A stretch of DNA of 64,000 bases, taken from positions 1 through 64,000 of the forward strand of contig JALHQW010000003.1 in NCBI GenBank assembly GCA_022841745.1. Reading direction: 5' to 3'. The stretch comes from Saprospiraceae bacterium. GTDB taxonomy: Bacteria > Bacteroidota > Bacteroidia > Chitinophagales > Saprospiraceae. Positions 1 to 64,000 of the stretch are shown here, one piece after another (positions within the stretch are counted from its first letter, which is position 1; every line of letters begins with the position of its first letter). Both the position numbers and the translations under genes were made by a program. The notes under the pieces are model-generated. The model saw only the letters and a list, made by a program, of their open reading frames with translations, did no database searches and was not told where the DNA came from.

Positions 1-54
1 GAACCATGGTTGTATATTGCCTAATGCAATCTCGAATAGTTGTTTGCTGTTCAT
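1..54 (-). CDS. ISL3-like transposase, N-terminal fragment at window edge
   Basis: Eighteen codons are visible from the ATG at 54 towards base 1, with no stop. The pattern (Met, a Lys-x-LF box, ALG, then PW) matches the first residues of ISL3 transposases as I know them. Nothing of the DDE catalytic domain can be seen. Whether the gene is intact cannot be judged here. Confidence 0.45.
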   Translation of the reverse strand, partial: MNSKQLFEIALGNIQPWF

Positions 55-117
55 GACTTTTTTAAGGCGAATTTAGAAATCATGAACTATACTACCCACA
101 CGAAATCACGAAGAACC
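1..117 (-). mobile_element. Edge of an ISL3-like insertion sequence (partial)
   Basis: On the minus strand a frame opens with ATG at base 54 and runs off the left edge. Its 18 visible residues start MNSKQLFEIALG and reach a Pro-Trp pair, the usual opening of ISL3-family transposases. Outside it, the minus strand near bases 102-117 reads GGTTCTTCGTGATTTC, which resembles the terminal inverted repeats of that family, so the element probably ends near base 117. That is about 20 bp beyond the 3' end of the OmpA-type gene. The other end, the target duplication and the catalytic residues lie outside the window, so the family call rests on the N-terminus and one putative end. Confidence 0.45.
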
Positions 118-137
118 TACTTTTTTGTCATGCATTT

Positions 138-2168
138 TCAATTCTTCCTATCAATCACCTCCGGCGCATTGTCCCGGTAACTAAAGATAACAGGCTCGTC
201 AATCTCCACCACTTTTATCTCCGTTCGGCGGTTGAACTGGTGCTCGGTTTCCGAGCAGGCTACACCGTCGGTGCAGTTGTTGCGTGGGTTGCGTTCGCCC
301 ACGCCATAGGCTTCAATGCGCTGGGCGGCGATGCCCCTCATCACCACGTAGTCTTGGGCGGACTGGGCACGGCGCTCGCTAAGGGCCATGTTGTAATCGT
401 CGGTGCCCCGGCTGTCGGTATGGGCCACCATTTCCACTTGCATGGTCGGGTAACGCTTCATCAGCACCACCAGCGCATCAAGGTCACGGGCGGCACCCCG
501 GCGAATGTAGGACTGGTCGAAGTCATAGTAGATTTTATCCAAAATGATGACCGAGCCTTTACTTACGGGCTGGTTGGCCTGGTCGTTAAGCGGTGAAAGT
601 AGGATGGTCGTCTTCAGCTTATTAGCACTGCCAACCGTCGAAAGGGTGACCTGATTCTTTGCGAAGCCATCCTTCGTGGCGGTCAAGGTGTAGTTGCAGT
701 TGCGGGGCAGGCAGTAAGAGAACTGGCCATCGAGGTTCGAGTAGATGTACTGCACCGGCTGGCCGCAGTTCGCACTGATTTCGATTACCGCACCAGGTAC
801 GCCCATGCCAGTTACTTCGTTCAGCACCAACCCTTTCATAGTGATGCAGTCCATCGGTTGCAGGGCGATGGTGATGGCATCGGAGGTACCGGATTTGTTG
901 AAGGTGGCGTAGGGGTATTCCTGCGGCTGGTAGCCATCTTTTTCCACATAAATCACATAGCTGCTGTTCGTTTCCAAGCCCAGTTTCACCTTGCCGCTGG
1001 TGCCAGTAGTGGCGGTTGGTCTGCCCAATTGGTCGTCGGGCTTGCGAACGAGGGTCATGCGCAGTTCGCCGTTTTCGCCGGAAGGCGCCAACTCCAGGTC
1101 ATAGAGTTCGGTGTTGTGCAAGTAGCCGTCTTCCGTACCAGTGAATTGATAGACGGCGGCACCGTTCAGTACCTTGCCATTGCTGGCGTCCGTCACCGTC
1201 ACCATTAGGTCGAAGGGCAGCTTGGTGAACAGGCCCTCTGGCACGCTGAAATAGTAAATATCGTCCTTGCCTGAGCCATTTTCTCGGGCCGAGGCGAAGT
1301 AGCCGGTCTTGCCGTCCTTGTCGAGCAGGAAGCCAAGGTCGTCGGAGACAGAATTAAAGGGAGCACCGAGGTTGCTTATTTCCGTTGCACGGTCGGGCTT
1401 GTTGGTCATGAAGAGGTCGAGGCCGCCAAAGCCACCGTGGCCATCCGAGGAAAAGAACAGGATGCCAGCGCTATGGATGTAAGGGAAGACCTCGTTGCTG
1501 GCCGTGTTCACCGAGCGGCCCAAATTGACAGGCTTGCTCCAAGTGCCGTTCACTTTGTCGGAGCGGTAGATGTCCATGCCGCCGTAGCCGCCGGGCATGT
1601 TGGAGGAGAAGTAGATATGGTTTCCGTCGGGGGTGACGGTAGGGTGCGCACAGTTGTAACTCGCATTGTTGAAAGGCAGCGGGCGCAGGTTCACCCAATC
1701 GGTGGGACTTTTTTCAGCCTCATAGATTTGAAGGTTCACGTCGCCGTCGCTGTCGGCCACGGGCTTGCCGTTCACCATGTTGTTTCGGGTGAAGTAAATC
1801 GTCTGGTAGTCGGGGCCGAAGGAAATTGGGCCTTCATGCAGCCGGGAGTTGAGATTTGGGGAGAAAAACCATGGCCTTGAAGGCTGCCCTTCTGGCGATA
1901 GGTCGGCGTAGAAGAGGTCGAAGTAATGCTCGTCAATCTTTCGGTCTTGCTTGCCCTTTTTATTCTGCGACGTGACGAACACGATGCCGCCCTGGTAGTA
2001 GGCTGGTGAGAACTCAAGGTGTTCGGAGTTTAACGCCGTGCAATTCTCGATGGTGACGTTGCTGCGGAGTACGGTCTTGACTGGGTCTGCTGTGTTCAGG
2101 GAATTACAAATGCCTTGTTTGGACAACAGAACCAAGACCATGAAACTGAAGAATCGGAATGATTTCAT
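138..2168 (-). CDS. OmpA-family outer-membrane protein with PD40 propeller and carboxypeptidase-like domain
   Basis: 676 residues with a signal peptide (MKSFRFFSFMVLVLLSK, cleaved near residue 21). Residues ~80-310 hold PD40/WD40-like beta-propeller repeats (motifs such as FSPNLNSRLHEGPISF, TPDGNHIYFSSN and HSAGILFFSSDG). Residues ~435-520 are a carboxypeptidase-regulatory-like beta sandwich. Residues ~545-660 are a C-terminal OmpA peptidoglycan-binding domain with the intact HTDSRGTDDYNMALSERRA motif. It should sit in the periplasm or outer membrane and bind peptidoglycan. This is the PorE/OmpA layout of T9SS-bearing Bacteroidota without the N-terminal TPR seen in the protein at 60681-63158. 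No PorP/SprF gene adjoins it here. The insertion sequence at the left edge lies just past its 3' end. Confidence 0.85.
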   Translation of the reverse strand: MKSFRFFSFMVLVLLSKQGICNSLNTADPVKTVLRSNVTIENCTALNSEHLEFSPAYYQGGIVFVTSQNKKGKQDRKIDEHYFDLFYADLSPEGQPSRPWFFSPNLNSRLHEGPISFGPDYQTIYFTRNNMVNGKPVADSDGDVNLQIYEAEKSPTDWVNLRPLPFNNASYNCAHPTVTPDGNHIYFSSNMPGGYGGMDIYRSDKVNGTWSKPVNLGRSVNTASNEVFPYIHSAGILFFSSDGHGGFGGLDLFMTNKPDRATEISNLGAPFNSVSDDLGFLLDKDGKTGYFASARENGSGKDDIYYFSVPEGLFTKLPFDLMVTVTDASNGKVLNGAAVYQFTGTEDGYLHNTELYDLELAPSGENGELRMTLVRKPDDQLGRPTATTGTSGKVKLGLETNSSYVIYVEKDGYQPQEYPYATFNKSGTSDAITIALQPMDCITMKGLVLNEVTGMGVPGAVIEISANCGQPVQYIYSNLDGQFSYCLPRNCNYTLTATKDGFAKNQVTLSTVGSANKLKTTILLSPLNDQANQPVSKGSVIILDKIYYDFDQSYIRRGAARDLDALVVLMKRYPTMQVEMVAHTDSRGTDDYNMALSERRAQSAQDYVVMRGIAAQRIEAYGVGERNPRNNCTDGVACSETEHQFNRRTEIKVVEIDEPVIFSYRDNAPEVIDRKN

Positions 2169-2321
2169 GATACTGCTTTTATGGTTCGTAAAAAATGATT
2201 GCCCGGTTCTGGGAATGGAGCTAAAACGGGAACAAGGCAGGCATGTTCAATGGTAGGCGGGATATAGGAGATTATAATCAATGGCAATAGCGGCTGCATC
2301 AAAAGTCCGGCTCGCACTGTA

Positions 2322-2416
2322 GTCGCCAAATTTATTTGGCTGACTCAGTTGATTTCATGCCTGATTTTCTGTTTGAACCCGTTAAGTCCATTGGTCAGCC
2401 AAATAAATTTGGCGAC
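2322..2416. repeat. Perfect 23-bp inverted repeat with 49-bp spacer
   Basis: Bases 2322-2344 (GTCGCCAAATTTATTTGG then CTGAC) are the exact reverse complement of 2394-2416. As RNA this would be a 23-bp stem with a 49-nt loop. It has no T-tract and no gene close by, so a simple terminator is not obvious. It could be a small palindromic mobile element or paired protein-binding sites. Confidence 0.85.
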
Positions 2417-2563
2417 CACAATCAGTATTGGTTTTTTGATACAGCCTCTATTAGTTCACACTATAAACAATTAGAGCAATCAATTCAATTCAAGAATTAT
2501 TTAATAATATACTGCACCCTAATAGTTTATTTTACAAATGCCGTGCAGGGTTGATTTGGTTTA

Positions 2564-2739
2564 AAAGGGCTTTCTTATAAAAACTGCGCTGGGTTAATTT
2601 GTCGCTTTTGTCATCGCCGAAGGCGACCTGCGACGTCATGCGGGACTGCCCTCGTAATGTCGCAGGTCGCCTTCGGCGATGACAAAAGCGACTTAATGGG
2701 ACAAAGTATGGATTTACAATTTTTATAAGAAAGCCCTTT
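2564..2739. repeat. 176-bp nested palindrome (MITE-like)
   Basis: Outer arms 2564-2583 and 2720-2739 are perfect 20-bp inverted complements, starting AAAGGGCTTTCTTATAAAAA. Inner arms 2601-2634 and 2659-2692 are perfect 34-bp complements, and each contains a smaller TCGCC-TTC-GGCGA type hairpin. The inner arm includes a module (GTCGCCTTCGGCGATGAC) that recurs in altered but pair-conserving form inside the RNase H gene at about 26066-26084. Two nested perfect palindromes without coding capacity suggest a miniature mobile element. No target duplication was recognised. Confidence 0.85.
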
Positions 2740-2784
2740 GGGGTTTAATGAGGTTGATTTGCACAAAATCTGATTGTGCCGAGT

Positions 2785-3066
2785 TTAAATATCATCGGAA
2801 AATGCCCGCACCAATTCCTCCCACTCCTCCTCCAAAGTACCCGAATGCACAGGCTTTCCCGCCTGCCTGTACCAGTAGCCAGCGTTCCATTGGTCGCCCT
2901 CCTTGCGGTGTAGGTAGGCATGCAGCCATGAGCCGTCACGGGTGTGGATGTCCTGAGCGATGTCGTGGGCGGCTTCCCAGGCGCCTTGGTAGTCGTGCCA
3001 GAGGGCGGCTAGGAGGGGGTTGTCGGTGGGCGGGGTTGGGGAGGATTTGAAGGTGTCGAGTGGCAT
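2785..3066 (-). CDS. Small conserved hypothetical protein
   Basis: 93 residues from the ATG at 3066. An upstream in-frame ATG at 3111 would overlap the HNH gene, and the sequence before residue 1 does not look conserved. It is soluble and rich in Trp, His and Asp, with a striking centre (WHDYQGAWEAAHDIAQDIHT followed by a Gly-Ser-Trp-His stretch). I recall similar short proteins across Bacteroidota and Proteobacteria with no assigned function. It follows the HNH gene by 22 bp on the same strand and may be co-transcribed with it. No catalytic motif is claimed. Confidence 0.7.
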   Translation of the reverse strand: MPLDTFKSSPTPPTDNPLLAALWHDYQGAWEAAHDIAQDIHTRDGSWLHAYLHRKEGDQWNAGYWYRQAGKPVHSGTLEEEWEELVRAFSDDI

Positions 3067-3088
3067 ATTAAATAAGAATTGGGTTATT

Positions 3089-3514
3089 CTATTTTGGTGG
3101 ATGAACACCAAAGTCCCGCAAAGCAGCCCTCAAGTTGACTGCCTCCTCCCTGTTCATTTTCAGGCAATTGACGGTGGCTCTCCCAGTTGGCGTAATCCCA
3201 ATGACAATTGTAAAATCATCACTCCATACAAAGTGTTCATCCCAAGTTTGGGTTCGAGGGTTGTACAGCGGGACGAGCGTGCCCGTCAAAGTGTCGAAAG
3301 CCGTTGTCTTGTCGAATTTGCTGCCGTTGCAGAATTGGCAAGCATTGGCAAGGTTCGAATCTTCGGTAATGCCACCTTTTGAAGTAGGAATAATGTGCTC
3401 TACTGGAAATGGATGAAAGGAGAAACTGCCAAGGGCCTGGCAATATTCACAGTTGTTGTTAGCCCGTATTTTAACGAAGCGGCGCAGTTCGATTGACACA
3501 AAATTAGTCGGCAT
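3089..3514 (-). CDS. HNH endonuclease
   Basis: 141 residues. The order CEYC (about residues 20-23), VEHIIPTSKGG, NLANACQFCNGSK is the classic zinc-stabilised HNH fold: two CxxC pairs hold a structural zinc, the His of VEHI is the general-base region, and the Asn and His/Lys residues follow. The protein is a single domain with no DNA-binding extension visible. Its start overlaps the end of the upstream 133-residue gene by 11 bp, so the two are translationally coupled. The function could be a restriction-like, homing-like or anti-phage nuclease; the sequence alone does not decide. Confidence 0.85.
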   Translation of the reverse strand: MPTNFVSIELRRFVKIRANNNCEYCQALGSFSFHPFPVEHIIPTSKGGITEDSNLANACQFCNGSKFDKTTAFDTLTGTLVPLYNPRTQTWDEHFVWSDDFTIVIGITPTGRATVNCLKMNREEAVNLRAALRDFGVHPPK

Positions 3515-3905
3515 GGTCAGGGGCTTTTATGCCTAATACTGCGGCCATTTCGGGCAGGGAAACACCACGAAGTTGCGCCAGTTCGCCCAATAATTTTATG
3601 CGAAGCAACCGCACCGACTCCTCTTCTTTTACCAATCTCAAAAACGTTTCCTGTTCGGCTGGAGTGGCCACCAATGCTTGTATTTTTTCACTCAAAAAGT
3701 AATACTGTTGCCAATGAGCTTCTGGAAGAGCACATTCTTCATTGAGCCGTTGGAGCAATGCTTTTTCCTTTGCTTTGACATCCTTGGTTTGGCGGCGGAT
3801 AAGCAATCCCTTAACTTCACGCAGAAACGCTTCCAATTCCTGTGTGCCAAGTTGCGACAGCATGGATTTCAGGTCAACCTCTGCTTGGACTTGTACTTTT
3901 TGCAT
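3504..3905 (-). CDS. Alpha-helical partner protein of the HNH nuclease (hypothetical)
   Basis: 133 residues, mostly charged amphipathic helix, no signal peptide and no membrane segment. The N-terminal half (residues ~12-60) is predicted coiled-coil-like (Leu/Glu/Lys heptads), and the C-terminus contains LLGELAQLRGVSLPEMAAVL, reminiscent of a helix-turn-helix or a small adaptor. It overlaps the HNH gene by 11 bp and stands first in the pair, an arrangement I recall for HNH genes in cyanobacteria and Bacteroidota. An antitoxin or immunity role is possible but not shown by any motif. Confidence 0.65.
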   Translation of the reverse strand: MQKVQVQAEVDLKSMLSQLGTQELEAFLREVKGLLIRRQTKDVKAKEKALLQRLNEECALPEAHWQQYYFLSEKIQALVATPAEQETFLRLVKEEESVRLLRIKLLGELAQLRGVSLPEMAAVLGIKAPDHAD

Positions 3906-3962
3906 TGTGCATTTTTTTTACAAATATAACCGAAATCACCTTTACCAAATATCGTATCCTGA

Positions 3963-4040
3963 TTAGAATTGTTGAATTTCTCGATTGCATGATTGTTGCT
4001 AAATCAGCCCAACAGCAATCAAGCAATTCAACAATTCTAA
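3963..4040 (-). terminator. Inverted repeat after fhs
   Basis: Bases 3963-3978 and 4025-4040 are perfect 16-bp complements (TTAGAATTGTTGAATT and its reverse). Partly paired CAACA/TGTTG-type segments lie inside. It is 19 bp past the fhs stop codon on the minus strand, so it is a plausible transcription end or 3'-stabilising stem. The arms are built of AACAATT-like words, akin to the tandem-word hairpins elsewhere in the window. Confidence 0.55.
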
Positions 4041-4058
4041 CAATCTTGGTATTTTCAT

Positions 4059-5726
4059 CTAAAACAACCCACTAATATTCCCCTCCGCATCAATATCAAT
4101 ATTCTCCGCAGCAGGATTGTCCGGTAGGCCGGGCATGCGCATCATCTCGCCAGTGATGGGCACCACGAAGTTGGCCCCGGCAGCAATCTCGATTTCCCTT
4201 ACGGTGATGGTAAAGCCACTCGGTCGGCCAATCAAGTCGGGGTTGTCCGACAGTGACTTCTGCGTTTTGGCGATGCAAACGGCTGCACCTGACAGCCCCA
4301 ATTTTTCGATGCGCTTGAGGTGGATTTTTGCCTCAGCGGAATATTCCACTTTAGCTGCACCATAGACCTTCGTCGCAATGGTCTCTATCTTCTTTTCAAT
4401 CGGCCATGCCCAGTCGTAGAGCGGGGTGAACTGGCTGGTGCTGCTTTCGGCTGCTTCCGCAACGGCATTGGCGAGGTCAATGGCACCTCCGCCGCCTTTT
4501 GCCCAAATCTCAGCGACCACCGCTTTGAAGCCCATTTCCTCGCAACGCCGCTGCACGATGGCGATTTCCTCGTCCGTATCGGTGGTGAATTTGTTGATAG
4601 CGACCACGGCGGGGATGCCGTAGAGGCGGGTATTTTCCAAGTGTTTCTCCAAATTGACCAAGCCTTTTTCAACGGCCTCTGGGTTGGGCACGGTGAGCTG
4701 TTTCAGGTCGCCGCCGCCGTGGTATTTCAGTGCCCGTATAGTGGCCACGATGCACATCGCCTTGGGCGAAAGTCCGGCGCTCTGGCATTTGATGTCCATG
4801 AACTTCTCGGCGCCGAGGTCGGAACCGAAGCCCGCCTCCGTCACCACCCAATCGGCCAATGAGAGGCCCGTTTTGGTAGCAATGACCGTGTTCGTGCCCT
4901 GTGCGATATTGGCGAACGGCCCGCCGTGGATGATGGCCGGGTAGCCCTCCAGGGTCTGCACGAGGTTCGGCTGGATGGCGTCCTTGAGCAGGGCCGCCAT
5001 TGCGCCGTGCGCCTTCAAATCACGGGCGTAGATGGGCTTGCGGTCCATTGTGTAGCCCACGAAGATATTGCCAAGGCGGCGCTTGAGGTCTTCGATGTCG
5101 TTGGAGAGGCAGAGGATGGCCATGACCTCGGAGGCCACTGCGATGTCGAAGCCCGTCTCACGAGGCATCCCGTTGCCTGTGCCGCCGAGGCCGATGATGA
5201 TTTTGCGGAGCGACCTATCGTTCATATCCATGACCCGCTTCCAGAAAATCTGGCGGGGGTCAAGGCCGAGGCTCACTTTTTTGCTTTGTAAATTATTGTC
5301 AATCAACGCACTGAGCAAGTTATGCGCTTTTTCCACGGCGCTCAGGTCGCCCGTGAAGTGGAGGTTGATATCCTCCATGGGCAACACTTGGGAATAGCCG
5401 CCGCCCGTTGCACCGCCCTTGATACCGAATACGGGGCCGAGCGAAGGTTCCCGCAGCACCACGCAAGTCTTGCGTCCAGTGCGGTTCAGTCCCTGTGAGA
5501 GCCCAATGCTCACGGTGGTTTTGCCCTCGCCTGCTGGGGTGGGCGAGATGGCCGTCACGAGGATGAGTTTGCTCTGCTTGATTTTGTCCTCGTTGATGAG
5601 CGAGAGCGGCAGTTTCGCCTTGTACTTCCCGTAGAGGTTGAGGTCGTCGTGGGAGATGCCGAGCTGGTCGGCGATGTGCTGGATGGGCTTGAGGGTGATC
5701 GTCCTTGCGATGTCGAGGTCTGTCAT
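4059..5726 (-). CDS. fhs: Formate--tetrahydrofolate ligase
   Basis: 555 residues from the ATG at 5726 (MTDLDIARTITLKPIQ), the usual family length. A further in-frame ATG 36 bp upstream adds a non-conserved tail. It joins formate to tetrahydrofolate with ATP to give 10-formyl-THF for one-carbon metabolism in the cytoplasm. Visible marks are the P-loop TPAGEGKTTVSIGL (about residues 59-72), the glycine-rich FGIKGGATGGGYSQVLPMEDIN, GGPFANIAQGTNT and the C-terminal GEMMRMPGLP signature. It stands alone on its strand, followed by a long inverted repeat. No folD or fchA gene is adjacent. I could not see a clear promoter in the 290 bp shared with the divergent giant gene at 6016. Confidence 0.97.
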   Translation of the reverse strand: MTDLDIARTITLKPIQHIADQLGISHDDLNLYGKYKAKLPLSLINEDKIKQSKLILVTAISPTPAGEGKTTVSIGLSQGLNRTGRKTCVVLREPSLGPVFGIKGGATGGGYSQVLPMEDINLHFTGDLSAVEKAHNLLSALIDNNLQSKKVSLGLDPRQIFWKRVMDMNDRSLRKIIIGLGGTGNGMPRETGFDIAVASEVMAILCLSNDIEDLKRRLGNIFVGYTMDRKPIYARDLKAHGAMAALLKDAIQPNLVQTLEGYPAIIHGGPFANIAQGTNTVIATKTGLSLADWVVTEAGFGSDLGAEKFMDIKCQSAGLSPKAMCIVATIRALKYHGGGDLKQLTVPNPEAVEKGLVNLEKHLENTRLYGIPAVVAINKFTTDTDEEIAIVQRRCEEMGFKAVVAEIWAKGGGGAIDLANAVAEAAESSTSQFTPLYDWAWPIEKKIETIATKVYGAAKVEYSAEAKIHLKRIEKLGLSGAAVCIAKTQKSLSDNPDLIGRPSGFTITVREIEIAAGANFVVPITGEMMRMPGLPDNPAAENIDIDAEGNISGLF

Positions 5727-6015
5727 AATTTGGTGATAGATTTTAATTGGCTTCCCATGCAATGAAAAGTCCCAATAAAGCAGATTTCCCTATAAATAAA
5801 AAGCAACAATCCAGCTTTTTAAACCCAAATTGGGGGAGAAAAACCTGCCAACTGTTTACTATCCACTGCTGTTTCAAAAGGCGGGCTAATGTAGCGTTTT
5901 TGGCAAAATCACGGCAATTTTTCAAAATTGAAATTTGTGAGCACGGCAGCCGTAGGCAAGTAGATGACTTTTTCCCTATCTTTCCCCCCATTTTTCACCT
6001 AAACGCTAACACCCA

Positions 6016-9000
6016 ATGACACGTCGCTCCATTGGAATCATTTTTGTCTCTTCTCTCTCCTTGCTCTGCCTACAACCACTTGGGTTGTTTTCCCAAAGCA
6101 TCACCTACCAGAACCCCGATGAGTTCTCCGCATGCGGCGAGGCCGAGTTCGGCATTACGGTGCAGAACACGGGCAGCACGACCATGAGCGGGGCCACTGT
6201 TACCATCAATTTCACCACTACCAACGGTACGGACTGCGGCATGGCCTACGTCCTAGGTTCGGTGTCGGCGCCTGTGACACAGGGGAACGTTGGCAACCCC
6301 GGTGCGCCACAGTTCAACCTGCCCAACTTGGCGGCGGGTGCTTCGCAAACATTTACCATAAAAGTCAAGGCCACTTGCGAAACGGCCACCTGCATTGACA
6401 ACGCTGCGGTGTTCGTGAACCAAATCACGGTGAACTGGAGCGGCGGCAATGCCAACGTCACCACCAACCCCTATGTGGTGGACCGGGCGCTGTTGCTCAT
6501 CACCAACGTGGCCAACACGGTCATGTCCGGCACGAGGGGCGATGTTTTGCAACGCAAACTGACCGTGCGAAACACAAGGCCAGGGGCCGTCAGCAGCTTC
6601 ACCATTCGGGACGACCACCAGTTGGGCATCGCTATCAGTTCGTTACAGGGCACCACCTTACAAAACACGTCTTCTGTCTTTGAACTGCTGCTCGGCCCTT
6701 CCGATTTTGCCAGTGCTGGCGATGGCGACGGGCTGTTCGAGTTCAACGAGACCATCGTCGTGACGGAGGACATTCTCATCCAAAGCTGCGGGGTGGACGA
6801 AAGCTCAGCCGTGTCCACCATCTCGGTTTCGTGGGGCTGCAATGGGGACGTCTGCCAAGAAGAGTCGGTGACTGCCGTGGTGGTGTTCGAGCCTTATGAC
6901 AAAGTGCCACAATTGTCGTTTGAACCCATCATCAACGTGCCCGATTGCCTCTGCGGCCCCGATGGGGTTCAGCAAGGCATGCGCATTACCAACAACGGCG
7001 AGGGCATAGCCAACAATATTGCTTTTGAGGTGCAACGCCTCAGCCTAAACCCAATTCAAGCTTTCGACACTACCTCCGTCAGGGTGGACAGTAGTGGGGT
7101 GGACATTGACTTTTTTTTAGGGGTATTGGGCGATATTGATTTTTCAGCCCCCTGTGAAGCACCATCAGACATGGTTCGGCAGTTTCGGGTATCGGGCCTG
7201 CAACTGGCCCCCAACGAGTCATTGACGGTTTATTGGGACAACTATTATTGCTCGCAGGGCTGCGCAAATCCAGCTACTGGCTGGGAATACAAGTACAGCT
7301 ATTTCAAAGAATGCCCACCCAGTATTTTCGTGCAGAACAGCCAGTTCATCCCGGTCATAAAAACATACAATGACCTTAGCGCCTATGCCACTTTGGATAC
7401 CAATATTATCTTTCAAGATGGCGATACGATTCATGGGATTTACCTCCTCAATGGCGATAAACTGACAACCAGCACGAGCACGCTAACGGTCGAAATGACC
7501 TTTGAATGCGGTTCGGAATGGATCGCCTCCAACCCCATGCTGCTCAACGACCAAGCGCCCTTGGACCTGGACTTCGTTCGTACCGACTCCTTTACTTTCG
7601 TCACGGCAGTTTATCAACTGCCATTGGATGTTGACACGGGCCGCATCGAGTTCGACCTGCTCTTTGAATGCGATTCGGTCTGCATCAACAGGCAGGAATG
7701 TGAATTCGATTTGGTTACTTCCTGTGAAGACAACTGTATTGCGCTGTCTGGTGGCGCAACGACTGCCCTGTTCAAGGCCACGATCAACCAATGCGGCCCC
7801 TACCCTCCCGAATGCAGCCCGCAGTCGTGTGCGGACTTAACGATTTTCTATAAATGCGATTTGGACTCCATCTGTGTGGATGCGCCGCCAGGCTACGTAC
7901 GCTATGATTTCGAGGCGCAGCGCAAAAACTACGGCCTACCCGACAACAACAACGACCAATTGCCCGATGCCCCAACTGGCCTGCCCGACATGAACCTCGT
8001 CAACCGCTATCGCTTAATTCCCGGCGATACCATTCAGGCGACCATCAGGGGCATGGTTGTCATGGACTCTGCCAACGTGAAACTGCCTTTTGGCTACCTG
8101 AACATCAATTTTCTTGGAAAGCCCAACATGGCGAAGGAGACGAGGGACTCCTTGTTGCGGCCCGACAGGCTATCGCAAGCGGGCATCTCGCTGCGCATTT
8201 TTGACAGCAGCGCAGGGATTTGGTACGATTGCCAGAACCCGCCATTTACCACCGAGTTCAACCTCCGTTATAAATACGATTTAACGCAGCTAAAAGGGCT
8301 TTGCGTGCCCGCCAATTTCGCCTTAGAACAGGGTGACTCCATTGTGTTCGTCGGCAATTACCGCATCGGGCACGCCCCCCGTGAAGAAACGGCCATCAAC
8401 GAGCCTGACCCCTTGCGAGGAGATATAGAAGTAAGCCCCGAACTGGTGATATTCAACGAGCATTATGAAAGCTACACCCTCATAAACTGCAATTGCCAAG
8501 TTGAAAACCTTCAACTCTCCTATTACAAGCTCACCATTAACCCCCAAACCTTTGCCTTGCCTCCCTGTTCTCCCTCCAATTATGGCCAGCCATTAAACAT
8601 CAAATTGGACTTGGTACAGGGCAATTTCTTCCCTTTTGAATACCGCAACCTGCTACAGTTGGACGACCTCTCGCTCACCTTTCCGCCCAGCGTGGAGCTT
8701 TGCACCACCAGGATAACCACTATCCGATGGCAAGGCGGCGGATCGTTCGTCTCGCAAATCTTTTTTGAGCCACCCTTGGTGAATGGCAGTTATTTCAACG
8801 ACCTCGAACCCTATCAGGTGCCACGCATGGACGAGGGCTTTGCGGCCAACCTTGATTTTATTTTCAAGAGTGCCTGCAACAACCGCTTCTCCATGCCCAT
8901 TTCCTATATTTCCACACTCGACTGGGCACCCGGCCTGCCCTACAACGGAATACCCGAAGCACTGAACCTGAACCACAACTCCTTGCGCCCGCTCATCGCC

Positions 9001-12000
9001 AACCTGAGCATACAGGCCCCCTTGTACGACCTCGTGACCTATACGAACCAAATGGAGTTCGACTTTTTGTTCAAAAACACCCCTACTATTGCAAGCAGTC
9101 AAGCCAGTGGGCCTGCCCCCAATACATGGCTCTACATTGCTTCGCCAACAGGCCTCGTCACCGATTTTCAACTTATTGACCAAACGACTGGCCAGCCCGT
9201 TCCGCAAATCAACGGCGTGTTCCAATTGGGCAACTTCCCGGTGAACCCCAACGGCCTGCCATTCCGCATCCTCGCTACCAACAACTCTTGCAAACGGGAG
9301 CAGCTCTTCGTGCGCTATGGCTGGAGTTGCGATCCCATTACGAGCACCGTACAAACGCCCTGCTACGAACAGGTGCAACCCCTCTTCATCACCTCGCCAC
9401 CTGGTGAAATTGACATGCTCGTGACCAGCCCAACAGGTTGCAGCCAGCTTTGCGACACCATTCCCTACCACAGCATCGAGGTGTTCAATGCGCAGTTTGG
9501 CAGCGTCTATAATTTGCGGGTGCAGGGTTTCGTGCCGCCCGGCATGAATGTGCTGCCCGGCTCTTGCGTCGTGGAGTACCCGACGGGCAGTGGCCTGCTC
9601 TACCCCATCGGCGACCCCACCGTGGTGAGCACGGGCGTGGTGGAGTGGAACCTCTCCATGCTCTTCGACAGCATCGCCAACGGGCTGCCAGGGGTTGGCG
9701 AAGCCCCCTATCACTCCCTGACACTCAGGTTCTTGGGCGAGTCCACTTGCGACTTCGTGGCCGAGGCATACACCCTCTTCATTGCGGCAGCCGACCAGAA
9801 CTGCGGCATACCCTCCAACACGATTGCGAAGCCCGGCGACCCCATCTGCATTGACGGGGTAACAGCGCCTTTCACCACCAATATCAGCGTGACGCCGACG
9901 CCCGGCTTCGGTTGCAACGACATTACCAAGTTCGAGGTCTCACTGGCTTCATCAATGGTGCTGCCGCAAGGGGCTTGTCTCATCGCCACCCTGCCACCGG
10001 GCATCACCTATGTGCCAGGCAGTTGCCAAAACCTTTGCGTCAGCGGCCTTAACTGTACGCCAACCATCAACGGCAGCCAAATAACCTGGCAGTTGCCAGT
10101 GGGTGTTTTGCCATCGCAACTCGTCTGTTTCACCTTCAACACACAGGGCTGGTCGGGCCTTGGCTGCGAGAACGGCGTGGTACTGTTCCGCACAGCCGTG
10201 GAGACGCAGGCGCTTTGCGCCCAGACGGGCCAGTTCTGCAGTACCAAGGTCAGCACGGGTTCGCTCATACTTCCCTACGACCCTCAGCGGCCCGCTTTCA
10301 ACCTCAGTGCGTTCAATATCACGGCATCGGCTTCGGGCGGGAACAACCTCGTCAACGCCACCGTGAAGCTGACGAACGATGGCGGCACGAGCCAGCCACC
10401 CACCATCATCGAGTTCTTTGCCGACACCAACGGCGACGGCGTGGGCGACCTATTGCTCGGCACGCATAACCATCCTTCGCCTATCGGCAATGGGCAGACC
10501 GTGACCATTTCGACCAGCTTCACGATGCCTTCGGCAATTAGCCTGTGCCAACTCCTGGCCGTGGTGGATGCTTCGCAACAATGCGCCTGCTCCGGCGATC
10601 TGGAACTGGTCAGCATGCCCATTGAATATAACACAGGCCTCAGTTGGACGGTCTGCTCCGGCATTGACGAAGTCATAGGCATACCCGCCCAGCCCGGCTT
10701 CAATTACCAGTGGTCGCCGGACAGCGATTGCCTCGCCGACGAACAGGCCGCCATGACCAATTTCAACTGTGAGAACAACGGCTTCGGACCCGTTACGACC
10801 GAGTTCACCATTGCGGAGAGCAACGGGGTTTGCGCCATTGACAACCTCGTGAGCGTGACCGTGCAGCCTGTGCCCGGCATCGCCTTCGCCGACTCGCCCA
10901 TTTGCCAGGGCGAGAGCGCAAACCTCGCCGCCACGGACGGGGCCAGCTACACCTGGCAAGGCCCCGGCATTGCGCAGCCCAACCTACAAATCATCACCGT
11001 CACGCCCGCCACTACCAGCCAGTACAGCGTGACCGTGCTGGACGCCTTCGGCTGCGCTGGCACCGAGTCGGTGACCGTGGTGGTAGCGCCTTTCCCCCAA
11101 GTGAATGCTGGCCCGGATGTCTCCTTCTGCCCCGACGACTCGCCGCAGTTGAACGCCAGTTTCGATGCAGACTGGGACTACCTCTGGTCGCCACAGACCG
11201 TGGGCAACCTGACGGCACTCAGCAATGCTGCCATCCATAACCCGCTTGTGCTGATCAACCAAGCTACGACCTTCACGCTGCAAGTGACGGATGAAAACGG
11301 CTGCTCCGCATCGGACGCCGTGACCGTCAGCTTTGCCGATGCGCCCATTTTGACCATGCCCTCCGATTTGGCAATATGCAACGGCGACAGCACCGTGCTG
11401 GTAGTGTCAAGCAACTCCACTGGCACCTTCGATTGGCTGCCCGACGATGGCGACTGCCCAGATTTTAGCAATTGCGCCAGCTACCTTGTTTCACCCAATA
11501 CCACGACTACCTACACCGTCGTGCAAACAGCCAGCAATGGCTGCACGGCCTCGGGCAGCGTAACGGTGACGGTAGCCAATGGCCTCATCGTGACCAATGG
11601 CCCACTCATCGAAATTTGCGAGGGGGAAACAGTGGTCATTAATGGCCAAACAGTCAGCGAGGCGGGCGTTTATTGCGATACGATAGCCATGATGGGCGGC
11701 TGCGACAGCGTGTATTGTGTGGAGGTGCTGCTAAAAGCGAAAGTGGACACCATCTATTTGGACACGGCGATTTGCCTTGGGGCCAGCGTTGAATTTGAAG
11801 GGGAAATCTATTCCGACGAAGGTGAATATTGCGTGACCCTGCCCGGCCAAAACAACTGCGACAGTGTGCGCTGCCTCGTGCTCCTAGTGGACGACCTTGA
11901 CATAAAACTGACGATTGATTCGATTATTTGCCCCGGTGACAGCGTACTGTTCGAGGGACAGTTTTATGCTGCGGAGGGGGAGTATTGCAACACCTATTCC

Positions 12001-12588
12001 ACCCCCGAAGGCTGCGACAGCCTTAGTTGCCTCAACCTAAGTTGGCATCCTTTGCCCCCAGTGGAAATCGTCGGGACGGATACCGTAAGCAATGGCGATA
12101 CACTGGTGCTGGGGCAAATCCCATCGGGGCCGTTTGGCAGTATTTTCTGGTACCAAAACGACTCCCTGCTCGCCGACTGCACGGGGGAATTGTTTTGTGA
12201 GACTTTCCCCACCGACAGCCTCACCACCTTCCTGGTGCAAATTACCGACCCCGTGACAGGCTGCCCCGGCTCGGATACCTTGCAGGTCATCGTGATACCC
12301 AATTGCAACCCCGAAAAAGTGGAAGTGCCCAATGCTTTTTCTCCGAACAACGACGATAAAAACGACGTGTTCGACATCGTAGGCCCCGGCGCAGAGGCCA
12401 CCCTCAATATGCGCATCTGGAACCGCTGGGGCCAAAAGGTCTATGACGGCCCCGGCCCCTGGGATGGCAAACAGAACGGCAAGGAAGCTCCCAGCGATGT
12501 GTATATCTACCGCATCGTAGTCGGTTGCGCCGTGGCGGTGGATGCGGTGGACAGGGAGGTGAAGGGGGACGTGACGCTGCTGAGGTGA
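6016..12588 (+). CDS. Giant secreted protein with T9SS type B (gliding-motility-associated) C-terminal domain
   Basis: 2190 residues with an N-terminal signal peptide (residues ~1-28). The first ~1400 residues carry many DUF11/CARDB-like beta-sandwich repeats rich in paired Cys. From ~1600 there are PKD/Ig-like units with the pattern P-G-x-x-Y-x-W-S/Q-P. Three to four ~55-residue units of the type ICPGDSVLFEGQ...GCDSL follow at ~1860-2030. The end (VPNAFSPNNDDKNDVFDI, NRWGQKVYDG, WDGK) is the type B sorting domain that targets proteins through the type IX secretion system. It is probably a cell-surface adhesin or filament. The locus is clearly GC-richer than the block that follows at 12.6-17.5 kb. 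It lacks an adjacent PorP/SprF gene. Confidence 0.9.
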   Translation: MTRRSIGIIFVSSLSLLCLQPLGLFSQSITYQNPDEFSACGEAEFGITVQNTGSTTMSGATVTINFTTTNGTDCGMAYVLGSVSAPVTQGNVGNPGAPQFNLPNLAAGASQTFTIKVKATCETATCIDNAAVFVNQITVNWSGGNANVTTNPYVVDRALLLITNVANTVMSGTRGDVLQRKLTVRNTRPGAVSSFTIRDDHQLGIAISSLQGTTLQNTSSVFELLLGPSDFASAGDGDGLFEFNETIVVTEDILIQSCGVDESSAVSTISVSWGCNGDVCQEESVTAVVVFEPYDKVPQLSFEPIINVPDCLCGPDGVQQGMRITNNGEGIANNIAFEVQRLSLNPIQAFDTTSVRVDSSGVDIDFFLGVLGDIDFSAPCEAPSDMVRQFRVSGLQLAPNESLTVYWDNYYCSQGCANPATGWEYKYSYFKECPPSIFVQNSQFIPVIKTYNDLSAYATLDTNIIFQDGDTIHGIYLLNGDKLTTSTSTLTVEMTFECGSEWIASNPMLLNDQAPLDLDFVRTDSFTFVTAVYQLPLDVDTGRIEFDLLFECDSVCINRQECEFDLVTSCEDNCIALSGGATTALFKATINQCGPYPPECSPQSCADLTIFYKCDLDSICVDAPPGYVRYDFEAQRKNYGLPDNNNDQLPDAPTGLPDMNLVNRYRLIPGDTIQATIRGMVVMDSANVKLPFGYLNINFLGKPNMAKETRDSLLRPDRLSQAGISLRIFDSSAGIWYDCQNPPFTTEFNLRYKYDLTQLKGLCVPANFALEQGDSIVFVGNYRIGHAPREETAINEPDPLRGDIEVSPELVIFNEHYESYTLINCNCQVENLQLSYYKLTINPQTFALPPCSPSNYGQPLNIKLDLVQGNFFPFEYRNLLQLDDLSLTFPPSVELCTTRITTIRWQGGGSFVSQIFFEPPLVNGSYFNDLEPYQVPRMDEGFAANLDFIFKSACNNRFSMPISYISTLDWAPGLPYNGIPEALNLNHNSLRPLIANLSIQAPLYDLVTYTNQMEFDFLFKNTPTIASSQASGPAPNTWLYIASPTGLVTDFQLIDQTTGQPVPQINGVFQLGNFPVNPNGLPFRILATNNSCKREQLFVRYGWSCDPITSTVQTPCYEQVQPLFITSPPGEIDMLVTSPTGCSQLCDTIPYHSIEVFNAQFGSVYNLRVQGFVPPGMNVLPGSCVVEYPTGSGLLYPIGDPTVVSTGVVEWNLSMLFDSIANGLPGVGEAPYHSLTLRFLGESTCDFVAEAYTLFIAAADQNCGIPSNTIAKPGDPICIDGVTAPFTTNISVTPTPGFGCNDITKFEVSLASSMVLPQGACLIATLPPGITYVPGSCQNLCVSGLNCTPTINGSQITWQLPVGVLPSQLVCFTFNTQGWSGLGCENGVVLFRTAVETQALCAQTGQFCSTKVSTGSLILPYDPQRPAFNLSAFNITASASGGNNLVNATVKLTNDGGTSQPPTIIEFFADTNGDGVGDLLLGTHNHPSPIGNGQTVTISTSFTMPSAISLCQLLAVVDASQQCACSGDLELVSMPIEYNTGLSWTVCSGIDEVIGIPAQPGFNYQWSPDSDCLADEQAAMTNFNCENNGFGPVTTEFTIAESNGVCAIDNLVSVTVQPVPGIAFADSPICQGESANLAATDGASYTWQGPGIAQPNLQIITVTPATTSQYSVTVLDAFGCAGTESVTVVVAPFPQVNAGPDVSFCPDDSPQLNASFDADWDYLWSPQTVGNLTALSNAAIHNPLVLINQATTFTLQVTDENGCSASDAVTVSFADAPILTMPSDLAICNGDSTVLVVSSNSTGTFDWLPDDGDCPDFSNCASYLVSPNTTTTYTVVQTASNGCTASGSVTVTVANGLIVTNGPLIEICEGETVVINGQTVSEAGVYCDTIAMMGGCDSVYCVEVLLKAKVDTIYLDTAICLGASVEFEGEIYSDEGEYCVTLPGQNNCDSVRCLVLLVDDLDIKLTIDSIICPGDSVLFEGQFYAAEGEYCNTYSTPEGCDSLSCLNLSWHPLPPVEIVGTDTVSNGDTLVLGQIPSGPFGSIFWYQNDSLLADCTGELFCETFPTDSLTTFLVQITDPVTGCPGSDTLQVIVIPNCNPEKVEVPNAFSPNNDDKNDVFDIVGPGAEATLNMRIWNRWGQKVYDGPGPWDGKQNGKEAPSDVYIYRIVVGCAVAVDAVDREVKGDVTLLR

Positions 12589-12872
12589 TAGATGTCCACA
12601 TGCCTCCAAGGCTTGGCAGAATGCGCTATGGGCTTGGCCATTAGTGCTGCCTCAACTGCACAAGTCACCAATGAATCAACACCAATGTTGAACTTGAAGT
12701 ACAAGCGTAAACGCTCGATTTTCGCAAGCTGCCGGACTATTAGGGTATCGAAAGCATCAAACCCAAATATTCCCTGTGCTGGATAAGGGAAAAACTTAGA
12801 TTTGCTTTGAAGGATGAACCTGAGACAGGTTCTGCTTCATCTTTCTTATTTTTTTACCAAAAACTGTTTGTC
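12589..12872. other. 284-bp spacer between T9SS cargo genes
   Basis: No ORF, hairpin or recognisable promoter stood out. Base composition falls sharply from the preceding GC-rich gene to the AT-richer block that continues to about 17.48 kb. Confidence 0.5.
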
Positions 12873-15800
12873 ATGAAAAAACTTAAAATTCAAAATTTCT
12901 CTTTAGCCTCTGTAACAACATTCTATCTTCTACTGATAATATCCCCAGTCAACCTACAATCGCAAGGGATGATATCCCCTATTATTTATGGCCTGTACAA
13001 TGAAGTTGCTGGCAATTTCTATGTGAGAACTTTTATCCATTACATCGATGGCCCTCTTAATACGACAGCAGGTATTAATTTGAGTTCAAGAACACAGGCA
13101 ATCATTCAACATCTTAATGACATCTACAACGTTCATGGGATATTTTTTATTCAATACAATCAGGAGAATTACTGTGAGGGAATCGCAGTAATAGGGGAAG
13201 ACTTTGAAGACTGGGAAGCCTTCAATGATTCTAACTTAAAAACCGATGCACTAAACATCGTGGACAATGGTGGCAATCAAAATTCTTCAGGAGCAGCTTT
13301 TAGCACGCCTAATAATAAGGTGGAACTTTGGGGCAATGCAGCCCTTGATGAAGTTATCATTCATGAAGTTGGGCATTGTATTGGCCTGCTGCACACTTTC
13401 GGATTCTTAAATGGCGGAAACACTATGCCTGTGCCATGTAATGATATCCTTGGCGGCCAAAACTGCTATATTTATTGCGACCTAACTTGTGATATCCCGT
13501 TTGTAGATGTGTCTGGCTCAATCAATGCACCAAACTGCGCCCACCCAGATTATCCACAAGAAGTTATAAGAAACTACATGAGTTATATCGATCAGGGTAG
13601 TTGCCGTGATAGGTTCTCAGAAGAGCAAATCAAGCGAATGAGATACCACTTAAAAAACCATTCCTTTTTGGATGCCATGGCAATGTCTTCAACCCTTCCA
13701 TTAAATTCCATAACATCACCCTCTGGCGACATCATCGTGGAGTCCGGCACGCACTCCATTACTACGCCCATCCAGATGGTACCGGGAGCCAAGATTATCG
13801 TTATGCCCGGGGAAAGGTTGAACATCTATTCAACAATCACGGCCGCCTGTGATATGTGGGAAGGCATCGTCGTGGAGGGCAACCCCGTGGGGAGCAACCT
13901 CGGTGGGCCGGGCACCACGCCCGGCAGGGTGGCCCTCTACGACTCCGGTGTGTTGGAGCACGCCAAACTCGGGATACGGCTCGGCTCGATCAACGCCAAC
14001 GGGCAACTGGCCACCTCCGGGGGCGTTTGTAGCCCGTGCCGGGGTGGTTTCGTGAACTGCTCCACCTCCATCAGGTTTGAGCCGAACCCCGTCAACAGCC
14101 CACCAGCCACTCAAATTGTCAGCGCAGTTTTCTATACCGACGACCAGTACAGAGGCGGAAGCGGGCAGGTGACCTATATTGATGCCCCACAGATAACCGG
14201 CCTAAAGGTCAGGAGCAACTGGTTCAGGGACAACCGCACCACCTGCCCGGGGCCTGCCTCCAAGGCCATCGGCATAGCGGCATACGGTACCAGCATCATT
14301 GCCACCAGCAACGATTTCTTCAACCTCGGCAAGGCCATCGTAGTTGACCAGCCCTTGGTAGGGTCTTTCCAGGCCAACAACAACAGCTTCACCCGCTGTT
14401 TCTCCGGCATCGAGTCCAACAAGGTCAGCAACTTCTCCATCCGTGACAACAGCTTCCAAATCGCCGCACCGCCCAACTGTAGTGGGGAGAGCGTGGGCGT
14501 CACCCTTTCTGGAAATTCAGCGGGTTTCTCGTTTACGAAAAATACTTTTACGGGGCTGGACAACGAGGCAGTGGGGACGGTGGTGCGAGCAACAGGTACT
14601 GCCAACAAAATCATCTTAGATAATGACTATATTAACTTAAAAGTAGGAAATAGAGCCGAATCAGAAAATGGCAATGCAAATTCAGGACTGACTTATAATT
14701 GCAATACACATACTAATAGTGTGGGCGATTACCTCGTGCTTGGAAATGTTCGAGTGGAACAAAAGGCAATTAATGGACAGGGCTTTGATGCACCAACAGG
14801 TAACACTTTTTCAGGCTTGCCCGACCCTAATAGCAGTTTTAAGAGTACCGGAGGACAAACTATCCAATATTTTTTTACGGGCAACGCCAATTCAAGCAAT
14901 CCACAGCATTTCACCTATGGCGGAACAGCTTTTCAAAACGTAAATGGCAATGAATTGACAATTGCCAATGCAGCCTGCACATCTGTAACACCATGCAGCC
15001 CACCTTGCGACGAAACCACAAATCAACTGTTAAAGCAAACATTTTATGGAAATCGTCAGGAAAGGAATACCAAAAAGGCTGCCTTGGCAACGATGACTAA
15101 CCAACAACAAATTGAAGCGGAAAAGAAAGCCATCCAAAACTTGGAATCTCTTATGGAGCAATACGCTTCGCTGGTTGTCCAAAATTATGCTTTGGATACG
15201 ATGGGATTGGAAATTGAGACGGACTCTATACTGACATGGCTGGAACACTCCGAATCCTATTCAAGTGATTTGGAGCGCCTCAATCATTATTTTTTCAATA
15301 GTGACCTCGATGAATTTGATGATTTATGGGAAGAGGTACCGACTAAACATGGCCTATCAGGAGATAATCTTGGAGAGTTCAACGAATTGGAGTTGGTTTA
15401 TGAATTGGTTCGGCCTACTGTCGAATTGGAGGAAGGTAATTTATCCAACCTATCTGAACCTGTGATAGATTCTCTTATGTTCTGGAAAAGTTGGTGCTCA
15501 GAACCTGGATTCCTCGTAAAATCGCTTTTGAGGTGGAACGGAATCGAGACAAGCCAAGATTGCGAATCCCCTCAAAGGGTTGCTGAAAGACAATCTATTA
15601 AAGAAGGTAAATCGCTATTTACTTCAAGGAATTTAGATTTACTTGTTTATCCCAACCCAGCAAATGATCACTTGATTGTTTCTTTCAAGACCACCTCCCA
15701 GATTGATTTCAGCATCGCTTTATGCAATTTGCGCGGCCAAGTCTGCTTCTATCAAAACTACTCATCTCTTTCTGGAAATGTGAAACTGCCAACCAAAGAT

Positions 15801-15881
15801 ATTCATGAAGGGCTTTATTTTTTGAAAGTTCAAATGAAAGAAGGCCATTCATATCAAGCTAAAGTTATCATTGAGCATTAA
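12873..15881 (+). CDS. Secreted M43-like zinc metalloprotease with beta-helix region and T9SS type A sorting domain
   Basis: 1002 residues from the ATG at 12873 (MKKLKIQNFSLASV), which gives a proper signal peptide; an ATG 66 bp upstream would place charged residues before it. At about residue 163 lies HEVGHCIGLLHTF (HExxHxxGxxH zinc site), followed by the Met-turn NYMSY at about 235. These fit the pappalysin/cytophagalysin M43 family. Residues ~300-640 look like right-handed beta-helix repeats (short G/N/V strands). Residues ~700-860 are helical and charged. The C-terminus (VYPNPANDHLIV...KVIIEH) is a type A T9SS sorting domain. The middle segment (about 13.83-14.60 kb) is much GC-richer than both ends, which suggests a mosaic gene. 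Confidence 0.85.
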   Translation: MKKLKIQNFSLASVTTFYLLLIISPVNLQSQGMISPIIYGLYNEVAGNFYVRTFIHYIDGPLNTTAGINLSSRTQAIIQHLNDIYNVHGIFFIQYNQENYCEGIAVIGEDFEDWEAFNDSNLKTDALNIVDNGGNQNSSGAAFSTPNNKVELWGNAALDEVIIHEVGHCIGLLHTFGFLNGGNTMPVPCNDILGGQNCYIYCDLTCDIPFVDVSGSINAPNCAHPDYPQEVIRNYMSYIDQGSCRDRFSEEQIKRMRYHLKNHSFLDAMAMSSTLPLNSITSPSGDIIVESGTHSITTPIQMVPGAKIIVMPGERLNIYSTITAACDMWEGIVVEGNPVGSNLGGPGTTPGRVALYDSGVLEHAKLGIRLGSINANGQLATSGGVCSPCRGGFVNCSTSIRFEPNPVNSPPATQIVSAVFYTDDQYRGGSGQVTYIDAPQITGLKVRSNWFRDNRTTCPGPASKAIGIAAYGTSIIATSNDFFNLGKAIVVDQPLVGSFQANNNSFTRCFSGIESNKVSNFSIRDNSFQIAAPPNCSGESVGVTLSGNSAGFSFTKNTFTGLDNEAVGTVVRATGTANKIILDNDYINLKVGNRAESENGNANSGLTYNCNTHTNSVGDYLVLGNVRVEQKAINGQGFDAPTGNTFSGLPDPNSSFKSTGGQTIQYFFTGNANSSNPQHFTYGGTAFQNVNGNELTIANAACTSVTPCSPPCDETTNQLLKQTFYGNRQERNTKKAALATMTNQQQIEAEKKAIQNLESLMEQYASLVVQNYALDTMGLEIETDSILTWLEHSESYSSDLERLNHYFFNSDLDEFDDLWEEVPTKHGLSGDNLGEFNELELVYELVRPTVELEEGNLSNLSEPVIDSLMFWKSWCSEPGFLVKSLLRWNGIETSQDCESPQRVAERQSIKEGKSLFTSRNLDLLVYPNPANDHLIVSFKTTSQIDFSIALCNLRGQVCFYQNYSSLSGNVKLPTKDIHEGLYFLKVQMKEGHSYQAKVIIEH

Positions 15882-15893
15882 AACTTAAAACCG

Positions 15894-15934
15894 TTCAGAG
15901 TGATTGGCATGTGCCAAGCACTCTGAATTTTTCT
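15894..15934 (+). terminator. Rho-independent terminator
   Basis: TTCAGAGTG (15894-15902) pairs with CACTCTGAA (15919-15927), with an inner GGCATGTGCC palindrome, followed by a run of T. It lies 13 bp past the stop of the M43-like protease gene and just before the next cargo gene, so that gene probably has its own promoter. Confidence 0.8.
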
Positions 15935-15941
15935 TACTGTC

Positions 15942-17498
15942 ATGAAGAATTATTATTTCCTATTAATTTTTATACTTGCACAAGTTCTATTAACTGCCCA
16001 AACACCAGGCTTCAACAAACGGTTTGCTATCGAGTACCCAAACACCAGAATTTTTAAAATCTTAATAGAGAACGATACCATTGTTGCTTTGGGCGATGGG
16101 TATTTGGACTCCATGAGCTTTAACCGAGGTATCATATTGATGAAGTTTGACACGCTTGGAAATCTTCTTCAATCAAACCACATATTAGACAATATTTTTG
16201 GCCCTTATCCTGTGCCACATAGATGGGGGTCTCTGTTAAAGGCAAATGATAACGGCTATATTATGACTATTACATCAGCCGCTTACGAATTCCCGGTAAT
16301 TCTCAAAACAGATAAAGACTTCAATCTTGAATTTGTTGAAAAGTACGAAGACTTAGAAGATTTTAATTATCAGCTATGTGATATGATCCCCATTCATGAC
16401 GGTTACTTTCTTTATGGGGGGGTTGGAAGGTCAAATGGACTTAATGACGGTTATTTGCGAAGAATAGATTTAGACGGCAATTCAATTTGGGTGAAATATT
16501 ATGATGATTTCAATACATCAGAGTCAATCAACGATTTGTTTAAGATAAATGATACTTTGTTTGCATTGTCAATGGTAAAAACTATTGATACTAACCCTTT
16601 CGATGAAAGCAATATTTCGGTCATAAAATACATTAACGGAAATGGTGAAGTACTTAGGGAATGGGAATCAGAACCAGAACCGGAAATTGGTTACTTGCGT
16701 GAAATACTGTACGCTGACGGTGAACGAATATTGGTTTACGGCTTGAACGTAGTAGAAGAAGAGTCGGTTCCACCATTCCAGTACAAGATTGTAAAATCTA
16801 CTTTTTCAATGCTTGACGAAAATTTCAATTCCGAATGGGTTAATAAATATGGGCTAAAATCTGATTTGTCGAATGAAATCATGTTCTATGATATAAAAGA
16901 AACCATGGACGGTAATTTTATTTGTGCTGGAATGACTTATACGGAAGCGAACACAGATTTTAGCCAAGTCTATAATCGGGGTTGGCTTATGAAACTTTCT
17001 ATGAATGGCGATAGCATCTGGGGCAGACAAGATACGTCGGACATCTTGCCTATTAGTGGTTATAACCGCCAAAGATTAGGTGGGGTTGGCGTCCTCTCCT
17101 CTGGCAGCATCATAGCAGGTGGCTATGTCACAAGAGGCGAAGACAACAGCAGTTATTGCTGGCTCATCAAGACTACGAACGACGGCTGTATAGATACCCT
17201 GTACTGTGGGCTGGTGAGTAGTGCGGAGGAAGTGCCGCAAACAGCACTGGGAAAGGTAAAAATCTATCCCAACCCGGCCAGCGAGGTCGTCCATATCCAA
17301 GTCCCGGATATTATTAGCAGTATTCCAATTCCAATAAATGTTTATGATTTATCAGGCAGACTACAAAAGGCTGTCTTTATTGACGTTGACGGGGATTTTA
17401 TCCTTCAAGTGCACGATTTGCCGTCTGGCATATATTTCGTATCGATAAAATTGCCTGATGGGAGGGTGCTTTATGAAAAGCTAAGCATAGTTCGATAG
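15942..17498 (+). CDS. Secreted protein with T9SS type A sorting domain, unknown repeat domain
   Basis: 518 residues with a clear signal peptide (MKNYYFLLIFILAQVLLTAQ). Residues ~25-410 show propeller-like repeats with GD-x-x-W/I and L-K-T/F-D patterns (for example KANDNGYIMT, KINDTLFALS, GGVGVLSSGSIIAGG), similar to secreted beta-propeller cargo. After GCIDTLYC the type A sorting domain starts at about residue 440 (VKIYPNPASEVVHI ... LPSGIYFVSIKLPDGR ... KLSIVR). The protein is complete, since the sorting domain ends normally. The gene is AT-rich compared with 17.5-18.7 kb, and it abuts a headless fragment of another cargo protein. Confidence 0.85.
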   Translation: MKNYYFLLIFILAQVLLTAQTPGFNKRFAIEYPNTRIFKILIENDTIVALGDGYLDSMSFNRGIILMKFDTLGNLLQSNHILDNIFGPYPVPHRWGSLLKANDNGYIMTITSAAYEFPVILKTDKDFNLEFVEKYEDLEDFNYQLCDMIPIHDGYFLYGGVGRSNGLNDGYLRRIDLDGNSIWVKYYDDFNTSESINDLFKINDTLFALSMVKTIDTNPFDESNISVIKYINGNGEVLREWESEPEPEIGYLREILYADGERILVYGLNVVEEESVPPFQYKIVKSTFSMLDENFNSEWVNKYGLKSDLSNEIMFYDIKETMDGNFICAGMTYTEANTDFSQVYNRGWLMKLSMNGDSIWGRQDTSDILPISGYNRQRLGGVGVLSSGSIIAGGYVTRGEDNSSYCWLIKTTNDGCIDTLYCGLVSSAEEVPQTALGKVKIYPNPASEVVHIQVPDIISSIPIPINVYDLSGRLQKAVFIDVDGDFILQVHDLPSGIYFVSIKLPDGRVLYEKLSIVR

Positions 17499-17554
17499 CT
17501 GCCAACCTGACGCTGTTCGGCTGCCCCGGCGATTCGGTATGGTATGATTCTCAA

Positions 17555-18703
17555 ATGGTGGCCGTGGGTGCAATACAGGATTTCGTTTTTCAAAACCAGT
17601 TGGGCTGCGACTCCTTGGTCAATTTGACGGTTGCTCCATATCCTGTTGATTTTCAATCGGTTGACCTAATTTCCTGTCCCGGCCAACCAGCCTTATTCGA
17701 TGGCCAAGCCCTCATGCCGGGCGACACGATGAGCTTTGTTTACCAAAACCAACACGGCTGCGACTCAACCGTCACGGTCACGGTCGGGCTGTTCCAAGCG
17801 GCATCGCCCACGGTCATGGAGCTATTCGTTTGTACTGGCGACTCGCTGGTTTACAACGGCGAGACACTATGGCCGGGCGACGTGCGGAATTATGTATTCC
17901 AGGATGAAAACGGCTGTGATTCGTTGGTGAACCTGACCGTGTTGGCGCATCCTGTCATTGATTTCAAGGCGTTCACGGAGGCGGTTTGCCCCGGCAGTTT
18001 CGATGGCGTTATCGAGTTGGTGGCTATGGTGGGTGACGGGCCTTTTTCCACCAGTTTGGATGGGAGCAGTTTCAGTGATGAAACCCGTTTTGAAGCATTG
18101 CCGCAAGGCAACCACCAAATCACCCTAAAGGATGCACATGGCTGCATTGCTTCGCAACTCATTGAAATAGAAGCACTTGATTCACTTGTCTTAGAGGTTG
18201 AGGACTATGTTTTGCCCTGCGAGGAACCTAGCATCACGCTTCGGCCAAAGGTGCTTTCCCATGCAGGCCCCTTGCATTGGGCATGGCCCGACGGCTCCAC
18301 CTACGATTGGTTCAGGGCAACGCAGGGCGGGCTTTACCTCGTCAGCGTTTCGGATGATTGTACGACAAAGGAGCAGCCAATCACGGTCCATTGGGGCGAC
18401 GACACCCCTGCCTCCCCCGTCTATGTGCCCAATGCTTTTTCGCCCAATGGCGATGGGGTGAACGATGAATTCATGGTCTATCCCGCACAGGGTGTCGAAT
18501 TTTTGGCCTTCGAACTTCTCGTCTTCGACCGCTGGGGCAATTTGCTGTTCAGCAGCCAAGACCACAGAAGTGGATGGGATGGTTTTTACCGGGAAAAACG
18601 CATGGATACAGGTTTGGTGGTTTGGTACCTGAACGCCAAAATCACCAGTTGCGGACGGGAACTGGAACTGTTCCAAGAAGGTGGGGTGACTGTGATGAGA
18701 TGA
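17555..18703 (+). CDS. Headless T9SS type B cargo fragment (likely pseudogene of a larger adhesin)
   Basis: The first ATG gives 382 residues, but the same frame is open back to 17477, and its codons there (LTLFGCPGDSVWYDSQ, 17507-17554) are clearly part of the first repeat. There is no signal peptide. Visible are three ~52-residue CPGDS...GCDSLV repeats, a SprB-type repeat (CPGSFDGVIELVAMVGDGPF), an Ig-like unit and a complete type B sorting domain (VPNAFSPNGDGVNDEF, FDRWGNLLFSSQD, GWDGF). The same repeat style closes the 2190-residue protein at 6016. It begins within a few bases of the stop of the AT-rich upstream gene in a different frame, so it looks like the 3' remnant of a giant gene cut by replacement of its 5' part. 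Without a leader it should not be exported. Confidence 0.75.
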   Translation: MVAVGAIQDFVFQNQLGCDSLVNLTVAPYPVDFQSVDLISCPGQPALFDGQALMPGDTMSFVYQNQHGCDSTVTVTVGLFQAASPTVMELFVCTGDSLVYNGETLWPGDVRNYVFQDENGCDSLVNLTVLAHPVIDFKAFTEAVCPGSFDGVIELVAMVGDGPFSTSLDGSSFSDETRFEALPQGNHQITLKDAHGCIASQLIEIEALDSLVLEVEDYVLPCEEPSITLRPKVLSHAGPLHWAWPDGSTYDWFRATQGGLYLVSVSDDCTTKEQPITVHWGDDTPASPVYVPNAFSPNGDGVNDEFMVYPAQGVEFLAFELLVFDRWGNLLFSSQDHRSGWDGFYREKRMDTGLVVWYLNAKITSCGRELELFQEGGVTVMR

Positions 18704-18709
18704 TTCACG

Positions 18710-18836
18710 ATTGCGGATTAGCGGATTGCGGATTGCGGAACTTGTCCCGACACCTCGGGATTGACCGGAGCAAATCTGCCTTCTCGGGACATTGCCTAAA
18801 AAATTTGGAGCTACGAAGCCCGCAATCCGCAATCCG
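18710..18836. repeat. Heptad-array element with 28-bp core, copy 1
   Basis: 18710-18738 is ATTGCGG, ATTAGCGG, ATTGCGG, ATTGCGG. The shared core follows (18736-18763; hairpin CCCGA-cacc-TCGGG). After ~55 bp the reverse complement array CCGCAATCCGCAATCCG closes the element (to 18836), so the whole can fold. It starts six bases past the stop of the plus-strand fragment and reaches to within 16 bp of the TonB-receptor stop on the minus strand, so it separates two convergent genes. Confidence 0.85.
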
Positions 18837-18851
18837 AATTCTGAAATCGAA

Positions 18852-21257
18852 TCAATTCTGCTGCGCCCTCCTAATCACTTCCTCCGCACTGCTGCTGCGG
18901 CTACCCTTGCTCTTCATGTGCTGGTTGCCAAACTTGTAACTCACCTGCATATTGTAAACAGGAGCGTCCCAGCGGCTGACGATGTTGAAGTCCATATTGG
19001 CGTACTGTACGCTGCCGTGGAAGAAGCGGCGTAGTACGTTGTCAATGCCAACGCTGACCTTCAACTTGTCGTTGAGGAACTTGCGGGCCACGCCCACGTC
19101 AACGCCGTAGAGCCATTCTGCGTTGATGATTCCCTGTAGGCCGCCACTGTTCCAAAAGCCAGAAACCTCCATTTCCACCTTCTTGGGCAGGGTGATATTG
19201 GCGCTCAGGAAGGCCGTGTAGTCCCATTTGCTCCGGCTGAACTGCTGGTCGAGGTAGGGCGAGTCGTATTTATTGTGGTTGGCAATGAAGCCGCCGTAGC
19301 CGCTCGTCTTGGGGATGAAGTCGAGGGGGAAAAACAGGCTAATGTTCAGCACCTTGAAAGCGTCGAGGTTCACATTGGTCAGGAAGGTCTGACCGCTGGC
19401 GTCGTCCTGCTCGGTTACCTCCACCATGGCGTCGTTGGTATGCTTGTACTCGATATTGAAGAACGGTTGGTTCTCGAACATCAGGCTGAACTTGGTACTG
19501 TGCGTGAGCGAGGGGCGCAGCCGGGGGTTGCCCAATTCATAAGTATAGGGGTCGAGAAAATAAATGAAGGGGTTCAGGTCGCCGTAGTGCGGTCGGTCAA
19601 TGCGGTAGCTGTAGGCAATGGCGGCACCCAGTTTCTTGGTCAGTTCTCGGCTAAGGCTGGCACTGGGGAAAAGCTTGGCAATACGGCGAGACTGTGTGGA
19701 ATCCAGCGTGACCGAGTAGCCCTCGCTTTTGCTGTCCTCGTAGCGGAGGCCCGCCGTGCCCGACCATTTGCCCGCTTTCCAGTCCATTTTTGAGTACCCC
19801 GCCCAGATGGTTTCCTTGAACAGGAAATGGTTGCTCTGCAAGGAGTCTGGCTGGAAAACGCCGTTGGCATCCTCCCGGAAGGAGCGCAGGTCGTTGTCGA
19901 GGTCGGCGAGGCTGTAGCGGCCACCCATTTGCAGTTTGATGTCCTTGGAAATAGGCAGGGTATAATCGAGGCTGACCGTGTAAATCTCCGATTCGCCGGG
20001 CTGGTCGTAGCGCTGGTCGGGGGTAAATTCCCCGAAATTGGCCTCCTCTGGCATGAGCGTATTGCCGCCATTGTTGCCGATGCGCACGGCATTGAAGTCG
20101 AGGTCGAGCTTTTGTCCTTGCGTGTCAATCTCGAAGCTGTAATAGGGGTTAAGGGTGAGCATGTTCCAGTCCCTTGTTATCCGGTTGTCGGTCAGGATTT
20201 TCAGGTCGCCCGTGTTGGCGTCGGCGAAGTCAATAAGGGTGGTGTTGGTGATGGAATAGTCCCGCTTGCTGCCCACCCAACTGCTGTTGAAGCCGAGGCG
20301 GTGGCGCTCGGTCACGTCCCAGTCGAGGGTGAGGTTGGAGCGGAGGAAGTCGCTGATGTTCGGGTTTTCGGATACCTGGCTGTAAACATCGCTGCCCACC
20401 GAGCGCACCACGTCCAAGCCCTCGTACCAGGAGTTGCGACCTGTGCTTGCCCCGGCGCTGATGTTGAGGTTCCCTTGGTAATGGCTCAGGCTGAAACCCG
20501 TTCGGTAGCGCCAGTACTCGCCCTTGCTCACCCCGGCGTTCACGCTGCCGTTGGTGCCATAGAGGCTGTTTTTCTTCAAAATAATGTTGATGATAGGCCC
20601 CGTACCCTCCGCCTCGAACTCGGCCCCTGGCTGGTGGATGACCTCCACCCGCTTGATGTTGTCGCCGGGGATGTCCTTCAGCAGGGCGTCCACGTCCATG
20701 TATTTTGTTGTTTTGCCGTTGAGGAGGATGGTCACGTTGCTCTGGCCGGCCATCCGCAGCTTGTCGCCCACCACGATGACGCCGGGCACTTTTTTCATCA
20801 CTTCCAGCAGGTTGGAGTTCAGGCTGGTGAGGTTGTTCTCTACGTTCACGATGAGGCGGTCGGCCCGCTGTTCGAGCATGGGGGCCTTGGCAGTGACGGT
20901 CACGGTAGAGAGGCTCTGTGCTTCTTCATCGAGTTGGATGTCGAACTGCTTGCGGTTGTCCCTAGGGAAGCTGAGGTCGGCTATTTTTTCATCCAAAAAG
21001 CCGAGCATGCTCACTTCGAGGAAGTATTGCCCATCAGGGATGTCCTTGAGGCTGAACTTGCCGTTGGCATCGGAAGTTTCGCCCTTGAGGATGGTGCTGT
21101 CCGCCTGCTTGTACAGAGCGATGGTGGCGAAAAAAACGCCATCGCCCTTGGCGTTGGTGATGGTACCGGAGATTTGGTGCTGGGCAACTGCTTTTTGCGA
21201 AACAAACAGTAATGCCAAGGCAAGGCCAAGGATTGGCCAAGAAAGTCGGGTCTTCAT
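18852..21257 (-). CDS. TonB-dependent outer-membrane receptor with carboxypeptidase-like N-terminal domain
   Basis: 801 residues with a signal peptide (to the Ala-Gln at about residue 26). Residues ~28-110 are the carboxypeptidase-regulatory-like domain (ISGTITNAKGDGVFFATIAL). The plug is at ~120-225 (LLEVMKKVPGVIVVGDKLRM ... RVEVIHQPGAEFEAEGTGPI). The remainder is a 22-strand barrel of the outer-membrane beta-barrel family type, with aromatic-rich strands. It lacks a SusD partner and any adjacent binding protein, so the substrate is unknown; siderophore, peptide or sugar import are all possible. It is a single gene whose stop lies just before the heptad element at 18710-18836. Confidence 0.93.
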   Translation of the reverse strand: MKTRLSWPILGLALALLFVSQKAVAQHQISGTITNAKGDGVFFATIALYKQADSTILKGETSDANGKFSLKDIPDGQYFLEVSMLGFLDEKIADLSFPRDNRKQFDIQLDEEAQSLSTVTVTAKAPMLEQRADRLIVNVENNLTSLNSNLLEVMKKVPGVIVVGDKLRMAGQSNVTILLNGKTTKYMDVDALLKDIPGDNIKRVEVIHQPGAEFEAEGTGPIINIILKKNSLYGTNGSVNAGVSKGEYWRYRTGFSLSHYQGNLNISAGASTGRNSWYEGLDVVRSVGSDVYSQVSENPNISDFLRSNLTLDWDVTERHRLGFNSSWVGSKRDYSITNTTLIDFADANTGDLKILTDNRITRDWNMLTLNPYYSFEIDTQGQKLDLDFNAVRIGNNGGNTLMPEEANFGEFTPDQRYDQPGESEIYTVSLDYTLPISKDIKLQMGGRYSLADLDNDLRSFREDANGVFQPDSLQSNHFLFKETIWAGYSKMDWKAGKWSGTAGLRYEDSKSEGYSVTLDSTQSRRIAKLFPSASLSRELTKKLGAAIAYSYRIDRPHYGDLNPFIYFLDPYTYELGNPRLRPSLTHSTKFSLMFENQPFFNIEYKHTNDAMVEVTEQDDASGQTFLTNVNLDAFKVLNISLFFPLDFIPKTSGYGGFIANHNKYDSPYLDQQFSRSKWDYTAFLSANITLPKKVEMEVSGFWNSGGLQGIINAEWLYGVDVGVARKFLNDKLKVSVGIDNVLRRFFHGSVQYANMDFNIVSRWDAPVYNMQVSYKFGNQHMKSKGSRSSSAEEVIRRAQQN

Positions 21258-21445
21258 AAAGCGATTGTTAGTCAGGTGAAAAAAACAGTCGGGTGAAACT
21301 TGGTCTTTCGACGGGTTAAATGCTATAGCTATTACAAGGATGCAGGCAGGTTGTTTGCCCCCCTATTCCATTGCTGGAAATTCATACACCACGAAAGATA
21401 TTAGGTTCAAATACTACCGTCAAACAGTAAAAAACGGGAGGCCCA

Positions 21446-21859
21446 TTATGGGAGTTTTGACAAGATTTTCATGAAATCCTCCATTTTAAGCACTGTCAAG
21501 GAAGGAAAAGGGATGGAGCGCAACGCCCGAAAATGCCTGTCGTTGGTCACAAGGTAATCCGCCCCAAAAGCCAGCGCACAATCCACAAATTTGTTGTCAT
21601 CAAGGTCATGGTAAATCAACTTCCACTTGAAAAAGACTTCTATAAATTCCACATTTGCTTTGAGCGGCATTGCACCAACAACTAGCTCAGCAACAAAAGG
21701 TGAGAAATTGGAGGAGAGTTTTTCTTCGTATTCCAATAAGATTTCAGTGGTCAGGCCCAAACGGAAACTGCCAGCCTCAAAATGGTCGAAGATGGGACGG
21801 AAAGGCGAATAAGGGAAAATGGAGCTAAGTATGACGTTGGTATCAAGGACGACCTTCAT
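21446..21859 (-). CDS. PIN-domain toxin (COG1569-type)
   Basis: 137 residues. MKVVLDTNVILSSIF opens the PIN RNase fold with the catalytic Asp at residue 6. A conserved Glu lies in EILLEYEEKL (~40). DLDDNKFVDCALAFGADYLV and TNDRHF carry the further acidic metal ligands near residues 91-110. These proteins cleave RNA in VapC-like toxin-antitoxin pairs. Its ATG overlaps the stop of the upstream 73-residue gene by 4 bp (ATGA), the usual antitoxin-then-toxin order. Confidence 0.85.
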   Translation of the reverse strand: MKVVLDTNVILSSIFPYSPFRPIFDHFEAGSFRLGLTTEILLEYEEKLSSNFSPFVAELVVGAMPLKANVEFIEVFFKWKLIYHDLDDNKFVDCALAFGADYLVTNDRHFRALRSIPFPSLTVLKMEDFMKILSKLP

Positions 21860-22077
21860 GGCGTAGAATTGGGTTCACCGCCCTTCCAGCGTTCAATAGT
21901 GGTTTCGTCGTAGCCCTTTTGCAGCCAGATTTTCCCTGCCTCATCCTTTGCACGGGAAAGCAGGAAGCGGGCAATCAGTTCCTTGATTTCTGGAAGCACC
22001 TCATCCGGCACCCCGGCGGCGTATAGCTTGAGCAATTCTACCTGCATGTTGGAAAATGGCGGCTTGACGGTCAGCAT
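21856..22077 (-). CDS. Antitoxin partner of the PIN toxin
   Basis: 73 residues starting at the ATG at 22077, which stands about 17 bp after a good -7 promoter box. The earlier in-frame ATG at 22134 lies upstream of that box and is therefore unlikely. The protein is a short helical protein (MQVELLKLYAAGVPDEVLPE ... ELIARFLLSRAKDEAGKIW) of the kind seen before COG1569 PIN toxins in Bacteroidota. It lacks a recognisable AbrB, RHH or Phd motif. It should bind the toxin and perhaps its own promoter. Confidence 0.75.
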   Translation of the reverse strand: MLTVKPPFSNMQVELLKLYAAGVPDEVLPEIKELIARFLLSRAKDEAGKIWLQKGYDETTIERWKGGEPNSTP

Positions 22078-22093
22078 GTCTTGATGATTTGAA

Positions 22094-22101
22094 CAAAGAT
22101 A
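22094..22101 (-). promoter_or_regulatory. Promoter -7 box for the PIN toxin-antitoxin operon
   Basis: TATCTTTG on the minus strand matches the Bacteroidota -7 consensus TAnnTTTG exactly and is followed by a leader of only ~10 nt before the ATG at 22077. A TTTG occurs upstream, but at a slightly short spacing (15 nt). Confidence 0.6.
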
Positions 22102-22144
22102 AGCACTTCGAAGAAACAAATGAATGTGAATCATTCACAAAATA

Positions 22145-22179
22145 TTTGGAAACGCCCATTGCGCAAGCACTTATCTTTG
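22145..22179 (+). promoter_or_regulatory. Bacteroidota-type promoter for the secreted cyclophilin
   Basis: TTTG at 22145-22148 and TATCTTTG (followed by C) at 22172-22179, with 23 bp between, fit the -33/-7 consensus. The gene starts at 22338, leaving a leader of about 150 nt that contains an octad array (22241-22280). Confidence 0.65.
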
Positions 22180-22240
22180 CCGCTCTGAAAAACGGCCTCC
22201 CAGTTGCCGACAAAGCTGGGCGGAGGAACCCGAATCCGTG

Positions 22241-22280
22241 AAATTGGGAAATCAGGAAATTGGGAAATTAGAAAATTGGA
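22241..22280 (+). repeat. Five-copy octad array in the cyclophilin leader
   Basis: Five consecutive 8-bp words: AAATTGGG, AAATCAGG, AAATTGGG, AAATTAGA, AAATTGGA. It lies in the predicted 5' leader of the cyclophilin gene rather than at a stop codon. A rough complement (AATTCCC) occurs near 22309. Confidence 0.75.
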
Positions 22281-22337
22281 AAAACAGGGCACGCCCTACC
22301 AATGCTAATTCCCAGCTATTAAACCATCATCATTTAC

Positions 22338-22997
22338 ATGAAAAAAGTAAGCACTGCACTGTTCGCAAGCCTTTTCGCACTTGCCATCGGCATTACTTCC
22401 GTTCATGCACAGACACTAACAACCGCACCAACTATGACAGCCACCTACACTCCCCCCGTAGCACCAAACCCCGCCAACCCGAAAGTGTTCTTCGACATCA
22501 ACATCGGCGACCAACCCGCTGGCCGCATCGTTTTTGAACTGTTCAAGGATGCTGCCCCGCTGACCGCCGAGAACTTCCGTGCCCTCTGCACGGGCGAGAA
22601 GGGCGTTGGCACCAGCGGCAAGCCCCTCCACTACAAGGGCAGCGGCTTCCACCGCATCATTCCGGCCTTCATGTGCCAGGGCGGTGACTTTACCAACGGC
22701 AACGGCACGGGCGGCGAGAGCATCTACGGCCCCAAGTTCGCCGACGAGACCTTCAGCGGCAAAGCGGGCGTACACGCCGGCCCCGGCATTTTGAGCATGG
22801 CCAACGCCGGCCCCAACACCAACGGCTCGCAGTTCTTCATCTGCACCGTGGAGACGACTTGGCTCAATGGCCGCCACGTGGTCTTCGGCCAAGTCGTAGA
22901 AGGCATGGACGTGGTTCGGAAAATGGAGGCCGTCGGCAGCCAGAGCGGCAGGACTTCTGCTGTGGTGACGGTTGCGGATAGTGGGGAGTTGAAGTAA
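22338..22997 (+). CDS. Secreted peptidyl-prolyl cis-trans isomerase, cyclophilin type
   Basis: 219 residues. A signal peptide ([20 protein letters not shown], cleaved after HAQ) is followed by a Thr/Pro-rich linker (residues 26-50) and a full cyclophilin domain: [50 protein letters not shown] (catalytic Arg in FHRI), [20 protein letters not shown] and the conserved Trp of [12 protein letters not shown]. It should speed proline isomerisation during folding of exported proteins in the periplasm. It is a single gene with a candidate promoter at 22145-22179 and a good terminator at 23018. Confidence 0.95.
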
Positions 22998-23017
22998 TTT
23001 GATTCTTTGAAAAGAAG

Positions 23018-23051
23018 AAAGCCGGGCAGCGTGGGTTGTCCGGCTTTTTTT
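23018..23051 (+). terminator. Rho-independent terminator of the cyclophilin gene
   Basis: AAAGCCGG (23018-23025) pairs with CCGGCTTT (23040-23047) and runs into a T-tract, 20 bp after the stop codon. Confidence 0.85.
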
Positions 23052-23105
23052 GTTCATCAATAAGGTATGGGTTGGGATTAGCAAGTCAAATGTTGGGTAA
23101 AACGA

Positions 23106-23540
23106 TTATTTTCCAAGTACAACAATCAACTCTATTCTCTCGCCATCCATTTCGTGAAGTATCATTTGACTTTCAGAAATATTAGCAATCGTCATGGTAT
23201 CTATATCTGACTCAATTGTAACTATTATTAGGCTATCGTTTTCTGAAACAGCCCATTTTGCTAAATTTTGGGGATCAGTTTGATTAAAGCAAAGTAATTC
23301 TTGGTTTATAGTTAAATCACCATTACTTTCAAAAATAAAAATATTATCGCCCTCGCAGCTATTTGTTTGGTCTTCGTATTCCTCATTAAAATCACCATCG
23401 TCATTTAAATCCTCTTTGAGTTCAGTGATTTGCCAAGTTCCTATCACCAATTCTGTCATAGTCATTTCCGAATCTTTTTTACAATTGAGCAGCAGAACGC
23501 ACACTAAAAATGCTAAAAGAACACTGACGTAAGAATTCAT
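23106..23540 (-). CDS. Small lipoprotein, lipocalin-like
   Basis: 144 residues from the ATG at 23540. The signal peptide is MNSYVSVLLAFLVCVLLLNC with the lipobox Leu-Leu-Asn-Cys, and Lys-Lys-Asp follows the lipidated Cys. The mature part starts with LVIGTWQITELKEDLNDDGD, the opening of lipocalin-like domains common in Bacteroidota lipoproteins (an N-D-D-x-D acidic loop follows). It continues with FIFESNGDLTINQE and a beta-rich tail. No ligand or enzyme motif is visible. It lies 53 bp after the small gene ending at 23594 on the same strand and could share its transcript. The gene is AT-rich. Confidence 0.75.
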   Translation of the reverse strand: MNSYVSVLLAFLVCVLLLNCKKDSEMTMTELVIGTWQITELKEDLNDDGDFNEEYEDQTNSCEGDNIFIFESNGDLTINQELLCFNQTDPQNLAKWAVSENDSLIIVTIESDIDTMTIANISESQMILHEMDGERIELIVVLGK

Positions 23541-23593
23541 AATTAAAATTTTTATAGTAGATGAACGCATTGGCGGGCGGCCCTCATAGTGCA

Positions 23594-23848
23594 TCAAGTT
23601 GAAGCCACCGCCTTCCCACTCAGCAAAAACGTCAACTCGTCCAGCTTTTCAAAGATTCTTTCTTTGCTTTCCTCGCTAACGTCCTTGCTTTTAAGCGCAT
23701 TGCCCAAGAACCGAATCGGCTCCTTCACGAATTCCGTCAACTCTTCTGGGGTCAGCGAAAGCATATAATCTTTCAGCATCGAAAGCTGCTTTACCCTACT
23801 GCTTTCAGCAAAATAGACTTCCAGAAATTGGTCGTTTAGCTCACGCAT
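23594..23848 (-). CDS. Small helical hypothetical protein
   Basis: 84 residues, acidic and helical (FLEVYFAESSRVKQLSMLKD ... LTPEELTEFVKEPIRFLGNA). No motif is recognised, and there is no signal or membrane segment. Its start is 18 bp after the stop of a 50-residue gene on the same strand, so the two are probably one operon. The size and pairing would allow a toxin-antitoxin or regulatory pair, but nothing shows this directly. Confidence 0.6.
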   Translation of the reverse strand: MRELNDQFLEVYFAESSRVKQLSMLKDYMLSLTPEELTEFVKEPIRFLGNALKSKDVSEESKERIFEKLDELTFLLSGKAVAST

Positions 23849-23866
23849 CCGTTCTCTATTTAATAC

Positions 23867-24019
23867 TCAAAGCCAGAGTTCCCTTACTTCCAGTAGTTTC
23901 CGCCGCATCTCGCCCCTCTCCACTTTTGAAAGCTGCTGATAGTCAATACTTCTCAAAGCTACCAAGTTCGCTTGAATCGTTTTGAAGACATCAGAAGGTT
24001 TGATTTTTGCTTCATTCAT
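23867..24019 (-). CDS. 50-residue hypothetical protein
   Basis: ATG at 24019, TGA at 23867-23869. The peptide starts MNEAKIKPSDVFKTIQANLV, then LRSIDYQQLSKVERGEMRRK and a Leu/Glu/Arg-rich end. It is a basic-acidic amphipathic helix of the kind seen in small regulators. Evidence for coding is the tight 18-bp spacing to the next gene on the same strand and the low-bias, sensible composition. It is too short for a firm call. Confidence 0.5.
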   Translation of the reverse strand: MNEAKIKPSDVFKTIQANLVALRSIDYQQLSKVERGEMRRKLLEVRELWL

Positions 24020-24079
24020 GTTGCGAAGCTACCAAAAAAATCAAAAAATCAAGCAGAAACCCTCGGTTTATGTAAACCC

Positions 24080-24133
24080 CAATCCCGAGGTGTCGGGACA
24101 AGTTCCGAAATCCGCAATCCCAAATCCGCAATC
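24080..24133. repeat. Heptad-array element with 28-bp core, copy 2
   Basis: 24080-24107 is the exact reverse complement of the core at 18736-18763. It is followed by AAATCCGCAATCCC and AAATCCGCAATC, i.e. GATTGCGG words when read on the minus strand. On that strand the array starts exactly at the TGA stop of the gene ending at 24132. No coding frame uses it here. Confidence 0.85.
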
Positions 24134-25451
24134 ACCCACCCTTCCCCAAATCCAACCCCCTCACCACCATCAAATACGACGCAGCAAACTCCGCCATATT
24201 CCTAAAATTCAACTGTTTCAAATCAAAGGCGAGACGGGGATACTCATCACTGTGCCTGTCCACGATGCCACGGATGGCCTGCTTGATGGCCTTCTCGTCG
24301 AGCAGCCCGGCGGGGGCGAGGGGCTGGAAGCCGAGGCTGAGGAAGTAGTCCGATTCGAGGATTTGCATCAGCAGGTGGAAGAAGTCCTTGTCGGGGGGCG
24401 GCAGTGCGAAGCTGAACAGCCCACGGCCCACGATGAAGCTTGGGATGGCCTGGGCGATGCGGTCGTGGCCGTTGTCGGCGTACCAGCGCATATTGGGCAG
24501 TTCCTGGTCTATCAGCACCATGAGCTTTTGGTGGTCAATGGGCGGCGTGATGCCGAAGGTAGTGCTCACCTCGTACAGTTCCTTGGCCAGTTTTTCGGAG
24601 GGGCGGTCCAGCAGCAGTTGGAACTCCTTGCGCAGGGCGAGGTTCTTCTCGGCGGCGTTCTTGCCGTCCTGTTGGAAGGTCATGCGGTCAATGCGCTCCA
24701 GCGTTTCCATCGTGAAACCCTCCGGCTTGGTGAGGTAGTCGAGGCGGTAGCAGAGGTCGAGCAGCAGGTAGGTGTAGGCCACGGGGTACTGGTCGGCGGG
24801 GAGCTTGCCCATGTCCATCTCCCCGAACACCGATTCGATTTCGTTGCGCAAATAGGCGATTTTGGTGGCCTTCTCTCCATCGGGCAGTTCCCGGCGCACG
24901 TTGAAGTCGGCGATTTCAAGTGCCTCGAACTCGTCCACGAGGATGTCGTCGTGCTTGTCGGCGATGGTGGCCAGTTCCCGCAGGGCGGCATGGAGCTTGT
25001 GCGGCGAGCCGTCGGCGGTGTGCGTATCGAAGACGATGGTGATTTCGTCGTCGGGCGTAAGGGCGAATCGGCTGTACTTCAAATCGAAATTGGCCTCCAA
25101 CAGCCGCCGCATGAAACTGGACTGCAGCGTTTTTGCCTTCGCAATGCGCGCAGCGGCGTAGAACTTCCGGTCGTTGGCATAACCCGATATTTTCTTGGAA
25201 CCTTGGAAAAACTCGAAGCGGAGTTCGCCCCGCTCCTCCCAAGCTCGCAGGTTCTGTTCCTCCCCATCGAGCAGGTAATCGAAGAACAGCACGTAGGCCG
25301 AGAGGTAGTTCTCCTTCATGAAGTCCTTGAGCGCCGCATCGAACGCCGCCTCCTTTGCAGCCGTGCGGTTGCTGTCGGTGTACCGCCCGAAGCGGATGGC
25401 GGGGATGGGAGTGGCGGGCTTGGAGCCAAAAAGTCTTCCGAATAATTTCAT
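24132..25451 (-). CDS. Conserved hypothetical cytoplasmic protein
   Basis: 439 residues, no signal peptide and no clear transmembrane segment. It starts MKLFGRLFGSKPATPIPAIR, a short basic amphipathic N-terminus that could touch the membrane. The bulk is alpha/beta with alternating charged helices (KDFMKENYLSAYVLFFDYLL, EFFQGSKKISGYANDRKFYA, KLMVLIDQELPNMRWYADNG). Residues ~60-160 resemble the YbjN / secretion-chaperone style fold only faintly, so I assign no function. A long open frame on the opposite strand is a GC-codon shadow. The stop coincides with the start of repeat copy 2. Confidence 0.75.
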   Translation of the reverse strand: MKLFGRLFGSKPATPIPAIRFGRYTDSNRTAAKEAAFDAALKDFMKENYLSAYVLFFDYLLDGEEQNLRAWEERGELRFEFFQGSKKISGYANDRKFYAAARIAKAKTLQSSFMRRLLEANFDLKYSRFALTPDDEITIVFDTHTADGSPHKLHAALRELATIADKHDDILVDEFEALEIADFNVRRELPDGEKATKIAYLRNEIESVFGEMDMGKLPADQYPVAYTYLLLDLCYRLDYLTKPEGFTMETLERIDRMTFQQDGKNAAEKNLALRKEFQLLLDRPSEKLAKELYEVSTTFGITPPIDHQKLMVLIDQELPNMRWYADNGHDRIAQAIPSFIVGRGLFSFALPPPDKDFFHLLMQILESDYFLSLGFQPLAPAGLLDEKAIKQAIRGIVDRHSDEYPRLAFDLKQLNFRNMAEFAASYLMVVRGLDLGKGG

Positions 25452-25482
25452 GTAGCGGCTTCGTTTTACTATTTCAGCAGTT

Positions 25483-25616
25483 TGATTTCAGATATAAGAA
25501 GTAAGATATCAGATTTTAGATTTGATTGACGATTTGTTTAATTTCGATTTACGGTGGCGTTCGCAACGTGCGGAGCAATCTTAAATCTGAAATCGTATAT
25601 CTGAAATCTGAAATCA
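25483..25616. repeat. CTGAAAT-word hairpin between two minus-strand genes
   Basis: TGATTTCAGATAT (25483-25495) is complementary to ATATCTGAAATC plus a second CTGAAAT unit (25597-25616), and partial units occur inside (AGATTTTAGATTT and AAATCTGAAATCG). It starts about 20 bp after the RNase H stop codon on the minus strand and ends 30 bp before the start of the 439-residue gene. It fits the period-7 hairpin family. Confidence 0.7.
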
Positions 25617-25634
25617 AAAAAAATCCATTCTAAC

Positions 25635-26291
25635 TCACTTCCTTCCAAAGTCCGCAGCAATTTCCCCCCAATCCTCCGTCTCCCATTTAAGTATAGGGTT
25701 CTTGTAGGTATGGGTCTTGAGCCAGTTCTCGGCCCGGGCGATGATTTGGTGGAGGTTTTCGGTCTTTGCGTTGCGCACGAGCTTGGTCTTGCACACCTTC
25801 AGTTTTACCCACCCCATGGCCGTGCGGCTGTCAGTGTAGATGGGTGTGTCCTTCCCCTGTTGGTGGAACATGGCGAGGGCATGCACGATGGCCAGGAACT
25901 CGCCGATATTGTTCGTGCCAAGCGGGTGCTTTTGATGGAAAATCAGGGTCTTGGTGCGGGTGTCCACGCCTTGATACTCCATCACGCCGGGGTTGCCGGA
26001 GCAGGCAGCGTCCACGGAGATGCTATCCCAAATGATGGAAGGATTGGAGGATTGAGGGATTGAGGTCCCCTTCGGGGATGACAAAGCTGTACCCGGTTTT
26101 GATGGTGCTTTGAACTGGATGTGTTGGGCGTAGTTGCTACCGAAAGCAATGTCGGCCTCTTCCCGGCTGCCGAAGCTTTTGTACTTGGCATTGGGGTAGT
26201 TCTTGATTTGCTGTTGGCATTTGTCCCAACTGTCGTAGATGCCGGGGTTGTGCCCCTCCCAGACGACGTAGAATTTCTTTTTGTCGGCCAT
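25635..26291 (-). CDS. rnhA: Ribonuclease H with viroplasmin N-terminal domain
   Basis: 218 residues from the ATG at 26291 (MADKKKFYVVWEGHNPGIYD). Residues 5-50 are the caulimovirus-viroplasmin RNA/DNA-hybrid-binding domain. Residues ~88-218 are the RNase H fold with SVDAACSGNPG (first Asp), NNIGEFLAIVHAL (Glu) and YTDSRTAMGW (Asp). It removes RNA from RNA-DNA hybrids. The linker (residues ~69-87) is translated from an octad array plus a CCCC-TTC-GGGG hairpin (26036-26089), a low-complexity Ser/Pro segment that looks inserted. The gene is single and divergent from the ceramidase-like gene. Confidence 0.93.
   Translation of the reverse strand: MADKKKFYVVWEGHNPGIYDSWDKCQQQIKNYPNAKYKSFGSREEADIAFGSNYAQHIQFKAPSKPGTALSSPKGTSIPQSSNPSIIWDSISVDAACSGNPGVMEYQGVDTRTKTLIFHQKHPLGTNNIGEFLAIVHALAMFHQQGKDTPIYTDSRTAMGWVKLKVCKTKLVRNAKTENLHQIIARAENWLKTHTYKNPILKWETEDWGEIAADFGRK
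26036..26089. repeat. Octad array plus hairpin translated inside rnhA
   Basis: Plus-strand AGGATTGG, AGGATTGA, GGGATTGA words (26041-26066) run into GTCCCCTTCGGGGATGAC and then AAAGC. The hairpin part parallels the inner arm of the palindrome at 2659-2692, where GCC/GGC replaces CCC/GGG, a change on both sides of the stem. The stretch is open in the rnhA frame and encodes part of its linker. Confidence 0.75.
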
Positions 26292-26397
26292 AATGGTATC
26301 ATTCAATGCGGGCGAAGGTAGGGCATAGCAGGCAATGGCTGTCGTTATTTTGAAATATGGGACGGGTTAAAAACGAAAAAAACTTAATTTTATCCCC

Positions 26398-27171
26398 ATG
26401 AAACGACTGCATATTTACCTCTTTATTATTGCTTTGGTGGCCAGCACCATTGGGCTTTGGTGGATGGGGCCAATCCCACAAGACCCGCTCTACCACGACT
26501 TCGCCGACCAACGCAGCTTTTTTGGAATCCCCAATTTCTGGAACGTTGTGAGCAATATTCCTTTCTTGTTGCTGGGGGCAGTAGGCATTTGGTGGAGCAT
26601 CCGAGATTGGCGGCGGCGAAAGGGCCTCGTAGTGCAGCTGATTCCAGCCGTGCTAAGCTTCGGAATACTGACCGCCTTTGGGGGTTCAGCTTACTACCAT
26701 TGGACGCCCAACAGTCTGACCCTCGTGTGGGACAGACTGCCCATGACCCTAATGTTCATGCCCGTTTTCGCCATCTTGATTTATGATTTTATTGGCGAAA
26801 AACAAGGGAATATTACCTTTTGGCTACTGGTAATGCTAGGCATTTTCAGTGTTTTTTATTGGCATTACACCGAGGCAGCCGGACGTGGCGACCTTCGGGT
26901 TTATGCTTTTGTGCAATATTTCCCCATGCTGGCTGCCATCTTATTGGTATTAATCACCCCACAAAAACCCGTGTATGCACGCTACCTGCTCATAGCCGTT
27001 GGTTGGTACGTTTTGGCCAAATTATGCGAGCATTTTGACGATGCCATCTTTGCCAAACTGGTATTTTGGAGCGGCCATACCATTAAGCACTTATTGTCCT
27101 GCGTCAGCCTTTGGTATGTGTTGAAAATCGTTGAGAAATGGCGGCTCTCAGCACCAGTTCTTCATCAATAA
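26398..27171 (+). CDS. Alkaline-ceramidase-like membrane hydrolase (CREST superfamily)
   Basis: 257 residues with about seven membrane helices. GIPNFWNVVSNIPFLLLG near residue 45 is the family opening. The active-site pattern is complete: Ser in GGSAYYHW, His four residues on, Asp eleven residues after that His (VWDRLPM), and a late H-x-x-x-H pair in SGHTIKH. In alkaline ceramidases these bind zinc and cleave the amide of ceramide. Bacteroidota make sphingolipids, so turnover of ceramide or a related amide lipid is likely, but the substrate is inferred. It is divergent from rnhA and convergent with the gene at 27183. Confidence 0.85.
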   Translation: MKRLHIYLFIIALVASTIGLWWMGPIPQDPLYHDFADQRSFFGIPNFWNVVSNIPFLLLGAVGIWWSIRDWRRRKGLVVQLIPAVLSFGILTAFGGSAYYHWTPNSLTLVWDRLPMTLMFMPVFAILIYDFIGEKQGNITFWLLVMLGIFSVFYWHYTEAAGRGDLRVYAFVQYFPMLAAILLVLITPQKPVYARYLLIAVGWYVLAKLCEHFDDAIFAKLVFWSGHTIKHLLSCVSLWYVLKIVEKWRLSAPVLHQ

Positions 27172-27182
27172 AAAAACAGGTG

Positions 27183-27944
27183 TCACAAAAAATCCACCTG
27201 CACCATATCATCCTGCTTCAGCCCCAACAGGCTACTGGCTGTGCCCATGCTCACGCTGATTTCGAGCAAGCCGGCAGCGTTGAAGAGGCAGAGCGGCTCG
27301 CCAACGGGCACGTCGGTATAGTGCTGGCTGAGGATGGTGATGGGGTCATTGCGCTTGAAAAACACAGCAAAGCGGCGACCGTTTCGCACTTTTTCAAACA
27401 ACTCCCTGGTGATGTTGATGGTCACGTTCTCGTAATGGTCAACGTAGATGACCGAGCCACGGATTTGAGAAGTGCTGATAACAGGTTGCAAGGCAATGCG
27501 CTGCACTACTTCCCCAACTGGCAGCCCTACTTCGAAAATGGGCTTGCCTGCGGCAATATGTGCGACAGCTTCGGCAATGGATTTTTGGATGGAAAAAGGG
27601 CTTGCCTCTACAGGGTCAAGCCGCCAAGCATCGGGAATGGAAGGAAAGATGAGTGAGAAGATACCATTGTCAGGTCCGATGAAATACTGCCCCTTATATT
27701 GAAAACAAATGAACGCCCTGCCCTCTTGGCTGTTATTAACAGTAATGACATGGATGCAGCCTTCGGGAAAACTTGGAAAGGCGTTTTTCAACACAAAAGC
27801 GCCCTGCACGATGTCAAACTGCTTGATATTGTGCGAAATATCAACGATTTGGAGGTTAGGCGTCTGCTGGAGCAGTGCCCCTTTCATCAGGGCCACGTAG
27901 TAGCCGTCCAGCCCAAAGTCCGTCGTTAAGGTTACGATTTGCAT
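27183..27944 (-). CDS. SAM hydroxide adenosyltransferase (DUF62 family)
   Basis: 253 residues. MQIVTLTTDFGLDGYYVALM is the family start, with the SAM-binding Asp of TTDFG, followed by VDISHNIKQFDIVQGAFVLK, YFIGPDNGIFSLI and a C-terminal beta domain with RGSVIYVDHYENVTINI. The family is related to fluorinase/chlorinase, but most members hydrolyse S-adenosylmethionine to adenosine and methionine. Only the hydrolase is expected here, since the chloride/fluoride pocket signature was not seen. It has its own candidate promoter at 28047-28054. Confidence 0.9.
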   Translation of the reverse strand: MQIVTLTTDFGLDGYYVALMKGALLQQTPNLQIVDISHNIKQFDIVQGAFVLKNAFPSFPEGCIHVITVNNSQEGRAFICFQYKGQYFIGPDNGIFSLIFPSIPDAWRLDPVEASPFSIQKSIAEAVAHIAAGKPIFEVGLPVGEVVQRIALQPVISTSQIRGSVIYVDHYENVTINITRELFEKVRNGRRFAVFFKRNDPITILSQHYTDVPVGEPLCLFNAAGLLEISVSMGTASSLLGLKQDDMVQVDFL

Positions 27945-28046
27945 GTCTGTTTAAAAAAAGGGGATGAAACTTTTTGCCCGATCCGACAGTTATGCAGGCT
28001 TAAAAATTTAAGGTGAGAATAATATCCAAACACCTAATTTTACGGA

Positions 28047-28054
28047 CAAAAGTA
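28047..28054 (-). promoter_or_regulatory. Promoter -7 box for the SAM hydroxide adenosyltransferase
   Basis: TACTTTTG on the minus strand matches TAnnTTTG, with a TTG about 17 bp further upstream. The leader to the ATG at 27944 would be roughly 95 nt. Confidence 0.5.
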
Positions 28055-28212
28055 GCCGAATTTTTAAACGCCAATACCAATTCATCGGCAACTTGTCAAC
28101 GCAATCTTTCAAATGGGGTGAACCCCACAATAAATAAACCCGGAAGGAGGACGGATTGGGTTTGTCCAACCATCAACCATCCACTAACCACCGTTAATTC
28201 GGTTTCAAGCAT

Positions 28213-29244
28213 TTGAGCGAAATAATCCTGACCATCGAAGATGTTGACCCACTCGAACTCTACGGCGAGAACGACATCAAACTCAACCTGCTTCGCAAAG
28301 CATTCCCTGACATCAGCATCACGGCACGTGGCAGCAACCTCAAACTCGTAGGCGAGAAGAAATTCACCCAAGGCGCCAAGGGCAAGTTCGAACAAATGGT
28401 TCGAATGCTGCGGGAGCGCAAGAGCCTACCCGTGCAGGTCGTCGAAGAAATCATGCTCGAAGGGGCAGCGCCCTTCACCCCACACCTAAACGATGTTGCA
28501 GGGAAGGTACTCGTACATGGTACCGACGGCAGGGTCATACGGGTAAAGACCCTGAACCAGAAGAAACTCGTGGACGCCAGCGAAAACAACGATGTGGTGT
28601 TTGCCGTAGGCCCAGCGGGCACGGGCAAGACCTATACCGCCGTGGCCTTGGCCGTGCGAGCATTGAAGAACCGCCTCGTCAAGAAAATCATCCTCACCCG
28701 CCCAGCAGTGGAAGCGGGCGAGAGCCTTGGTTACCTGCCCGGCGATTTGAAGGAAAAAATAGACCCCTACCTGCGCCCCCTCTACGATGCCCTCGACGAC
28801 ATGATACCCGCCGACAAGCTCAAGTTTTTCATGGAAACAAGGGTCATCGAGATAGCCCCGCTCGCCTATATGCGGGGCCGCACCTTGGACAACGCGTTTA
28901 TCATCCTCGACGAGGCGCAGAACACCTCGTCGTTGCAAATCAAGATGTTCCTTACCCGCCTTGGCCCCACTGCCAAGGCCATTATCACCGGCGACCTCAC
29001 GCAAATTGACTTGCCACGGAACACCAAGTCGGGCCTGCGAAAGGCCATTGACATCCTCAAGGACATTGACGGCATCACCGTCATCCGCCTCAGCGTGGAA
29101 GACGTGGTGCGCCACCGCCTCGTGAAGGAGGTCATCCGTGCCTTTGAGCGGGACAGCGAGCAGCAGCGGGGCCAATGGGAAGAATCCCACCACGGACGCC
29201 TGCCCTACCAACGAGGCCGCCAAGCCCGTGAAGAAGAGGAGTGA
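28213..29244 (+). CDS. phoH: PhoH-family ATPase
   Basis: 343 residues, starting with TTG at 28213 (residues MSEIILTIEDVDPLELYG), the length and opening usual for PhoH in this phylum; no in-frame ATG precedes it. Residues ~10-100 are the KH-like N-terminal part. GPAGTGKT (133-140) is Walker A and FIILDEAQN (~225-232) is Walker B, with ITGDLTQIDLP as sensor. It is a predicted RNA-helicase-like ATPase linked to RNA quality control. The stop TGA at 29242-29244 is also the first base triplet of a GAGGTAT array, so the 3' end of the mRNA begins with a hairpin arm. Confidence 0.92.
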   Translation: MSEIILTIEDVDPLELYGENDIKLNLLRKAFPDISITARGSNLKLVGEKKFTQGAKGKFEQMVRMLRERKSLPVQVVEEIMLEGAAPFTPHLNDVAGKVLVHGTDGRVIRVKTLNQKKLVDASENNDVVFAVGPAGTGKTYTAVALAVRALKNRLVKKIILTRPAVEAGESLGYLPGDLKEKIDPYLRPLYDALDDMIPADKLKFFMETRVIEIAPLAYMRGRTLDNAFIILDEAQNTSSLQIKMFLTRLGPTAKAIITGDLTQIDLPRNTKSGLRKAIDILKDIDGITVIRLSVEDVVRHRLVKEVIRAFERDSEQQRGQWEESHHGRLPYQRGRQAREEEE

Positions 29245-29346
29245 GGTATGGAGGTATGAGGTATTGAGGTATACCGAACGGGACATACCTTCATACCTCA
29301 TACCTCCATACCTCATACCTCATCCCTCCATCCCTCCATCCCTCAA
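29242..29346. repeat. GAGGTAT-word hairpin at the phoH stop codon
   Basis: 29242-29272 carries TGAGGTATG, GAGGTAT, GAGGTATT and GAGGTAT. After 11 bp the complement CATACCT is repeated five times (to ~29321), then CCATCCCT words to 29346. The first TGA is the phoH stop. Arms pair over about 28 bp, making a strong stem. Confidence 0.85.
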
Positions 29347-29404
29347 TTTGTCACCTGTCTTTTATTTTTTGAGTTAGTTGCTTCGCAATGCTGGGGCAGT
29401 TGCT

Positions 29405-29412
29405 ACATTTGC
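29405..29412 (+). promoter_or_regulatory. Promoter -7 box for the M36 protease gene
   Basis: TACATTTG followed by C matches TAnnTTTG. A TTG lies 23 bp upstream at about 29379-29381. The leader to the ATG at 29543 is about 120 nt. Confidence 0.55.
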
Positions 29413-29542
29413 TACCAATCCAACAACCATTGTGGCAAGCAAATGTTAGGGTGACCAACTATTGGGCAAAACAGCCCGGAAACCCGGCTGATTTTGGCTT
29501 GTTCGGTGGTCTTCTTATTTTTTCAAAAAAATCACATCCAGT

Positions 29543-32500
29543 ATGAAATTGAAGTTTACGAAGCAATTCGTGGCAATCGTAGCTTGCCTTTTGGGGGTTT
29601 CGGCTGCCTTTGCACAGCAGCGTACCCCGCTCGACATCGCCACTGAGCATGTCTGGGCACATTACCAAGAATGGGGCCTAACGGAAAGGGACATCACCGG
29701 AATGTCCGTCAGCGACCATTACACCGACCCGAAAACGGGCATTTCTTATGTGTATTTCAATCAAGCCAACATGGGTGTCAGTGTTTACAATGCCATCACG
29801 AACGTTTCCATCACTAGCAATGGCAAGGTATTCCATGTTGGGCGCCGTTTCGTGCCCAATATGTCAAGCAAAATCAACACGACCACACCTGTGCTGAACG
29901 CAGAGGCCGCTGTTGTCAAGTTGATGGAGCACCTCGGGCTGCCCTACGAGCCGCTACGTTCAAAAGGCTTCGACGCAAAAGGCTTCCAAATCTTCGACAA
30001 AGGGAACCTTGCAAAGAACGACATCAAAGCCCGCCTTAGCTACCAGCCCTATGGCGATGCCCTGATGCTTTCTTGGGATGTGGCACTTGCCCCAGTCAAG
30101 TCAGCCGATATGTGGAGCATCCGGGTGGACGCTGTGAACGGCAGCATCTTGGACAAGACCAACTGGACGGTCTATTGCCAAGTGGATAGCCGCTCCTTCG
30201 CCCACAACCACGACCGTTGCGAAGCAGCCCACCACCAGCACGAAACAAAAAATGCGACTGCCAACCTCAACATGGCTGCCAGTGGCACCTACAATATTTG
30301 GCCTTGGCCAACAGAAAGCCCGATCCACGGCGACCGCCAAATCGTCGTTCAACCCCATGACGTGAATGCCTCTCCTCATGGCTGGCACGACACCAACGGC
30401 CAAGCTGGTGCGGAATACACTATCACGAGGGGCAACAACGTGCATGCCTATGAAGATAGCGATGCAGATGACCAACCCGCCCCCACCGACAATGAACCGG
30501 ATGGTGGCGCCAGCCTCATCTTCGACTTCCCTTATGACGTCAATGCTGAGCCGACCACTTATACCGATGCAGCTGTTGTCAACCTCTTCTACTGGAACAA
30601 TATCATGCACGATTTTGCCTACCAGTATGGCCTTACGCCAGCCGCTGGAAGTTTCCAAACCAACGGCTACGGAAATGGTGGTTCAGGTGGCGACGAAGTA
30701 CATGCTGAGGCCCAAGACGGCGGGGGCACCAACAATGCAAACTTCGCAACGCCACCAGACGGGGGCAATGGCCGCATGCAAATGTTCCTTTGGGACGGTG
30801 CAGAACCTTCTGAGATCTTTACAGTACAAGAGCCAGCAGTGGTGGCGGGCCAGTACGAGTCAGCACAACCCGCTGCAAACTGGGGAGCTGGAGCTTATGC
30901 CTCTGCTACTGGTGTAACCGCCGAGGTGGTCATCGTACAGGATGAAGCCGCCGAAGACCTGTTCAGCGATGCTTGCGACCCTATCGTCAATACCGCTGAG
31001 CTGGTAGGCAAGATTGCCTTGATTGACCGGGGAGGATGCGAATTTGGCTTCAAGGCCCGTGCTGCCCAGAATGCTGGCGCAGTTGGCGTCATCATTTGCA
31101 ACTTCGAAACTGCACCTGCTGGAATGGGCGCAGGCGCAGTTGGAGCACAAGTAACCATACCGACGATTTCCGTTGGTTCAACCAATTGCCAAACGCTTCG
31201 CCAATTCGCAGGGAATGGACTTGTAGCGACCATCAAGCTCCCGAATGCACCAACTGGCCCAACGCAAATTGATGGCGACCTCGACAATGGTGTCATTGCT
31301 CACGAGTACGGCCACGGCATCTCGAACCGCCTCACGGGTGGGCCCAGCGCTGCGAACTGCCTAGGCAACCAAGAGCAGATGGGCGAGGGATGGAGCGATT
31401 ATATGTCGCTGGTAACTTCTGCCAAACCTGGGGACAATGGCGAGCAAGCAAGGGGCATTGGCAACTACGCCGATGGGTTGGCACCTGATGCAGGTGGCAT
31501 CCGCCATTATCCTTATACCCGCGACATGACCATCAATCCCCTTACCTATGGTGATATCCCGAACGAGTCAATCCCCCACGGTGTGGGCGCATTCTGGTGT
31601 GCCATTTTGTGGGACCTCTACTGGAACTTGTCCGACCTTGAAGGCTGGGATCCAGACATATTCTATGGCACAGGAGGCAACAACAAAGCGATACGCCTTG
31701 TATTCGAGGGCATGAGGATTCAACCATGCAGCCCTGGCTTTATAGATGGCCGTGACGCAATTATCGCTGCCGACCAAGCCTTGAACGGCGGTGCGAACTA
31801 TTGCCTCATCTGGAAAACATTTGCCCGCAGGGGCGTTGGCCTAAGCGCCAGCCAAGGGTCTTCGGATGCGGTTGGCGATGAAGTTGAAGCCTTTGACGTG
31901 CCTTGCGAGTGCCGTGACGAGGTGACGGTCACCAAAGCCGTTACGCCATTCATTGAGGCTGGCGATGAAATCGAAGTAGAAATGACAGTTGAGAACTGTA
32001 AGGCAACTACCCGCACAGGGGTTGTAATCACCGATGAATTGCCAGATGGCACGCAGTACAAGGCTGGTTCAGCCAACTTCCCGGCAACCGTTGCGGGCAA
32101 CGTCCTTTCTATTGAAATAGGCGACGTGGCCTTTGACCAACTCATCAACGTTACCTACAAGCTTACGACTGACCCGGACAAGTACTCCATTTCGTATTGG
32201 CTCGACGATGTGCCCAATGATGAGGAAGAAACGGAAGACAATTGGATTTTCGATACCGACATAAATGCCCCTACATCCAATATCTTCTCGATACAAGATG
32301 CCGTTTCCAACAGTCCGGAATATGCTTGGAATGCACCAAGCCTTGAAACAGAAAGCCGCACTACGCTTGAGCTTGCTGAGCCTTGGGAAGTGATAGGCAA
32401 TCGGCCTACCCTGCGCTTTTACCACCGGTATGAAACCCAGCCCGGCGTGGATGCTGGATTCATAGAAGTGAAAAAAGCAACAGACAACACCTATACCAAG

Positions 32501-33109
32501 GTAGCGGATAAGATGTTGCGCAACGGTTACACGGGTGGCGTTCAATATGGCGAAGCATTTGTCATCCCAAACCTGCAAGGCTGGTCGGGTAGCAGCAATG
32601 GCAACTTTGTTGCTACTTACGTTGACATAAAGGACTGGTTGGGTGAAGACCTCGTCTTCCGGTTCCGTTTTGGCACTAACGAAGGTGACGGCGGCACCCT
32701 CGGCTGGGTCGTTGACGACATGGAGTTCATGGACTTGCTCGCCTACAACAGCGAAGCCTGCCTGAGCAGTAACGAGAACGACAATGTATGCGCTATTGCC
32801 CCGGAGGAAGGCACCATCGTTGACACGAAATTTATTTCGAGCACTGACGAGACGCTCAACAACCTGAGCATGACCGTGTTCCCGAACCCGGCCAGCGATG
32901 TGATCAACATCTCCCTCGACGCTGCAACACAGCAAGAAGTGGGCCTTAGCCTCGTATCCGTGGACGGTCAACTGATGGGCGAACGCAAGTTCAACCTACA
33001 AGGCAAGCACTCCCTGCAATTGCAGGTGGCGCAATTGCCCGCTGGCTTCTACTTCGTCAAGGTCAACACCAACGAAGGGGTGTTGGTGAGGAAAGTGGTG
33101 ATTGAGTAA
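29543..33109 (+). CDS. Secreted M36 (fungalysin-type) metalloprotease with PA domain and T9SS type A sorting domain
   Basis: 1188 residues. A signal peptide ends near residue 28 (AAFAQQ). An FTP-type propeptide (~30-200) precedes the catalytic M36 domain (~300-790), which has VIAHEYGHGISNRLTGG at ~586-602 and the third ligand Glu in GEGWSDYMSL at ~617. A PA domain is inserted at ~440-570. A DUF11-like domain (~795-880), a MAM-like sandwich (~900-1075) and a type A sorting domain (TVFPNPASDVINI ... LVRKVVIE) follow. It should degrade extracellular proteins such as elastin or fibrin-like substrates. It heads a secreted-protease cluster, and a bidirectional terminator lies at 33131. Confidence 0.93.
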   Translation: MKLKFTKQFVAIVACLLGVSAAFAQQRTPLDIATEHVWAHYQEWGLTERDITGMSVSDHYTDPKTGISYVYFNQANMGVSVYNAITNVSITSNGKVFHVGRRFVPNMSSKINTTTPVLNAEAAVVKLMEHLGLPYEPLRSKGFDAKGFQIFDKGNLAKNDIKARLSYQPYGDALMLSWDVALAPVKSADMWSIRVDAVNGSILDKTNWTVYCQVDSRSFAHNHDRCEAAHHQHETKNATANLNMAASGTYNIWPWPTESPIHGDRQIVVQPHDVNASPHGWHDTNGQAGAEYTITRGNNVHAYEDSDADDQPAPTDNEPDGGASLIFDFPYDVNAEPTTYTDAAVVNLFYWNNIMHDFAYQYGLTPAAGSFQTNGYGNGGSGGDEVHAEAQDGGGTNNANFATPPDGGNGRMQMFLWDGAEPSEIFTVQEPAVVAGQYESAQPAANWGAGAYASATGVTAEVVIVQDEAAEDLFSDACDPIVNTAELVGKIALIDRGGCEFGFKARAAQNAGAVGVIICNFETAPAGMGAGAVGAQVTIPTISVGSTNCQTLRQFAGNGLVATIKLPNAPTGPTQIDGDLDNGVIAHEYGHGISNRLTGGPSAANCLGNQEQMGEGWSDYMSLVTSAKPGDNGEQARGIGNYADGLAPDAGGIRHYPYTRDMTINPLTYGDIPNESIPHGVGAFWCAILWDLYWNLSDLEGWDPDIFYGTGGNNKAIRLVFEGMRIQPCSPGFIDGRDAIIAADQALNGGANYCLIWKTFARRGVGLSASQGSSDAVGDEVEAFDVPCECRDEVTVTKAVTPFIEAGDEIEVEMTVENCKATTRTGVVITDELPDGTQYKAGSANFPATVAGNVLSIEIGDVAFDQLINVTYKLTTDPDKYSISYWLDDVPNDEEETEDNWIFDTDINAPTSNIFSIQDAVSNSPEYAWNAPSLETESRTTLELAEPWEVIGNRPTLRFYHRYETQPGVDAGFIEVKKATDNTYTKVADKMLRNGYTGGVQYGEAFVIPNLQGWSGSSNGNFVATYVDIKDWLGEDLVFRFRFGTNEGDGGTLGWVVDDMEFMDLLAYNSEACLSSNENDNVCAIAPEEGTIVDTKFISSTDETLNNLSMTVFPNPASDVINISLDAATQQEVGLSLVSVDGQLMGERKFNLQGKHSLQLQVAQLPAGFYFVKVNTNEGVLVRKVVIE

Positions 33110-33130
33110 TCGCCATTGAAGTATATAATG

Positions 33131-33165
33131 CGGCCCAAGTTGGATTTCCAGCTTGGGCCGTTTCA
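33131..33165. terminator. Bidirectional terminator between M36 and S8 protease genes
   Basis: CGGCCCAAG (33131-33139) pairs with CTTGGGCCG (33152-33160); a T-rich tail follows on the plus strand. The genes on both sides converge here. Confidence 0.75.
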
Positions 33166-33167
33166 TT

Positions 33168-35774
33168 TTACCAAACTATCAAACGCTCCGACCATTGCCC
33201 GCCCTGTTCGTCAATGACCCTCAGCGCATAGCAGCCAGCAGAAAGCCCTTTGGTATCTATAGCGGTGGGTTGGTTGTCCAATTCGTTTCTCCGCACAATA
33301 CGGCCAGCCATATCAAAGAGCTGGTAGGAAGCAATCAGGTCAGCGCTTGACAGCAGGTAAACGGTACTGCCAACTGGGGCGGGATTGGGGTAAAATAGGT
33401 AGTCATCATTTTCGACATGGTAAACCGCTATCGGGTCGCTTAATACTTCCCTACCATTGCTGAGCACAAGTTTTAACCGAAAATAGTTCACCCCTTCGAG
33501 GAGTTGAATTCCTTCAAAACCAAAACTTACGGCTTCAATAGGTGCCAACTGAGCTACTTGCTCGTAACCCGTGCCCAAAAGCCTTTCAAGCACGGCAGCC
33601 TGCAAGCCGTAAACCGTGCCGACCGAGGCGTTGAATTCGGCTTTATCGCCTTGTTTTGAACTTAGGAAGAACCCCTTGAGATAGCACCCAACTCCTTGTT
33701 GCTTATAATTGAAGCTGCTGCTCCTCGGCCCAGGGATGCCGTTAAAAATTGGGGCGACAGCGTAGTGGAGCCTCGCCGATTTGCCAATGGCATCTTCTAT
33801 GAAAAAAGTATCGGTGGTCGTTGCCAGCAATTCCATGTACCGGTCGCCCATGCCATAGACTTCGTAGGAAGTGGCGTCCGTTATTTTTTCCCAAAAGAAT
33901 AAGAGTGAATCGGGGCAATCGAAACCGACCATCGGCCTTGGCTGAGGGGCAATCAAAAAATGGCCTGATTCAAAGCTGCCTTGGCTCGTTTCCATCCTAA
34001 GTTGGGCGTGTCCAACCCTGTCTGGCGTTTTCCAATACCGTAAGTGTCTGTCGCCGAGTTGGGCACCATCAGAAATCAACTGCCAATCCTCCCCCAGGAA
34101 ACGGTAGGAAATCACCCCTTCCGTAGCCTGCAAATTGTACTCCCACCGTAACATGAGGGCCTCGTCGGGAGGGAAGAAGCTGCCATCCAATGGTGTCACC
34201 CACCGGAACGTATCGGCAGGTTCTATTTGCCATGTGAGCGAAAATACCTGTTGGCCAGTCATACCCAAAGGCGCTTTCACCCGCAGCCCATAGCTGCCAG
34301 CAGCAGGCCTTTCAAGGGAAACCTGTTCGATATTGTTCAAGTCGTCCTTTGCACGTCGGGCCGGCTGCATCAAGGAGTCAGGGTGTGGGAAGCTGCTCAA
34401 AACCCAAGGCAGCCAAATACTGTCGGTTGGATGGTAGATTATGTCAAAATCGAGGTCGTTCAACAGGGCTTTATCGGTGCCGGGGCTCGCAGCGGGATCA
34501 TTCCAAGCAAGTGTGGCCTTCAGCTTGGCGGTGTTTGTGGGAATGTCTAATGGGAATTCCAGCACTTCGTTGGGGCTTATTTCTCCTGTTTTGAAACGGC
34601 CTTCGAGCATGTTGCGGAGGCTCCGTTCGGCATCCAGGCAGCCAAAGCCAGTTTTGAAGTCTATCCCCGGCGGGCCTGTATCGTATGCCGTATTAACCAA
34701 AATGGCCTTGATGAGCGATGATGGCGGCAGTTGGCCATTTAACGATTCAAGATAGGCCTGCTGCATGAGGATGGAAGTACCAGCCACCAATGCAGCCGAT
34801 TCGGAACTTCCCCCCGTGCCAAAGGCGACCAATTCCGGCTTGATGCGCCCATCGTGGGCCGGGCCCCTCGAACTCATGGGAAGCACCATGCCCAACGAAT
34901 CGGTTGCGCCAACGGTGATGGTGTTTTTGGACAATTTAAATTGCCCTGTAAGGTTGGCGAAACCGTTGAGGCCAGCATACGAGCCGTTGTTGGCTGCCAG
35001 GGCGCCATCGTTCCCGGCAGAAAAAACATGAACCAAGTTAGGATTCCCATTGCAATGGTCGTCGTAGGCCATTGCCAAGAGGCCGTATTCGCTTTCGATG
35101 CCGATGCCGTAAGAATGGTTTTGCGTAGCAATACCCTGCTGCTCAAAATAGGCATCTGCCGTTGGCAAAAGGTCTTGGTAACTTGCCGAAGAAACCAGTA
35201 CCGCTGGTGCCACGCCCAATGCACTGGCTTCGCTATTGCCGCCCCCGCCCAGGATGGTGGCCATCGTAGTGGCATGGATGTCAGATCCAGTTGCGCTGAA
35301 GTCAGAAAGGATGCACCTTCCCACCAAGTCTATATCACTGGTGTCCATCCGCTCCTCTTTGATGGAGGCCACAAGCCCGCCCCCGTCATAGGCCGGGCAA
35401 CATTGTTTGAGCGAGGCAATCCGGTTGAGCGAGTAATCAACAAAAGTACGGACGCCTTCGGCCTTTGGCTTTCCATGTACTTCCATGCGCTTGGCTTTCC
35501 GACCAGTCAAATATTTTTCAAGTTGGCCAAGGTCTGTGACGGCTGCTTGGCCAAGCCAACCATATGGTGTTCGCCTTAAACGGCTGGCATCGGAAGTCAA
35601 TGAATTTATAGGGATGAGCAAACTGTCATCGAGCAGGAATAGCACGTAGTAGCTATCTGCGTTTACGGGAATCCCGTCATGCTGATATAGTGACAATCCG
35701 CTGGGTGGCTGAGCAATAGCCGACGCAGATTGGCAACAGAGCAATGTCAATATATAAAGTATTTTACGGAGCAT
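33168..35774 (-). CDS. Secreted S8 (subtilisin-family) protease with T9SS type A sorting domain
   Basis: 868 residues with a signal peptide (to the Gln-Pro near residue 23). The S8 domain spans ~125-400: catalytic His in SDIHATTMATILGG (~165), Asn of the oxyanion hole in VFSAGNDG (~232), Ser in GGSSESAALVAGTS (~328). The Asp motif is not the usual VIDTG. The matching strand reads LVASIKEERMD, so the acid residue is either replaced or placed differently. A P-domain-like region (~410-520), Ig-like domains and a type A sorting domain (FYPNPAPVGSTVYL ... SERLIVW) follow. It is convergent with the M36 gene. Substrate and activation are unknown. Confidence 0.88.
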   Translation of the reverse strand: MLRKILYILTLLCCQSASAIAQPPSGLSLYQHDGIPVNADSYYVLFLLDDSLLIPINSLTSDASRLRRTPYGWLGQAAVTDLGQLEKYLTGRKAKRMEVHGKPKAEGVRTFVDYSLNRIASLKQCCPAYDGGGLVASIKEERMDTSDIDLVGRCILSDFSATGSDIHATTMATILGGGGNSEASALGVAPAVLVSSASYQDLLPTADAYFEQQGIATQNHSYGIGIESEYGLLAMAYDDHCNGNPNLVHVFSAGNDGALAANNGSYAGLNGFANLTGQFKLSKNTITVGATDSLGMVLPMSSRGPAHDGRIKPELVAFGTGGSSESAALVAGTSILMQQAYLESLNGQLPPSSLIKAILVNTAYDTGPPGIDFKTGFGCLDAERSLRNMLEGRFKTGEISPNEVLEFPLDIPTNTAKLKATLAWNDPAASPGTDKALLNDLDFDIIYHPTDSIWLPWVLSSFPHPDSLMQPARRAKDDLNNIEQVSLERPAAGSYGLRVKAPLGMTGQQVFSLTWQIEPADTFRWVTPLDGSFFPPDEALMLRWEYNLQATEGVISYRFLGEDWQLISDGAQLGDRHLRYWKTPDRVGHAQLRMETSQGSFESGHFLIAPQPRPMVGFDCPDSLLFFWEKITDATSYEVYGMGDRYMELLATTTDTFFIEDAIGKSARLHYAVAPIFNGIPGPRSSSFNYKQQGVGCYLKGFFLSSKQGDKAEFNASVGTVYGLQAAVLERLLGTGYEQVAQLAPIEAVSFGFEGIQLLEGVNYFRLKLVLSNGREVLSDPIAVYHVENDDYLFYPNPAPVGSTVYLLSSADLIASYQLFDMAGRIVRRNELDNQPTAIDTKGLSAGCYALRVIDEQGGQWSERLIVW

Positions 35775-36012
35775 TGATTTGAAGCTGAATAGGCCGCCAA
35801 ATTAGTCAAAAGGATATTTGGAGCTACTTGGTACTTGAAAGCTCGTTCAACATCCCATTGCCATTAGTCGGAATTGATAAAATAATATATTGACAGAATC
35901 GAATAGACGATTTCGTTTCAGAATAAAAAACTAATAAAATTAAATTTTTAGGAATTAAAAATCTTTTTTTATAAAATATTAATAAAAAAATCTCAAATAA
36001 AATCCATTGCCC

Positions 36013-36020
36013 TAATTTTG
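36013..36020 (+). promoter_or_regulatory. Possible -7 box for the M57 protease gene
   Basis: TAATTTTG matches TAnnTTTG. No -33 element at standard distance was found. The leader would be about 155 nt and would include the stem-loop at 36084-36136. Confidence 0.4.
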
Positions 36021-36083
36021 TCCCATCAAGACTTACTTGTCATACCCTTAATTCAACAATCTACAAAGAACTGAAAATTTAAA

Positions 36084-36136
36084 CACTTCACAGCTATCAG
36101 TCAAGCACTGTTAGGCTTGGATGGTGATGTGAAGTG
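36084..36136 (+). promoter_or_regulatory. Nested stem-loop in the M57 protease leader
   Basis: CACTTCACA (36084-36092) pairs with TGTGAAGTG (36128-36136), and inside it CAAGC (36102-36106) pairs with GCTTG (36115-36119). It ends 44 bp before the ATG, with no T-tract, so it is more like a leader structure than a terminator. A regulatory role is inferred only. Confidence 0.5.
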
Positions 36137-36180
36137 CGGGCTACTTATTTCAATCATTCACTTAATCAATTCCAACTATT

Positions 36181-36969
36181 ATGAAGCATTTGTTTTCGTA
36201 TTTGGCTGCCGCACTTCTTTTAGTATCACTTTTCGCATCCTGCGCAAAAGACAATCAAGAAGCCGCTGAACGGGTGGTTTCGCAAGAAGTCCTGAACAAA
36301 ATAGCCGCACTCGGCTTCAGCACAGAAAACGTACAAGTCATCGAAGAAGGCTACCTCGTTGAAAGCTGCATCGTACTGCACGAACATGATTTGGAAGATG
36401 CCAAGGTTGCTAATAGCTTGGTCATCGCCGAGACCGAACAGTACCACACCAACAATTTGGTGGGGGGCTTGCCGAGGACCATCACTATAAGCTCATCTGG
36501 CAACGTGAACACCAACGTATCCACTGCCATTGACGTGGCCATTGCAAGGTACAATGCTGAAAACCTCCAGCTTACCTTCCAGAGGGTTGCCAGTGGTGGA
36601 ACTATCAACATCAAGGTAGTAAATGGTGGCGCCTACATTGCTTCTGCTGGATTCCCAAGCGGTGGCAACCCATATCCAGAAGTTAAATTCAACAAGCAGT
36701 ATCAAAACTGGCAGAACGGCTCACTGGCTTCCGTTTTCGCTCATGAAATCGGCCATTGCATCGGCTTCCGCCACACAGACTACATGAACAGGGCCTACAG
36801 CTGCGGTGGCTCCCCGACCAACGAAGGCGATGGTGGTGTCGGCGCAAATCATATCCCGGGCACACCAACCGGCCCCGATGCCGCCTCTTGGATGCTTGCC
36901 TGCATCGGCAACGGCATTGACAGGCCGTTCAATGGCAACGATAAAACCGCATTGAGCTACCTCTATTAG
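36181..36969 (+). CDS. M57-type (HEIGH) metalloprotease lipoprotein
   Basis: 262 residues. The signal peptide ends with the lipobox-like LFASC (Cys ~21), so it is probably a surface or periplasmic lipoprotein. SLASVFAHEIGHCIGFRHTD (~180-199) has HExxHxxGxxH, the signature of the dual-action HEIGH (M57) family. A Gly/Asn-rich loop and DAASWMLACIGNG follow, which may include the Met-turn (Ser-Trp-Met). No T9SS sorting domain is present. It is the last of the secreted-protease cluster, with a strong terminator immediately after it. Confidence 0.88.
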   Translation: MKHLFSYLAAALLLVSLFASCAKDNQEAAERVVSQEVLNKIAALGFSTENVQVIEEGYLVESCIVLHEHDLEDAKVANSLVIAETEQYHTNNLVGGLPRTITISSSGNVNTNVSTAIDVAIARYNAENLQLTFQRVASGGTINIKVVNGGAYIASAGFPSGGNPYPEVKFNKQYQNWQNGSLASVFAHEIGHCIGFRHTDYMNRAYSCGGSPTNEGDGGVGANHIPGTPTGPDAASWMLACIGNGIDRPFNGNDKTALSYLY

Positions 36970-36994
36970 TCGTGCGCTATCACAATCCGTAAGA

Positions 36995-37030
36995 AAGAAA
37001 AAGGCCAGTCGCTCGACTGGCCTTTTTCTT
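36995..37030. terminator. Bidirectional terminator, 16-bp perfect stem
   Basis: 36995-37010 (AAGAAAAAGGCCAGTC) pairs perfectly with 37015-37030, loop GCTC, with A- and T-runs at both ends. It lies between the convergent M57 gene and the gene ending at 37035 and serves both. Confidence 0.9.
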
Positions 37031-37034
37031 TTTA

Positions 37035-37898
37035 TCAAAACTCCATTGCCAATTCTTTTATCACCTGCCCTCGGCTCGACAGTCGGGCAAAATACTTCCC
37101 TTTCTTGAGCCCTTTTATTTCAAACTCAAACCGGAACTTGTGCTGGCCCCGCTTCTGCTGGCGTCCCTTGAAAAGGGTATGCACCAACTCCCCCGCCTCA
37201 TTGTAAAGGCCAAAATCAACCGGTTGGTCGGCCATTAGGTCATAGTAAAACAGGCCGTTCATAGCGAAAGCTTCCCGCCAGTTAGCCGGTTGGCCGGGCA
37301 GTTGACGGTCTTGCGGTGGTGACTGGTACTGGATATGGTATTCAGGCATGGGCTTGCCGAGCAGGTCGGCCACGTACTTGGTCAAAATTGGGTCGCCAAT
37401 GCCTTCCAAACGGTCGGCATCCGAAACGGCCCAAACGGCATACTGCGCCGATGGGTGCTGGTGCAATTTGTTGTCGTTCAGGTACTTGGCCATTTTCAGC
37501 AGGTGGCCTTCGGCCAATTTTCCCATCTTGAACAAGCTGCCCCCGCCCGGTGAGCCGTCGCTGGCCTCCACGCATAGACCGAACAGTTTGCCCAATCTGG
37601 AGCCGCCGCTTTCCACGAAAAAAGTCTCCTCTTTGCTCACCATCAGGTTCTGCAGGCTGGAGTCGCCCGCCTCGAAGATTTGCCCAGCAGGCACCCTGAC
37701 TTCGAGCTTCTTCTTCGATTTGTTCTTCAGGTTCAGTTGTAGGCATTCGCCAGTATGGCCGCCTGCCGCTTCAGCGGTGACAGCGAGTAGGCCTTTTTTC
37801 ACCGCATCGGCAAGGTCAAGGACTTGGGCAGTTAAGGGGGTGAGGAAGGAAAGCAGGGTGGCGGCCAGCATTGGCAGCCAAACAGTTGTTTTCGTCAT
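37035..37898 (-). CDS. Secreted hypothetical protein
   Basis: 287 residues from the ATG at 37898 (MTKTTVWLPMLAATLLSFLT, then PLTAQ), which gives a standard signal peptide; the longer frame to 37946 would spoil it. The mature part is all-beta in its first half (LQLNLKNKSKKKLEVRVPAG, FEAGDSSLQNLMVSKEETFF, LFGLCVEASDGSPG). A helical region (GHLLKMAKYLNDNKLHQHPS, YAVWAVSDADRLEG) follows, then a beta-sandwich tail (VDFGLYNEAGELVHTLFKGR). I do not recognise a named family. The last ~80 residues resemble the FlgD-like/Ig fold often found at the end of secreted proteins, but the sorting signature YPNP is missing. Confidence 0.7.
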   Translation of the reverse strand: MTKTTVWLPMLAATLLSFLTPLTAQVLDLADAVKKGLLAVTAEAAGGHTGECLQLNLKNKSKKKLEVRVPAGQIFEAGDSSLQNLMVSKEETFFVESGGSRLGKLFGLCVEASDGSPGGGSLFKMGKLAEGHLLKMAKYLNDNKLHQHPSAQYAVWAVSDADRLEGIGDPILTKYVADLLGKPMPEYHIQYQSPPQDRQLPGQPANWREAFAMNGLFYYDLMADQPVDFGLYNEAGELVHTLFKGRQQKRGQHKFRFEFEIKGLKKGKYFARLSSRGQVIKELAMEF

Positions 37899-38129
37899 AA
37901 TAAATTGGACAGGATTTAACGAAGCGGGCGATTTGGAGAAAATCAATTACTCCTCCAGCCCTGTGTTCGCTCGATTGTTATGAACAGCATTTGGTGAATG
38001 GCCTTTTAACGTGCCCTTAACCCCATTTATTGGCGGGAGCTGATTGCCCTTGGCGGAATATTCGCTATCATTGCCACCGATTTTAGGGGATACGCAGCCC
38101 CGCTTTTCACCAACAACCTCTTCATTGGT

Positions 38130-38657
38130 TTGAACCTAACTGCCCGACTCCGCAATGACGACAAGACAGTGCTCAAAGAACTCTTTGAGGCGCACTACCA
38201 GTCCGTATGCGGTGCAGTGCAGCGAATCATCGGCGAACGGGGCATGACGGAAGACCTTGCACAACAGGTGTTCATCCGTTTTTGGGAAAAGCGCCATCTC
38301 ATCCAGGTTGACACCTCGCCGGGTGCCTACCTCCACCGCATGGCCGTCAACGAGGCGCTTGCCTACCTGCGGGCTAAAAAGAACCAACAGCCAGAGGAAC
38401 TGACCTATGCCACCCCCATGCCCGCCGAAGCAGACGGGGAACACCAATTGCTGCAAACGGAACTGCAAACCCAAATCCATCGGGTGATTGATGGGCTGCC
38501 GCCACGCTGCCGCACGGTGTTCCAACTGAGCAGGTTCGAGGAAATGAGCTATCACGAGATTGCGGAGCAAATGGAAATCTCCGTGAAGACGGTGGAGCAC
38601 CAGATGGGAAAGGCGCTAAGGGTATTGCGGGAACAACTGAAAGGATACCTCACCTAA
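38130..38657 (+). CDS. ECF-type RNA polymerase sigma factor
   Basis: 175 residues from the TTG at 38130; no in-frame ATG stands between the preceding stop and the conserved region, so the rare start is supported. Region 2 is FEAHYQSVCGAVQRIIG ... TEDLAQQVFIRFWEKR, and region 4 is PPRCRTVFQLSRFEEMSYHEI ... ISVKTVEHQMGKALRVLR. This is the Bacteroidota sigma-70 ECF group. No anti-sigma (FecR-like) or TonB receptor gene follows, so its partner is elsewhere or it is stand-alone. It is followed by a strong stem-loop at 38719. Confidence 0.9.
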   Translation: MNLTARLRNDDKTVLKELFEAHYQSVCGAVQRIIGERGMTEDLAQQVFIRFWEKRHLIQVDTSPGAYLHRMAVNEALAYLRAKKNQQPEELTYATPMPAEADGEHQLLQTELQTQIHRVIDGLPPRCRTVFQLSRFEEMSYHEIAEQMEISVKTVEHQMGKALRVLREQLKGYLT

Positions 38658-38700
38658 AATAATTCTGGCCTGCCCTATACCACCATTCATTTGCAGTGCT

Positions 38701-38708
38701 TACATTTG
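38701..38708 (+). promoter_or_regulatory. Possible -7 box ahead of a stem-loop
   Basis: TACATTTG followed by CA matches TAnnTTTG, but a TTTG lies only 7 bp upstream and none at the -33 spacing. A transcript from here would begin almost at the stem-loop at 38719 and could be very short, or continue to greA. Confidence 0.3.
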
Positions 38709-38718
38709 CAGAAGAATC

Positions 38719-38770
38719 AAGGCAAGAACGTTTTCGGCAAATAGGCCGGAAACGTTCTTGCCTTTTAGTT
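38719..38770 (+). terminator. 20-bp stem-loop after the sigma-factor gene
   Basis: 38719-38738 (AAGGCAAGAACGTTTTCGGC) pairs with 38745-38764 with a single wobble pair, followed by a short T-run. It lies 60 bp past the sigma-factor stop and is probably its terminator. Confidence 0.75.
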
Positions 38771-39050
38771 CGTTAGCATTCAACCAACGTATTCAGGTTT
38801 TTAACCGCCAAGCAAAGCCCTTCAAGCGGCTTGACGGCGAACAAAACCTCCACTTCTTCCCAATACATTGATGCCTTGAAAACCTTTCGGGGTCAGCCCC
38901 CGCTTGGTACTCGCATCGCTTGCTGTTTGGGAGAAAACCATTTTTTCGTAACCATTCAGCAGGGAGTGTTTTTTGGAAAAATTGAAATTTTTTCAAAAAA
39001 AAGCACCCTTCCAACTTGTTACAATTTTTCAACAAAAAAATCTCGTAGTA

Positions 39051-39521
39051 ATGACCGTTACATATTTGACGCAGGAAGGCCACGACCGACTAAAAGCCGA
39101 AATGGATGAACTGAAGACAAATGGCCGCCAAGAAGCAGCCAAGGCGATCGCAGAAGCACGTGAGAAAGGCGACCTCTCGGAGAACGCCGAATACGACGCC
39201 GCCAAGAATGCACAGGGCATGTTGGAGATGCGCATCAATGAACTTGAAAAAGTGCTTGCCAACGTCCGCATCCTGAACGAAAACGACATGGACACCTCCG
39301 AAGTCCGACTGCTCACGAAAGTGACCATATTGAACAAAAAAACGGGCAAGGAAGATACCTTCAAATTGGTATCTGAGTCGGAGGCTGATCTTAAAAGCAA
39401 GAAAATATCCGCTTCCTCACCAATCGGAAAGGGCTTGCTTGGCAAAAAGCCTGGTGAAACTGCCTTCATCACCACGCCTGCCGGGCAGATGGAGTTCAAG
39501 ATTCTGAATATCTTCATCTAA
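39051..39521 (+). CDS. greA: Transcription elongation factor GreA
   Basis: 156 residues from the ATG at 39051 (MTVTYLTQEGHDRLKAEMDE), the normal length; an upstream frame to 38973 adds a non-family tail. The N-terminal coiled coil ends in the acidic tip region GDLSENAEYDAAKNAQG (residues ~42-58, with the catalytic acids), followed by ISSSPIGKG-type C-terminal beta domain (here ISASSPIGKGLLGKKPGE) and the final FKILNIFI. It rescues backtracked RNA polymerase by transcript cleavage. Its TAA is the first base triplet of a GTACAAA-word hairpin at 39521-39587, likely its terminator. Confidence 0.97.
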   Translation: MTVTYLTQEGHDRLKAEMDELKTNGRQEAAKAIAEAREKGDLSENAEYDAAKNAQGMLEMRINELEKVLANVRILNENDMDTSEVRLLTKVTILNKKTGKEDTFKLVSESEADLKSKKISASSPIGKGLLGKKPGETAFITTPAGQMEFKILNIFI

Positions 39522-39612
39522 AAGTACAAAGTACAAAGGCAAAAGTGGGGGCATTGCCCTTACTTTTGCCTTTTTACTTTGTACTTTTTACTTCATTCTT
39601 TGTACTTTTTCC
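39521..39612 (+). repeat. GTACAAA-word hairpin at the greA stop codon
   Basis: The left arm 39521-39546 (AAAGTACAAAGTACAAAGG then CAAAAGT) and the right arm 39562-39587 are complementary over 26 bp with one mismatch. More ACTTTGTAC-like words follow to 39612. It begins with the last A of the TAA stop codon of greA. Confidence 0.85.
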
Positions 39613-39622
39613 TTAAAAAGAA

Positions 39623-40018
39623 ATGCCCAGCATATTTACCCGCATCATCAACGGCGAAATCCCCTGCTACAAAGTAGCGGAGTCTGAAGATTTCCTCGCC
39701 TTCCTTGACATCAACCCCGTGGCAAAGGGGCATACGCTCGTGGTGCCCAAAACAGAACTGGACTACCTCTTCGACATGGACGACGAAAGCCTTGCAGGGC
39801 TAATGGTCTTCGCAAAACGGGTGGCCAAGGCACTCGACAAGGCCATTGAATGCAAACGGGTCGGCGTGATGGTCATTGGCACGGAGGTACCACATGCCCA
39901 CGTACACCTCATCCCGTTCCAGCGGGAGAGCCAGGTGAGCGTGACCGCTCCGAAGCTCAGTTTTTCAAAGGAGGAAATGGCGGCAATAGCTACCAATATC
40001 AAGGCTGCTTTTGTTTGA
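39623..40018 (+). CDS. HIT-family nucleotide hydrolase
   Basis: 131 residues. IFTRIINGEIPCYKVAESED opens the histidine-triad fold; VAKGHTLVVPKTEL follows, and the triad HAHVHLIP lies at ~93-100 with the nucleophilic central His. These enzymes hydrolyse AMP-linked substrates such as adenosine phosphoramidates. It lies 100 bp after greA, separated by the hairpin, and is convergent with recJ. Confidence 0.93.
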   Translation: MPSIFTRIINGEIPCYKVAESEDFLAFLDINPVAKGHTLVVPKTELDYLFDMDDESLAGLMVFAKRVAKALDKAIECKRVGVMVIGTEVPHAHVHLIPFQRESQVSVTAPKLSFSKEEMAAIATNIKAAFV

Positions 40019-40057
40019 TTGAAACAGTGCCAGGACCTTAAATCTTGCCCAATCCAG

Positions 40058-41758
40058 TTACTCCTTGAACCAAAAATCCCTCACCATCATGCGCAGGTAG
40101 GATTTCCCCTCCCAGCGGTCTTCTTCGATTTTATAGGCGACATGAAATGGCTGCTTTGTGGCAATCTGGGCAAAATGCTCACCCATGCCAAAGGCGACGC
40201 CCGTCACAGTCTTGCTATCGCCTTGCTTTAAGGAAAGCCTCAGGTGGTTTCCCTTCATCAGCTTGGAATGGCCTGTGTCCACCACGTTTTTGGATACAAA
40301 CATGGGGCTGTGGTTGCCGGGTCCAAACGGGGCGAATTGCTTCAGAATCTTCCAAAAACCAGGCGTGATGTCCTTTAAATCTAAGGCGGAAGCCACTTCT
40401 ATTTCGGGGGTTCTATGTATTTCTAATATGCTGCCTTTAACCGCCATTTCAAATCGCTGCTGGAACTGCGGCACAACCTCAAGCGGCATGGTAAGCCCGG
40501 CGGCATGGTCGTGCCCCCCGAAATTGGTCAATAGGTCTTCACAGGTCTTGATGGCTTTGTAAATATTGAAGCCCGGCACGGTGCGGGCCGAACCTACCGC
40601 CATCCCATTCGACTCGGTGAGCAGGATGGCCGGGCGGTGGAAGCGTTCCACCATTCTTGCGGCAGCGATGCCGATGACGCCCTTGTGCCAGTCCTTGTTG
40701 AACAAAACGATGCTCCGCAACTCCTCATAGCCCGCCACAGCCTCGAACTGTCGGGCTGCTTCGTCCTGAATTTGCTGGTCGTGTTCTTTGCGGAGCTGGT
40801 TGCGGCGGAGCAAGACCTGCGCATTTTCAAGTGCAGCAGTCCTGTCTTTTGAAAGCATCAGCTTAACAGCTTGGTCGGCATCGGCAAGTCGGCCAGCAGC
40901 ATTGATGAGCGGTGCGAGTCCAAACACTACGTCGCTGATGGAGAGCGGCACTTGCCTACCCCCAAGTTCGATAAGTGCTTGCAGTCCGGGGCGCCCCGCT
41001 TCGTTGATGGCTTGGAGGCCGTAATGCGCCAGCACCCGGTTCTCGCCCACCATCGGAACAATGTCGGCGGCGATGCTGAGCGCCAGCAGGTCGAGCAGGC
41101 TACGCAGGTAGGCGTCTGACAGATCATTTTTTTGCAGGTAACCTTGCGCCAACTTGAATGCTACCCCACATCCGCTCAGCCCTTTGAAGGGGTAGGCACA
41201 ATCGGGGCGCATGGGGTCGAGCACGGCATCGGCGGCGGGCAGTGGGCCATCGGGCAGGTGGTGGTCGCAGACGATGAAGCCGATGCCATGCTCCTTGGCA
41301 CGGGCCACCTGCGCACGGGCGTTCACGCCGCAGTCCATGGCGATGATGAGTTGGATGCCGTTGGCAATGGCGTACTCCATGCCCGCCATGCTCACGCCAT
41401 AGCCCTCTTTATAGCGGTCGGGGATGTAAAAAGCAGGACTTGCACCAAGGTGGGTAAGGAACTCATGCATCAAAGCCACGGAGGTGGTGCCGTCCACGTC
41501 ATAGTCGCCGTAGAGCAGGATTTTCTCCCCATTTCTCAGCGCCTGCTCCAATCGGGCAACGGCCACATCCATACCTTTCATCAGGAAGGGATCGTGCAGG
41601 TGCGACCAGTGCGGGCGAAAAAAGGACTTGGCCTCGTCGTAGGAGGTAATGCCTCGTTGCGCCAGCAGCCTGCAAAATACTGGGTGGATTTTAAGGACTT
41701 GCTGCAAATGGTCAGCAACGGCTTCATCGGTGGGTTGGAGGGTCCAGCGTTTTCTCAT
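40058..41758 (-). CDS. recJ: Single-stranded-DNA exonuclease RecJ
   Basis: 566 residues. ILLYGDYDVDGTTSVALMHE (~77-96) is the DHH motif I with metal ligands; MDCGVNARAQVARAKEHGIG and IVCDHHLPDGPLP carry motif III. DHHA1 with NFGGHDHAAGLTM (~395) is the substrate domain, and the last ~100 residues form the OB-type domain ending in MVRDFWFKE. It degrades single-stranded DNA 5'-3' in recombination and mismatch repair. It is single on its strand. Confidence 0.96.
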   Translation of the reverse strand: MRKRWTLQPTDEAVADHLQQVLKIHPVFCRLLAQRGITSYDEAKSFFRPHWSHLHDPFLMKGMDVAVARLEQALRNGEKILLYGDYDVDGTTSVALMHEFLTHLGASPAFYIPDRYKEGYGVSMAGMEYAIANGIQLIIAMDCGVNARAQVARAKEHGIGFIVCDHHLPDGPLPAADAVLDPMRPDCAYPFKGLSGCGVAFKLAQGYLQKNDLSDAYLRSLLDLLALSIAADIVPMVGENRVLAHYGLQAINEAGRPGLQALIELGGRQVPLSISDVVFGLAPLINAAGRLADADQAVKLMLSKDRTAALENAQVLLRRNQLRKEHDQQIQDEAARQFEAVAGYEELRSIVLFNKDWHKGVIGIAAARMVERFHRPAILLTESNGMAVGSARTVPGFNIYKAIKTCEDLLTNFGGHDHAAGLTMPLEVVPQFQQRFEMAVKGSILEIHRTPEIEVASALDLKDITPGFWKILKQFAPFGPGNHSPMFVSKNVVDTGHSKLMKGNHLRLSLKQGDSKTVTGVAFGMGEHFAQIATKQPFHVAYKIEEDRWEGKSYLRMMVRDFWFKE

Positions 41759-42238
41759 AGGGTCATTTTGCTTGGGAAATCGAACGCAATATAGAAAGCC
41801 CCATTTGTTCTGGGTAATTTTTTCTTGTTAAAACCAACTTCGTACAGGCACATCCATCATTCATCCTTAGAAAAAGGCCATTCGTTCATTAGGCCGTGCA
41901 GACAAATGCAGAAGTGCCAACTTGCCAGCGAAATGAACAAAGACTTTTATTAACCAAGACAAATCACATCACATTCATCCTGTCAACGTTCGTTTCGCTC
42001 CAATAAATCAAATAAAAACAACCTGGTTAAAAACACGTGTGTTTCTTTTACCCCGAATGCCCTACAGCCCAGCAGCCATGCTGGGCTTTTTTTTTCATGC
42101 TACCTCCCGCCCCTACTTAGTTGATAAAGTTCCTAAATGAAATCAGTTTAGGTTATTTCGATGGATGATAGTAAGGTAATCAAGTGGTTTTCAGCCGCTC
42201 GCAACAATCATAACAATCCAACAATTTTCAACAATTAC
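41759..42238. other. 480-bp gene-free stretch with an orphan terminator
   Basis: No coding frame of note on either strand; a 14-codon frame at 41903-41947 (plus) is too short to support. A textbook terminator for plus-strand transcripts stands at 42066-42095 although no plus-strand gene lies before it, since recJ runs the other way. AACAATC-type words occur at 42205-42237, next to the MFP stop codon. Confidence 0.6.
42066..42095 (+). terminator. Rho-independent terminator without an annotated gene
   Basis: AGCCCAGCA (42066-42074), loop GCCA, TGCTGGGCT (42079-42087), then nine T. Stem and T-run are both strong. The expected transcript would come from 41.8-42.06 kb on the plus strand, where I see no protein gene, so a small RNA is possible. 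Confidence 0.8.
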
Positions 42239-43300
42239 TTATTCAATTTTTTTCAACACCAGTTTGCTGTTTGGCCGGATGGCCATTAGTCCAGTTGTCA
42301 CGACGGTATCCCCTATTTGCACACCTTCCAATACCTGAACAAAATTCTCGTCACGAATGCCCGTTTCCACGTCACGGAACTCAGGCAAGCCAGCTTTGAA
42401 TACTACTATTTTTTTGCCCCTTGCCTGCGGGATGATGGCTTGGGAAGGCACTACGACCGACTGCCCTGCCCCACCTGTGTTAAGCGTTACCCTTGCAAAA
42501 GCACCGGGCAGCAAAACTGGGTCAGAACCGGCGACACTGGCCCTGACGGTCAGCGAGCGGGACTCGGCAGCAACCTTTGCCTCGGTAGCCAAAACGGTGG
42601 CCGTATAGGTGCGGCGAGAACCGGCCACTGCGAATTGCACTTGCTTGCCTTTGGGAAACAGGCTGCCGTATTTCTCAGGCACTGTGAAATCCAGCTTTAG
42701 CTGGTTCAATTGACGGATGGTGGTCAGCAAGGTAGTGGGCGAGATATAGGCACCGAGGCTCACATTGCGCAAGCCCAATCTGCCAGTGTAGGGCGCCCGT
42801 ATTTCTGTCTTGGATATGCTCACCCGCACCAGTTCCATATCAGCCTTGATATTGTTTACCTGAAGTTCGCTCAGGTCCACCTCCTGTTGGCTGATGCCTT
42901 GGATTTTCAATAGTTCCCGTTGGCGCTCCAGGGTCTTTTGGGCGATTTCGAGCTGCACTTGCAGCTTTTTCAATTGAGCTTGCAGGTCGTCGTCAAACAA
43001 CTTGGCCAGCAAGACCCCCTTTTGTACCGAAGCCCCTTCCACGATTTTGTGGGAAACGAGCCGACCTGAAATTTCGGGCCTGATTTCCGTTTCTTCAAAA
43101 GGCTGCAAAGTACCCGGCACTTCCAGGTTTTCGGCTAATCGTTTTTCAACGGCCACGAAGCCATTAACCTGAACGGGCATATCCTTAGGAGGGCCGCCAG
43201 CAGCGGGTTGGTTGCCGCCCTTTTTCTCTTCTTTGCAGGCTGCAAGCTGTGACAACACTAACAGGAGCAGGCAAAATCGCAGTATTTGGTATTTTTTCAC
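42239..43300 (-). CDS. HlyD/MFP-type periplasmic adaptor of an RND efflux pump
   Basis: 353 residues from the GTG at 43300. The ATG at 43327 would leave only a few nucleotides after the TATTTTTG box, so GTG is preferred. The signal peptide carries the lipobox Leu-Ala-Ala-Cys near residue 22. EIRPEISGRLVSHKIVEGAS and GVLLAKLFDDDLQAQLKKLQ start the barrel-sandwich domain, a coiled coil hairpin spans ~85-150, APYTGRLGLRNVSLG returns to the lipoyl-like half, and GAFARVTLNTGGAGQSVVVP and the membrane-proximal domain follow. It links an inner-membrane RND pump to an outer-membrane channel. Neither partner is adjacent. Confidence 0.88.
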   Translation of the reverse strand: MKKYQILRFCLLLLVLSQLAACKEEKKGGNQPAAGGPPKDMPVQVNGFVAVEKRLAENLEVPGTLQPFEETEIRPEISGRLVSHKIVEGASVQKGVLLAKLFDDDLQAQLKKLQVQLEIAQKTLERQRELLKIQGISQQEVDLSELQVNNIKADMELVRVSISKTEIRAPYTGRLGLRNVSLGAYISPTTLLTTIRQLNQLKLDFTVPEKYGSLFPKGKQVQFAVAGSRRTYTATVLATEAKVAAESRSLTVRASVAGSDPVLLPGAFARVTLNTGGAGQSVVVPSQAIIPQARGKKIVVFKAGLPEFRDVETGIRDENFVQVLEGVQIGDTVVTTGLMAIRPNSKLVLKKIE

Positions 43301-43337
43301 GCAGTAATATTTAAGAAATTGGAACAACGAACCGCCT

Positions 43338-43345
43338 CAAAAATA
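43338..43345 (-). promoter_or_regulatory. Promoter -7 box for the MFP gene
   Basis: TATTTTTG on the minus strand matches TAnnTTTG. Its likely start point is around 43331, which argues for the GTG start at 43300. Confidence 0.45.
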
Positions 43346-43528
43346 GAATAGTGGGTTCGCTTTCGGGGGCGTCGGTCGTTAATTTTGACAAAAAAGGCGA
43401 ATTGGCAATCAAACAAGGCAGTTCAGTAGTCAATCACGTTCTGTGAGCACTTCTGTTTTGGCTATTTCTTCCCGAATTTGTGCTTTTGCCTTACTACTTA
43501 GCATGGGGTATAGTTGCTGCGGTGGCAG

Positions 43529-44485
43529 TCACAGACCTCCGGTTGTCGGATAAACAATTGGCGTTGGATTATTTCTCGCACCTCCAAGAACCTCCGCATA
43601 GACCCTCGGCACCAGTACCCTGAGCGACGCTGGATGAATGCCAAACCTCGCCTCGCCTTCCAACAAGAAACCCTCCCCGTCCATATGTGCACCGATGGGC
43701 CTTGTTGGCGCAATGACCACCTCCTTGCAGGTATAGCATTCTGCAAGGGCACTTTTATGGAAGGTTCGGTTCAAAAATCGCCAACTTTCCAGCACGTACC
43801 GCCACTTGGGCGCTTTCTTGATGAGCAGCACTTCCAGCTTTCCATCGGTGAAATTTGCCTTTGGAACAATGCTGAACCCATAGCCATAAATTGGTGCATT
43901 GGCCACCTCTACAAGAAAGCAACTACGCTCTATTTTCACGCCGTCCACTTGAATTGCGAAGCGCTGCGATTCGTAGCGGAACGCTTCTTCCAATGTGTAT
44001 TTGAAATAGGCCCAGAAGCCCCGAACCGGGCTGTCGTGCAAGTGCTTGGCCACGGCCCCATCGAAGCCGACCCCAGCGAGGTTGACAAAATGCTGCCCGT
44101 TCAGTGTGCAGGTATCAATCGTAATGGGAATCCCATCATTAAGGTGGCGGATGGCCTTCGCAACGTCACGTCCAAGCCCAAGGTGTCCGGCAAAGCCGTT
44201 GCCGGAGCCAGCCGGCAGAACGCCAAGTACAGTTTCGGTCCCTATCAATTGGCTAGAAATCTCGTTCACGGAGCCGTCGCCGCCACAAGCCACCACCAGG
44301 TCGCAGCCAAGTTCGACGCCCTCTTTTGCAAGCTCAATGGCATGGCCTGCCCGCTCGGTATAGCACAGTTCATGGTCGAACAAGTCGTGGTCGAGGTTGT
44401 CGGCTATCAACTGAGGCAGGTTCCGCCTGCGGTTGGCACCGGAGCGGGGGTTGGCGATGAACCGTATTTTTTTCTTCTCCTTCAT
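43529..44485 (-). CDS. Diacylglycerol-kinase-family lipid kinase (YegS/DgkB type)
   Basis: 318 residues. IRFIANPRSGANRRRNLPQL is the N-terminal PRSG nucleotide loop, and VVACGGDGSVNEISSQLIGT the GGDG ATP-binding motif, followed by LGVLPAGSGNGFAGHLGL. The C-terminal beta domain has GVGFDGAVAKHLHDS. It should phosphorylate a lipid such as diacylglycerol or a sphingolipid-like base. It overlaps the end of the upstream GtrA-type gene by 4 bp (ATGA) and is co-translated with it. Confidence 0.92.
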   Translation of the reverse strand: MKEKKKIRFIANPRSGANRRRNLPQLIADNLDHDLFDHELCYTERAGHAIELAKEGVELGCDLVVACGGDGSVNEISSQLIGTETVLGVLPAGSGNGFAGHLGLGRDVAKAIRHLNDGIPITIDTCTLNGQHFVNLAGVGFDGAVAKHLHDSPVRGFWAYFKYTLEEAFRYESQRFAIQVDGVKIERSCFLVEVANAPIYGYGFSIVPKANFTDGKLEVLLIKKAPKWRYVLESWRFLNRTFHKSALAECYTCKEVVIAPTRPIGAHMDGEGFLLEGEARFGIHPASLRVLVPRVYAEVLGGARNNPTPIVYPTTGGL

Positions 44486-44871
44486 TTAAAGACAAAATGC
44501 CTGAACATCCAGTAATTGACCGTCAGGCCCATCAGTACAGCGACTATTGTTTTTGATACAATATATTGAATATCAAACAGTTCCTTGAGGAGCCAAACGC
44601 CACCTGTGTTGAGCAGCAGGCTCGTCGCAGAAGCAATAACGTAGCGAAACACCTGCCCGTGCCATTTGGTTGTATTGCGCTGAAAGGCCCAGTTGCGCAG
44701 CAATAAAAAGCTCACTACCGCCCCGCATAGCGCTCCTGTGGCATTGCTGGCTACGTACCAAAGCCCAGCGAACTCTTTTAAGCCGATGGTCACAAGGAAA
44801 TCGGTCGTTGTAGCGGTGATGGCAACGGCCTGCGAACGCAGCCAGGAGGATTTGGTGGTGGTCGTATTCAC
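44482..44871 (-). CDS. GtrA-family membrane protein
   Basis: 129 residues with four predicted membrane helices: AVAITATTTDFLVTIGLKEF, VASNATGALCGAVVSFLLLR, FRYVIASATSLLLNTGGVWL and VSKTIVAVLMGLTVNYWMFR. This is the short GtrA fold that moves lipid-linked sugars across the membrane. It pairs with the lipid kinase through a 4-bp overlap. The two may serve cell-surface lipid or polysaccharide synthesis. Confidence 0.88.
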   Translation of the reverse strand: MNTTTTKSSWLRSQAVAITATTTDFLVTIGLKEFAGLWYVASNATGALCGAVVSFLLLRNWAFQRNTTKWHGQVFRYVIASATSLLLNTGGVWLLKELFDIQYIVSKTIVAVLMGLTVNYWMFRHFVFK

Positions 44872-44880
44872 GGCGCAAAG

Positions 44881-44931
44881 GTAACACGGACTGGCAGTCC
44901 GTGTTACGTAGGCACGGACTGGCAGTCCGTG
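44881..44931. repeat. Two tandem palindromes between convergently spaced minus-strand genes
   Basis: 44881-44907 is a near-perfect palindrome with 12-bp arms (GTAACACGGACT ... AGTCCGTGTTAC), and 44913-44931 is a shorter copy (CACGGACTGGCAGTCCGTG). The first lies 10 bp upstream of the GtrA-type gene and the second touches the TAA stop of the flavoprotein gene. When read as protein it gives TDCQSVL-like peptides, which I recall as spurious ORF ends in other environmental genomes. Confidence 0.85.
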
Positions 44932-45591
44932 TTACCACCAAACAGAAACTTGATCAAGTGTTTTTCTTCGCAAATCGGGCACGGTCGCCCCTTCCGCTGG
45001 GTAGCCGACGGGGATGAGGAGGAAGGGTCGCTCGTTTTCTGGCCGGTCCAGAATGCGCTGGAGGAAGTTCATTGGGCTGGGCGTATGGGTGAGCGACACA
45101 AGGCCAGCTTGGTGGATGGCAGCCAACAGGAAACCACAGGCGATGCCCACCGATTCGTTGACGTAGTAGCATTTGCGGCGCTCGCCACCTTCTATTTCGT
45201 AGGCTTTTTTGAAAACGATGATAAGCCAAGGGGCGATTTCGAGGAAGGGCTTCTGCCAGTCGGTGCCGATTGGGGCAAGGTCTTGAAGCCATTCCTCGCT
45301 CATGCGCCCGCCATAACTCTCCCGTTCTTCTTCCTCTGCGGCATCCTTGATTTTTGATTTAACGGCGGGGTCTCCCACGATGCAAAACGTCCACGGCTGC
45401 TTGTGCGCCCCACTGGGAGCGGTGCTGGCCGTCATGACGATGTTCTCGATGACTTCCTTCGGAATGGGCTTGTCGGAAAAAAAGCGAAGGGAGCGGCGGC
45501 GCTCCATATAATCATGAAATGCCTTGCTACGGTCGAGGGTTTCGGCCTCCGTGAAATGGAGCGGGGAAAATGGGATGTGCGGATATTCCAT
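44932..45591 (-). CDS. Iodotyrosine-deiodinase-like flavoprotein (nitroreductase fold)
   Basis: 219 residues from the ATG at 45591 (MEYPHIPFSPLHFTEAETLD). FMN-binding features are RRRSLRFFSDKPIP, TASTAPSGAHKQPWTF and LIPVGYPAEGATVPDLRRK. The substrate lid reads EEEERESYGGRMSEEW and ends in TDWQKPFLEIAPW. Glu, Tyr four residues later, and Lys 21 residues after the Tyr have exactly the spacing of the three residues that bind the amino-acid end of halotyrosine in mammalian iodotyrosine deiodinase. Reductive dehalogenation of halotyrosines is therefore likely. It overlaps no gene; the ORF6N gene ends 43 bp upstream. Its TAA lies in the palindrome at 44881-44931. Confidence 0.9.
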   Translation of the reverse strand: MEYPHIPFSPLHFTEAETLDRSKAFHDYMERRRSLRFFSDKPIPKEVIENIVMTASTAPSGAHKQPWTFCIVGDPAVKSKIKDAAEEEERESYGGRMSEEWLQDLAPIGTDWQKPFLEIAPWLIIVFKKAYEIEGGERRKCYYVNESVGIACGFLLAAIHQAGLVSLTHTPSPMNFLQRILDRPENERPFLLIPVGYPAEGATVPDLRRKTLDQVSVWW

Positions 45592-45634
45592 TGGATTGGA
45601 TTTTTGGGCAAATCTATGCTTTTCGGATTGGCGC

Positions 45635-46150
45635 TTAACCTTTATTGAAGCCAATCGGCTTGCGTGGCTCTTTTTCCTTTTCCACGAACTGCCGGATGAC
45701 CTTCAATATCTGCTGGATTTGCGCACCTCGTTCCACAGATTGGGTTTCCAAGGCTGTCAGTCGTTGCTCCAGTTCTTTGTACATCCCTATCACGTTGCGC
45801 ATTTGAACAAAGGCTTTCACCACGAAAATGCTGGCCTGTACGGCAGCTTCGGTATTAAGTACGCTGGCAGCCATGACAGCGCCTTGCTCAGTGAAGGCGT
45901 AGGGCAAATACCTCCGCCCTCCCAAACTTGAGGTCGCATTTTGCGACCTCAAGTTGGCATATTCCTCTTCGGTCAACTGAAACATAAATTCGGTTGGGAA
46001 ACGCATGATATTGCGCTTGGCTTGTTCGTTCAAACGCTTTGTAGTCGTTCCATAAACCTCTGCCAAATCAACGTCCAACATGACTCGTTGGCTTCTGATG
46101 AAATAAATCTGCGAAAGGAATTCTTCGGAATAGGAGGGTAGCTTTTTCAT
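45635..46150 (-). CDS. ORF6N-domain protein (KilA-like DNA-binding)
   Basis: 171 residues. IYFIRSQRVMLDVDLAEVYG ... TKRLNEQAKRNIMRFPTEFM and LPYAFTEQGAVMAASVLNTE form the ORF6N domain (residues ~12-100), usual in phage and mobile elements. The C-terminal part is a coiled coil (RNVIGMYKELEQRLTALETQ). The domain is thought to bind DNA. It stands alone, 43 bp before the flavoprotein gene, and is flanked on its other side by the inverted repeat at 46170. It may be a remnant of a mobile element. Confidence 0.9.
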   Translation of the reverse strand: MKKLPSYSEEFLSQIYFIRSQRVMLDVDLAEVYGTTTKRLNEQAKRNIMRFPTEFMFQLTEEEYANLRSQNATSSLGGRRYLPYAFTEQGAVMAASVLNTEAAVQASIFVVKAFVQMRNVIGMYKELEQRLTALETQSVERGAQIQQILKVIRQFVEKEKEPRKPIGFNKG

Positions 46151-46169
46151 AGTCGTATGTTTATTTAAT

Positions 46170-46323
46170 GGTTCGTGAAGTTTTCGGGTTTACGGGTTCT
46201 AAGGTCGTGGTCTAATTGCTGTTTTTGAAATGGTGGTTAGTTTTTCAGCTCTTTAAAAATTGATTTGCGGCTAGGTTTTGCCCCCAAACCCTAAAACCCG
46301 AGAACCTTAGAACTTCACGAACC
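46170..46323. repeat. Inverted repeat between the ORF6N gene and the TIGR02757-like gene
   Basis: GGTTCGTGAAGTT (46170-46182) and CTAAGGT (46199-46205) on the left match AACTTCACGAACC (46311-46323) and ACCTTAG (46304-46310) on the right, with a 16-bp CGGGTTT-word insertion only in the left arm. The right arm continues with AAACCCTAAAACCCG words. It lies in the divergent intergenic space and could hold both promoters. Confidence 0.75.
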
Positions 46324-46324
46324 A

Positions 46325-47209
46325 TTGTTATTGTCAGCAAAGAAATTAAAAGAACTTGAATTTGCAAAATGGGAAAGCAGTTCTACTTTGGTGCTTAATT
46401 TCTCAAACTTTACAGCACTCAATTTGCCACCCACCGACCTTAAATCCTTCCTCGACGACTGTGTTGACCGCTACAACCAGCCCAGTTTCATCGAAAACGA
46501 CCCGATTGGCGTGCCACGACGGTTCTCCAAATTGCAGGACATTGAAATCTCGGCGTTCTGGACAGCCATGCTCGCTTGGGGCCAGCGGAAGACCATCATC
46601 AACAAGGCGAACGAACTGTTCGGGCTGATGGGCAACGCACCGCACGATTTCATCTTAAATCACCAAGAAGCGGACAGAAGGCCATTCCTAAACTTCGTCC
46701 ACCGCACTTTCCAAGCGACGGATACCCTTTATTTCCTGGAGTTTTTTCAATGGTTTTACCAAAACCACCAATCGCTCGAAGCGGCGTTCTTGAAAGGAAT
46801 GACACCAGCAGATGCCCATGTGGAGGCAGGCTTGATTGGTTTTCGGGCCTTGTTTTTTTCACTTCCCGATGCTCCGCAACGGACGCAAAAGCACGTGCCA
46901 TCGCCCATCACCAAGAGCACCTGCAAGCGGCTGAACATGTTCCTCCGTTGGATGGTGCGCAGCGATGACCGGGGCGTGGACTTCGGGCTTTGGAAACACA
47001 TCAAGCCTTCCCAATTACTTGTGCCATTGGATGTTCACGTAGAGCGCCATGCCCGCCGCTTTGGCCTCCTTACTCGTCCACAGACGGACTGGCTTGCCGT
47101 ACTGGAGTTGACGGAACGGCTAAGGGGGTTTGACCCAAATGACCCGGTGAAATACGATTTTGCGCTGTTTGGGCTGGGAGCCAATTTAGGGATGAGGGGT
47201 GAGGGATGA
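46325..47209 (+). CDS. TIGR02757-family protein (DUF2400)
   Basis: 294 residues from a TTG at 46325. The true start is uncertain because the conserved part begins near LKSFLDDCVDRYNQPSFIEN (residue ~38). Family marks are RFSKLQDIEISAFWTAMLAW, GQRKTIINKANELFGLMG, KRLNMFLRWMVR and PLDVHVERHARRFGLL. The function is unknown; distant relation to HhH-GPD DNA glycosylases has been suggested for this family, which fits the DPVKYDFALFGLG end. The last residues (GMRGEG) and stop are encoded by a GAGGGAT-like array, so the C-terminus looks recently altered by the repeat. Confidence 0.8.
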   Translation: MLLSAKKLKELEFAKWESSSTLVLNFSNFTALNLPPTDLKSFLDDCVDRYNQPSFIENDPIGVPRRFSKLQDIEISAFWTAMLAWGQRKTIINKANELFGLMGNAPHDFILNHQEADRRPFLNFVHRTFQATDTLYFLEFFQWFYQNHQSLEAAFLKGMTPADAHVEAGLIGFRALFFSLPDAPQRTQKHVPSPITKSTCKRLNMFLRWMVRSDDRGVDFGLWKHIKPSQLLVPLDVHVERHARRFGLLTRPQTDWLAVLELTERLRGFDPNDPVKYDFALFGLGANLGMRGEG

Positions 47210-47248
47210 AGTCGGCATTTTCATCCCTCATCCCTCTCTTCGTCCCTC
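47189..47248. repeat. GGGATGA-word hairpin spanning two convergent stop codons
   Basis: The left arm GGGATGAGGGGTGAGGGATGAA (47189-47210) pairs with the right arm TTCATCCCTCATCCCTC (47220-47236), continued by TCTTCGTCCCTC. The TGA of the plus-strand gene (47207-47209) and the TGA of the minus-strand gene (47247-47249) both lie in the arms. It also encodes the last four residues of the plus-strand protein. Confidence 0.85.
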
Positions 47249-48089
47249 AATTGAGTTTATCCAAAACGTACCGCTGATAATTGTTGCCACGCTGGCGGCC
47301 CTCGCAGGCATCGTCGGCAAAATTGGGTAGGGCTTGTTGGCGACCATCGTAGGAAGGGCGGGTGAATAGCCACCTGGAGTTGTAGAAATCTGGGTTGTCG
47401 AGTGTGGGTATAAGGCCGAGTGGACTGAGCAGAGAGGTGTTGCAGGTGTTATCAATGGCTGATTTATCTGCCATTTCAATAACGGTAGCCTCAAATGGCA
47501 GCGAAATCATTTCCTTGGCCAAATCCTCGATGGAGAGTGGGTTTGGAGTGTCAATTCCTTCTATTAAATTATGGAGGGTAAACGCATTGTATTCTCTCGT
47601 CCATTGCGCCAGCAGATGGCCTTCGTTCATCAAACTTGCTTCGAAAGAGAGGAGTGCATAGAGTTCGTAGTCGTTTTCGAAGCTCTTGAGCATACCCGTT
47701 GAAATGAAAAAATCGCCCCCTGGAAGAGCAAACGCCAAGCGGTCTTCGTCCTTGATGATATAGACTTTCCAAATACGGTCTTGGTCCCATTTGTCAGTGA
47801 TGGACGACTGCTTGTCCAAATGCATGACGCTGGTGGCTTGGTCATAAAGTTTCTGCAAATACCAGTAAACGGAGGTGTCGTAAGGAGGGAGTTCTGCCAA
47901 GAACTCATGTTGCAGCAGAAGCTCATTGCGGAGCATGGCACCGAGTTTCTCTAATTTTTCTTTTTTGAAAGAGGATTCATCGGGCACGTCGGGCAGTTCG
48001 CCTTGGCAGGCGAAAAAAAGCATGGAGCCTATGATAGGGAAAAATAAAGCCTTCGCAAGACGGCTTGGCCGGTGTTGTTCATAGTTCAT
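47247..48089 (-). CDS. Lipoprotein with a degenerate M48-like metallopeptidase fold
   Basis: 280 residues with a signal peptide ending in a lipobox-like Phe-Phe-Ala-Cys (~28). The stretch IIKDEDRLAFALPGGDFFIS, TGMLKSFENDYELYALL is typical of the strand-helix that precedes the zinc site in M48 peptidases, but the HExxH motif is replaced by FEASL (SFEASLMNEGH), so both His ligands are gone. Further on, VIEMADKSAID resembles the ExxAD region. It is probably a non-catalytic binding or scaffold protein at the membrane. It stops inside the repeat at 47189-47248 and is convergent with the TIGR02757-type gene. Confidence 0.7.
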   Translation of the reverse strand: MNYEQHRPSRLAKALFFPIIGSMLFFACQGELPDVPDESSFKKEKLEKLGAMLRNELLLQHEFLAELPPYDTSVYWYLQKLYDQATSVMHLDKQSSITDKWDQDRIWKVYIIKDEDRLAFALPGGDFFISTGMLKSFENDYELYALLSFEASLMNEGHLLAQWTREYNAFTLHNLIEGIDTPNPLSIEDLAKEMISLPFEATVIEMADKSAIDNTCNTSLLSPLGLIPTLDNPDFYNSRWLFTRPSYDGRQQALPNFADDACEGRQRGNNYQRYVLDKLN

Positions 48090-48285
48090 AGTTTGTTCTT
48101 GATAGCAATATGTAGATAAACTCCTGTGAGACTGGACTATGCAGCTACAAAAATCAAGCCGAACCTTTTAACGTATGATGAGCGAAAAATGGTGAATAGT
48201 CCGTCCCAACCAGTCAGGAATGAATTTGCAAGGCACAAGCTTACAAGCATTTGCAAATTAAAATGGTTTCAATTATTTTTCAGTT

Positions 48286-49146
48286 TCACTTTAATAGTCG
48301 CAGCAGGTACTCGCCATAGCCGCTTTTGATGAACTTATGGCCAAGTTTTTCGAGTTGGGCATCGTCAATAAAGCCCATTTCCCAAGCCACTTCCTCAATG
48401 CAGCCGATTTTCAAGCCCTGTCGCTCTTCGATGACCTGAATGAACTGGCCTGCTTGGAGCAATGAGGCATGGGTTCCAGTATCCAACCAAGCCACGCCCC
48501 GACCGAGCACACCTACCTTGAGCTTGCCCATTTCCAGGTAAATACGGTTCACATCCGTAATTTCATACTCACCCCGAGGGCTGGGCTTTAGGTTCTTGGC
48601 GATGTCAACTATCTGATTATCATAGAAATACAAACCGGGCACTGCGTAATTCGACTTGGGGTGCTGGGGCTTCTCCTCAATGCTGATGGCCTTGAAGTTC
48701 TCATCGAACTCCACGACACCATAGCGATCTGGGTCAGCCACTTGGTAGGCAAATATAACGCCGCCATTGGGGTTGGCACTTGCCTGCATCAGTTCGGCCA
48801 TGCCTGCGCCATAGAAGATATTGTCGCCCAAAATCAATGCGGCAGGCTCTCCATTGATGAACTTCTCGCCCAAGACGAAAGCCTGTGCAAGGCCGTTTGG
48901 CTCGTACTGCGGCACGTACTCGAAGTTGCAGCCGATTTCATGGCCGTCGCCCAGTAGCTTCTCGAAATTGGGAAGGTCATAGGGCGTGGAGATGATGAGG
49001 ATGTCCTTGATGCCCGCCTGCATGAGCGTGCTCAAGGGGTAATAAATCATCGGCTTGTCGTAAACCGGCATCATTTGCTTGCTCACGACGAGCGTTAGTG
49101 GGTATAAGCGGGTGCCGAGGCCCCCGGCTAGGATGATTCCTTTCAT
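48286..49146 (-). CDS. rfbA: Glucose-1-phosphate thymidylyltransferase
   Basis: 286 residues, the usual length. [17 protein letters not shown] is the nucleotide-transfer loop, [20 protein letters not shown] follows, [13 protein letters not shown] binds the metal, and [18 protein letters not shown] and [15 protein letters not shown] are family marks. It makes dTDP-glucose, the first step towards dTDP-rhamnose for surface polysaccharides. The other dTDP-sugar genes are not adjacent. It lies downstream (on the same strand) of the DUF2199 gene. Confidence 0.96.
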
Positions 49147-49154
49147 GTTTTAAA

Positions 49155-49232
49155 CGGTGGACGGTGGACGGTGGATGGTGGACGGAATCTTGAACCTAGT
49201 CAAAACCATCCGGCGTCCACCGCAAGCCGTCA
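49155..49232. repeat. CGGTGGA-word hairpin at the DUF2199 stop codon
   Basis: CGGTGGA three times and TGGTGGA once (49155-49182), then CCATCCGGCGTCCACCGC words (49206-49223). The minus-strand TGA of the DUF2199 gene (49230-49232) starts the array when read on that strand. It stands between rfbA and the DUF2199 gene. Confidence 0.8.
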
Positions 49233-49757
49233 ATTTTTCGGCAGCTTATTCAAAAACAATTCCTTAATCCGGTGTTCGGCTTCCTGTTTCGAAATTCCTT
49301 GGTAAAAATCTCGAACAAATGGGTGGTCGAAGTCCTCTTTCGGGAAGATTTCGGGCCGCTGGCCGCCCGTGCGGGTAACGACCTTGGCTGGTATGAACAG
49401 CATATTCGGGTAATCCGGCAGCACATTGCTGATATAGCCAAAATAGGTGGCCTCGTAGTCGTCTCGGTCGAAGTTTTCGTAGTAGTCCAAGAAACTCTTC
49501 TCGCTCAGCGAAACCCAGAATCCATACTCCAAATCGGTGCAGTGGTCGTTCACTTTTTGGTACATTACTGTACGGATGAAACGGTCGGTCTGGTCGGGAT
49601 GGGCGATGACGCAAAAATCGGAACTGACCATTGCCATCTCTTTTTTCTCCTTCTCGGACAGCTCGAAATAGGGCGAGGGAGTGCCAAAAGCCAAGGCTGG
49701 CCATTGGTCTATCATTTCGCCACAGCATTCACATTTGAATTTCAATAGTCCGTCCAT
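49230..49757 (-). CDS. DUF2199-domain protein
   Basis: 175 residues. FKCECCGEMIDQWPALAFGT is the N-terminal zinc-ribbon-like CxxC opening of this family, followed by PSPYFELSEKEKKE, a C-x-x-H-P region (FCVIAHPDQTDRFIRTV), YGFWVSLSEKSFLDYYENFD and a C-terminal helical part. The function is unknown. It is single on its strand; the stop coincides with the CGGTGGA array. Confidence 0.9.
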   Translation of the reverse strand: MDGLLKFKCECCGEMIDQWPALAFGTPSPYFELSEKEKKEMAMVSSDFCVIAHPDQTDRFIRTVMYQKVNDHCTDLEYGFWVSLSEKSFLDYYENFDRDDYEATYFGYISNVLPDYPNMLFIPAKVVTRTGGQRPEIFPKEDFDHPFVRDFYQGISKQEAEHRIKELFLNKLPKN

Positions 49758-49875
49758 TGTAAGTAGAAATTAGAAATTCATTGAAATTAGGAACCTTTAC
49801 AAAATACTGATGGTCAGCGCTTCGTGTCACTCGAAACCCGAAACTAACAACTCGAAGCTACTTAGTTTTGCTGGA

Positions 49876-50277
49876 TTATACTTCGCTGCCTTCGGCAACA
49901 GGCTTAGTAGCAGCTTTTTTCCCTATCAACTGCCGCCTGATGCGAATCGTCAGTTCGTCCGGTTTAATGGGTGCAATTAGAAAGTCGCTTGCCCCCAACC
50001 TCATGGATTCCAACAGCAATTGCTCATTCTCTACGGTGCCGTAAGTTAGAATGGGCAGGTCGTTGCCGTTTTCCTTGCGGAGGAACTGCACCACGTCCAG
50101 TGCCTCGTAGTTGGGCAGGTCGAGGTCAACGATGACGAGGTCTATTTCCTGTTTGAGTGTTTTCTCCAATGCCAATTTGGCATTGTTGGCCACTACCAGT
50201 TTCCAGCCATTCTTTCGGAAACGGAATTCGAGGGTAGTTAGCATGAGTTCTTCGGTGGTGCAGAGCAGGATGTTCAT
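49876..50277 (-). CDS. Response-regulator receiver-domain protein
   Basis: 133 residues, one receiver domain and a short tail. The phosphoacceptor Asp is residue 51 (LVIVDLDLPNYEALD), Lys is in IAPIKPDEL (105), and Thr/Ser is in PILTYG (~78). The acidic pair at the top is partly lost: the usual DD-E reads TTEE (residues 8-10 region), so metal binding may be weaker. No output domain is present, so it would act by protein binding (CheY-like). No histidine kinase is adjacent. Confidence 0.88.
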   Translation of the reverse strand: MNILLCTTEELMLTTLEFRFRKNGWKLVVANNAKLALEKTLKQEIDLVIVDLDLPNYEALDVVQFLRKENGNDLPILTYGTVENEQLLLESMRLGASDFLIAPIKPDELTIRIRRQLIGKKAATKPVAEGSEV

Positions 50278-50282
50278 TTTAA

Positions 50283-50318
50283 AGTTGGCAGTTTGACAGT
50301 TGGCAGTTGGCAGTCAAG
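50283..50318. repeat. AGTTGGC-word array before the receiver gene
   Basis: AGTTGGC, AGTTTGAC, AGTTGGC, AGTTGGC, AGTC in a row. It lies 6 bp upstream of the start of the receiver gene (minus strand). No complement is close by, so it is an array without a hairpin. Confidence 0.75.
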
Positions 50319-50383
50319 GAATAGTGGTGAAAATCAATTTTCAGCTAATTTTTCAGACTGGACGTACTGCCTTCAACAAACCT

Positions 50384-51046
50384 TTAGTTGGTGTTTGATT
50401 TAGTTTTTTCAATAAGTTTTTGCACCCAGGCGTTGAAGCGAGGGCATTTTTGAAGGATTGTTTCGATGCCGACGGCATCAGCGATTAATGAAGTGTATGT
50501 TTTCTTATCATATTCAGGGTTAATCTTAAGAAGCCGCTTGGAAGGCGCACCTTCTGGGGCTGTATTGATATCTTCTGGAGTTGAGTAGGTTTCGACAACC
50601 TCTTTCGTTTTTAAAAAGGTTTCTTCAGTGAAAAACTCCTCAAATCCTTTATTGGATGCAAACAACAACGCTTCAAGTTCATGTTTTTGAATGTATGGCA
50701 CAAACCTGTTATCATTAATATTTCCAGCCATTGCATCTTCCAAACAATCAATTATACTATCGCTTGTTTTGTAAGAAAAGCATTCCTGGGAATTGGGGAA
50801 ATTCTTCTTCGGAAGGCGAAAAAAATCCACAAAAGTCGAAACAACCACTTCCTTCTCCCCTTTTAACACCCTGTTTATGTCATTTGCCAAATGATGGTAA
50901 TTCACGAATCCTCCCTTATAGCCCTTACGTGTTGTTATTCTCGTAGCCCGCACATCATAAACTCCAAATTGCTGGAAATATGGCAAGAGAATTTCATTGA
51001 CAAATGACTCCTCGGAATCGCCCTCAACGATGATGATTCTTTTCAT
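50384..51046 (-). CDS. DUF4276 protein (TOPRIM-like), partner of an AAA ATPase
   Basis: 220 residues from the ATG at 51046; a longer frame to 51076 would overlap the ATPase. IIIVEGDSEESFVNEILLPY is the N-terminal acid motif of TOPRIM-like nucleases (VEG with Glu), and IQKHELEALLFASNKGFEEF the characteristic HE-x-EALL motif of DUF4276. It overlaps the ATPase stop codon by 4 bp (ATGA). Together they form the shape of a two-gene defence pair such as OLD-like or PARIS-like systems, though here the partners are AAA15 type and DUF4276. Confidence 0.85.
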   Translation of the reverse strand: MKRIIIVEGDSEESFVNEILLPYFQQFGVYDVRATRITTRKGYKGGFVNYHHLANDINRVLKGEKEVVVSTFVDFFRLPKKNFPNSQECFSYKTSDSIIDCLEDAMAGNINDNRFVPYIQKHELEALLFASNKGFEEFFTEETFLKTKEVVETYSTPEDINTAPEGAPSKRLLKINPEYDKKTYTSLIADAVGIETILQKCPRFNAWVQKLIEKTKSNTN

Positions 51047-52119
51047 GGCCGCCCTCCAATTACGTTTTTGTCCCAAATCTCCCCTAACGAATAATCATCC
51101 AGCCAGATAGAAAGCTGCTCGGTCGTGTGACGTGTAAAGGTTGATTGGCCACTTCTCCAATCAACAGTAACAATATCTTCCGGCTCGAACTCGTCCACCA
51201 AACTTGAAGATTGCGTGGCAATCATTATTTGGTGGTGGTGCGATGCCGTTCGAATAAGCGCTGCCAATTTGCCAATTGCAAAAGGGTGAAGCCCAAGTTC
51301 AGGCTCGTCAATTACAATTAAAGCAGGCGGGGCCGGTTGTAGCAGGGCAGTAGCAATTGCAATAAACCTCAAAGTGCCGTCTGAGAGATGTGAGGCAAAA
51401 AAGGGGAAGTCCGGATCTTGTCCCCGCCATTCTATCTGAATCAGATTGGGTGAAAACCTGTCAGGCACTAAAACAAATTCCTTAAAAAAAGCAGAAACCG
51501 ACCTGACAGTAGCCTCCAACAACTTGAATTTTTTTGGATGCACCTGCTGCATCAAGTAAAGGATGGATGGCAAGTTTGCACCGTCTGCCCTCAACACCCT
51601 GTTATCGTCAATATTGGATTTTTGACGAAGTGATGAAAAAGGGCTTGTATCGTTGAAATGGTAAATCTTAATACTAGCTTTGTCAAAAATAGGTTTTGCA
51701 ATTGGCTCATCAAGTTTTGAATCAAATAAGATATTAGACTCTTTCTTGCCAATATCCTTAGCCGTCATAGCAGCTATTTCGACACCATCTTTCCAAAAGG
51801 CAAGTTCTTCCTCCTGAAGATACAAAAAAGCCTGCTCGTCAGGCTTTAAAGAAAACATATGAAATCTACCCTCAAAAAAAAATGTCCCTTTTAAATGTGT
51901 TGAGGTTTTTAATCCAAAATGCAACAGTTGATTTGCACCGCCTTTCTCTGCAATATAAGTTTGAAGGTTTTGCTTCTTCATATTCTCCCACATCTCCAAA
52001 AACCCAATCAAATTGCTCTTCCCCGACCCGTTTGCCCCAATAAGCACGTTGAGCGGCCTGAGTTCCAAATCCAAATGCCGGATGGACTTGAAATTGTCTA
52101 TGACGATGCGGTTGATCAT
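51043..52119 (-). CDS. AAA-family ATPase (AAA15/RecF-like), partner of DUF4276
   Basis: 358 residues from the ATG at 52119 (MINRIVIDNFKSIRHLDLEL); the longer frame to 52170 would overlap the E1 gene. LNVLIGANGSGKSNLIGFLE is Walker A (~30-40), SDGTLRFIAIATALL the signature-like helix, and PALIVIDEPELGLHPFA Walker B, with a His/Gln switch in IMIATQSSSLVDEF. No separate nuclease domain is visible, so cleavage would be supplied by the DUF4276 partner. It starts 37 bp after the end of the E1 gene on the same strand. Confidence 0.88.
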   Translation of the reverse strand: MINRIVIDNFKSIRHLDLELRPLNVLIGANGSGKSNLIGFLEMWENMKKQNLQTYIAEKGGANQLLHFGLKTSTHLKGTFFFEGRFHMFSLKPDEQAFLYLQEEELAFWKDGVEIAAMTAKDIGKKESNILFDSKLDEPIAKPIFDKASIKIYHFNDTSPFSSLRQKSNIDDNRVLRADGANLPSILYLMQQVHPKKFKLLEATVRSVSAFFKEFVLVPDRFSPNLIQIEWRGQDPDFPFFASHLSDGTLRFIAIATALLQPAPPALIVIDEPELGLHPFAIGKLAALIRTASHHHQIMIATQSSSLVDEFEPEDIVTVDWRSGQSTFTRHTTEQLSIWLDDYSLGEIWDKNVIGGRP

Positions 52120-52156
52120 GCAATGGAAGTTTTTGCCAAAGATAAAGCATTGGCTT

Positions 52157-54187
52157 TCAATACGAAACAAGTTTCCTCAACTGCCCCCTAAACCTTTCCA
52201 CCGGCAAATAATTCTGCTCCAATGGAATGGCAAACGGCACCGGCGTGTCCAAGCCCGCTGCCCGTAGCACTGGGCCGTCGAGGTGTTCGAACAGGTGCTC
52301 CGAAATCCAGGCAGACAGCTCGCTGCCGACGCCGCCCGTGAGCGTGTCCTCGTGCAGGATAACGACCCTGTTCGTCTTTTTCACTGTAGCCGTAATCGCC
52401 TCGTAATCAAGCGGTAAGAGCGTACGAAGGTCAATGATGTCAGCATCAATGCCTTCTTCTTCGCAGACCTTCAACGCCCAATGGACGCCCATGCCGTAGG
52501 TGATGACGCTCAGCGCCGAGCCTTCCCTTGCCACCCTCGCCTTGCCGATTTCGACAGTATAGTAGCCATCTGGGATTTCTTCTGAAATGGCCCGGTATAG
52601 TGCCTTGTGCTCGAAATACATGACCGGGTTCGGGTCCTCAAAAGCGGCCAGCAGTAGGCCCTTGGCGTCGTAAGGTGTGGATGGAATCACCACTTTCAAG
52701 CCCGGCGTGTGTACGAACCAAGCCTCGTTCGTTTGCGAGTGGAAAGGGCCCGCCCCTACCCCACCGCCGCTCGGCATCCGCACCACCACGTCGGCATTCA
52801 CGCCCCAGCGGTAGTGGATTTTGGCGAGGTTGTTCACGATTTGGTTGAAGGCGCAGGTCACAAAGTCGGCGAACTGCATCTCAACCATGCTCTTGAAGCC
52901 TTTTAAACTAAGGCCCAGCGCCGCACCCACGATGGCGCTCTCGCAAATCGGCGTGTTGCGCACCCGCTCCTTGCCGAACTCCTCCATGAAGCCTTGCGTG
53001 ATTTTGAAAACGCCGCCGTAATCAGCGATGTCTTGGCCCATCAACACAAGGTTGGCATGGCGTTGCATGGCAATGCGGAGGCCGTCGGATATTGCGTCAA
53101 TGTAACGACGTTCGGATTTCGGCCCAGTGGCGGACTGCGGACTGTGGACTGCGGACTGCGGAACTTGTCCCGACACCTCGGGATTGGGAGCGTACACGTC
53201 GCCCAATTCTTCCTCCAGATTCGGTTCGATTTCGGGTTCGGAAACAGTGATTTTCCAAGCCGCCTCTATCTCGTCCTTTATCTCTTTGCGGTACTTCGCA
53301 ATGGTCTTCTCCTCCAAAACACCCTCTTCGAGCAGGTAGCGTTCGTAGTTGTCGAGGGGGTCTTTCAGCGCCCAAGTTTCGAGGAGTTCCTTGGGCACGT
53401 ACTTCACGCCGCTCGCCTCTTCGTGGCCACGCATTCTGAAAGTTTTACACTCAACCAGCACAGGGTGCGGCTTTTTCCGCATCTCGACGGCCAATTTGTC
53501 AATCGTGTTATAAACTTCGAGGATGTTGTTGCCATCCAAGATGACCGATTTCATACCATAGCCAACGCCTTTGTCTGCAATGTTTTCGCAGCGATACTGC
53601 TCGCTGGTGGTGGTGCTGAGGCCATAGCCGTTGTTTTCAACGACAAAAATCACGGGCAGGTCCCAGACGGCGGCCACATTCAGTGCTTCGTGGAAATCGC
53701 CTTCGCTGGTGCCACCCTCGCCACTGAATGCCAGCGCGACCCGGCCTTCGCCTTTTAGTTTATGTGCCAATGCCGCCCCATCCGCTAATGCCAACTGAGG
53801 GCCGAGGTGGCTTATCATACCCACGATGCCGTAGTCCAGTGTACCGAAGTGGAAGCTGCGCTCTCGGCCTTTTGAGAATCCGCTTTTCTTGCCTTGCCAC
53901 TGTGAAAACAGGGTTGCCAAAGGCACGTCACGCACCGTGAAAACGCCGAGGTTGCGGTGCAGGGTGAACACCAGTTCGTCGGGCAGCAGGGCACTTGTTA
54001 CGCCCACGGCGATGGCCTCCTGCCCGATGCCACTAAACCATTTTGACACTTGTCCCTGGCGCAGGAGGATGAGCATTTTCTCCTCAATCATGCGGGGTTT
54101 CAGCAAGCGGCGGTAGAGCATGAGCAAGGTGTCTTTACTCAGTTTTCCTTTGTTGAACTTTATTGGCTGGGCAGTTGCTGTGGGCAT
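52157..54187 (-). CDS. Fused alpha/beta branched-chain 2-oxoacid dehydrogenase E1
   Basis: 676 residues. The N-terminal half (~1-330) is the alpha subunit with the thiamine-diphosphate motif FSGEGGTSEGDFHEALNVAA and ENNGYGLST. The C-terminal half (~355-676) is the beta subunit (MGQDIADYGGVFKITQGFME, ESAIVGAALGLSLKG, ILHEDTLTGGVGSE). It decarboxylates branched-chain 2-oxoacids and acylates the E2 lipoyl group, feeding CoA thioesters for fatty-acid primers. Residues ~334-352 (NPEVSGQVPQSAVHSPQSA) are encoded by repeat copy 3 and lie in the linker, where the frame stays open. E2 and E3 are not adjacent. A promoter box lies at 54216-54223. Confidence 0.95.
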   Translation of the reverse strand: MPTATAQPIKFNKGKLSKDTLLMLYRRLLKPRMIEEKMLILLRQGQVSKWFSGIGQEAIAVGVTSALLPDELVFTLHRNLGVFTVRDVPLATLFSQWQGKKSGFSKGRERSFHFGTLDYGIVGMISHLGPQLALADGAALAHKLKGEGRVALAFSGEGGTSEGDFHEALNVAAVWDLPVIFVVENNGYGLSTTTSEQYRCENIADKGVGYGMKSVILDGNNILEVYNTIDKLAVEMRKKPHPVLVECKTFRMRGHEEASGVKYVPKELLETWALKDPLDNYERYLLEEGVLEEKTIAKYRKEIKDEIEAAWKITVSEPEIEPNLEEELGDVYAPNPEVSGQVPQSAVHSPQSATGPKSERRYIDAISDGLRIAMQRHANLVLMGQDIADYGGVFKITQGFMEEFGKERVRNTPICESAIVGAALGLSLKGFKSMVEMQFADFVTCAFNQIVNNLAKIHYRWGVNADVVVRMPSGGGVGAGPFHSQTNEAWFVHTPGLKVVIPSTPYDAKGLLLAAFEDPNPVMYFEHKALYRAISEEIPDGYYTVEIGKARVAREGSALSVITYGMGVHWALKVCEEEGIDADIIDLRTLLPLDYEAITATVKKTNRVVILHEDTLTGGVGSELSAWISEHLFEHLDGPVLRAAGLDTPVPFAIPLEQNYLPVERFRGQLRKLVSY
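53131..53188. repeat. Heptad-array element with 28-bp core, copy 3, inside the E1 gene
   Basis: Four heptads CGGACTG, CGGACTG, TGGACTG, CGGACTG (53131-53158) are followed by the core identical to copies 1 and 2. Length and phase keep the E1 frame open. On the coding strand this gives about 19 Ser/Gln/Pro-rich residues in the alpha-beta linker. Confidence 0.9.
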
Positions 54188-54215
54188 ACTCGATATATTT
54201 GAAAAAAATTGGGCG

Positions 54216-54223
54216 CAAAGATA
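54216..54223 (-). promoter_or_regulatory. Promoter -7 box for the E1 gene
   Basis: TATCTTTG followed by C on the minus strand matches TAnnTTTG exactly. The leader to the ATG at 54187 is roughly 20 nt. No TTTG at -33 was found. Confidence 0.55.
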
Positions 54224-54292
54224 GGGGAAAATGGCATCTGTCTAATTGCATTTTTCGTTGCACCTTTCTGGGGGAAATCCAGCGATTTTGAT

Positions 54293-54300
54293 TAGTTTTG
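54293..54300 (+). promoter_or_regulatory. Promoter -7 box for the YoeB-type toxin-antitoxin operon
   Basis: TAGTTTTG matches TAnnTTTG; the ATG follows at 54318, so the leader is ~10 nt, as in the PIN operon. Confidence 0.55.
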
Positions 54301-54317
54301 TAAAAAAATAGCTACCA

Positions 54318-54563
54318 ATGCAAGCAACATTGAAAGTATCTGGGTCTGAACTCACCGCCGAATTGTTAGAAAAAATCCGAAGCCTGTTCAATGGCAACAG
54401 CAAGGATTTCGACGTTACCATTTCCGTGAAAAAAAGAGAATCTTCCGAAGCGACAAAAGCCAGAATTGACAATGCCATTGCGTCAATAGAGATGGGTGAA
54501 AACCTACAACAGTATTCTCCTGAAGAATATGAAACCCTTGTAAAACAACTGACACAGAAATGA
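54318..54563 (+). CDS. Antitoxin partner of the YoeB-type toxin
   Basis: 81 residues. It has an N-terminal beta-strand/helix (MQATLKVSGSELTAELLEKI) and an acidic C-terminal helix (IASIEMGENLQQYSPEEYET). It is not a clear YefM/Phd member, but Bacteroidota YoeB toxins often have such non-canonical partners. It overlaps the toxin start by 4 bp (54560-54563) and stands first. Confidence 0.8.
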   Translation: MQATLKVSGSELTAELLEKIRSLFNGNSKDFDVTISVKKRESSEATKARIDNAIASIEMGENLQQYSPEEYETLVKQLTQK

Positions 54564-54823
54564 AGGCTGTTCATTTTCTCGGGGAAGCTTACGAACAGTT
54601 TGTAGAGTGGGCCGAAACTGACCCAGAGGTCTTCAACAAGATTGACCAATTAATCAGAGACATTAGCAGAACCCCATTCAAAGGATTGGGAAAGCCCGAA
54701 CCGCTTAAACATCATTGGAAAGGCTGGTGGTCGAGAAGGATTACCCTTGAACATCGCATCATTTACAAATTTGAACACGACACTATTTACGTTGCCAGCT
54801 TGAAAGGACATTATACTGACTAA
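54560..54823 (+). CDS. Txe/YoeB-family ribosome-dependent mRNA interferase toxin
   Basis: 87 residues. LIRDISRTPFKGLGKPEPLK and GWWSRRITLEHRIIYKFEHD match YoeB over the core. The catalytic Glu (in KPEPLK), Arg (SRRI) and C-terminal His-Tyr (GHYTD) are all present. It should cleave mRNA at the ribosome when the antitoxin is lost. It forms an operon with the preceding gene through a 4-bp overlap. Confidence 0.93.
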   Translation: MKAVHFLGEAYEQFVEWAETDPEVFNKIDQLIRDISRTPFKGLGKPEPLKHHWKGWWSRRITLEHRIIYKFEHDTIYVASLKGHYTD

Positions 54824-54962
54824 AAACCTTAGGCAAGTTTGAAATACATATGGTAAATGCACCACAGCTTACAAATAACGACAAGCATCATCTCCTTTTC
54901 AAAATTATTTCAGACCTTTGCCCTGTCTGAAAAAAGCTATACCCACCCTAATCCAGCAGAGA

Positions 54963-55055
54963 ATGACCGCTACACTCACTTATACCTTGGTTTTGGCTGC
55001 CATTTATTTCGGCATCAAGGCCATTGAGCAAATGGAAAAGGAGAATGGAAAATAG
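54963..55055 (+). CDS. 30-residue single-helix membrane peptide (candidate)
   Basis: ATG at 54963 to TAG at 55053-55055: MTATLTYTLVLAAIYFGIKA then a charged tail (Glu, Met, Lys, Glu, Asn, Gly, Lys). It is one transmembrane helix with a charged cytoplasmic end, a shape seen in small regulatory or oxidase-associated subunits. It lies between the toxin gene and the GT2 gene, with no strong ribosome site. The call rests on composition alone. Confidence 0.35.
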   Translation: MTATLTYTLVLAAIYFGIKAIEQMEKENGK

Positions 55056-55065
55056 GAAATTACAC

Positions 55066-55105
55066 GAATCCCAATTTCTCAATTTCCAAATTTCTCAATT
55101 TCTCA
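55066..55105. repeat. CAATTTCT-word array at the GT2 stop codon
   Basis: Words CCAATTTCT, CAATTTCC, AAATTTCT, CAATTTCT in a row. On the minus strand the array begins with the TGA of the GT2 gene (55103-55105), as TGAGAAAT repeated. It lacks a near complement. Confidence 0.75.
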
Positions 55106-55858
55106 TATCCCCCTCGGTCGCTCATAAAGCTTGAACCCTCCAAGCCCGATTCGCTGGAGAAAATGGCAGAAAGACACCCGCATCACCCCCATCCCGTACT
55201 TCATACTCCGTCTGAAATTAATGGAACTGGCCTCCTCGAAATACTTCGTGGGGCAGGTGACTTCGGCAATATCGTAGCCTGCAAAGACGATTTGCGAGAG
55301 CATTTCATTGTCGAACACGAAGTCGTCGGAATTCGCCTCGAAGTTGATGCCGAGCAGCACCTCCCGACTGAAAGCACGGTAGCCCGTGTGGTACTCCGAT
55401 AGCTTGTAGTTGATAAGGATGTTTTGCGACAGCGTCAAAAAGCGGTTGAAAACGTATTTGTAGAGCGGCATACCGCCTCGCAGGGCACCCTTGCCAAGGA
55501 TGCGGCTGCCAAGCACTACGGGGTAAAGCCCCTCGCCGATGATGTTCACGAAAGAGGGAATCAACAGCGGCGTGTACTGGTAGTCGGGGTGGAGCATGAT
55601 GACGATATCGCCGCCAAGTTCGAGTGCCTTGCGGTAGAGCGACTTCTGGTTGCCGCCGTAGCCCTTGTTCTTTTCATGGACAATGACATGGTTGATGCCA
55701 ACTTTTTGGGCCAGTTCAACTGTGTTGTCACGGCTGGCGTCGTCGCAAAGGATGACTTCGTCAACGAGTGGGAAGGGGATTTCGGCATAAGTTTTTTCCA
55801 GCGTCAGGGCTGCGTTATAGGCAGGCAGCACGACGATGACCTTTTTTCCTTTGTACAT
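55103..55858 (-). CDS. GT2-family glycosyltransferase (dolichol-phosphate-mannose-synthase-like)
   Basis: 251 residues. KKVIVVLPAYNAALTLEKTY is the GT-A nucleotide site, DEVILCDDASRDNTVELAQK the acidic motif (DDAS), and GGDIVIMLHPDYQYTP has the D-x-D-like pair for metal binding. VLGSRILGKGALRGGMPLYK follows. The fold and length match undecaprenyl/dolichyl-phosphate sugar transferases used in surface-glycan synthesis. It is single, with its own promoter at 55886-55893. Confidence 0.92.
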   Translation of the reverse strand: MYKGKKVIVVLPAYNAALTLEKTYAEIPFPLVDEVILCDDASRDNTVELAQKVGINHVIVHEKNKGYGGNQKSLYRKALELGGDIVIMLHPDYQYTPLLIPSFVNIIGEGLYPVVLGSRILGKGALRGGMPLYKYVFNRFLTLSQNILINYKLSEYHTGYRAFSREVLLGINFEANSDDFVFDNEMLSQIVFAGYDIAEVTCPTKYFEEASSINFRRSMKYGMGVMRVSFCHFLQRIGLGGFKLYERPRGI

Positions 55859-55885
55859 TTGTGGAGCTTTTGTTCAAACCGCCCG

Positions 55886-55893
55886 CAAAGATA
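55886..55893 (-). promoter_or_regulatory. Promoter -7 box for the GT2 gene
   Basis: TATCTTTG followed by C on the minus strand matches TAnnTTTG; the leader to the ATG at 55858 is ~20-25 nt. No TTTG at -33. Confidence 0.55.
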
Positions 55894-55955
55894 ACAAGAC
55901 AAGGGACTGAATCGCCTCCTGACAGACCAATGTGAATTGAATACCCAATAACGTT

Positions 55956-58900
55956 ATGTTACCCATGAATAAAATTTTCCAAGCTGCTCCTTTATTTTTC
56001 CTCCTTGTTTTTGCTCCGCAATTGCGGGGGCAAATCGTTTACGTTGCTCCCAATGGCACGGGCAACGGCAGCTCTTGGGCCAATGCCACTGGCAATCTCC
56101 GTGCTGCCCTCGACAATGCAACGGTTAGTACCCAAATTTGGGTGATGGAAGGAACCTACACACCCACTACCTGCTCCAACTGTGTCTTCAACGACCGCAA
56201 CCAATACTTCCAAATCGAAAACGGCGTAAAGCTCTATGGCGGCTTCGGCGGCTTCGAGACGGACATCAGCCAGCGCAATATTGCGGCGCACCCGACCTAC
56301 CTCAGTGGCGATATTGACCAAGACGGCACCTTAGACAACAATTCCTTTACCGTTGTTTTTACCAAAAACGTAAGCGCACTTACCGTAGTGGATGGCTTTA
56401 CCATAACGGGTGGCAATGCCGACCAATCGGGCGCTGGCCTCGGCACACCCCAGACGAGCGGTGCAGGCTGGTTCAACCTCGGTTCTACGCCGGGTTCCAG
56501 TTCCCATCCAACCATCAGCAATTGCGTTTTCCAAGGCAACTACGCCTGGGGCTATGGCGGTGGCATGTTCAGCGACGGCAGCTTCAGCGGTGCCTGCAAC
56601 CCCGTGCTCACCAACGTCCAGTTCATCGGCAACGTGGCCAGGGATGGCGGCGGCGGCATGTACAACACGGGGAGCTTTAATGGTGCGGCCAATCCGGTGC
56701 TCAATAATTGCCAGTTCATCGCCAATGTATCAGTGGAAAACAGCGGCGGCGGCATGTTCAACATGGGCCAGGTAGGCAACAGCAGCCCGGTCTTGACCAA
56801 CTGTCGTTTTGAGCGGGACACGGCATTCCTTGATGGTGGAGGCATGTACAATTTTGGACGGCAAGGCATTTCAAGCCCAGTGGTAACAGATTGTTTTTTT
56901 GAAGAAAACGTGGCGGAGCTTGGCGGCGCCGTTTACAACGATGGCACTTTTACGGGGTACAGCGGTTCCGAGTTTTTCAACTGCCGTTTCCTCGAAAACC
57001 ACTCCTCTAACGATGGTGCGGCCATGTACAACTCAGGTTACCAAGGCACGAGCAGCCCCAGCGTGATGGGTTGCCTGTTTGAAAACAACAATTCTGGCTT
57101 CGCTGGAGGAGCCATTTTCAACAATGGCAACGAAGGGGTCAGCAACCCCGTAATTCGCAACTGCCGCTTCAAGAGCAACCATGCCGATACTTATGGCGGC
57201 GCTATTTACAATTTCGGCAAAGGCAACCTAGCCTCACAAGTGCAAGGGAACAGCAGCCCAGCGTTGACGAACTGCTTGTTCCACGACAACTATGCGTTGT
57301 CGGCAGGGGCGGTTTATAACCTTGGCGCAGAACTTGGCAACGCCAACGCCGTAATTACCAACTGTACGTTCTATGGCAACCATGCCGATATTGGTGGGGC
57401 GCTCTATTGCAACGCAGGCGAACAGGGCACGGGGGTGGCCAGCCCAACGGTGCGCAACTGCATTTTCTGGGCAAATATGGCAGGCGAGGGCAAGGTATTC
57501 CGCATCATTTGGGGGACGCCCACCATCAGCAATTCCTTGACAGACGTGGCCAATTGCGCAGCACTCTACAACGGCAACGGCGGCATCGTGAACTGTGGCA
57601 GCGGCATGAAGTTCAACCTCGACCCCAAGTTCGCCAGCCCGGCCACCGGCAATTTCCACCTCGAAAACAACTCCCCAGCCATTGACAACGGCGACAACCC
57701 TGCCATCGCCGAAACAGGTGTCGGCATAGACCTTGACGGCTTGCCACGCATCTTCAACAGCACAGTGGACCTGGGCGTTTATGAGTTCGGCTCCACGATG
57801 GGAAATGCCCCGTTCATCGTTCAGCACCCGCAGCCAGTGACAGTTTGCGAAGGAAGCCCGGCGGCTCTCAGCGTTAGCGCCAACGGGGTTCAGCCATTTA
57901 TTTTCCAGTGGTACAGGGATGGTGCGGCCATTTCGGGTGCTTCGCAAAACGTGTACAGCATTGCGGCAGCAACCCAATCAAATGCCGGCAGCTATACCTG
58001 CGTGGTGACAAATGGTGCAGGCACTACTACAAGCCAGCCTGCCACGCTCACTGTCAACGCCCCTGCCTTGGTGGAACTGGAAATAGCAGCTTCGCAAACT
58101 GCGGTTTGCCAGGGCGAGCCAGTGACCTTCACTGCCAATCCGGTGCATGGCGGGCTTGCGCCAGTTTTTCAATGGTTCCTAAACGGGAACGCCTTTGGCA
58201 GCAGCATCCAGCAGTTCACCATCAACCAGTTGCAGGATGGCGACCAGTTTACTTGCCAGATGACCAGTTCGGAGACTTGTGTGCAAAGTCAAAATGCTTT
58301 TTCAAATATTTTAACGATAAATGTGGAATCGCTACTGACGGCGTCTCTTACCATCGCTGCTGATGCAGGAACGGTTTGCGAAGGCAATCCGGTCGCCCTC
58401 ACTGCAACCCCCATCAACGGCGGCAATTCCCCCTCATATTTATGGACGCTGGACGGCATGGTGGTTGGTGCGAATGCACCGACTCTCCTTGTCAATTCCC
58501 CCACCAACGGGAGTGCCGTCCAGTGTACCATGACTTCATCGAAAGCTTGCGTGGCGCAAAACCCCGTAGCCTCGAACATTTTTACCCTTCTTGTTACAGA
58601 AAACTTGGTGGCAACCATTCAAATCGAGCCATCGTTTGACTCAACCATTTGCCTCGGTGACGAGGTATGGTTCGAGGCAACGGCTTCCAATGCTGGGCTT
58701 TCTCCTGTTTACGAGTGGTTGGTAAACGGGCAGGTGGCAGGCGGAGGCGGTTCGACTTTTTCCACCAACCAGTTGGAGGATGGGGATGTGGTGGTGTGCC
58801 ATATGCAATCGTCCGAAAACTGTGTGGTGGAGAACCCTGTGCTCTCCAATGCCGTACAAGTGGCAGTGGATGTTTGCGGGGCCACGGAAGGCGTTGAAAA

Positions 58901-59156
58901 CGAGCCAGCACTTGGATTCAATGTTTTCCCTAACCCCAGCAGCGGAAAAATAATTGTTGAATTTTTTGAACCAAAAGCTATATTTGCTGTCAGAATAGTG
59001 AACGCCCAGGGTCAAATCGTACTGGCATCACTTGAGAATCATACCAATTTCCCCTTCAAATACGAGCTTGATTTGAGCAGCTTACCAAAAGGGGATTATC
59101 TATTGCAAATTATGTCCGGTACGCAGTTAGGCGTACAAAAACTGGTTTTGCACTGA
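55956..59156 (+). CDS. Secreted beta-helix/Ig protein with T9SS type A sorting domain
   Basis: 1066 residues; an alternative ATG three codons on (55965) gives an equally good signal peptide. Residues ~30-500 are parallel beta-helix repeats of the form GGGMYNxG...SSPVLTNC (a choice-of-anchor/right-handed-helix adhesin or lyase style). Residues ~610-960 are four Ig-like domains (QPVTVCEGSPAALSVSANGV ... SYTCVVTNGAGT, then C-x-G-x-P units). The end (FNVFPNPSSGKIIVEF ... GVQKLVLH) is the type A sorting domain. It is likely displayed on or released from the surface. It precedes the PorP/PorE locus by 300 bp. Confidence 0.88.
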   Translation: MLPMNKIFQAAPLFFLLVFAPQLRGQIVYVAPNGTGNGSSWANATGNLRAALDNATVSTQIWVMEGTYTPTTCSNCVFNDRNQYFQIENGVKLYGGFGGFETDISQRNIAAHPTYLSGDIDQDGTLDNNSFTVVFTKNVSALTVVDGFTITGGNADQSGAGLGTPQTSGAGWFNLGSTPGSSSHPTISNCVFQGNYAWGYGGGMFSDGSFSGACNPVLTNVQFIGNVARDGGGGMYNTGSFNGAANPVLNNCQFIANVSVENSGGGMFNMGQVGNSSPVLTNCRFERDTAFLDGGGMYNFGRQGISSPVVTDCFFEENVAELGGAVYNDGTFTGYSGSEFFNCRFLENHSSNDGAAMYNSGYQGTSSPSVMGCLFENNNSGFAGGAIFNNGNEGVSNPVIRNCRFKSNHADTYGGAIYNFGKGNLASQVQGNSSPALTNCLFHDNYALSAGAVYNLGAELGNANAVITNCTFYGNHADIGGALYCNAGEQGTGVASPTVRNCIFWANMAGEGKVFRIIWGTPTISNSLTDVANCAALYNGNGGIVNCGSGMKFNLDPKFASPATGNFHLENNSPAIDNGDNPAIAETGVGIDLDGLPRIFNSTVDLGVYEFGSTMGNAPFIVQHPQPVTVCEGSPAALSVSANGVQPFIFQWYRDGAAISGASQNVYSIAAATQSNAGSYTCVVTNGAGTTTSQPATLTVNAPALVELEIAASQTAVCQGEPVTFTANPVHGGLAPVFQWFLNGNAFGSSIQQFTINQLQDGDQFTCQMTSSETCVQSQNAFSNILTINVESLLTASLTIAADAGTVCEGNPVALTATPINGGNSPSYLWTLDGMVVGANAPTLLVNSPTNGSAVQCTMTSSKACVAQNPVASNIFTLLVTENLVATIQIEPSFDSTICLGDEVWFEATASNAGLSPVYEWLVNGQVAGGGGSTFSTNQLEDGDVVVCHMQSSENCVVENPVLSNAVQVAVDVCGATEGVENEPALGFNVFPNPSSGKIIVEFFEPKAIFAVRIVNAQGQIVLASLENHTNFPFKYELDLSSLPKGDYLLQIMSGTQLGVQKLVLH

Positions 59157-59455
59157 CATTTTGCCTTCTAGACTGGCATTTGAACTTTGTCGCTTCTTGG
59201 CCGTATTATCCTTAGCGGTATTGGGCCTTGGCAAACCTGTTTGTTCCTGTGTTTTATATTGGGACAATGGTTTGTTAGGTGCAAAATATGGTAGGAACAG
59301 CTGCGCTTGCGCACTGATTCCCTAGATATTGCGAACATTAGGCTTTAGCATTCCAAGACGAAGAACTATTTGAACAAGAACCGATTCAATAACAGTATCC
59401 CCCCTCAGCAGGTTTGCCGGTTTTGTTGACCAGGTGACCAAAACTTAGGGTAAAA
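59157..59455. other. 299-bp region upstream of the PorP/SprF gene
   Basis: No coding frame. I saw no perfect TAnnTTTG box; TATATTGG near 59258 is the nearest. No terminator hairpin stands out after the preceding cargo gene. Confidence 0.4.
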
Positions 59456-60493
59456 ATGAACATTGCCTTGAAAACAAAATTACAATTTCTTGTTCCCGTC
59501 TTTTTGTTGGGTAGCCTTGGGCTATTGGCACAGGACATTCACTTCAGCCAATACTACCACGCCCCCCTGACGATGAACCCTGCCCTCACGGCCCTTTCCA
59601 AAGGAGATATCCGTATCACCTCCATTTATCGCAGCCAATGGAACGCAGCCAATGCCCGTTACAAGACTTTCAACGTTGCTGCTGAGAAGAAATTCTACAA
59701 CATCAACCACGATAAATGGTGGTTCAGCGCTGGCCTTGACCTTGCACATGACCAAGCTGGTTTTGGCAATCTGACCAACAACCACATCCTCCTTACAGGC
59801 TCTTATACCCGCATACTCGACCGCAGAAACTTCCTTTCCGTGGGCGCATCGCTCGGCCTCGGCCAGCGGGGCTTCGACCCCGGCAACCTCACTTTTGACA
59901 ATATGTGGAACGGCGATATCGTGGACTTTAACCGCCCGACCGGGGAGGATTTTGACGATACCAATTTCACCTATCCCGACATGGGTGCCGGCGTTAACAT
60001 CCGTAGGCAATGGCCCAAAAAGCGAAGCAAGGTTGATTTTGGTTTGGGCTTTTTCCATGTCAACTCGCCAAGGCAGTCCTATTACAAAAACAAGGATTCC
60101 GCATTGCCCATGCGGGCAGCCATCACCGTTTTGCCAACTTTTCAACTGAAACCAAATGGGGATGCCGTATTTGCAGCCACCGTGCAGCAACAGGGCGAGT
60201 ACATGGAGGCAGTAGTAAATGCTGGCTATCGGCACTATACAAGCTTGCAACGGGCAAAGGAAATTGCCGTACAGTTTGGTGTGGGATTCCGTTTCAACAA
60301 CAAATTGGGCGATGCCTTTATGCCAGCAGTGGAGTTGCACTACCACGACCTCATGGTTGGCTTAAGTTGGGACTTTAATGTGTCGGAGTTCAGGACGGCT
60401 ACGAGGCGCAATGGCGGCCCCGAAATCGCCATCCGGTACATCTTGCACAAGGTTTACCCGATGAAGCTGTTCAAGGCTTGCCCCCTTATTTAG
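59456..60493 (+). CDS. PorP/SprF-family type IX secretion outer-membrane protein
   Basis: 345 residues with a signal peptide (to the Ala-Gln near residue 26). [20 protein letters not shown] is the family signature. The rest is an outer-membrane barrel with aromatic strands and the [29 protein letters not shown] and [13 protein letters not shown] strands. PorP/SprF proteins anchor or guide T9SS cargo, particularly type B cargo. The gene is followed by the 8-bp array at its stop and then by the PorE-like gene. Confidence 0.93.
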
Positions 60494-60650
60494 AGCGTGA
60501 GAGATGTGAGAGCGTGAGAGCGTGAGAGCGTGAGAGCGTGAGAGCGTGAGAGCGTGAGAGCGTGAGAGCGTGAGAGCGTGAGAGCGTGAGAGCGTGAGGC
60601 GCCCCCTCTCACCTTCTCACATCTCTCACCCTCTCACCCTCTCTTAAAGG
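60491..60650 (+). repeat. AGAGCGTG microsatellite and complement between PorP/SprF and PorE-like genes
   Basis: 11 perfect tandem copies of AGAGCGTG (60509-60596), preceded by AGAGCGTG and AGAGATGTG variants that begin in the TAG stop codon of PorP/SprF (60491-60493). CTCTCACC-like words follow at 60605-60645, so a long stem can form. A copy-number change would alter the distance or structure between two operon genes without touching a coding frame. Confidence 0.95.
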
Positions 60651-60680
60651 GAATAATTATCCAAAACAGAAACAATTTAC

Positions 60681-63158
60681 ATGAGGCATTTTCTTCCCCT
60701 ATTCTTGTTCTTTTTGTTTGTTGGCAATTTGGCCAATGGCCAGACTTTTAAGCAGTACGTGAAGGCTGCTGACGAGGAGTTCAACGACAAGAACTATTAC
60801 AGTGCCATGAAGCATTACCAAGAGGCAATGCTCATAGAGGGCGAACTGATGGATGTGCTCTACAAATACGCTGAATCAGCCCGGCTTTTTGAATCCTACA
60901 CATTTGCTGATACGGCCTATACCAAGGTCATTGCCGCTGATAGTTTGGGCAAGTACCCGCTGGCCAAGTTTTGGTTGGCCACCGTGATGAAAAAGCAGGG
61001 CAAGTACGAGCAGGCGCAGCAATATTTCCAGCAGTTTTCCAATGAAAAAGGTGCTTTGTTTGAGGAGCAGCAGGCCATTGCGAAGCAAGAAATAGCAGCC
61101 TTGGACTGGGCCATTGAGGCCATCAAAAAGCCGGACGAGAACGTCAAAGTCCGTCACCTCGACGATGACATCAATACCGCTTATTCTGAGTTTGCTCCGC
61201 AACTTAAAGGTAAAGACCTTTACTACTCCTCGGTGAGCGAACAGCGGGATTTCAAGAAAGACGAGGCTCCACGCCAATACGCCATTGAGATGGTGGCAAT
61301 TGGCGCAAAGGGAACGGGCGAAAAATTGAAATTCAATGACCCCGACCGTCACACTGCACATGCTAATTTCACGAGGAACAACCAGCGGGTTTATTATTGC
61401 CTTTGCGATTATGTGGGCACAAAAACGGATGTACGCTGTGAGCTGGTTACCCGTACGATCGGCGATAATGGAGAGTTCGGTCCTTTGGTGAAAATGCCTG
61501 CAAGCATCAACATGCCGGGATATACCACCACCGATCCGGTCGTTTCTTTCGATGAAAAAACCAAACAGGATTGGCTTTTCTTCGTGTCCGACCGACCGGG
61601 TGGCCTCGGCAAGCTCGATATATGGTCGGTGAAAATCATGGGCGACTCGACCTGCTCGGAGCCAGTAAACGAAACAGCCCTGAACACGCCGGAGAACGAC
61701 GTCACGCCGTTTTTCCATTACCAAAGCAAAACAATGTACTTCGCCTCGGACGGGAGGCAAGGCTTCGGCGGCTACGACCTGTACAAGGCCGACCTTGACG
61801 AAAATGGCTGGCACGACTTTGAGCACCTGCCCGCCCCATATAACAGCAGCTACAACGATACCCACTTCTGGCTGAATGATACCCGCACCAAAGGTTACTT
61901 CTCCTCCAGCAGGCTGGGCAGTTTCGTGCTGGAGCCAGAATTTGAGGCTTGTTGCAACGACCTCTACGAGTTCAGCATCCAAATCGTGGACTTGAACGTG
62001 ACAACCTTTAACCGCAAGAATAGCGAGCCACTTAGCGGTGTCACGCTTGAGTTACTGGAAATTGGAAAAGAAGGAAAAATATCGCTATCCACCACGACTA
62101 ACCCCGATGGCAATGACTTTACTTTCCCCCTTAAGAAAGGGGCAAAATATGAGGTACTGGCCACCCGTCCCGGCTTTCTGCCCATTAAGGAGAACATAGA
62201 CCTTACCGTGCCCATCAATGAACGCACCATTGAGCGGAAGCTCTACCTCGTGCCAGAGAAAGTGGACCTGCACGTTGAATCGTTCAACAAGAAAAACGGC
62301 AACCCGCTGAAAGGCGTGGAAGTGCGCCTCGTGGTGAACGGACAGGAGGTGGATTTTAGAAAGAACGAGCAAGGCAACAACGTGGACTTTGTGCTCGATA
62401 GGGGCAAGGAGTACCAGCTGATTGGTTCTAAAGTGGCCTATTTTTCGGATACCATTTCTATTTATTTGGACTCTCTGAACCAAGTATTCAGGAAGGACGC
62501 TCCAAATGTTGATTTGCGAATAGATGTTTTAACTACTGATGTTAGCCAAAAACTTTATCTAAAACCAAAGGAAATTGAGGACTTCCCACCTTTGGTCATC
62601 TACTTCGACAACGACCAACCGAACCCTCGCACCCGGAAGACAACGACCGAGTTCAGCTACAAGGAGACTTGGGAGAAATACATGGAGCGCAAGGACACTT
62701 TCATCAATGAATACGTGACCGCCCTTTCGGGCTTCGATAGCATCACCAATGCCCGCAGGATGGACGCCTTTTTCGAACGGGAGGTGAACAATGGCTACCT
62801 GAGCTTGGAGGTCTTCAGCGAGAACATCCTCGAAATTATGGGCGATGGCGGCTTCAAGGTGGAATTGATTATACAGGGCTTCACCAGCCCTAGGGCCAGC
62901 GAGGACTACAATTTCGACCTCTCACAGCGGCGCTCCGATTGCTTGAAAAACCATTTTGAGACTTGGCGAGACGGTGCGCTAAAGCCTTTTGTTGAAAAGG
63001 GCATGTTGACAATGCAGGTGGTGGGCTATGGCGAAAAATTGTCGCCCCAGTTCATCAGCGACCGCTTGGACGACGAGCGGGGCAGCATCTATTCCGTGGT
63101 GGCGTCCTTCGAGCGTAAGGTGGCCATCATTGGTGCCCGTAGGGTGGCAGAGAATTGA
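60681..63158 (+). CDS. PorE-like protein: TPR, PD40 propeller, CRD and OmpA-like domain
   Basis: 825 residues with a signal peptide (MRHFLPLFLFFLFVGNLANG). TPR-like helices at ~22-150 (YYSAMKHYQEAMLIEGEL, AKFWLATVMKKQGKYEQAQ) precede a PD40 propeller at ~165-430 (DIWSVKIMGDSTC, YFASDGRQGFGGYDLYKA). Two carboxypeptidase-regulatory-like repeats follow at ~435-590, and an OmpA-like end at ~635-810. In the OmpA motif the usual HTD reads FTS, while NFDLSQRRSDCLKNHF is kept, so peptidoglycan contact may be altered. This is the domain order of PorE. It follows PorP/SprF and precedes the gliding protein at 63212. Confidence 0.9.
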   Translation: MRHFLPLFLFFLFVGNLANGQTFKQYVKAADEEFNDKNYYSAMKHYQEAMLIEGELMDVLYKYAESARLFESYTFADTAYTKVIAADSLGKYPLAKFWLATVMKKQGKYEQAQQYFQQFSNEKGALFEEQQAIAKQEIAALDWAIEAIKKPDENVKVRHLDDDINTAYSEFAPQLKGKDLYYSSVSEQRDFKKDEAPRQYAIEMVAIGAKGTGEKLKFNDPDRHTAHANFTRNNQRVYYCLCDYVGTKTDVRCELVTRTIGDNGEFGPLVKMPASINMPGYTTTDPVVSFDEKTKQDWLFFVSDRPGGLGKLDIWSVKIMGDSTCSEPVNETALNTPENDVTPFFHYQSKTMYFASDGRQGFGGYDLYKADLDENGWHDFEHLPAPYNSSYNDTHFWLNDTRTKGYFSSSRLGSFVLEPEFEACCNDLYEFSIQIVDLNVTTFNRKNSEPLSGVTLELLEIGKEGKISLSTTTNPDGNDFTFPLKKGAKYEVLATRPGFLPIKENIDLTVPINERTIERKLYLVPEKVDLHVESFNKKNGNPLKGVEVRLVVNGQEVDFRKNEQGNNVDFVLDRGKEYQLIGSKVAYFSDTISIYLDSLNQVFRKDAPNVDLRIDVLTTDVSQKLYLKPKEIEDFPPLVIYFDNDQPNPRTRKTTTEFSYKETWEKYMERKDTFINEYVTALSGFDSITNARRMDAFFEREVNNGYLSLEVFSENILEIMGDGGFKVELIIQGFTSPRASEDYNFDLSQRRSDCLKNHFETWRDGALKPFVEKGMLTMQVVGYGEKLSPQFISDRLDDERGSIYSVVASFERKVAIIGARRVAEN

Positions 63159-63211
63159 ATTATCCCATATATAAACGCTCTTTTTTAACCTTTGAACGAA
63201 TTTTATCCGAG

Positions 63212-64000
63212 ATGAAAAATCCAAAACAAATATTTAGAACCTCAGCGTTGGCAGCATTGATGGTTATCGGGGCATCGGTTTACAGCCCTGTTTTTGCCAC
63301 GCATATAGTGGGCGGCGAGCTTGGCTACCGTTACCTTGGCAACGATACATTCTTGATTACCCTTGACCTTTACCGTGACTTTTGCGGGGAAAACGCTGCG
63401 GGCTTGGACTTCTACTCTTTCATTGACTTCTTCGATGAGAATGGGAATCAATTACCGCAGTCAATTATTCCAAACAGCCAAAAAACACTTAACCAGATTT
63501 CTGTTGACACCATACCCAATAATATTGCAGGCGACCCATGCTTGTTTGTGCCCAGCAATGTCTGCATTGAACGTTCGAGATGGGAACGGAAGTACAAAAT
63601 CACTTCCCCAGGTGGTTTCTATGTGGTTTACCAACGTTGCTGCCGCAATGACAATATATTGAACATCCTCAACTCCCTGAATTCTGGTGCCACCTATTTC
63701 TTGCATATCACACCACTGGCAAGGCAATTCCAAAATAATAGCCCCAGTTTTGGTTTCTACCCACCTGTGTTTGTTTGTGTCAATACACCATTGAACCACC
63801 CACATGCTGCCACCGATATAGATGGAGACAGCTTGGTTTACAAGCTATATACTCCCTTCCTTGGCGCAGCACCTAACTTAGAACAACCACAACCTGCACC
63901 CTCCGGCGCTGGTATCGGTATAATTTCACCACCGCCTTTTGATACGGTAACCTTAAACGCCCCATACTACAACCTACAACAAATGCTTGGGCCAAGTTCC
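63212..64000 (+). CDS. Gliding-motility-associated giant protein, N-terminal part (runs off the window)
   Basis: 263 codons from the ATG at 63212 to the window edge with no stop. The signal peptide is MKNPKQIFRTSALAALMVIG ending in the VFA-T region. HIVGGELGYRYLGNDTFLIT follows, then conserved segments (YRDFCGE, YVVYQRCCRNDNILN, ATDIDGDSLVYKLYTPF) typical of the N-terminal domain of type B T9SS proteins such as SprB-like adhesins. The C-terminus, where a type B sorting domain would lie, is outside. It lies 53 bp after the PorE-like gene on the same strand, so PorP/SprF, PorE-like and cargo form one module. Confidence 0.9.
   Translation, partial: MKNPKQIFRTSALAALMVIGASVYSPVFATHIVGGELGYRYLGNDTFLITLDLYRDFCGENAAGLDFYSFIDFFDENGNQLPQSIIPNSQKTLNQISVDTIPNNIAGDPCLFVPSNVCIERSRWERKYKITSPGGFYVVYQRCCRNDNILNILNSLNSGATYFLHITPLARQFQNNSPSFGFYPPVFVCVNTPLNHPHAATDIDGDSLVYKLYTPFLGAAPNLEQPQPAPSGAGIGIISPPPFDTVTLNAPYYNLQQMLGPSS

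Follow-up and report, generated by a model that had tools for sequence, protein, structure and literature searches.

The first 64,000 nucleotides of contig JALHQW010000003.1 from a Saprospiraceae bacterium (assembly GCA_022841745.1), referred to here as the window, contain a reading frame that ends in a T9SS type B sorting domain and lies flush behind the stop codon of a complete type A gene, and the question raised by this arrangement is whether the frame encodes an exported protein or is what is left of a much larger gene. An initial annotation took it for the surviving 3′ end of a giant adhesin gene, the 5′ part having given way to an AT-richer block (about 12.6–17.48 kb). Comparison with draft genomes of 39 relatives and with the window's own genome (G000) upholds this view: with a probability of roughly 0.87, the segment 17498–18703 is the remnant of a giant T9SS type B adhesin gene, termed X, whose front has been lost, with a pair of genes (C and D) now in its place and most likely with no exported product. 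The reading is carried by an intact X in the closest relative, G011 (JADLHE, Saprospiraceae MAG SJ47), and by the longer frames that hold X in four relatives.

The frame that holds the tail opens at 17477, after a TGA at 17474–17476, and runs for 408 codons to the stop codon at 18701–18703, with its first in-frame ATG at 17555; the tail itself (17498–18703, forward strand) comprises 401 codons and aligns over approximately 400 residues, at 56–70% identity, with the C-termini of X proteins. It contains three degenerate GCDS repeats of about 52 residues (17582–17940, forward strand; direct-repeat family D1), the 50-nt cores of which, at 17582–17631, 17735–17784, and 17891–17940, are spaced by 153 and 156 nt and show 62–70% identity to the reference copy. 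Three repeats had been annotated and three are present, but the formula CPGDS...GCDSLV given for them is not exact: CPGDS occurs in the first only, GCDSLV in the first and third, and GCDSTV in the second. The type B sorting domain (CHU_C/TIGR04131; 18425–18637, forward strand, residues 310–380 counted from 17498) is real and is matched by both PF13585 CHU_C (E = 1e-13, 51.7 bits, cut-off 27) and TIGR04131 (E = 7e-13, 48.5 bits, cut-off 35). In this domain, which scores above the curated cut-offs, and in the repeats that precede it, the tail resembles T9SS type B cargo such as the SprB-type giant adhesins, and its C-terminus is of the type B kind.

Full-length type B relatives additionally carry a leader (called by eye) and PKD/Ig-like modules, whereas the tail has no leader and is missing about 1,980 front residues. 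Type B matches of some kind were found in all 40 genomes (the 39 relatives and the window's own), and orthologues of the tail itself in G011 (70% identity), G001 (63%), G004 (62%), and G008 (56%), which hold it in open frames of 1469 (to a contig edge), 2447, 2246, and 2287 codons, respectively, in contrast to the roughly 400 codons to which the window's copy is cut. In G001, G004, and G008, X forms one frame each of 2,227–2,386 codons, and the full gene is put at ~2,250–2,390 codons; G001 also has a second X-tail copy (54% identity) in a frame of 1954 codons, and in G004 the first ~190 X residues lie in another frame (contig C24, ~156264–156830), which may reflect a frameshift or a sequencing error. 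The X protein of G001 comprises 2,386 residues, and its sorting domain is preceded by PKD, PKD-like, and SdrD-B-like modules; the window tail corresponds to residues ~1980–2386 of this protein, the last ~400 codons or about the final sixth, so that the front ~1,980 codons, including the start, are absent at this locus.

With the 1,980 front residues of G001 X as the query, no close copy of the front was found in the window's own genome, in which the best match is a separate complete gene of 2448 codons at 39% identity. Relocation of the front was rejected on the same grounds, as the own-genome matches consist of this paralogue and of short repeat or domain matches, and the front is also absent beside a polysaccharide-cluster gene on contig C27. 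Recurrence of this fragment across several species with an identical start, which would have spoken for a real gene, was likewise looked for, and no headless orthologue of the tail was found among the 39 relatives. Two short frames, G002:C56 (445 codons) and G011:C290 (442 codons), were discarded as candidates: they are 34–37% paralogues and uninformative, the first lying on a contig of 3.2 kb and the second 135 nt from the start of its contig.

The tail lies among conserved neighbours. To the left, beyond C and D, lies gene B, which encodes a complete giant type B protein of 2190 aa (6016–12588, forward strand); to the right lie an outer-membrane beta-barrel receptor gene (CarboxypepD_reg and OMP_b-brl_3; 18852–21257, reverse strand) and a gene for a cyclophilin-type peptidyl-prolyl isomerase (22338–22997, forward strand). 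The receptor and cyclophilin genes are also found 3′ of X in G001, G004, and G011. In G011, contig C53 carries a B orthologue (64%; 11081–17650) followed 230 bp on, at 17880, by the start of a leader-bearing X, whose frame matches X to residue ~874 and runs off the contig end, and contig C85 takes up X at residue 863 and carries the remainder of the gene, followed by a DUF5615 gene on the reverse strand, the receptor, and the cyclophilin. As X is thus split over two contigs, its continuity in G011 is deduced from the contig ends, which overlap inside X with 39 of 41 nt matching. In G012, B is directly followed by the cyclophilin gene, and the orders in G011 and G012 together identify B on the left and the receptor and cyclophilin on the right as old neighbours, B and the receptor being the ancestral neighbours of X. 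The window has the same flanks as G011, with C and D sitting in place of the X front. The initial annotation had predicted that a related strain would carry the full-length gene without the AT-rich block, and this is the state of G011, in which X lies between B and the receptor with a contig break inside it; C and D find only sorting-domain-level matches in this draft genome, which is 85% complete. Receptor orthologues of at least 59% identity are present in six (G000, G001, G004, G006, G010, and G011) of the 20 genomes searched, and X or its tail adjoins the receptor in four of the six; G010 has another gene there, and in the G006 draft (80% complete) the contig ends within 18 bp of the receptor gene.

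The block that now separates B from the tail extends from the B stop to the D stop (12589–17498). Gene C (12873–15881, forward strand; the open-frame list starts it at TTG 12807) encodes a type A cargo protein of 1002 aa with weak similarity to M43 peptidases (21.8 bits, below the Pfam cut-off of 23), and gene D (15942–17498, forward strand) is complete, encoding 518 aa with a leader, called by eye, and a type A sorting domain. The pair is resident in this genome: a second C–D copy lies at G000:C3:78–83 kb (50% and 53% identity), and C and D are also adjacent in G006, G008, and G007. In G006 the order is C–D–B, with the pair directly upstream of B, whereas in the window it lies downstream of B. 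In the C and D trees, the latter drawn without the G009 row, which was in the wrong frame, the window copies group nearest to G006, weakly (supports 56 and 86), and this grouping, together with the G006 order, raises the possibility that C and D already lay close to B before the loss of X.

The block is AT-richer than its surroundings, as initially annotated (GC 0.432 against 0.510 for the window), although unevenly so, with values of ~0.58–0.60 in the middle of C. As a sign of foreign DNA, however, this composition does not hold, since low GC is native to the C–D pair: C and D have GC contents of 0.454 and 0.392 in the window, where D is the AT-richest copy, and of 0.445–0.479 and 0.441–0.463 in the four other copies measured, so that all five share the trait. 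In codon use, the window copies of C and D most resemble each other and their own paralogues, and the tail is equally near to C. A foreign origin of the block was rejected on this evidence. The C-terminal part of D (17007–17296) is far more alike between copies than the rest of the gene, at 77% nucleotide identity to G006 (G006:C104) and 70% to the own paralogue (G000:C3:78–79 kb), and less AT-rich, a pattern that could point to gene conversion between copies.

Both edges of the block lie at, or within a few bases of, the stop codons of B and D. At the right junction (17496–17512, forward strand), the native end of D meets internal codons of X: D ends where its homologues end, including that of G006, with its stop codon at 17496–17498, and X homology begins at 17498–17504 in protein comparisons and at 17506–17512 by blastn, 0–14 nt past the D stop codon, so that the tail indeed abuts the type A gene as first described. 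Such stop-flush edges would be expected if useless DNA had been trimmed back as far as the living genes, but this fits badly with a very recent event. At the left edge, directly after the B stop, the block holds a probable DUF5615 (PF18480) scrap, similar to the first part of that gene, of ~23 codons with one stop (12585–12653, forward strand; 65–70% identity over 23 residues, and 33 nt at 91% to G011). In G001 and G011 a DUF5615 (PIN-like) gene separates X from the receptor, in opposite orientations (L023 13620–13985; L026 4429–4797), and G004 has none there; it appears to be a small gene that shifts position within the locus. An 18-nt inverted repeat (94%; 17217–17234 and 18876–18893) flanks the remnant, and was rejected as the cause of an inversion: both arms code for SSAEEV, in D and in the receptor, and the repeat is probably a coincidence. 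A dispersed 55–70 bp repeat rich in GATTGCGGATTGCGG occurs at 18707–18769, ~24080–24133, and 53133–53186 of the window, as well as in G006:C392 (91% over 71 nt), with 32–33-nt matches in G011:C85, G008:C78, and G008:C18.

T9SS cargo is described in PMC10202324 as requiring a Sec leader for the first step of export and a C-terminal domain for the second. The tail retains the second element only. At none of 17 candidate starts (ATG, GTG, TTG, CTG, ATT, or ATA; 17477–17900) is there a leader-like hydrophobic core, the best nine-residue hydropathy mean being 1.87 compared with 2.23–3.01 for the leaders of B, D, and the X proteins of G001 and G011; by this measure, hydropathy being the only one applied, the tail lacks the N-terminal Sec signal peptide of type B cargo. 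A search of 17300–18900 with the sigma-70 consensus, from which Bacteroidota promoters differ, found no promoter-like site, where 1.4 were expected by chance. The claim that the frame has no start or leader is thus borne out, and with the sorting signal kept but no start region, Sec leader, or promoter-like site found, the tail most likely gives rise to no exported protein and, judged from its sequence, is most likely a silent remnant.

These observations also weigh on the proposal that the tail is a living short type B gene, read from approximately 17555 or coupled to D, and kept by selection. The state of the tail gives this proposal some substance: there are no stop codons within its 401 codons, and its rate of change is not accelerated. 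At sites where the outgroups G001 and G004 agree, the window tail has 23 private amino-acid changes and the intact X of G011 has 34, and with other outgroup pairs the counts are 23 against 26 and 14 against 24; the same test on B, used as a control, gave 137 against 138, while that on the receptor (71 against 15) was dropped because it is distorted by a G011 receptor unusually close to that of G004. Between the window and G011, dN and dS (the latter near saturation) are 0.213 and 1.15 for the tail, 0.276 and 1.29 for B, and 0.179 and 1.02 for the receptor, so that the dN/dS of the tail is like that of its intact neighbours. However, none of the candidate starts supplies a leader, the scan revealed no promoter-like site, the 17555 ATG falls within the first repeat, and none of the 39 relatives has a headless orthologue, which together make a living short gene very unlikely.

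The lack of decay implies that the loss is recent or that selection still acts, and a recent loss would need less than continuing selection does. In 400 runs of a neutral simulation, the probability of finding no stop codon was 0.125 at 0.05 substitutions per site and 0.02 at 0.1, and the synonymous substitutions on the branch since the split would amount to about 0.58 per site, half the pairwise dS. If the tail is neutral, the truncation must be young. The tail has neither the frame-breaking changes nor the relaxed constraint of a pseudogene, which is compatible with a recent loss, and the loss of X is accordingly placed, probably, late on this branch.

Since only a single assembly, a draft of 178 contigs, shows the new junction, unrelated contigs might have been joined at 17.5 kb. 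The segment 17300–17720 is not a repeat, however, its other own-genome matches being limited to 75% over 110 nt and 86% over 35 nt, and both sides of the join are ancestral neighbours, B on the left and the X tail and receptor on the right, an arrangement that a random join would not reproduce; an assembly chimera is therefore very unlikely.

The orders in G004, G001, and G008 at first suggested that a large inversion had severed X, one breakpoint lying between X and the polysaccharide-cluster gene and the other between B and an FAD-oxidase gene. In these genomes X adjoins the cluster gene (G001, G004, and G008) and B adjoins the FAD oxidase (G004 and G008); in the window genome, the FAD oxidase instead adjoins the cluster gene and B lies close to the X tail. 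The adjacency of the FAD oxidase and the cluster gene is, however, shared by G012 and, by flanking sequence at a contig end, by G006, and G011 has B next to an X with an intact front. The order in G001, G004, and G008 is thus taken as derived, through a later inversion in that clade, and an inversion as the origin of the tail is highly improbable. A tree of three cluster genes, unrooted and with node supports of 74, 82, and 88, served as the stand-in for a species tree.

It is conceivable, though highly doubtful, that the tail is kept as a start-less donor cassette, in which the GCDS repeats and the type B domain recombine onto resident giant type B genes; surface variation could then draw on headless tails as a silent reservoir. 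Another type B tail with no leader visible by eye (276 aa, CHU_C) is found at G000:C3:173864–174694 on the reverse strand (L151 5865–6695). Seven short type B frames were also read, these being part of a larger type B set in the own genome: five have a leader by eye (C96:8783, C19, C1, C38, and C58), C102 begins with an ambiguous hydrophobic stretch, and C96 12417–14281 looks frameshifted. As most of these frames have leaders, true headless tails are rare among those read, and headless tails as a common class were rejected, with only C3:173864–174694 clearly leaderless among the eight own-genome frames. That tail adjoins a PorP/SprF gene (PF11751) and lies ~175 nt from one end of a long CRISPR array, which begins at L151 6871 (G000:C3 ~174870), has the repeat GTTTCAATTCCATCCGGTGCGGTTAAAAG in 79 copies within the 6-kb stretch examined, and is followed by Cas1, Cas3, Cas5, and Cas7 genes, of which Cas1, Cas5, and Cas7 fit type I-B models.

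That D and the tail form one product through a −1 frameshift in 17477–17498, its type A sorting domain followed by one of type B, is barely credible, for although the tail frame lies at −1 to D and is open from 17477, before the D stop, the overlap holds no codon pair fitting X XXY YYZ, and the D homologues in G000:C3b, G006, G007, and G008 stop without such a tail.

Under the favoured reading, that of a truncated X, the ancestor of the window genome and G011 would have carried B, a full-length X, the receptor, and the cyclophilin gene in this order. In the window lineage, the region after B and approximately the first 1,980 codons of X would have been lost, and a resident two-gene unit, C (M43-like type A cargo) and D (type A cargo), now lies there, ending flush at the D stop; the loss of X and the arrival of C–D appear to have been one event. 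Truncated pseudogenes of large surface-protein genes occur in bacteria, and the tail is like them in being a 3′ remnant beside a replacing block with no start region, but unlike them in that its frame is still free of internal stops and frameshifts. The tail is thus best taken as a young, inert pseudogene, the most likely reading, and the case is one of ordinary gene loss, documented by the intact X in G011.

The locus thus provides a clean example, within the Saprospiraceae, of the loss of a giant T9SS adhesin gene and the reuse of its site by other secreted-protein genes, and both its ancestral and its derived state are available for comparison. It carries two warnings for the reading of such genomes: a frame without a start should not be listed among T9SS substrates, however perfect its sorting domain, and an AT-rich pair of T9SS genes need not be foreign.

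Follow-up and report, generated by a model that had tools for sequence, protein, structure and literature searches.

The DNA analysed here (the window, 64,000 nucleotides of a Saprospiraceae genome of 8.43 Mb, G000) carries the same 28-nt core, CGGAACTTGTCCCGACACCTCGGGATTG, as exact copies at 18736-18763 (+), 24080-24107 (−) and 53159-53186 (+). The perfect hairpin CCCGAnnnnTCGGG is found at three places only within the window, and these are the three core copies. Exact matching thus confirmed the three identical copies, the second of them inverted, reported by the first-pass annotation, and heptads were present each time on the GGAAC side, as it had claimed (GATTGCG, ATTGCGG/ATTTCGG and ACTGCGG, respectively). 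The features of these loci are as follows.

18709..18739, plus strand: heptad array (GATTGCG)n, adjoining copy 1 on the left; the gene that ends at 18703 has its stop codon just before the array
18740..18760, plus strand: copy 1 of a 21-nt unit, ACTTG-TCCCGA-CACC-TCGGGA, its length and register being taken from orthologous empty sites
18782..18794, minus strand: inverted remnant of a second core, TCTCGGGACATTG, facing copy 1 and pairing with its TGTCCCGA in the predicted fold
18820..18836, minus strand: inverted heptad array (CCGCAAT)n, pairing with 18709-18739 in a predicted long stem between convergent genes
24083..24103, minus strand: copy 2 of the 21-nt unit, inverted
24104..24133, minus strand: heptad array ATTGCGG/ATTTGGG/ATTTCGG, between copy 2 and the stop codon of the gene at 24132-25451 (−)
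52157..54187, minus strand: fused E1 alpha-beta gene for a 2-oxoacid dehydrogenase, in which copy 3 lies
53130..53162, plus strand: heptad array (ACTGCGG)n beside copy 3, read as PQSAVHSPQSA on the coding strand, in the E1-alpha/E1-beta linker
53163..53183, plus strand: copy 3 of the 21-nt unit, within the E1 gene, in frame on the coding (minus) strand as part of NPEVSGQVP

The E1 protein contains the domains E1_dh (28-322), Transket_pyr (362-532) and Transketolase_C (548-662), and its predicted translation over the insert is NPEVSGQVPQSA. At the first locus, the region 18700-18855 between the convergent genes is predicted to fold into one long stem (−66.6 kcal/mol, z −6.5) in which the arrays following both stop codons pair; paired arrays of this kind would form long RNA/DNA stems, probably serving as 3'-end structures. 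This fold favours the idea that the core is kept for an RNA role, as a 3'-end or terminator hairpin or as a regulatory site, the coding copies being by-products. However, the DNA fold of the core with its own array (18709-18765) was no better than chance (z −1.3), and there was no Rfam match within the window.

Looking at the whole genome, we found the 27-mer GGAACTTGTCCCGACACCTCGGGATTG at 10 places, 7 exact and 3 with one or two mismatches, so the genome count suggested by the first-pass annotation did yield further copies. The same pattern read backwards was found at none, and chance recurrence of the core was therefore ruled out. Among 60 relatives the 27-mer occurred at 12 places in G006 and at one each in G001 and G011, the other 57 having none, and the ATTGCGG-flanked form was confined to the source genus. 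A search of 84,980 species genomes gave two exact matches, both in Saprospiraceae MAGs. The 24-nt core had no exact match in IMG/VR, and a viral origin was dropped on this ground.

Seven of the 10 copies lie in frame within conserved coding genes, which encode an NRPS adenylation domain (L001), the fused E1 (window 53160, L004), an nSTAND1 NTPase (L005), UvrA (L006), a UvrD helicase/PD-DExK nuclease (L007), a PKS-aminotransferase (L009) and a methylmalonyl-CoA mutase (L010). Of the non-coding copies, two lie at the 3' ends of genes (window 18737 and 24080) and the third just upstream of a likely start codon (L008). This distribution also goes against an RNA role, since the majority of the ATTGCGG-type core copies are intragenic. 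For every intragenic copy the CCGCAAT strand is the coding strand; the insert is read as NPEVSGQVPQ or NPEVSGLVPQ in five genes and in another frame (GVGTSS) in two. Direct reading showed that the 21-nt unit and the CCGCAAT word are each free of stop codons in all six frames. Since 21 nt make up three heptads and seven codons, and no frame of the unit is closed, both the array register and the reading frame are left unchanged.

The length of the unit was obtained from filled sites and their empty orthologs in sister species, all deletion lengths from 0 to 42 being tried and the edit distance between filled and empty ortholog calculated. For the methylmalonyl-CoA mutase and UvrA (G000 versus G011), removal of 21 nt was the single best fit (edit distances of 6 and 4, respectively). 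Removals of 20, 21 and 22 nt tied for UvrD (G000 versus G008, edit distance 4), as did removals of 20-22 nt for E1 of another species (G008 versus G001, edit distance 21). In all four comparisons the difference in length was exactly 21. The E1 pair G000 and G006 did not give a clean +21, the difference being 18 with further changes. In UvrA, UvrD and the mutase the best-fitting excision begins at a common base, TCCCGAnnnnTCGGGAC(A/T)AGT, and the opposite strand of the excised unit reads NCTTG-TCCCGA-NNNN-TCGGGA, the mutase copy having CTAG. At these three sites the hairpin is missing from the same array in G011 or G008, and filled and empty orthologous sites have equal numbers of heptads. No target duplication of the kind that goes with the terminal inverted repeats of a MITE was visible at any of the three, where a short one could hide in the repeat; the target duplications that the first-pass annotation proposed to look for were thus not seen. 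Within genes, selection on the frame removes lengths that are not multiples of three, and +21 is there partly a survivor's length; among the +21 contexts only the REP-like one described below is free of this filter.

The E1 linker was compared across the orthologs of 13 genomes of the genus, G000 included (L136-L148). A 7-bp array was present in this same alpha-beta linker in 9 of the 13 (none in G002, G003, G005 and G007), with the words GCAATCC (G004, G006, G011), GCAGTCC (G000), GAAATCC (G012), GGCAGTT (G001, G008), GCAGTGA (G009) and CAGTCTT (G010). Only G000 and G008 have the hairpin, G010 having a different insert. In the PKS linker the hairpin is found in both G000 and G006, in an equal total of 58 nt but displaced by exactly two heptads, which would reflect either two insertions or compensating slippage. 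When the left and right flanks of 71 hairpin sites were compared, the best matches were obtained at shifts of 28 (0.425) and 35 (0.356) over a background of about 0.25, as expected from a 21-nt insert in 7-bp arrays.

The hairpin might instead be immobile, having arisen by array slippage and point mutation, or being ancestral and lost in sister species. The change of array words between sister species and the PKS linker filled in both genomes are compatible with this, but we hold it to be very improbable: one 21-nt unit recurs across several sequence contexts, identical 27-mers stand at seven loci, and the UvrA, UvrD and mutase sites of sister species lack the hairpin at matching heptad counts. 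Taken together, these comparisons show that older arrays gained a discrete 21-nt tag-plus-hairpin unit while heptad number and frame stayed unchanged. The gain is clean in UvrA and the methylmalonyl-CoA mutase; UvrD, E1 of another species and a family of non-heptad repeats support it. The 28-bp core of the first-pass annotation therefore stands as a sequence, but the unit that moved is 21 nt and the outer bases belong to the array. Its suggestion was of recent movement or gene conversion, and movement or copying is supported by the further genome copies, the empty orthologous sites and the 21-nt difference. As for the heptads, which it had presented as neighbours, they are indeed there, but in the gene comparisons they pre-date the hairpin and are hence not incidental.

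The non-heptad contexts came from the generic hairpin TGTCCCGANNNNTCGGGA, which occurs exactly at 58 places in G000, 62 in G010, 31 in G006 and 26 in G008, with fewer or none elsewhere; it was present in 5 of 46 genera only, and the backward control gave none. Its contexts in G000 include arrays of GGCAGTT, TTTCAG and GATTTCA, REP-like inverted repeats and degenerate tRNA copies. In a repeat family without reading frame, two neighbouring copies at L203, compared by eye, differ by 21 nt, GGCAAGCTACGACG versus GGCAA[TCCTGAGAAATCGGGACAAGC]GCTGCGACG, and L195 and L032, also compared by eye, likewise show a 21-nt difference outside heptads and reading frames. A long inverted repeat in the window (2601-2692, GTCGCTTTTGTCATCGCCGAAGGCGAC...) belongs to a repeat family that recurs at other places of the genome and includes members with the 21-nt hairpin. 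Two tRNA-Asp-like degenerate copies (L228, minus-strand 562 and 1019, G000 C82), beside an intact tRNA sequence, have the anticodon arm swapped for TGTCCCGANNNNTCGGGA, and in another genus the same hairpin replaces the anticodon arm of a tRNA-Leu-like degenerate copy (L067, G032).

We consider it probable that a 21-nt REP-like unit was inserted into 7-bp arrays already in place and into other repeats, leaving no target duplication that can be seen. The unit consists of a 5-nt tag ending in CTTG (CCTG elsewhere) and a 16-nt hairpin, TCCCGA-NNNN-TCGGGA. It would have arrived as a folded single strand, either through an HUH/TnpA-REP-type transposase acting in trans or through a template switch at the replication fork. 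After its entry into an ATTGCGG array, recombination over the sequence common to such arrays may have spread it to others, and may have produced the near-identical CACC-loop subfamily of G000. Every copy of this subfamily is in or beside heptad arrays, a placement that fits array recombination and insertion equally well.

A less probable account, though one we take seriously, is spread purely by homologous or microhomology recombination (gene conversion) between arrays, without transposition, the +21 resulting from in-register alignment. All 10 copies in G000 are in or beside heptads, the array words are common genome-wide (matches to a 20-nt CAATCCG array number 128 in G000 and 137 in G006), and in UvrA, the mutase and E1 of G000 the core has one and the same position, adjacent to the array's last AATCC word. 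Against it, the unit is also found in GGCAGTT, TTTCAG and GATTTCA arrays and in a non-heptad repeat, where there is no array homology to exchange; moreover, heptad numbers are constant at filled sites, though in genes the frame demands this. The probabilities given to these accounts overlap, since a founding insertion and recombination are not mutually exclusive, and any one enzyme is given less than the insertion itself. A narrower form of insertion, in which the unit, shorter than the mobile palindromes compared, transposes as a single-stranded hairpin with the fast-changing heptad arrays as landing pads, we regard as unlikely; if true, the unit would have a frame-safe entry to essential genes, its length being a multiple of both 7 and 3, and it would add to protein linkers.

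The REP/RAYT comparison made in the first-pass annotation bears on the enzyme. At 21 nt with a 16-nt hairpin, the unit falls within REP size (an imperfect palindrome of 20-40 nt in multiple copies), and its anatomy of 5' tag, short hairpin and multiple copies is REP-like. The GTAG/CGTC tag, however, is absent, the foot being CTTG or CCTG in nearly every context examined. The substrate of TnpA-REP enzymes is a hairpin with a GTAG foot, and cleavage is at CT (PMC8266576); the CTTG foot would need an enzyme of its own. Y1_Tnp places number 9 in G000 and 13 in five relatives, but no RAYT closely flanked by the 21-nt unit was found in G000, G003, G006, G010 and G011. The RAYT-type genes of G000 either lack flanking hairpins or have other ones, L060-L063 and L065 carrying different hairpins of their own. 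That the unit is a true REP moved by the RAYT (TnpA-REP) proteins of the genome, each insertion being a direct transposition, is consequently doubtful in our estimation, in spite of its tag-plus-hairpin form and of the several HUH Y1 transposase genes present. Some of the latter (L057/L058 type) have no obvious REP of their own, and their proteins could act in trans on the unit. Only one gene, a broken RAYT-like one of G008 (L165), has two CCTG-TCCCGATTTTTCGGGA hairpins near it as an inverted pair, which also speaks for this route, and L061 has a single TCCCGATTTTTCGGGA hairpin more than 1 kb away. The REP comparison thus holds for anatomy, and fails for the tag and for a unit-flanked RAYT in G000.

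Several distinct RAYT/REP-like systems are present in G000 (L060, L061, L062, L063 and L065), for example, GGTTCAAGTC-nnnn-GACTTGAACC surrounds L062/L063, and L065 has ACACCGGAACCCCAGTTCCGGTGT in many copies. The palindrome CACGGACTGGCAGTCCGTGTTAC at 44880-44936 of the window, in two direct copies 28 bp apart, is possibly another REP-like element.

The arrays themselves were surveyed in stretches totalling 864 kb, window included, and placed relative to genes called by a simple home-made codon-usage method. There were 26 strict tandem arrays of period 7 and 10 of period 8, compared with none in block-shuffled sequence. At a relaxed threshold we counted 79 arrays of many words, 38 intergenic, 27 intragenic and 14 at gene edges; among the intragenic ones the C-rich strand was coding in 24 and the opposite in 3. 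Inverted array pairs within 700 bp numbered 8 in this sample. A polar model, in which one side of the array ends in GGGGC, was set aside as weakly supported (GGGG close to the 3' side in 13 of 79 arrays and to the 5' side in 7, background 3.8%). Arrays are over-represented in convergent gaps (15/51, compare with 68/397 gaps in general), and 22 have a stop codon no more than 15 nt away, where random placement would give 12.8. Both figures are in line with an RNA role for the core, but start codons are about as frequent as neighbours (17 arrays within 15 nt, 8.9 expected). With the chance-level fold and the intragenic majority reported above, we regard it as unlikely that such a role kept the core.

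Orthologous linkers of sister species have different 7-bp words, changed as a block, in E1 (L136-L148) and in the UvrA N-termini (L233-L245); the words in these two proteins include CCGCAAT, CCGCAGT, CCGAAAT, GGCAGTT, CGTCAAT, CCCAATT, GTCCATC and CACCAAT. A correspondence between the linker word and a common genome-wide word fits G001 (GGCAGTT, 95) and G006 (CAATCCG, 137) but fails for G000 and G008. Intragenic arrays would be tolerated as hydrophilic linkers (PQSAIRN repeats). In the UvrD linker (L249-L253) an inverted heptad pair, NRIGLRIADYGLR ... PQSAIRNPQSAIQLLTAHSSKGLEF, is in frame within the coding sequence, and the helicase mRNA could form from it a stem like the intergenic ones. A single NRPS/PKS open frame of G000 (C1:151914-163964) has seven heptad or octad arrays with differing words, and in the window (60492-60643) a 13-copy 8-bp array, AGAGCGTG, is followed by GGCGCCCCC and then by an inverted 8-bp array, CCCTCTCA. 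Altogether, the heptad arrays are a larger phenomenon than the core: their period is sharply 7 or 8 bp, their words are many and differ between species at a given linker, and they occur as inverted pairs at the ends of genes and as in-frame protein linkers.

Clean filled and empty sites in sister species reveal insertion events for a REP-like hairpin, and show how essential enzymes can take up repeat DNA and stay intact. They also expose a broader process in which 7-bp arrays persist in protein linkers while the word turns over as a block, and make the origin and homogenisation of bacterial heptad arrays directly testable. In the open-licence literature we found no report of an in-register hairpin in heptads or of a word change at orthologous linkers. 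REPs are palindromes tagged with GTAG or CGTC (PMC3733652; TnpA-REP, PMC8266576), and intragenic ones have been described in hosts including uvrA and the UvrD/REP helicase (PMC3733652). Like them, the unit is a short multi-copy palindrome whose foot carries an unpaired tag; REPs lie mostly near gene 3' ends and sometimes in frame, and host genes of the uvrA and UvrD/REP-helicase type carry the 21-nt unit here too. Unlike them, it has a CTTG/CCTG tag, a length of 21 nt, a 6-bp stem and a free 4-nt loop, lies in register inside heptad arrays and has no cognate RAYT found in G000. Rickettsia palindromic elements, of 105-146 bp (reviewed in PMC2229807), are likewise palindromic repeats joined in frame to many conserved protein genes, but our unit, at 21 nt and set in 7-bp arrays, is far from their size of about 100-150 bp. 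PARCEL coding repeats (PMC2996958) are also palindromic DNA repeats read as protein; they are 25-residue domain repeats, and their period and size differ from those of the unit. Heptameric arrays have been described as GGGAATC in Xanthomonas and GGGGA(C/T)T in Nostoc (PMC4692102), and as TAACTGA in Beggiatoaceae and some Bacteroidetes (PMC4679880). Our arrays resemble these dispersed 7-bp tandems, which are often at stop codons, sometimes intragenic and, in Xanthomonas, often in inverted pairs; indeed, we found an excess of the 7-bp period, inverted pairs and placement at gene 3' ends. In contrast to the published arrays, with their focus on one word, many words and 8-bp words coexist here, about one third of the arrays are intragenic, the words at a given site differ between sister species, and the arrays contain an embedded hairpin unit.
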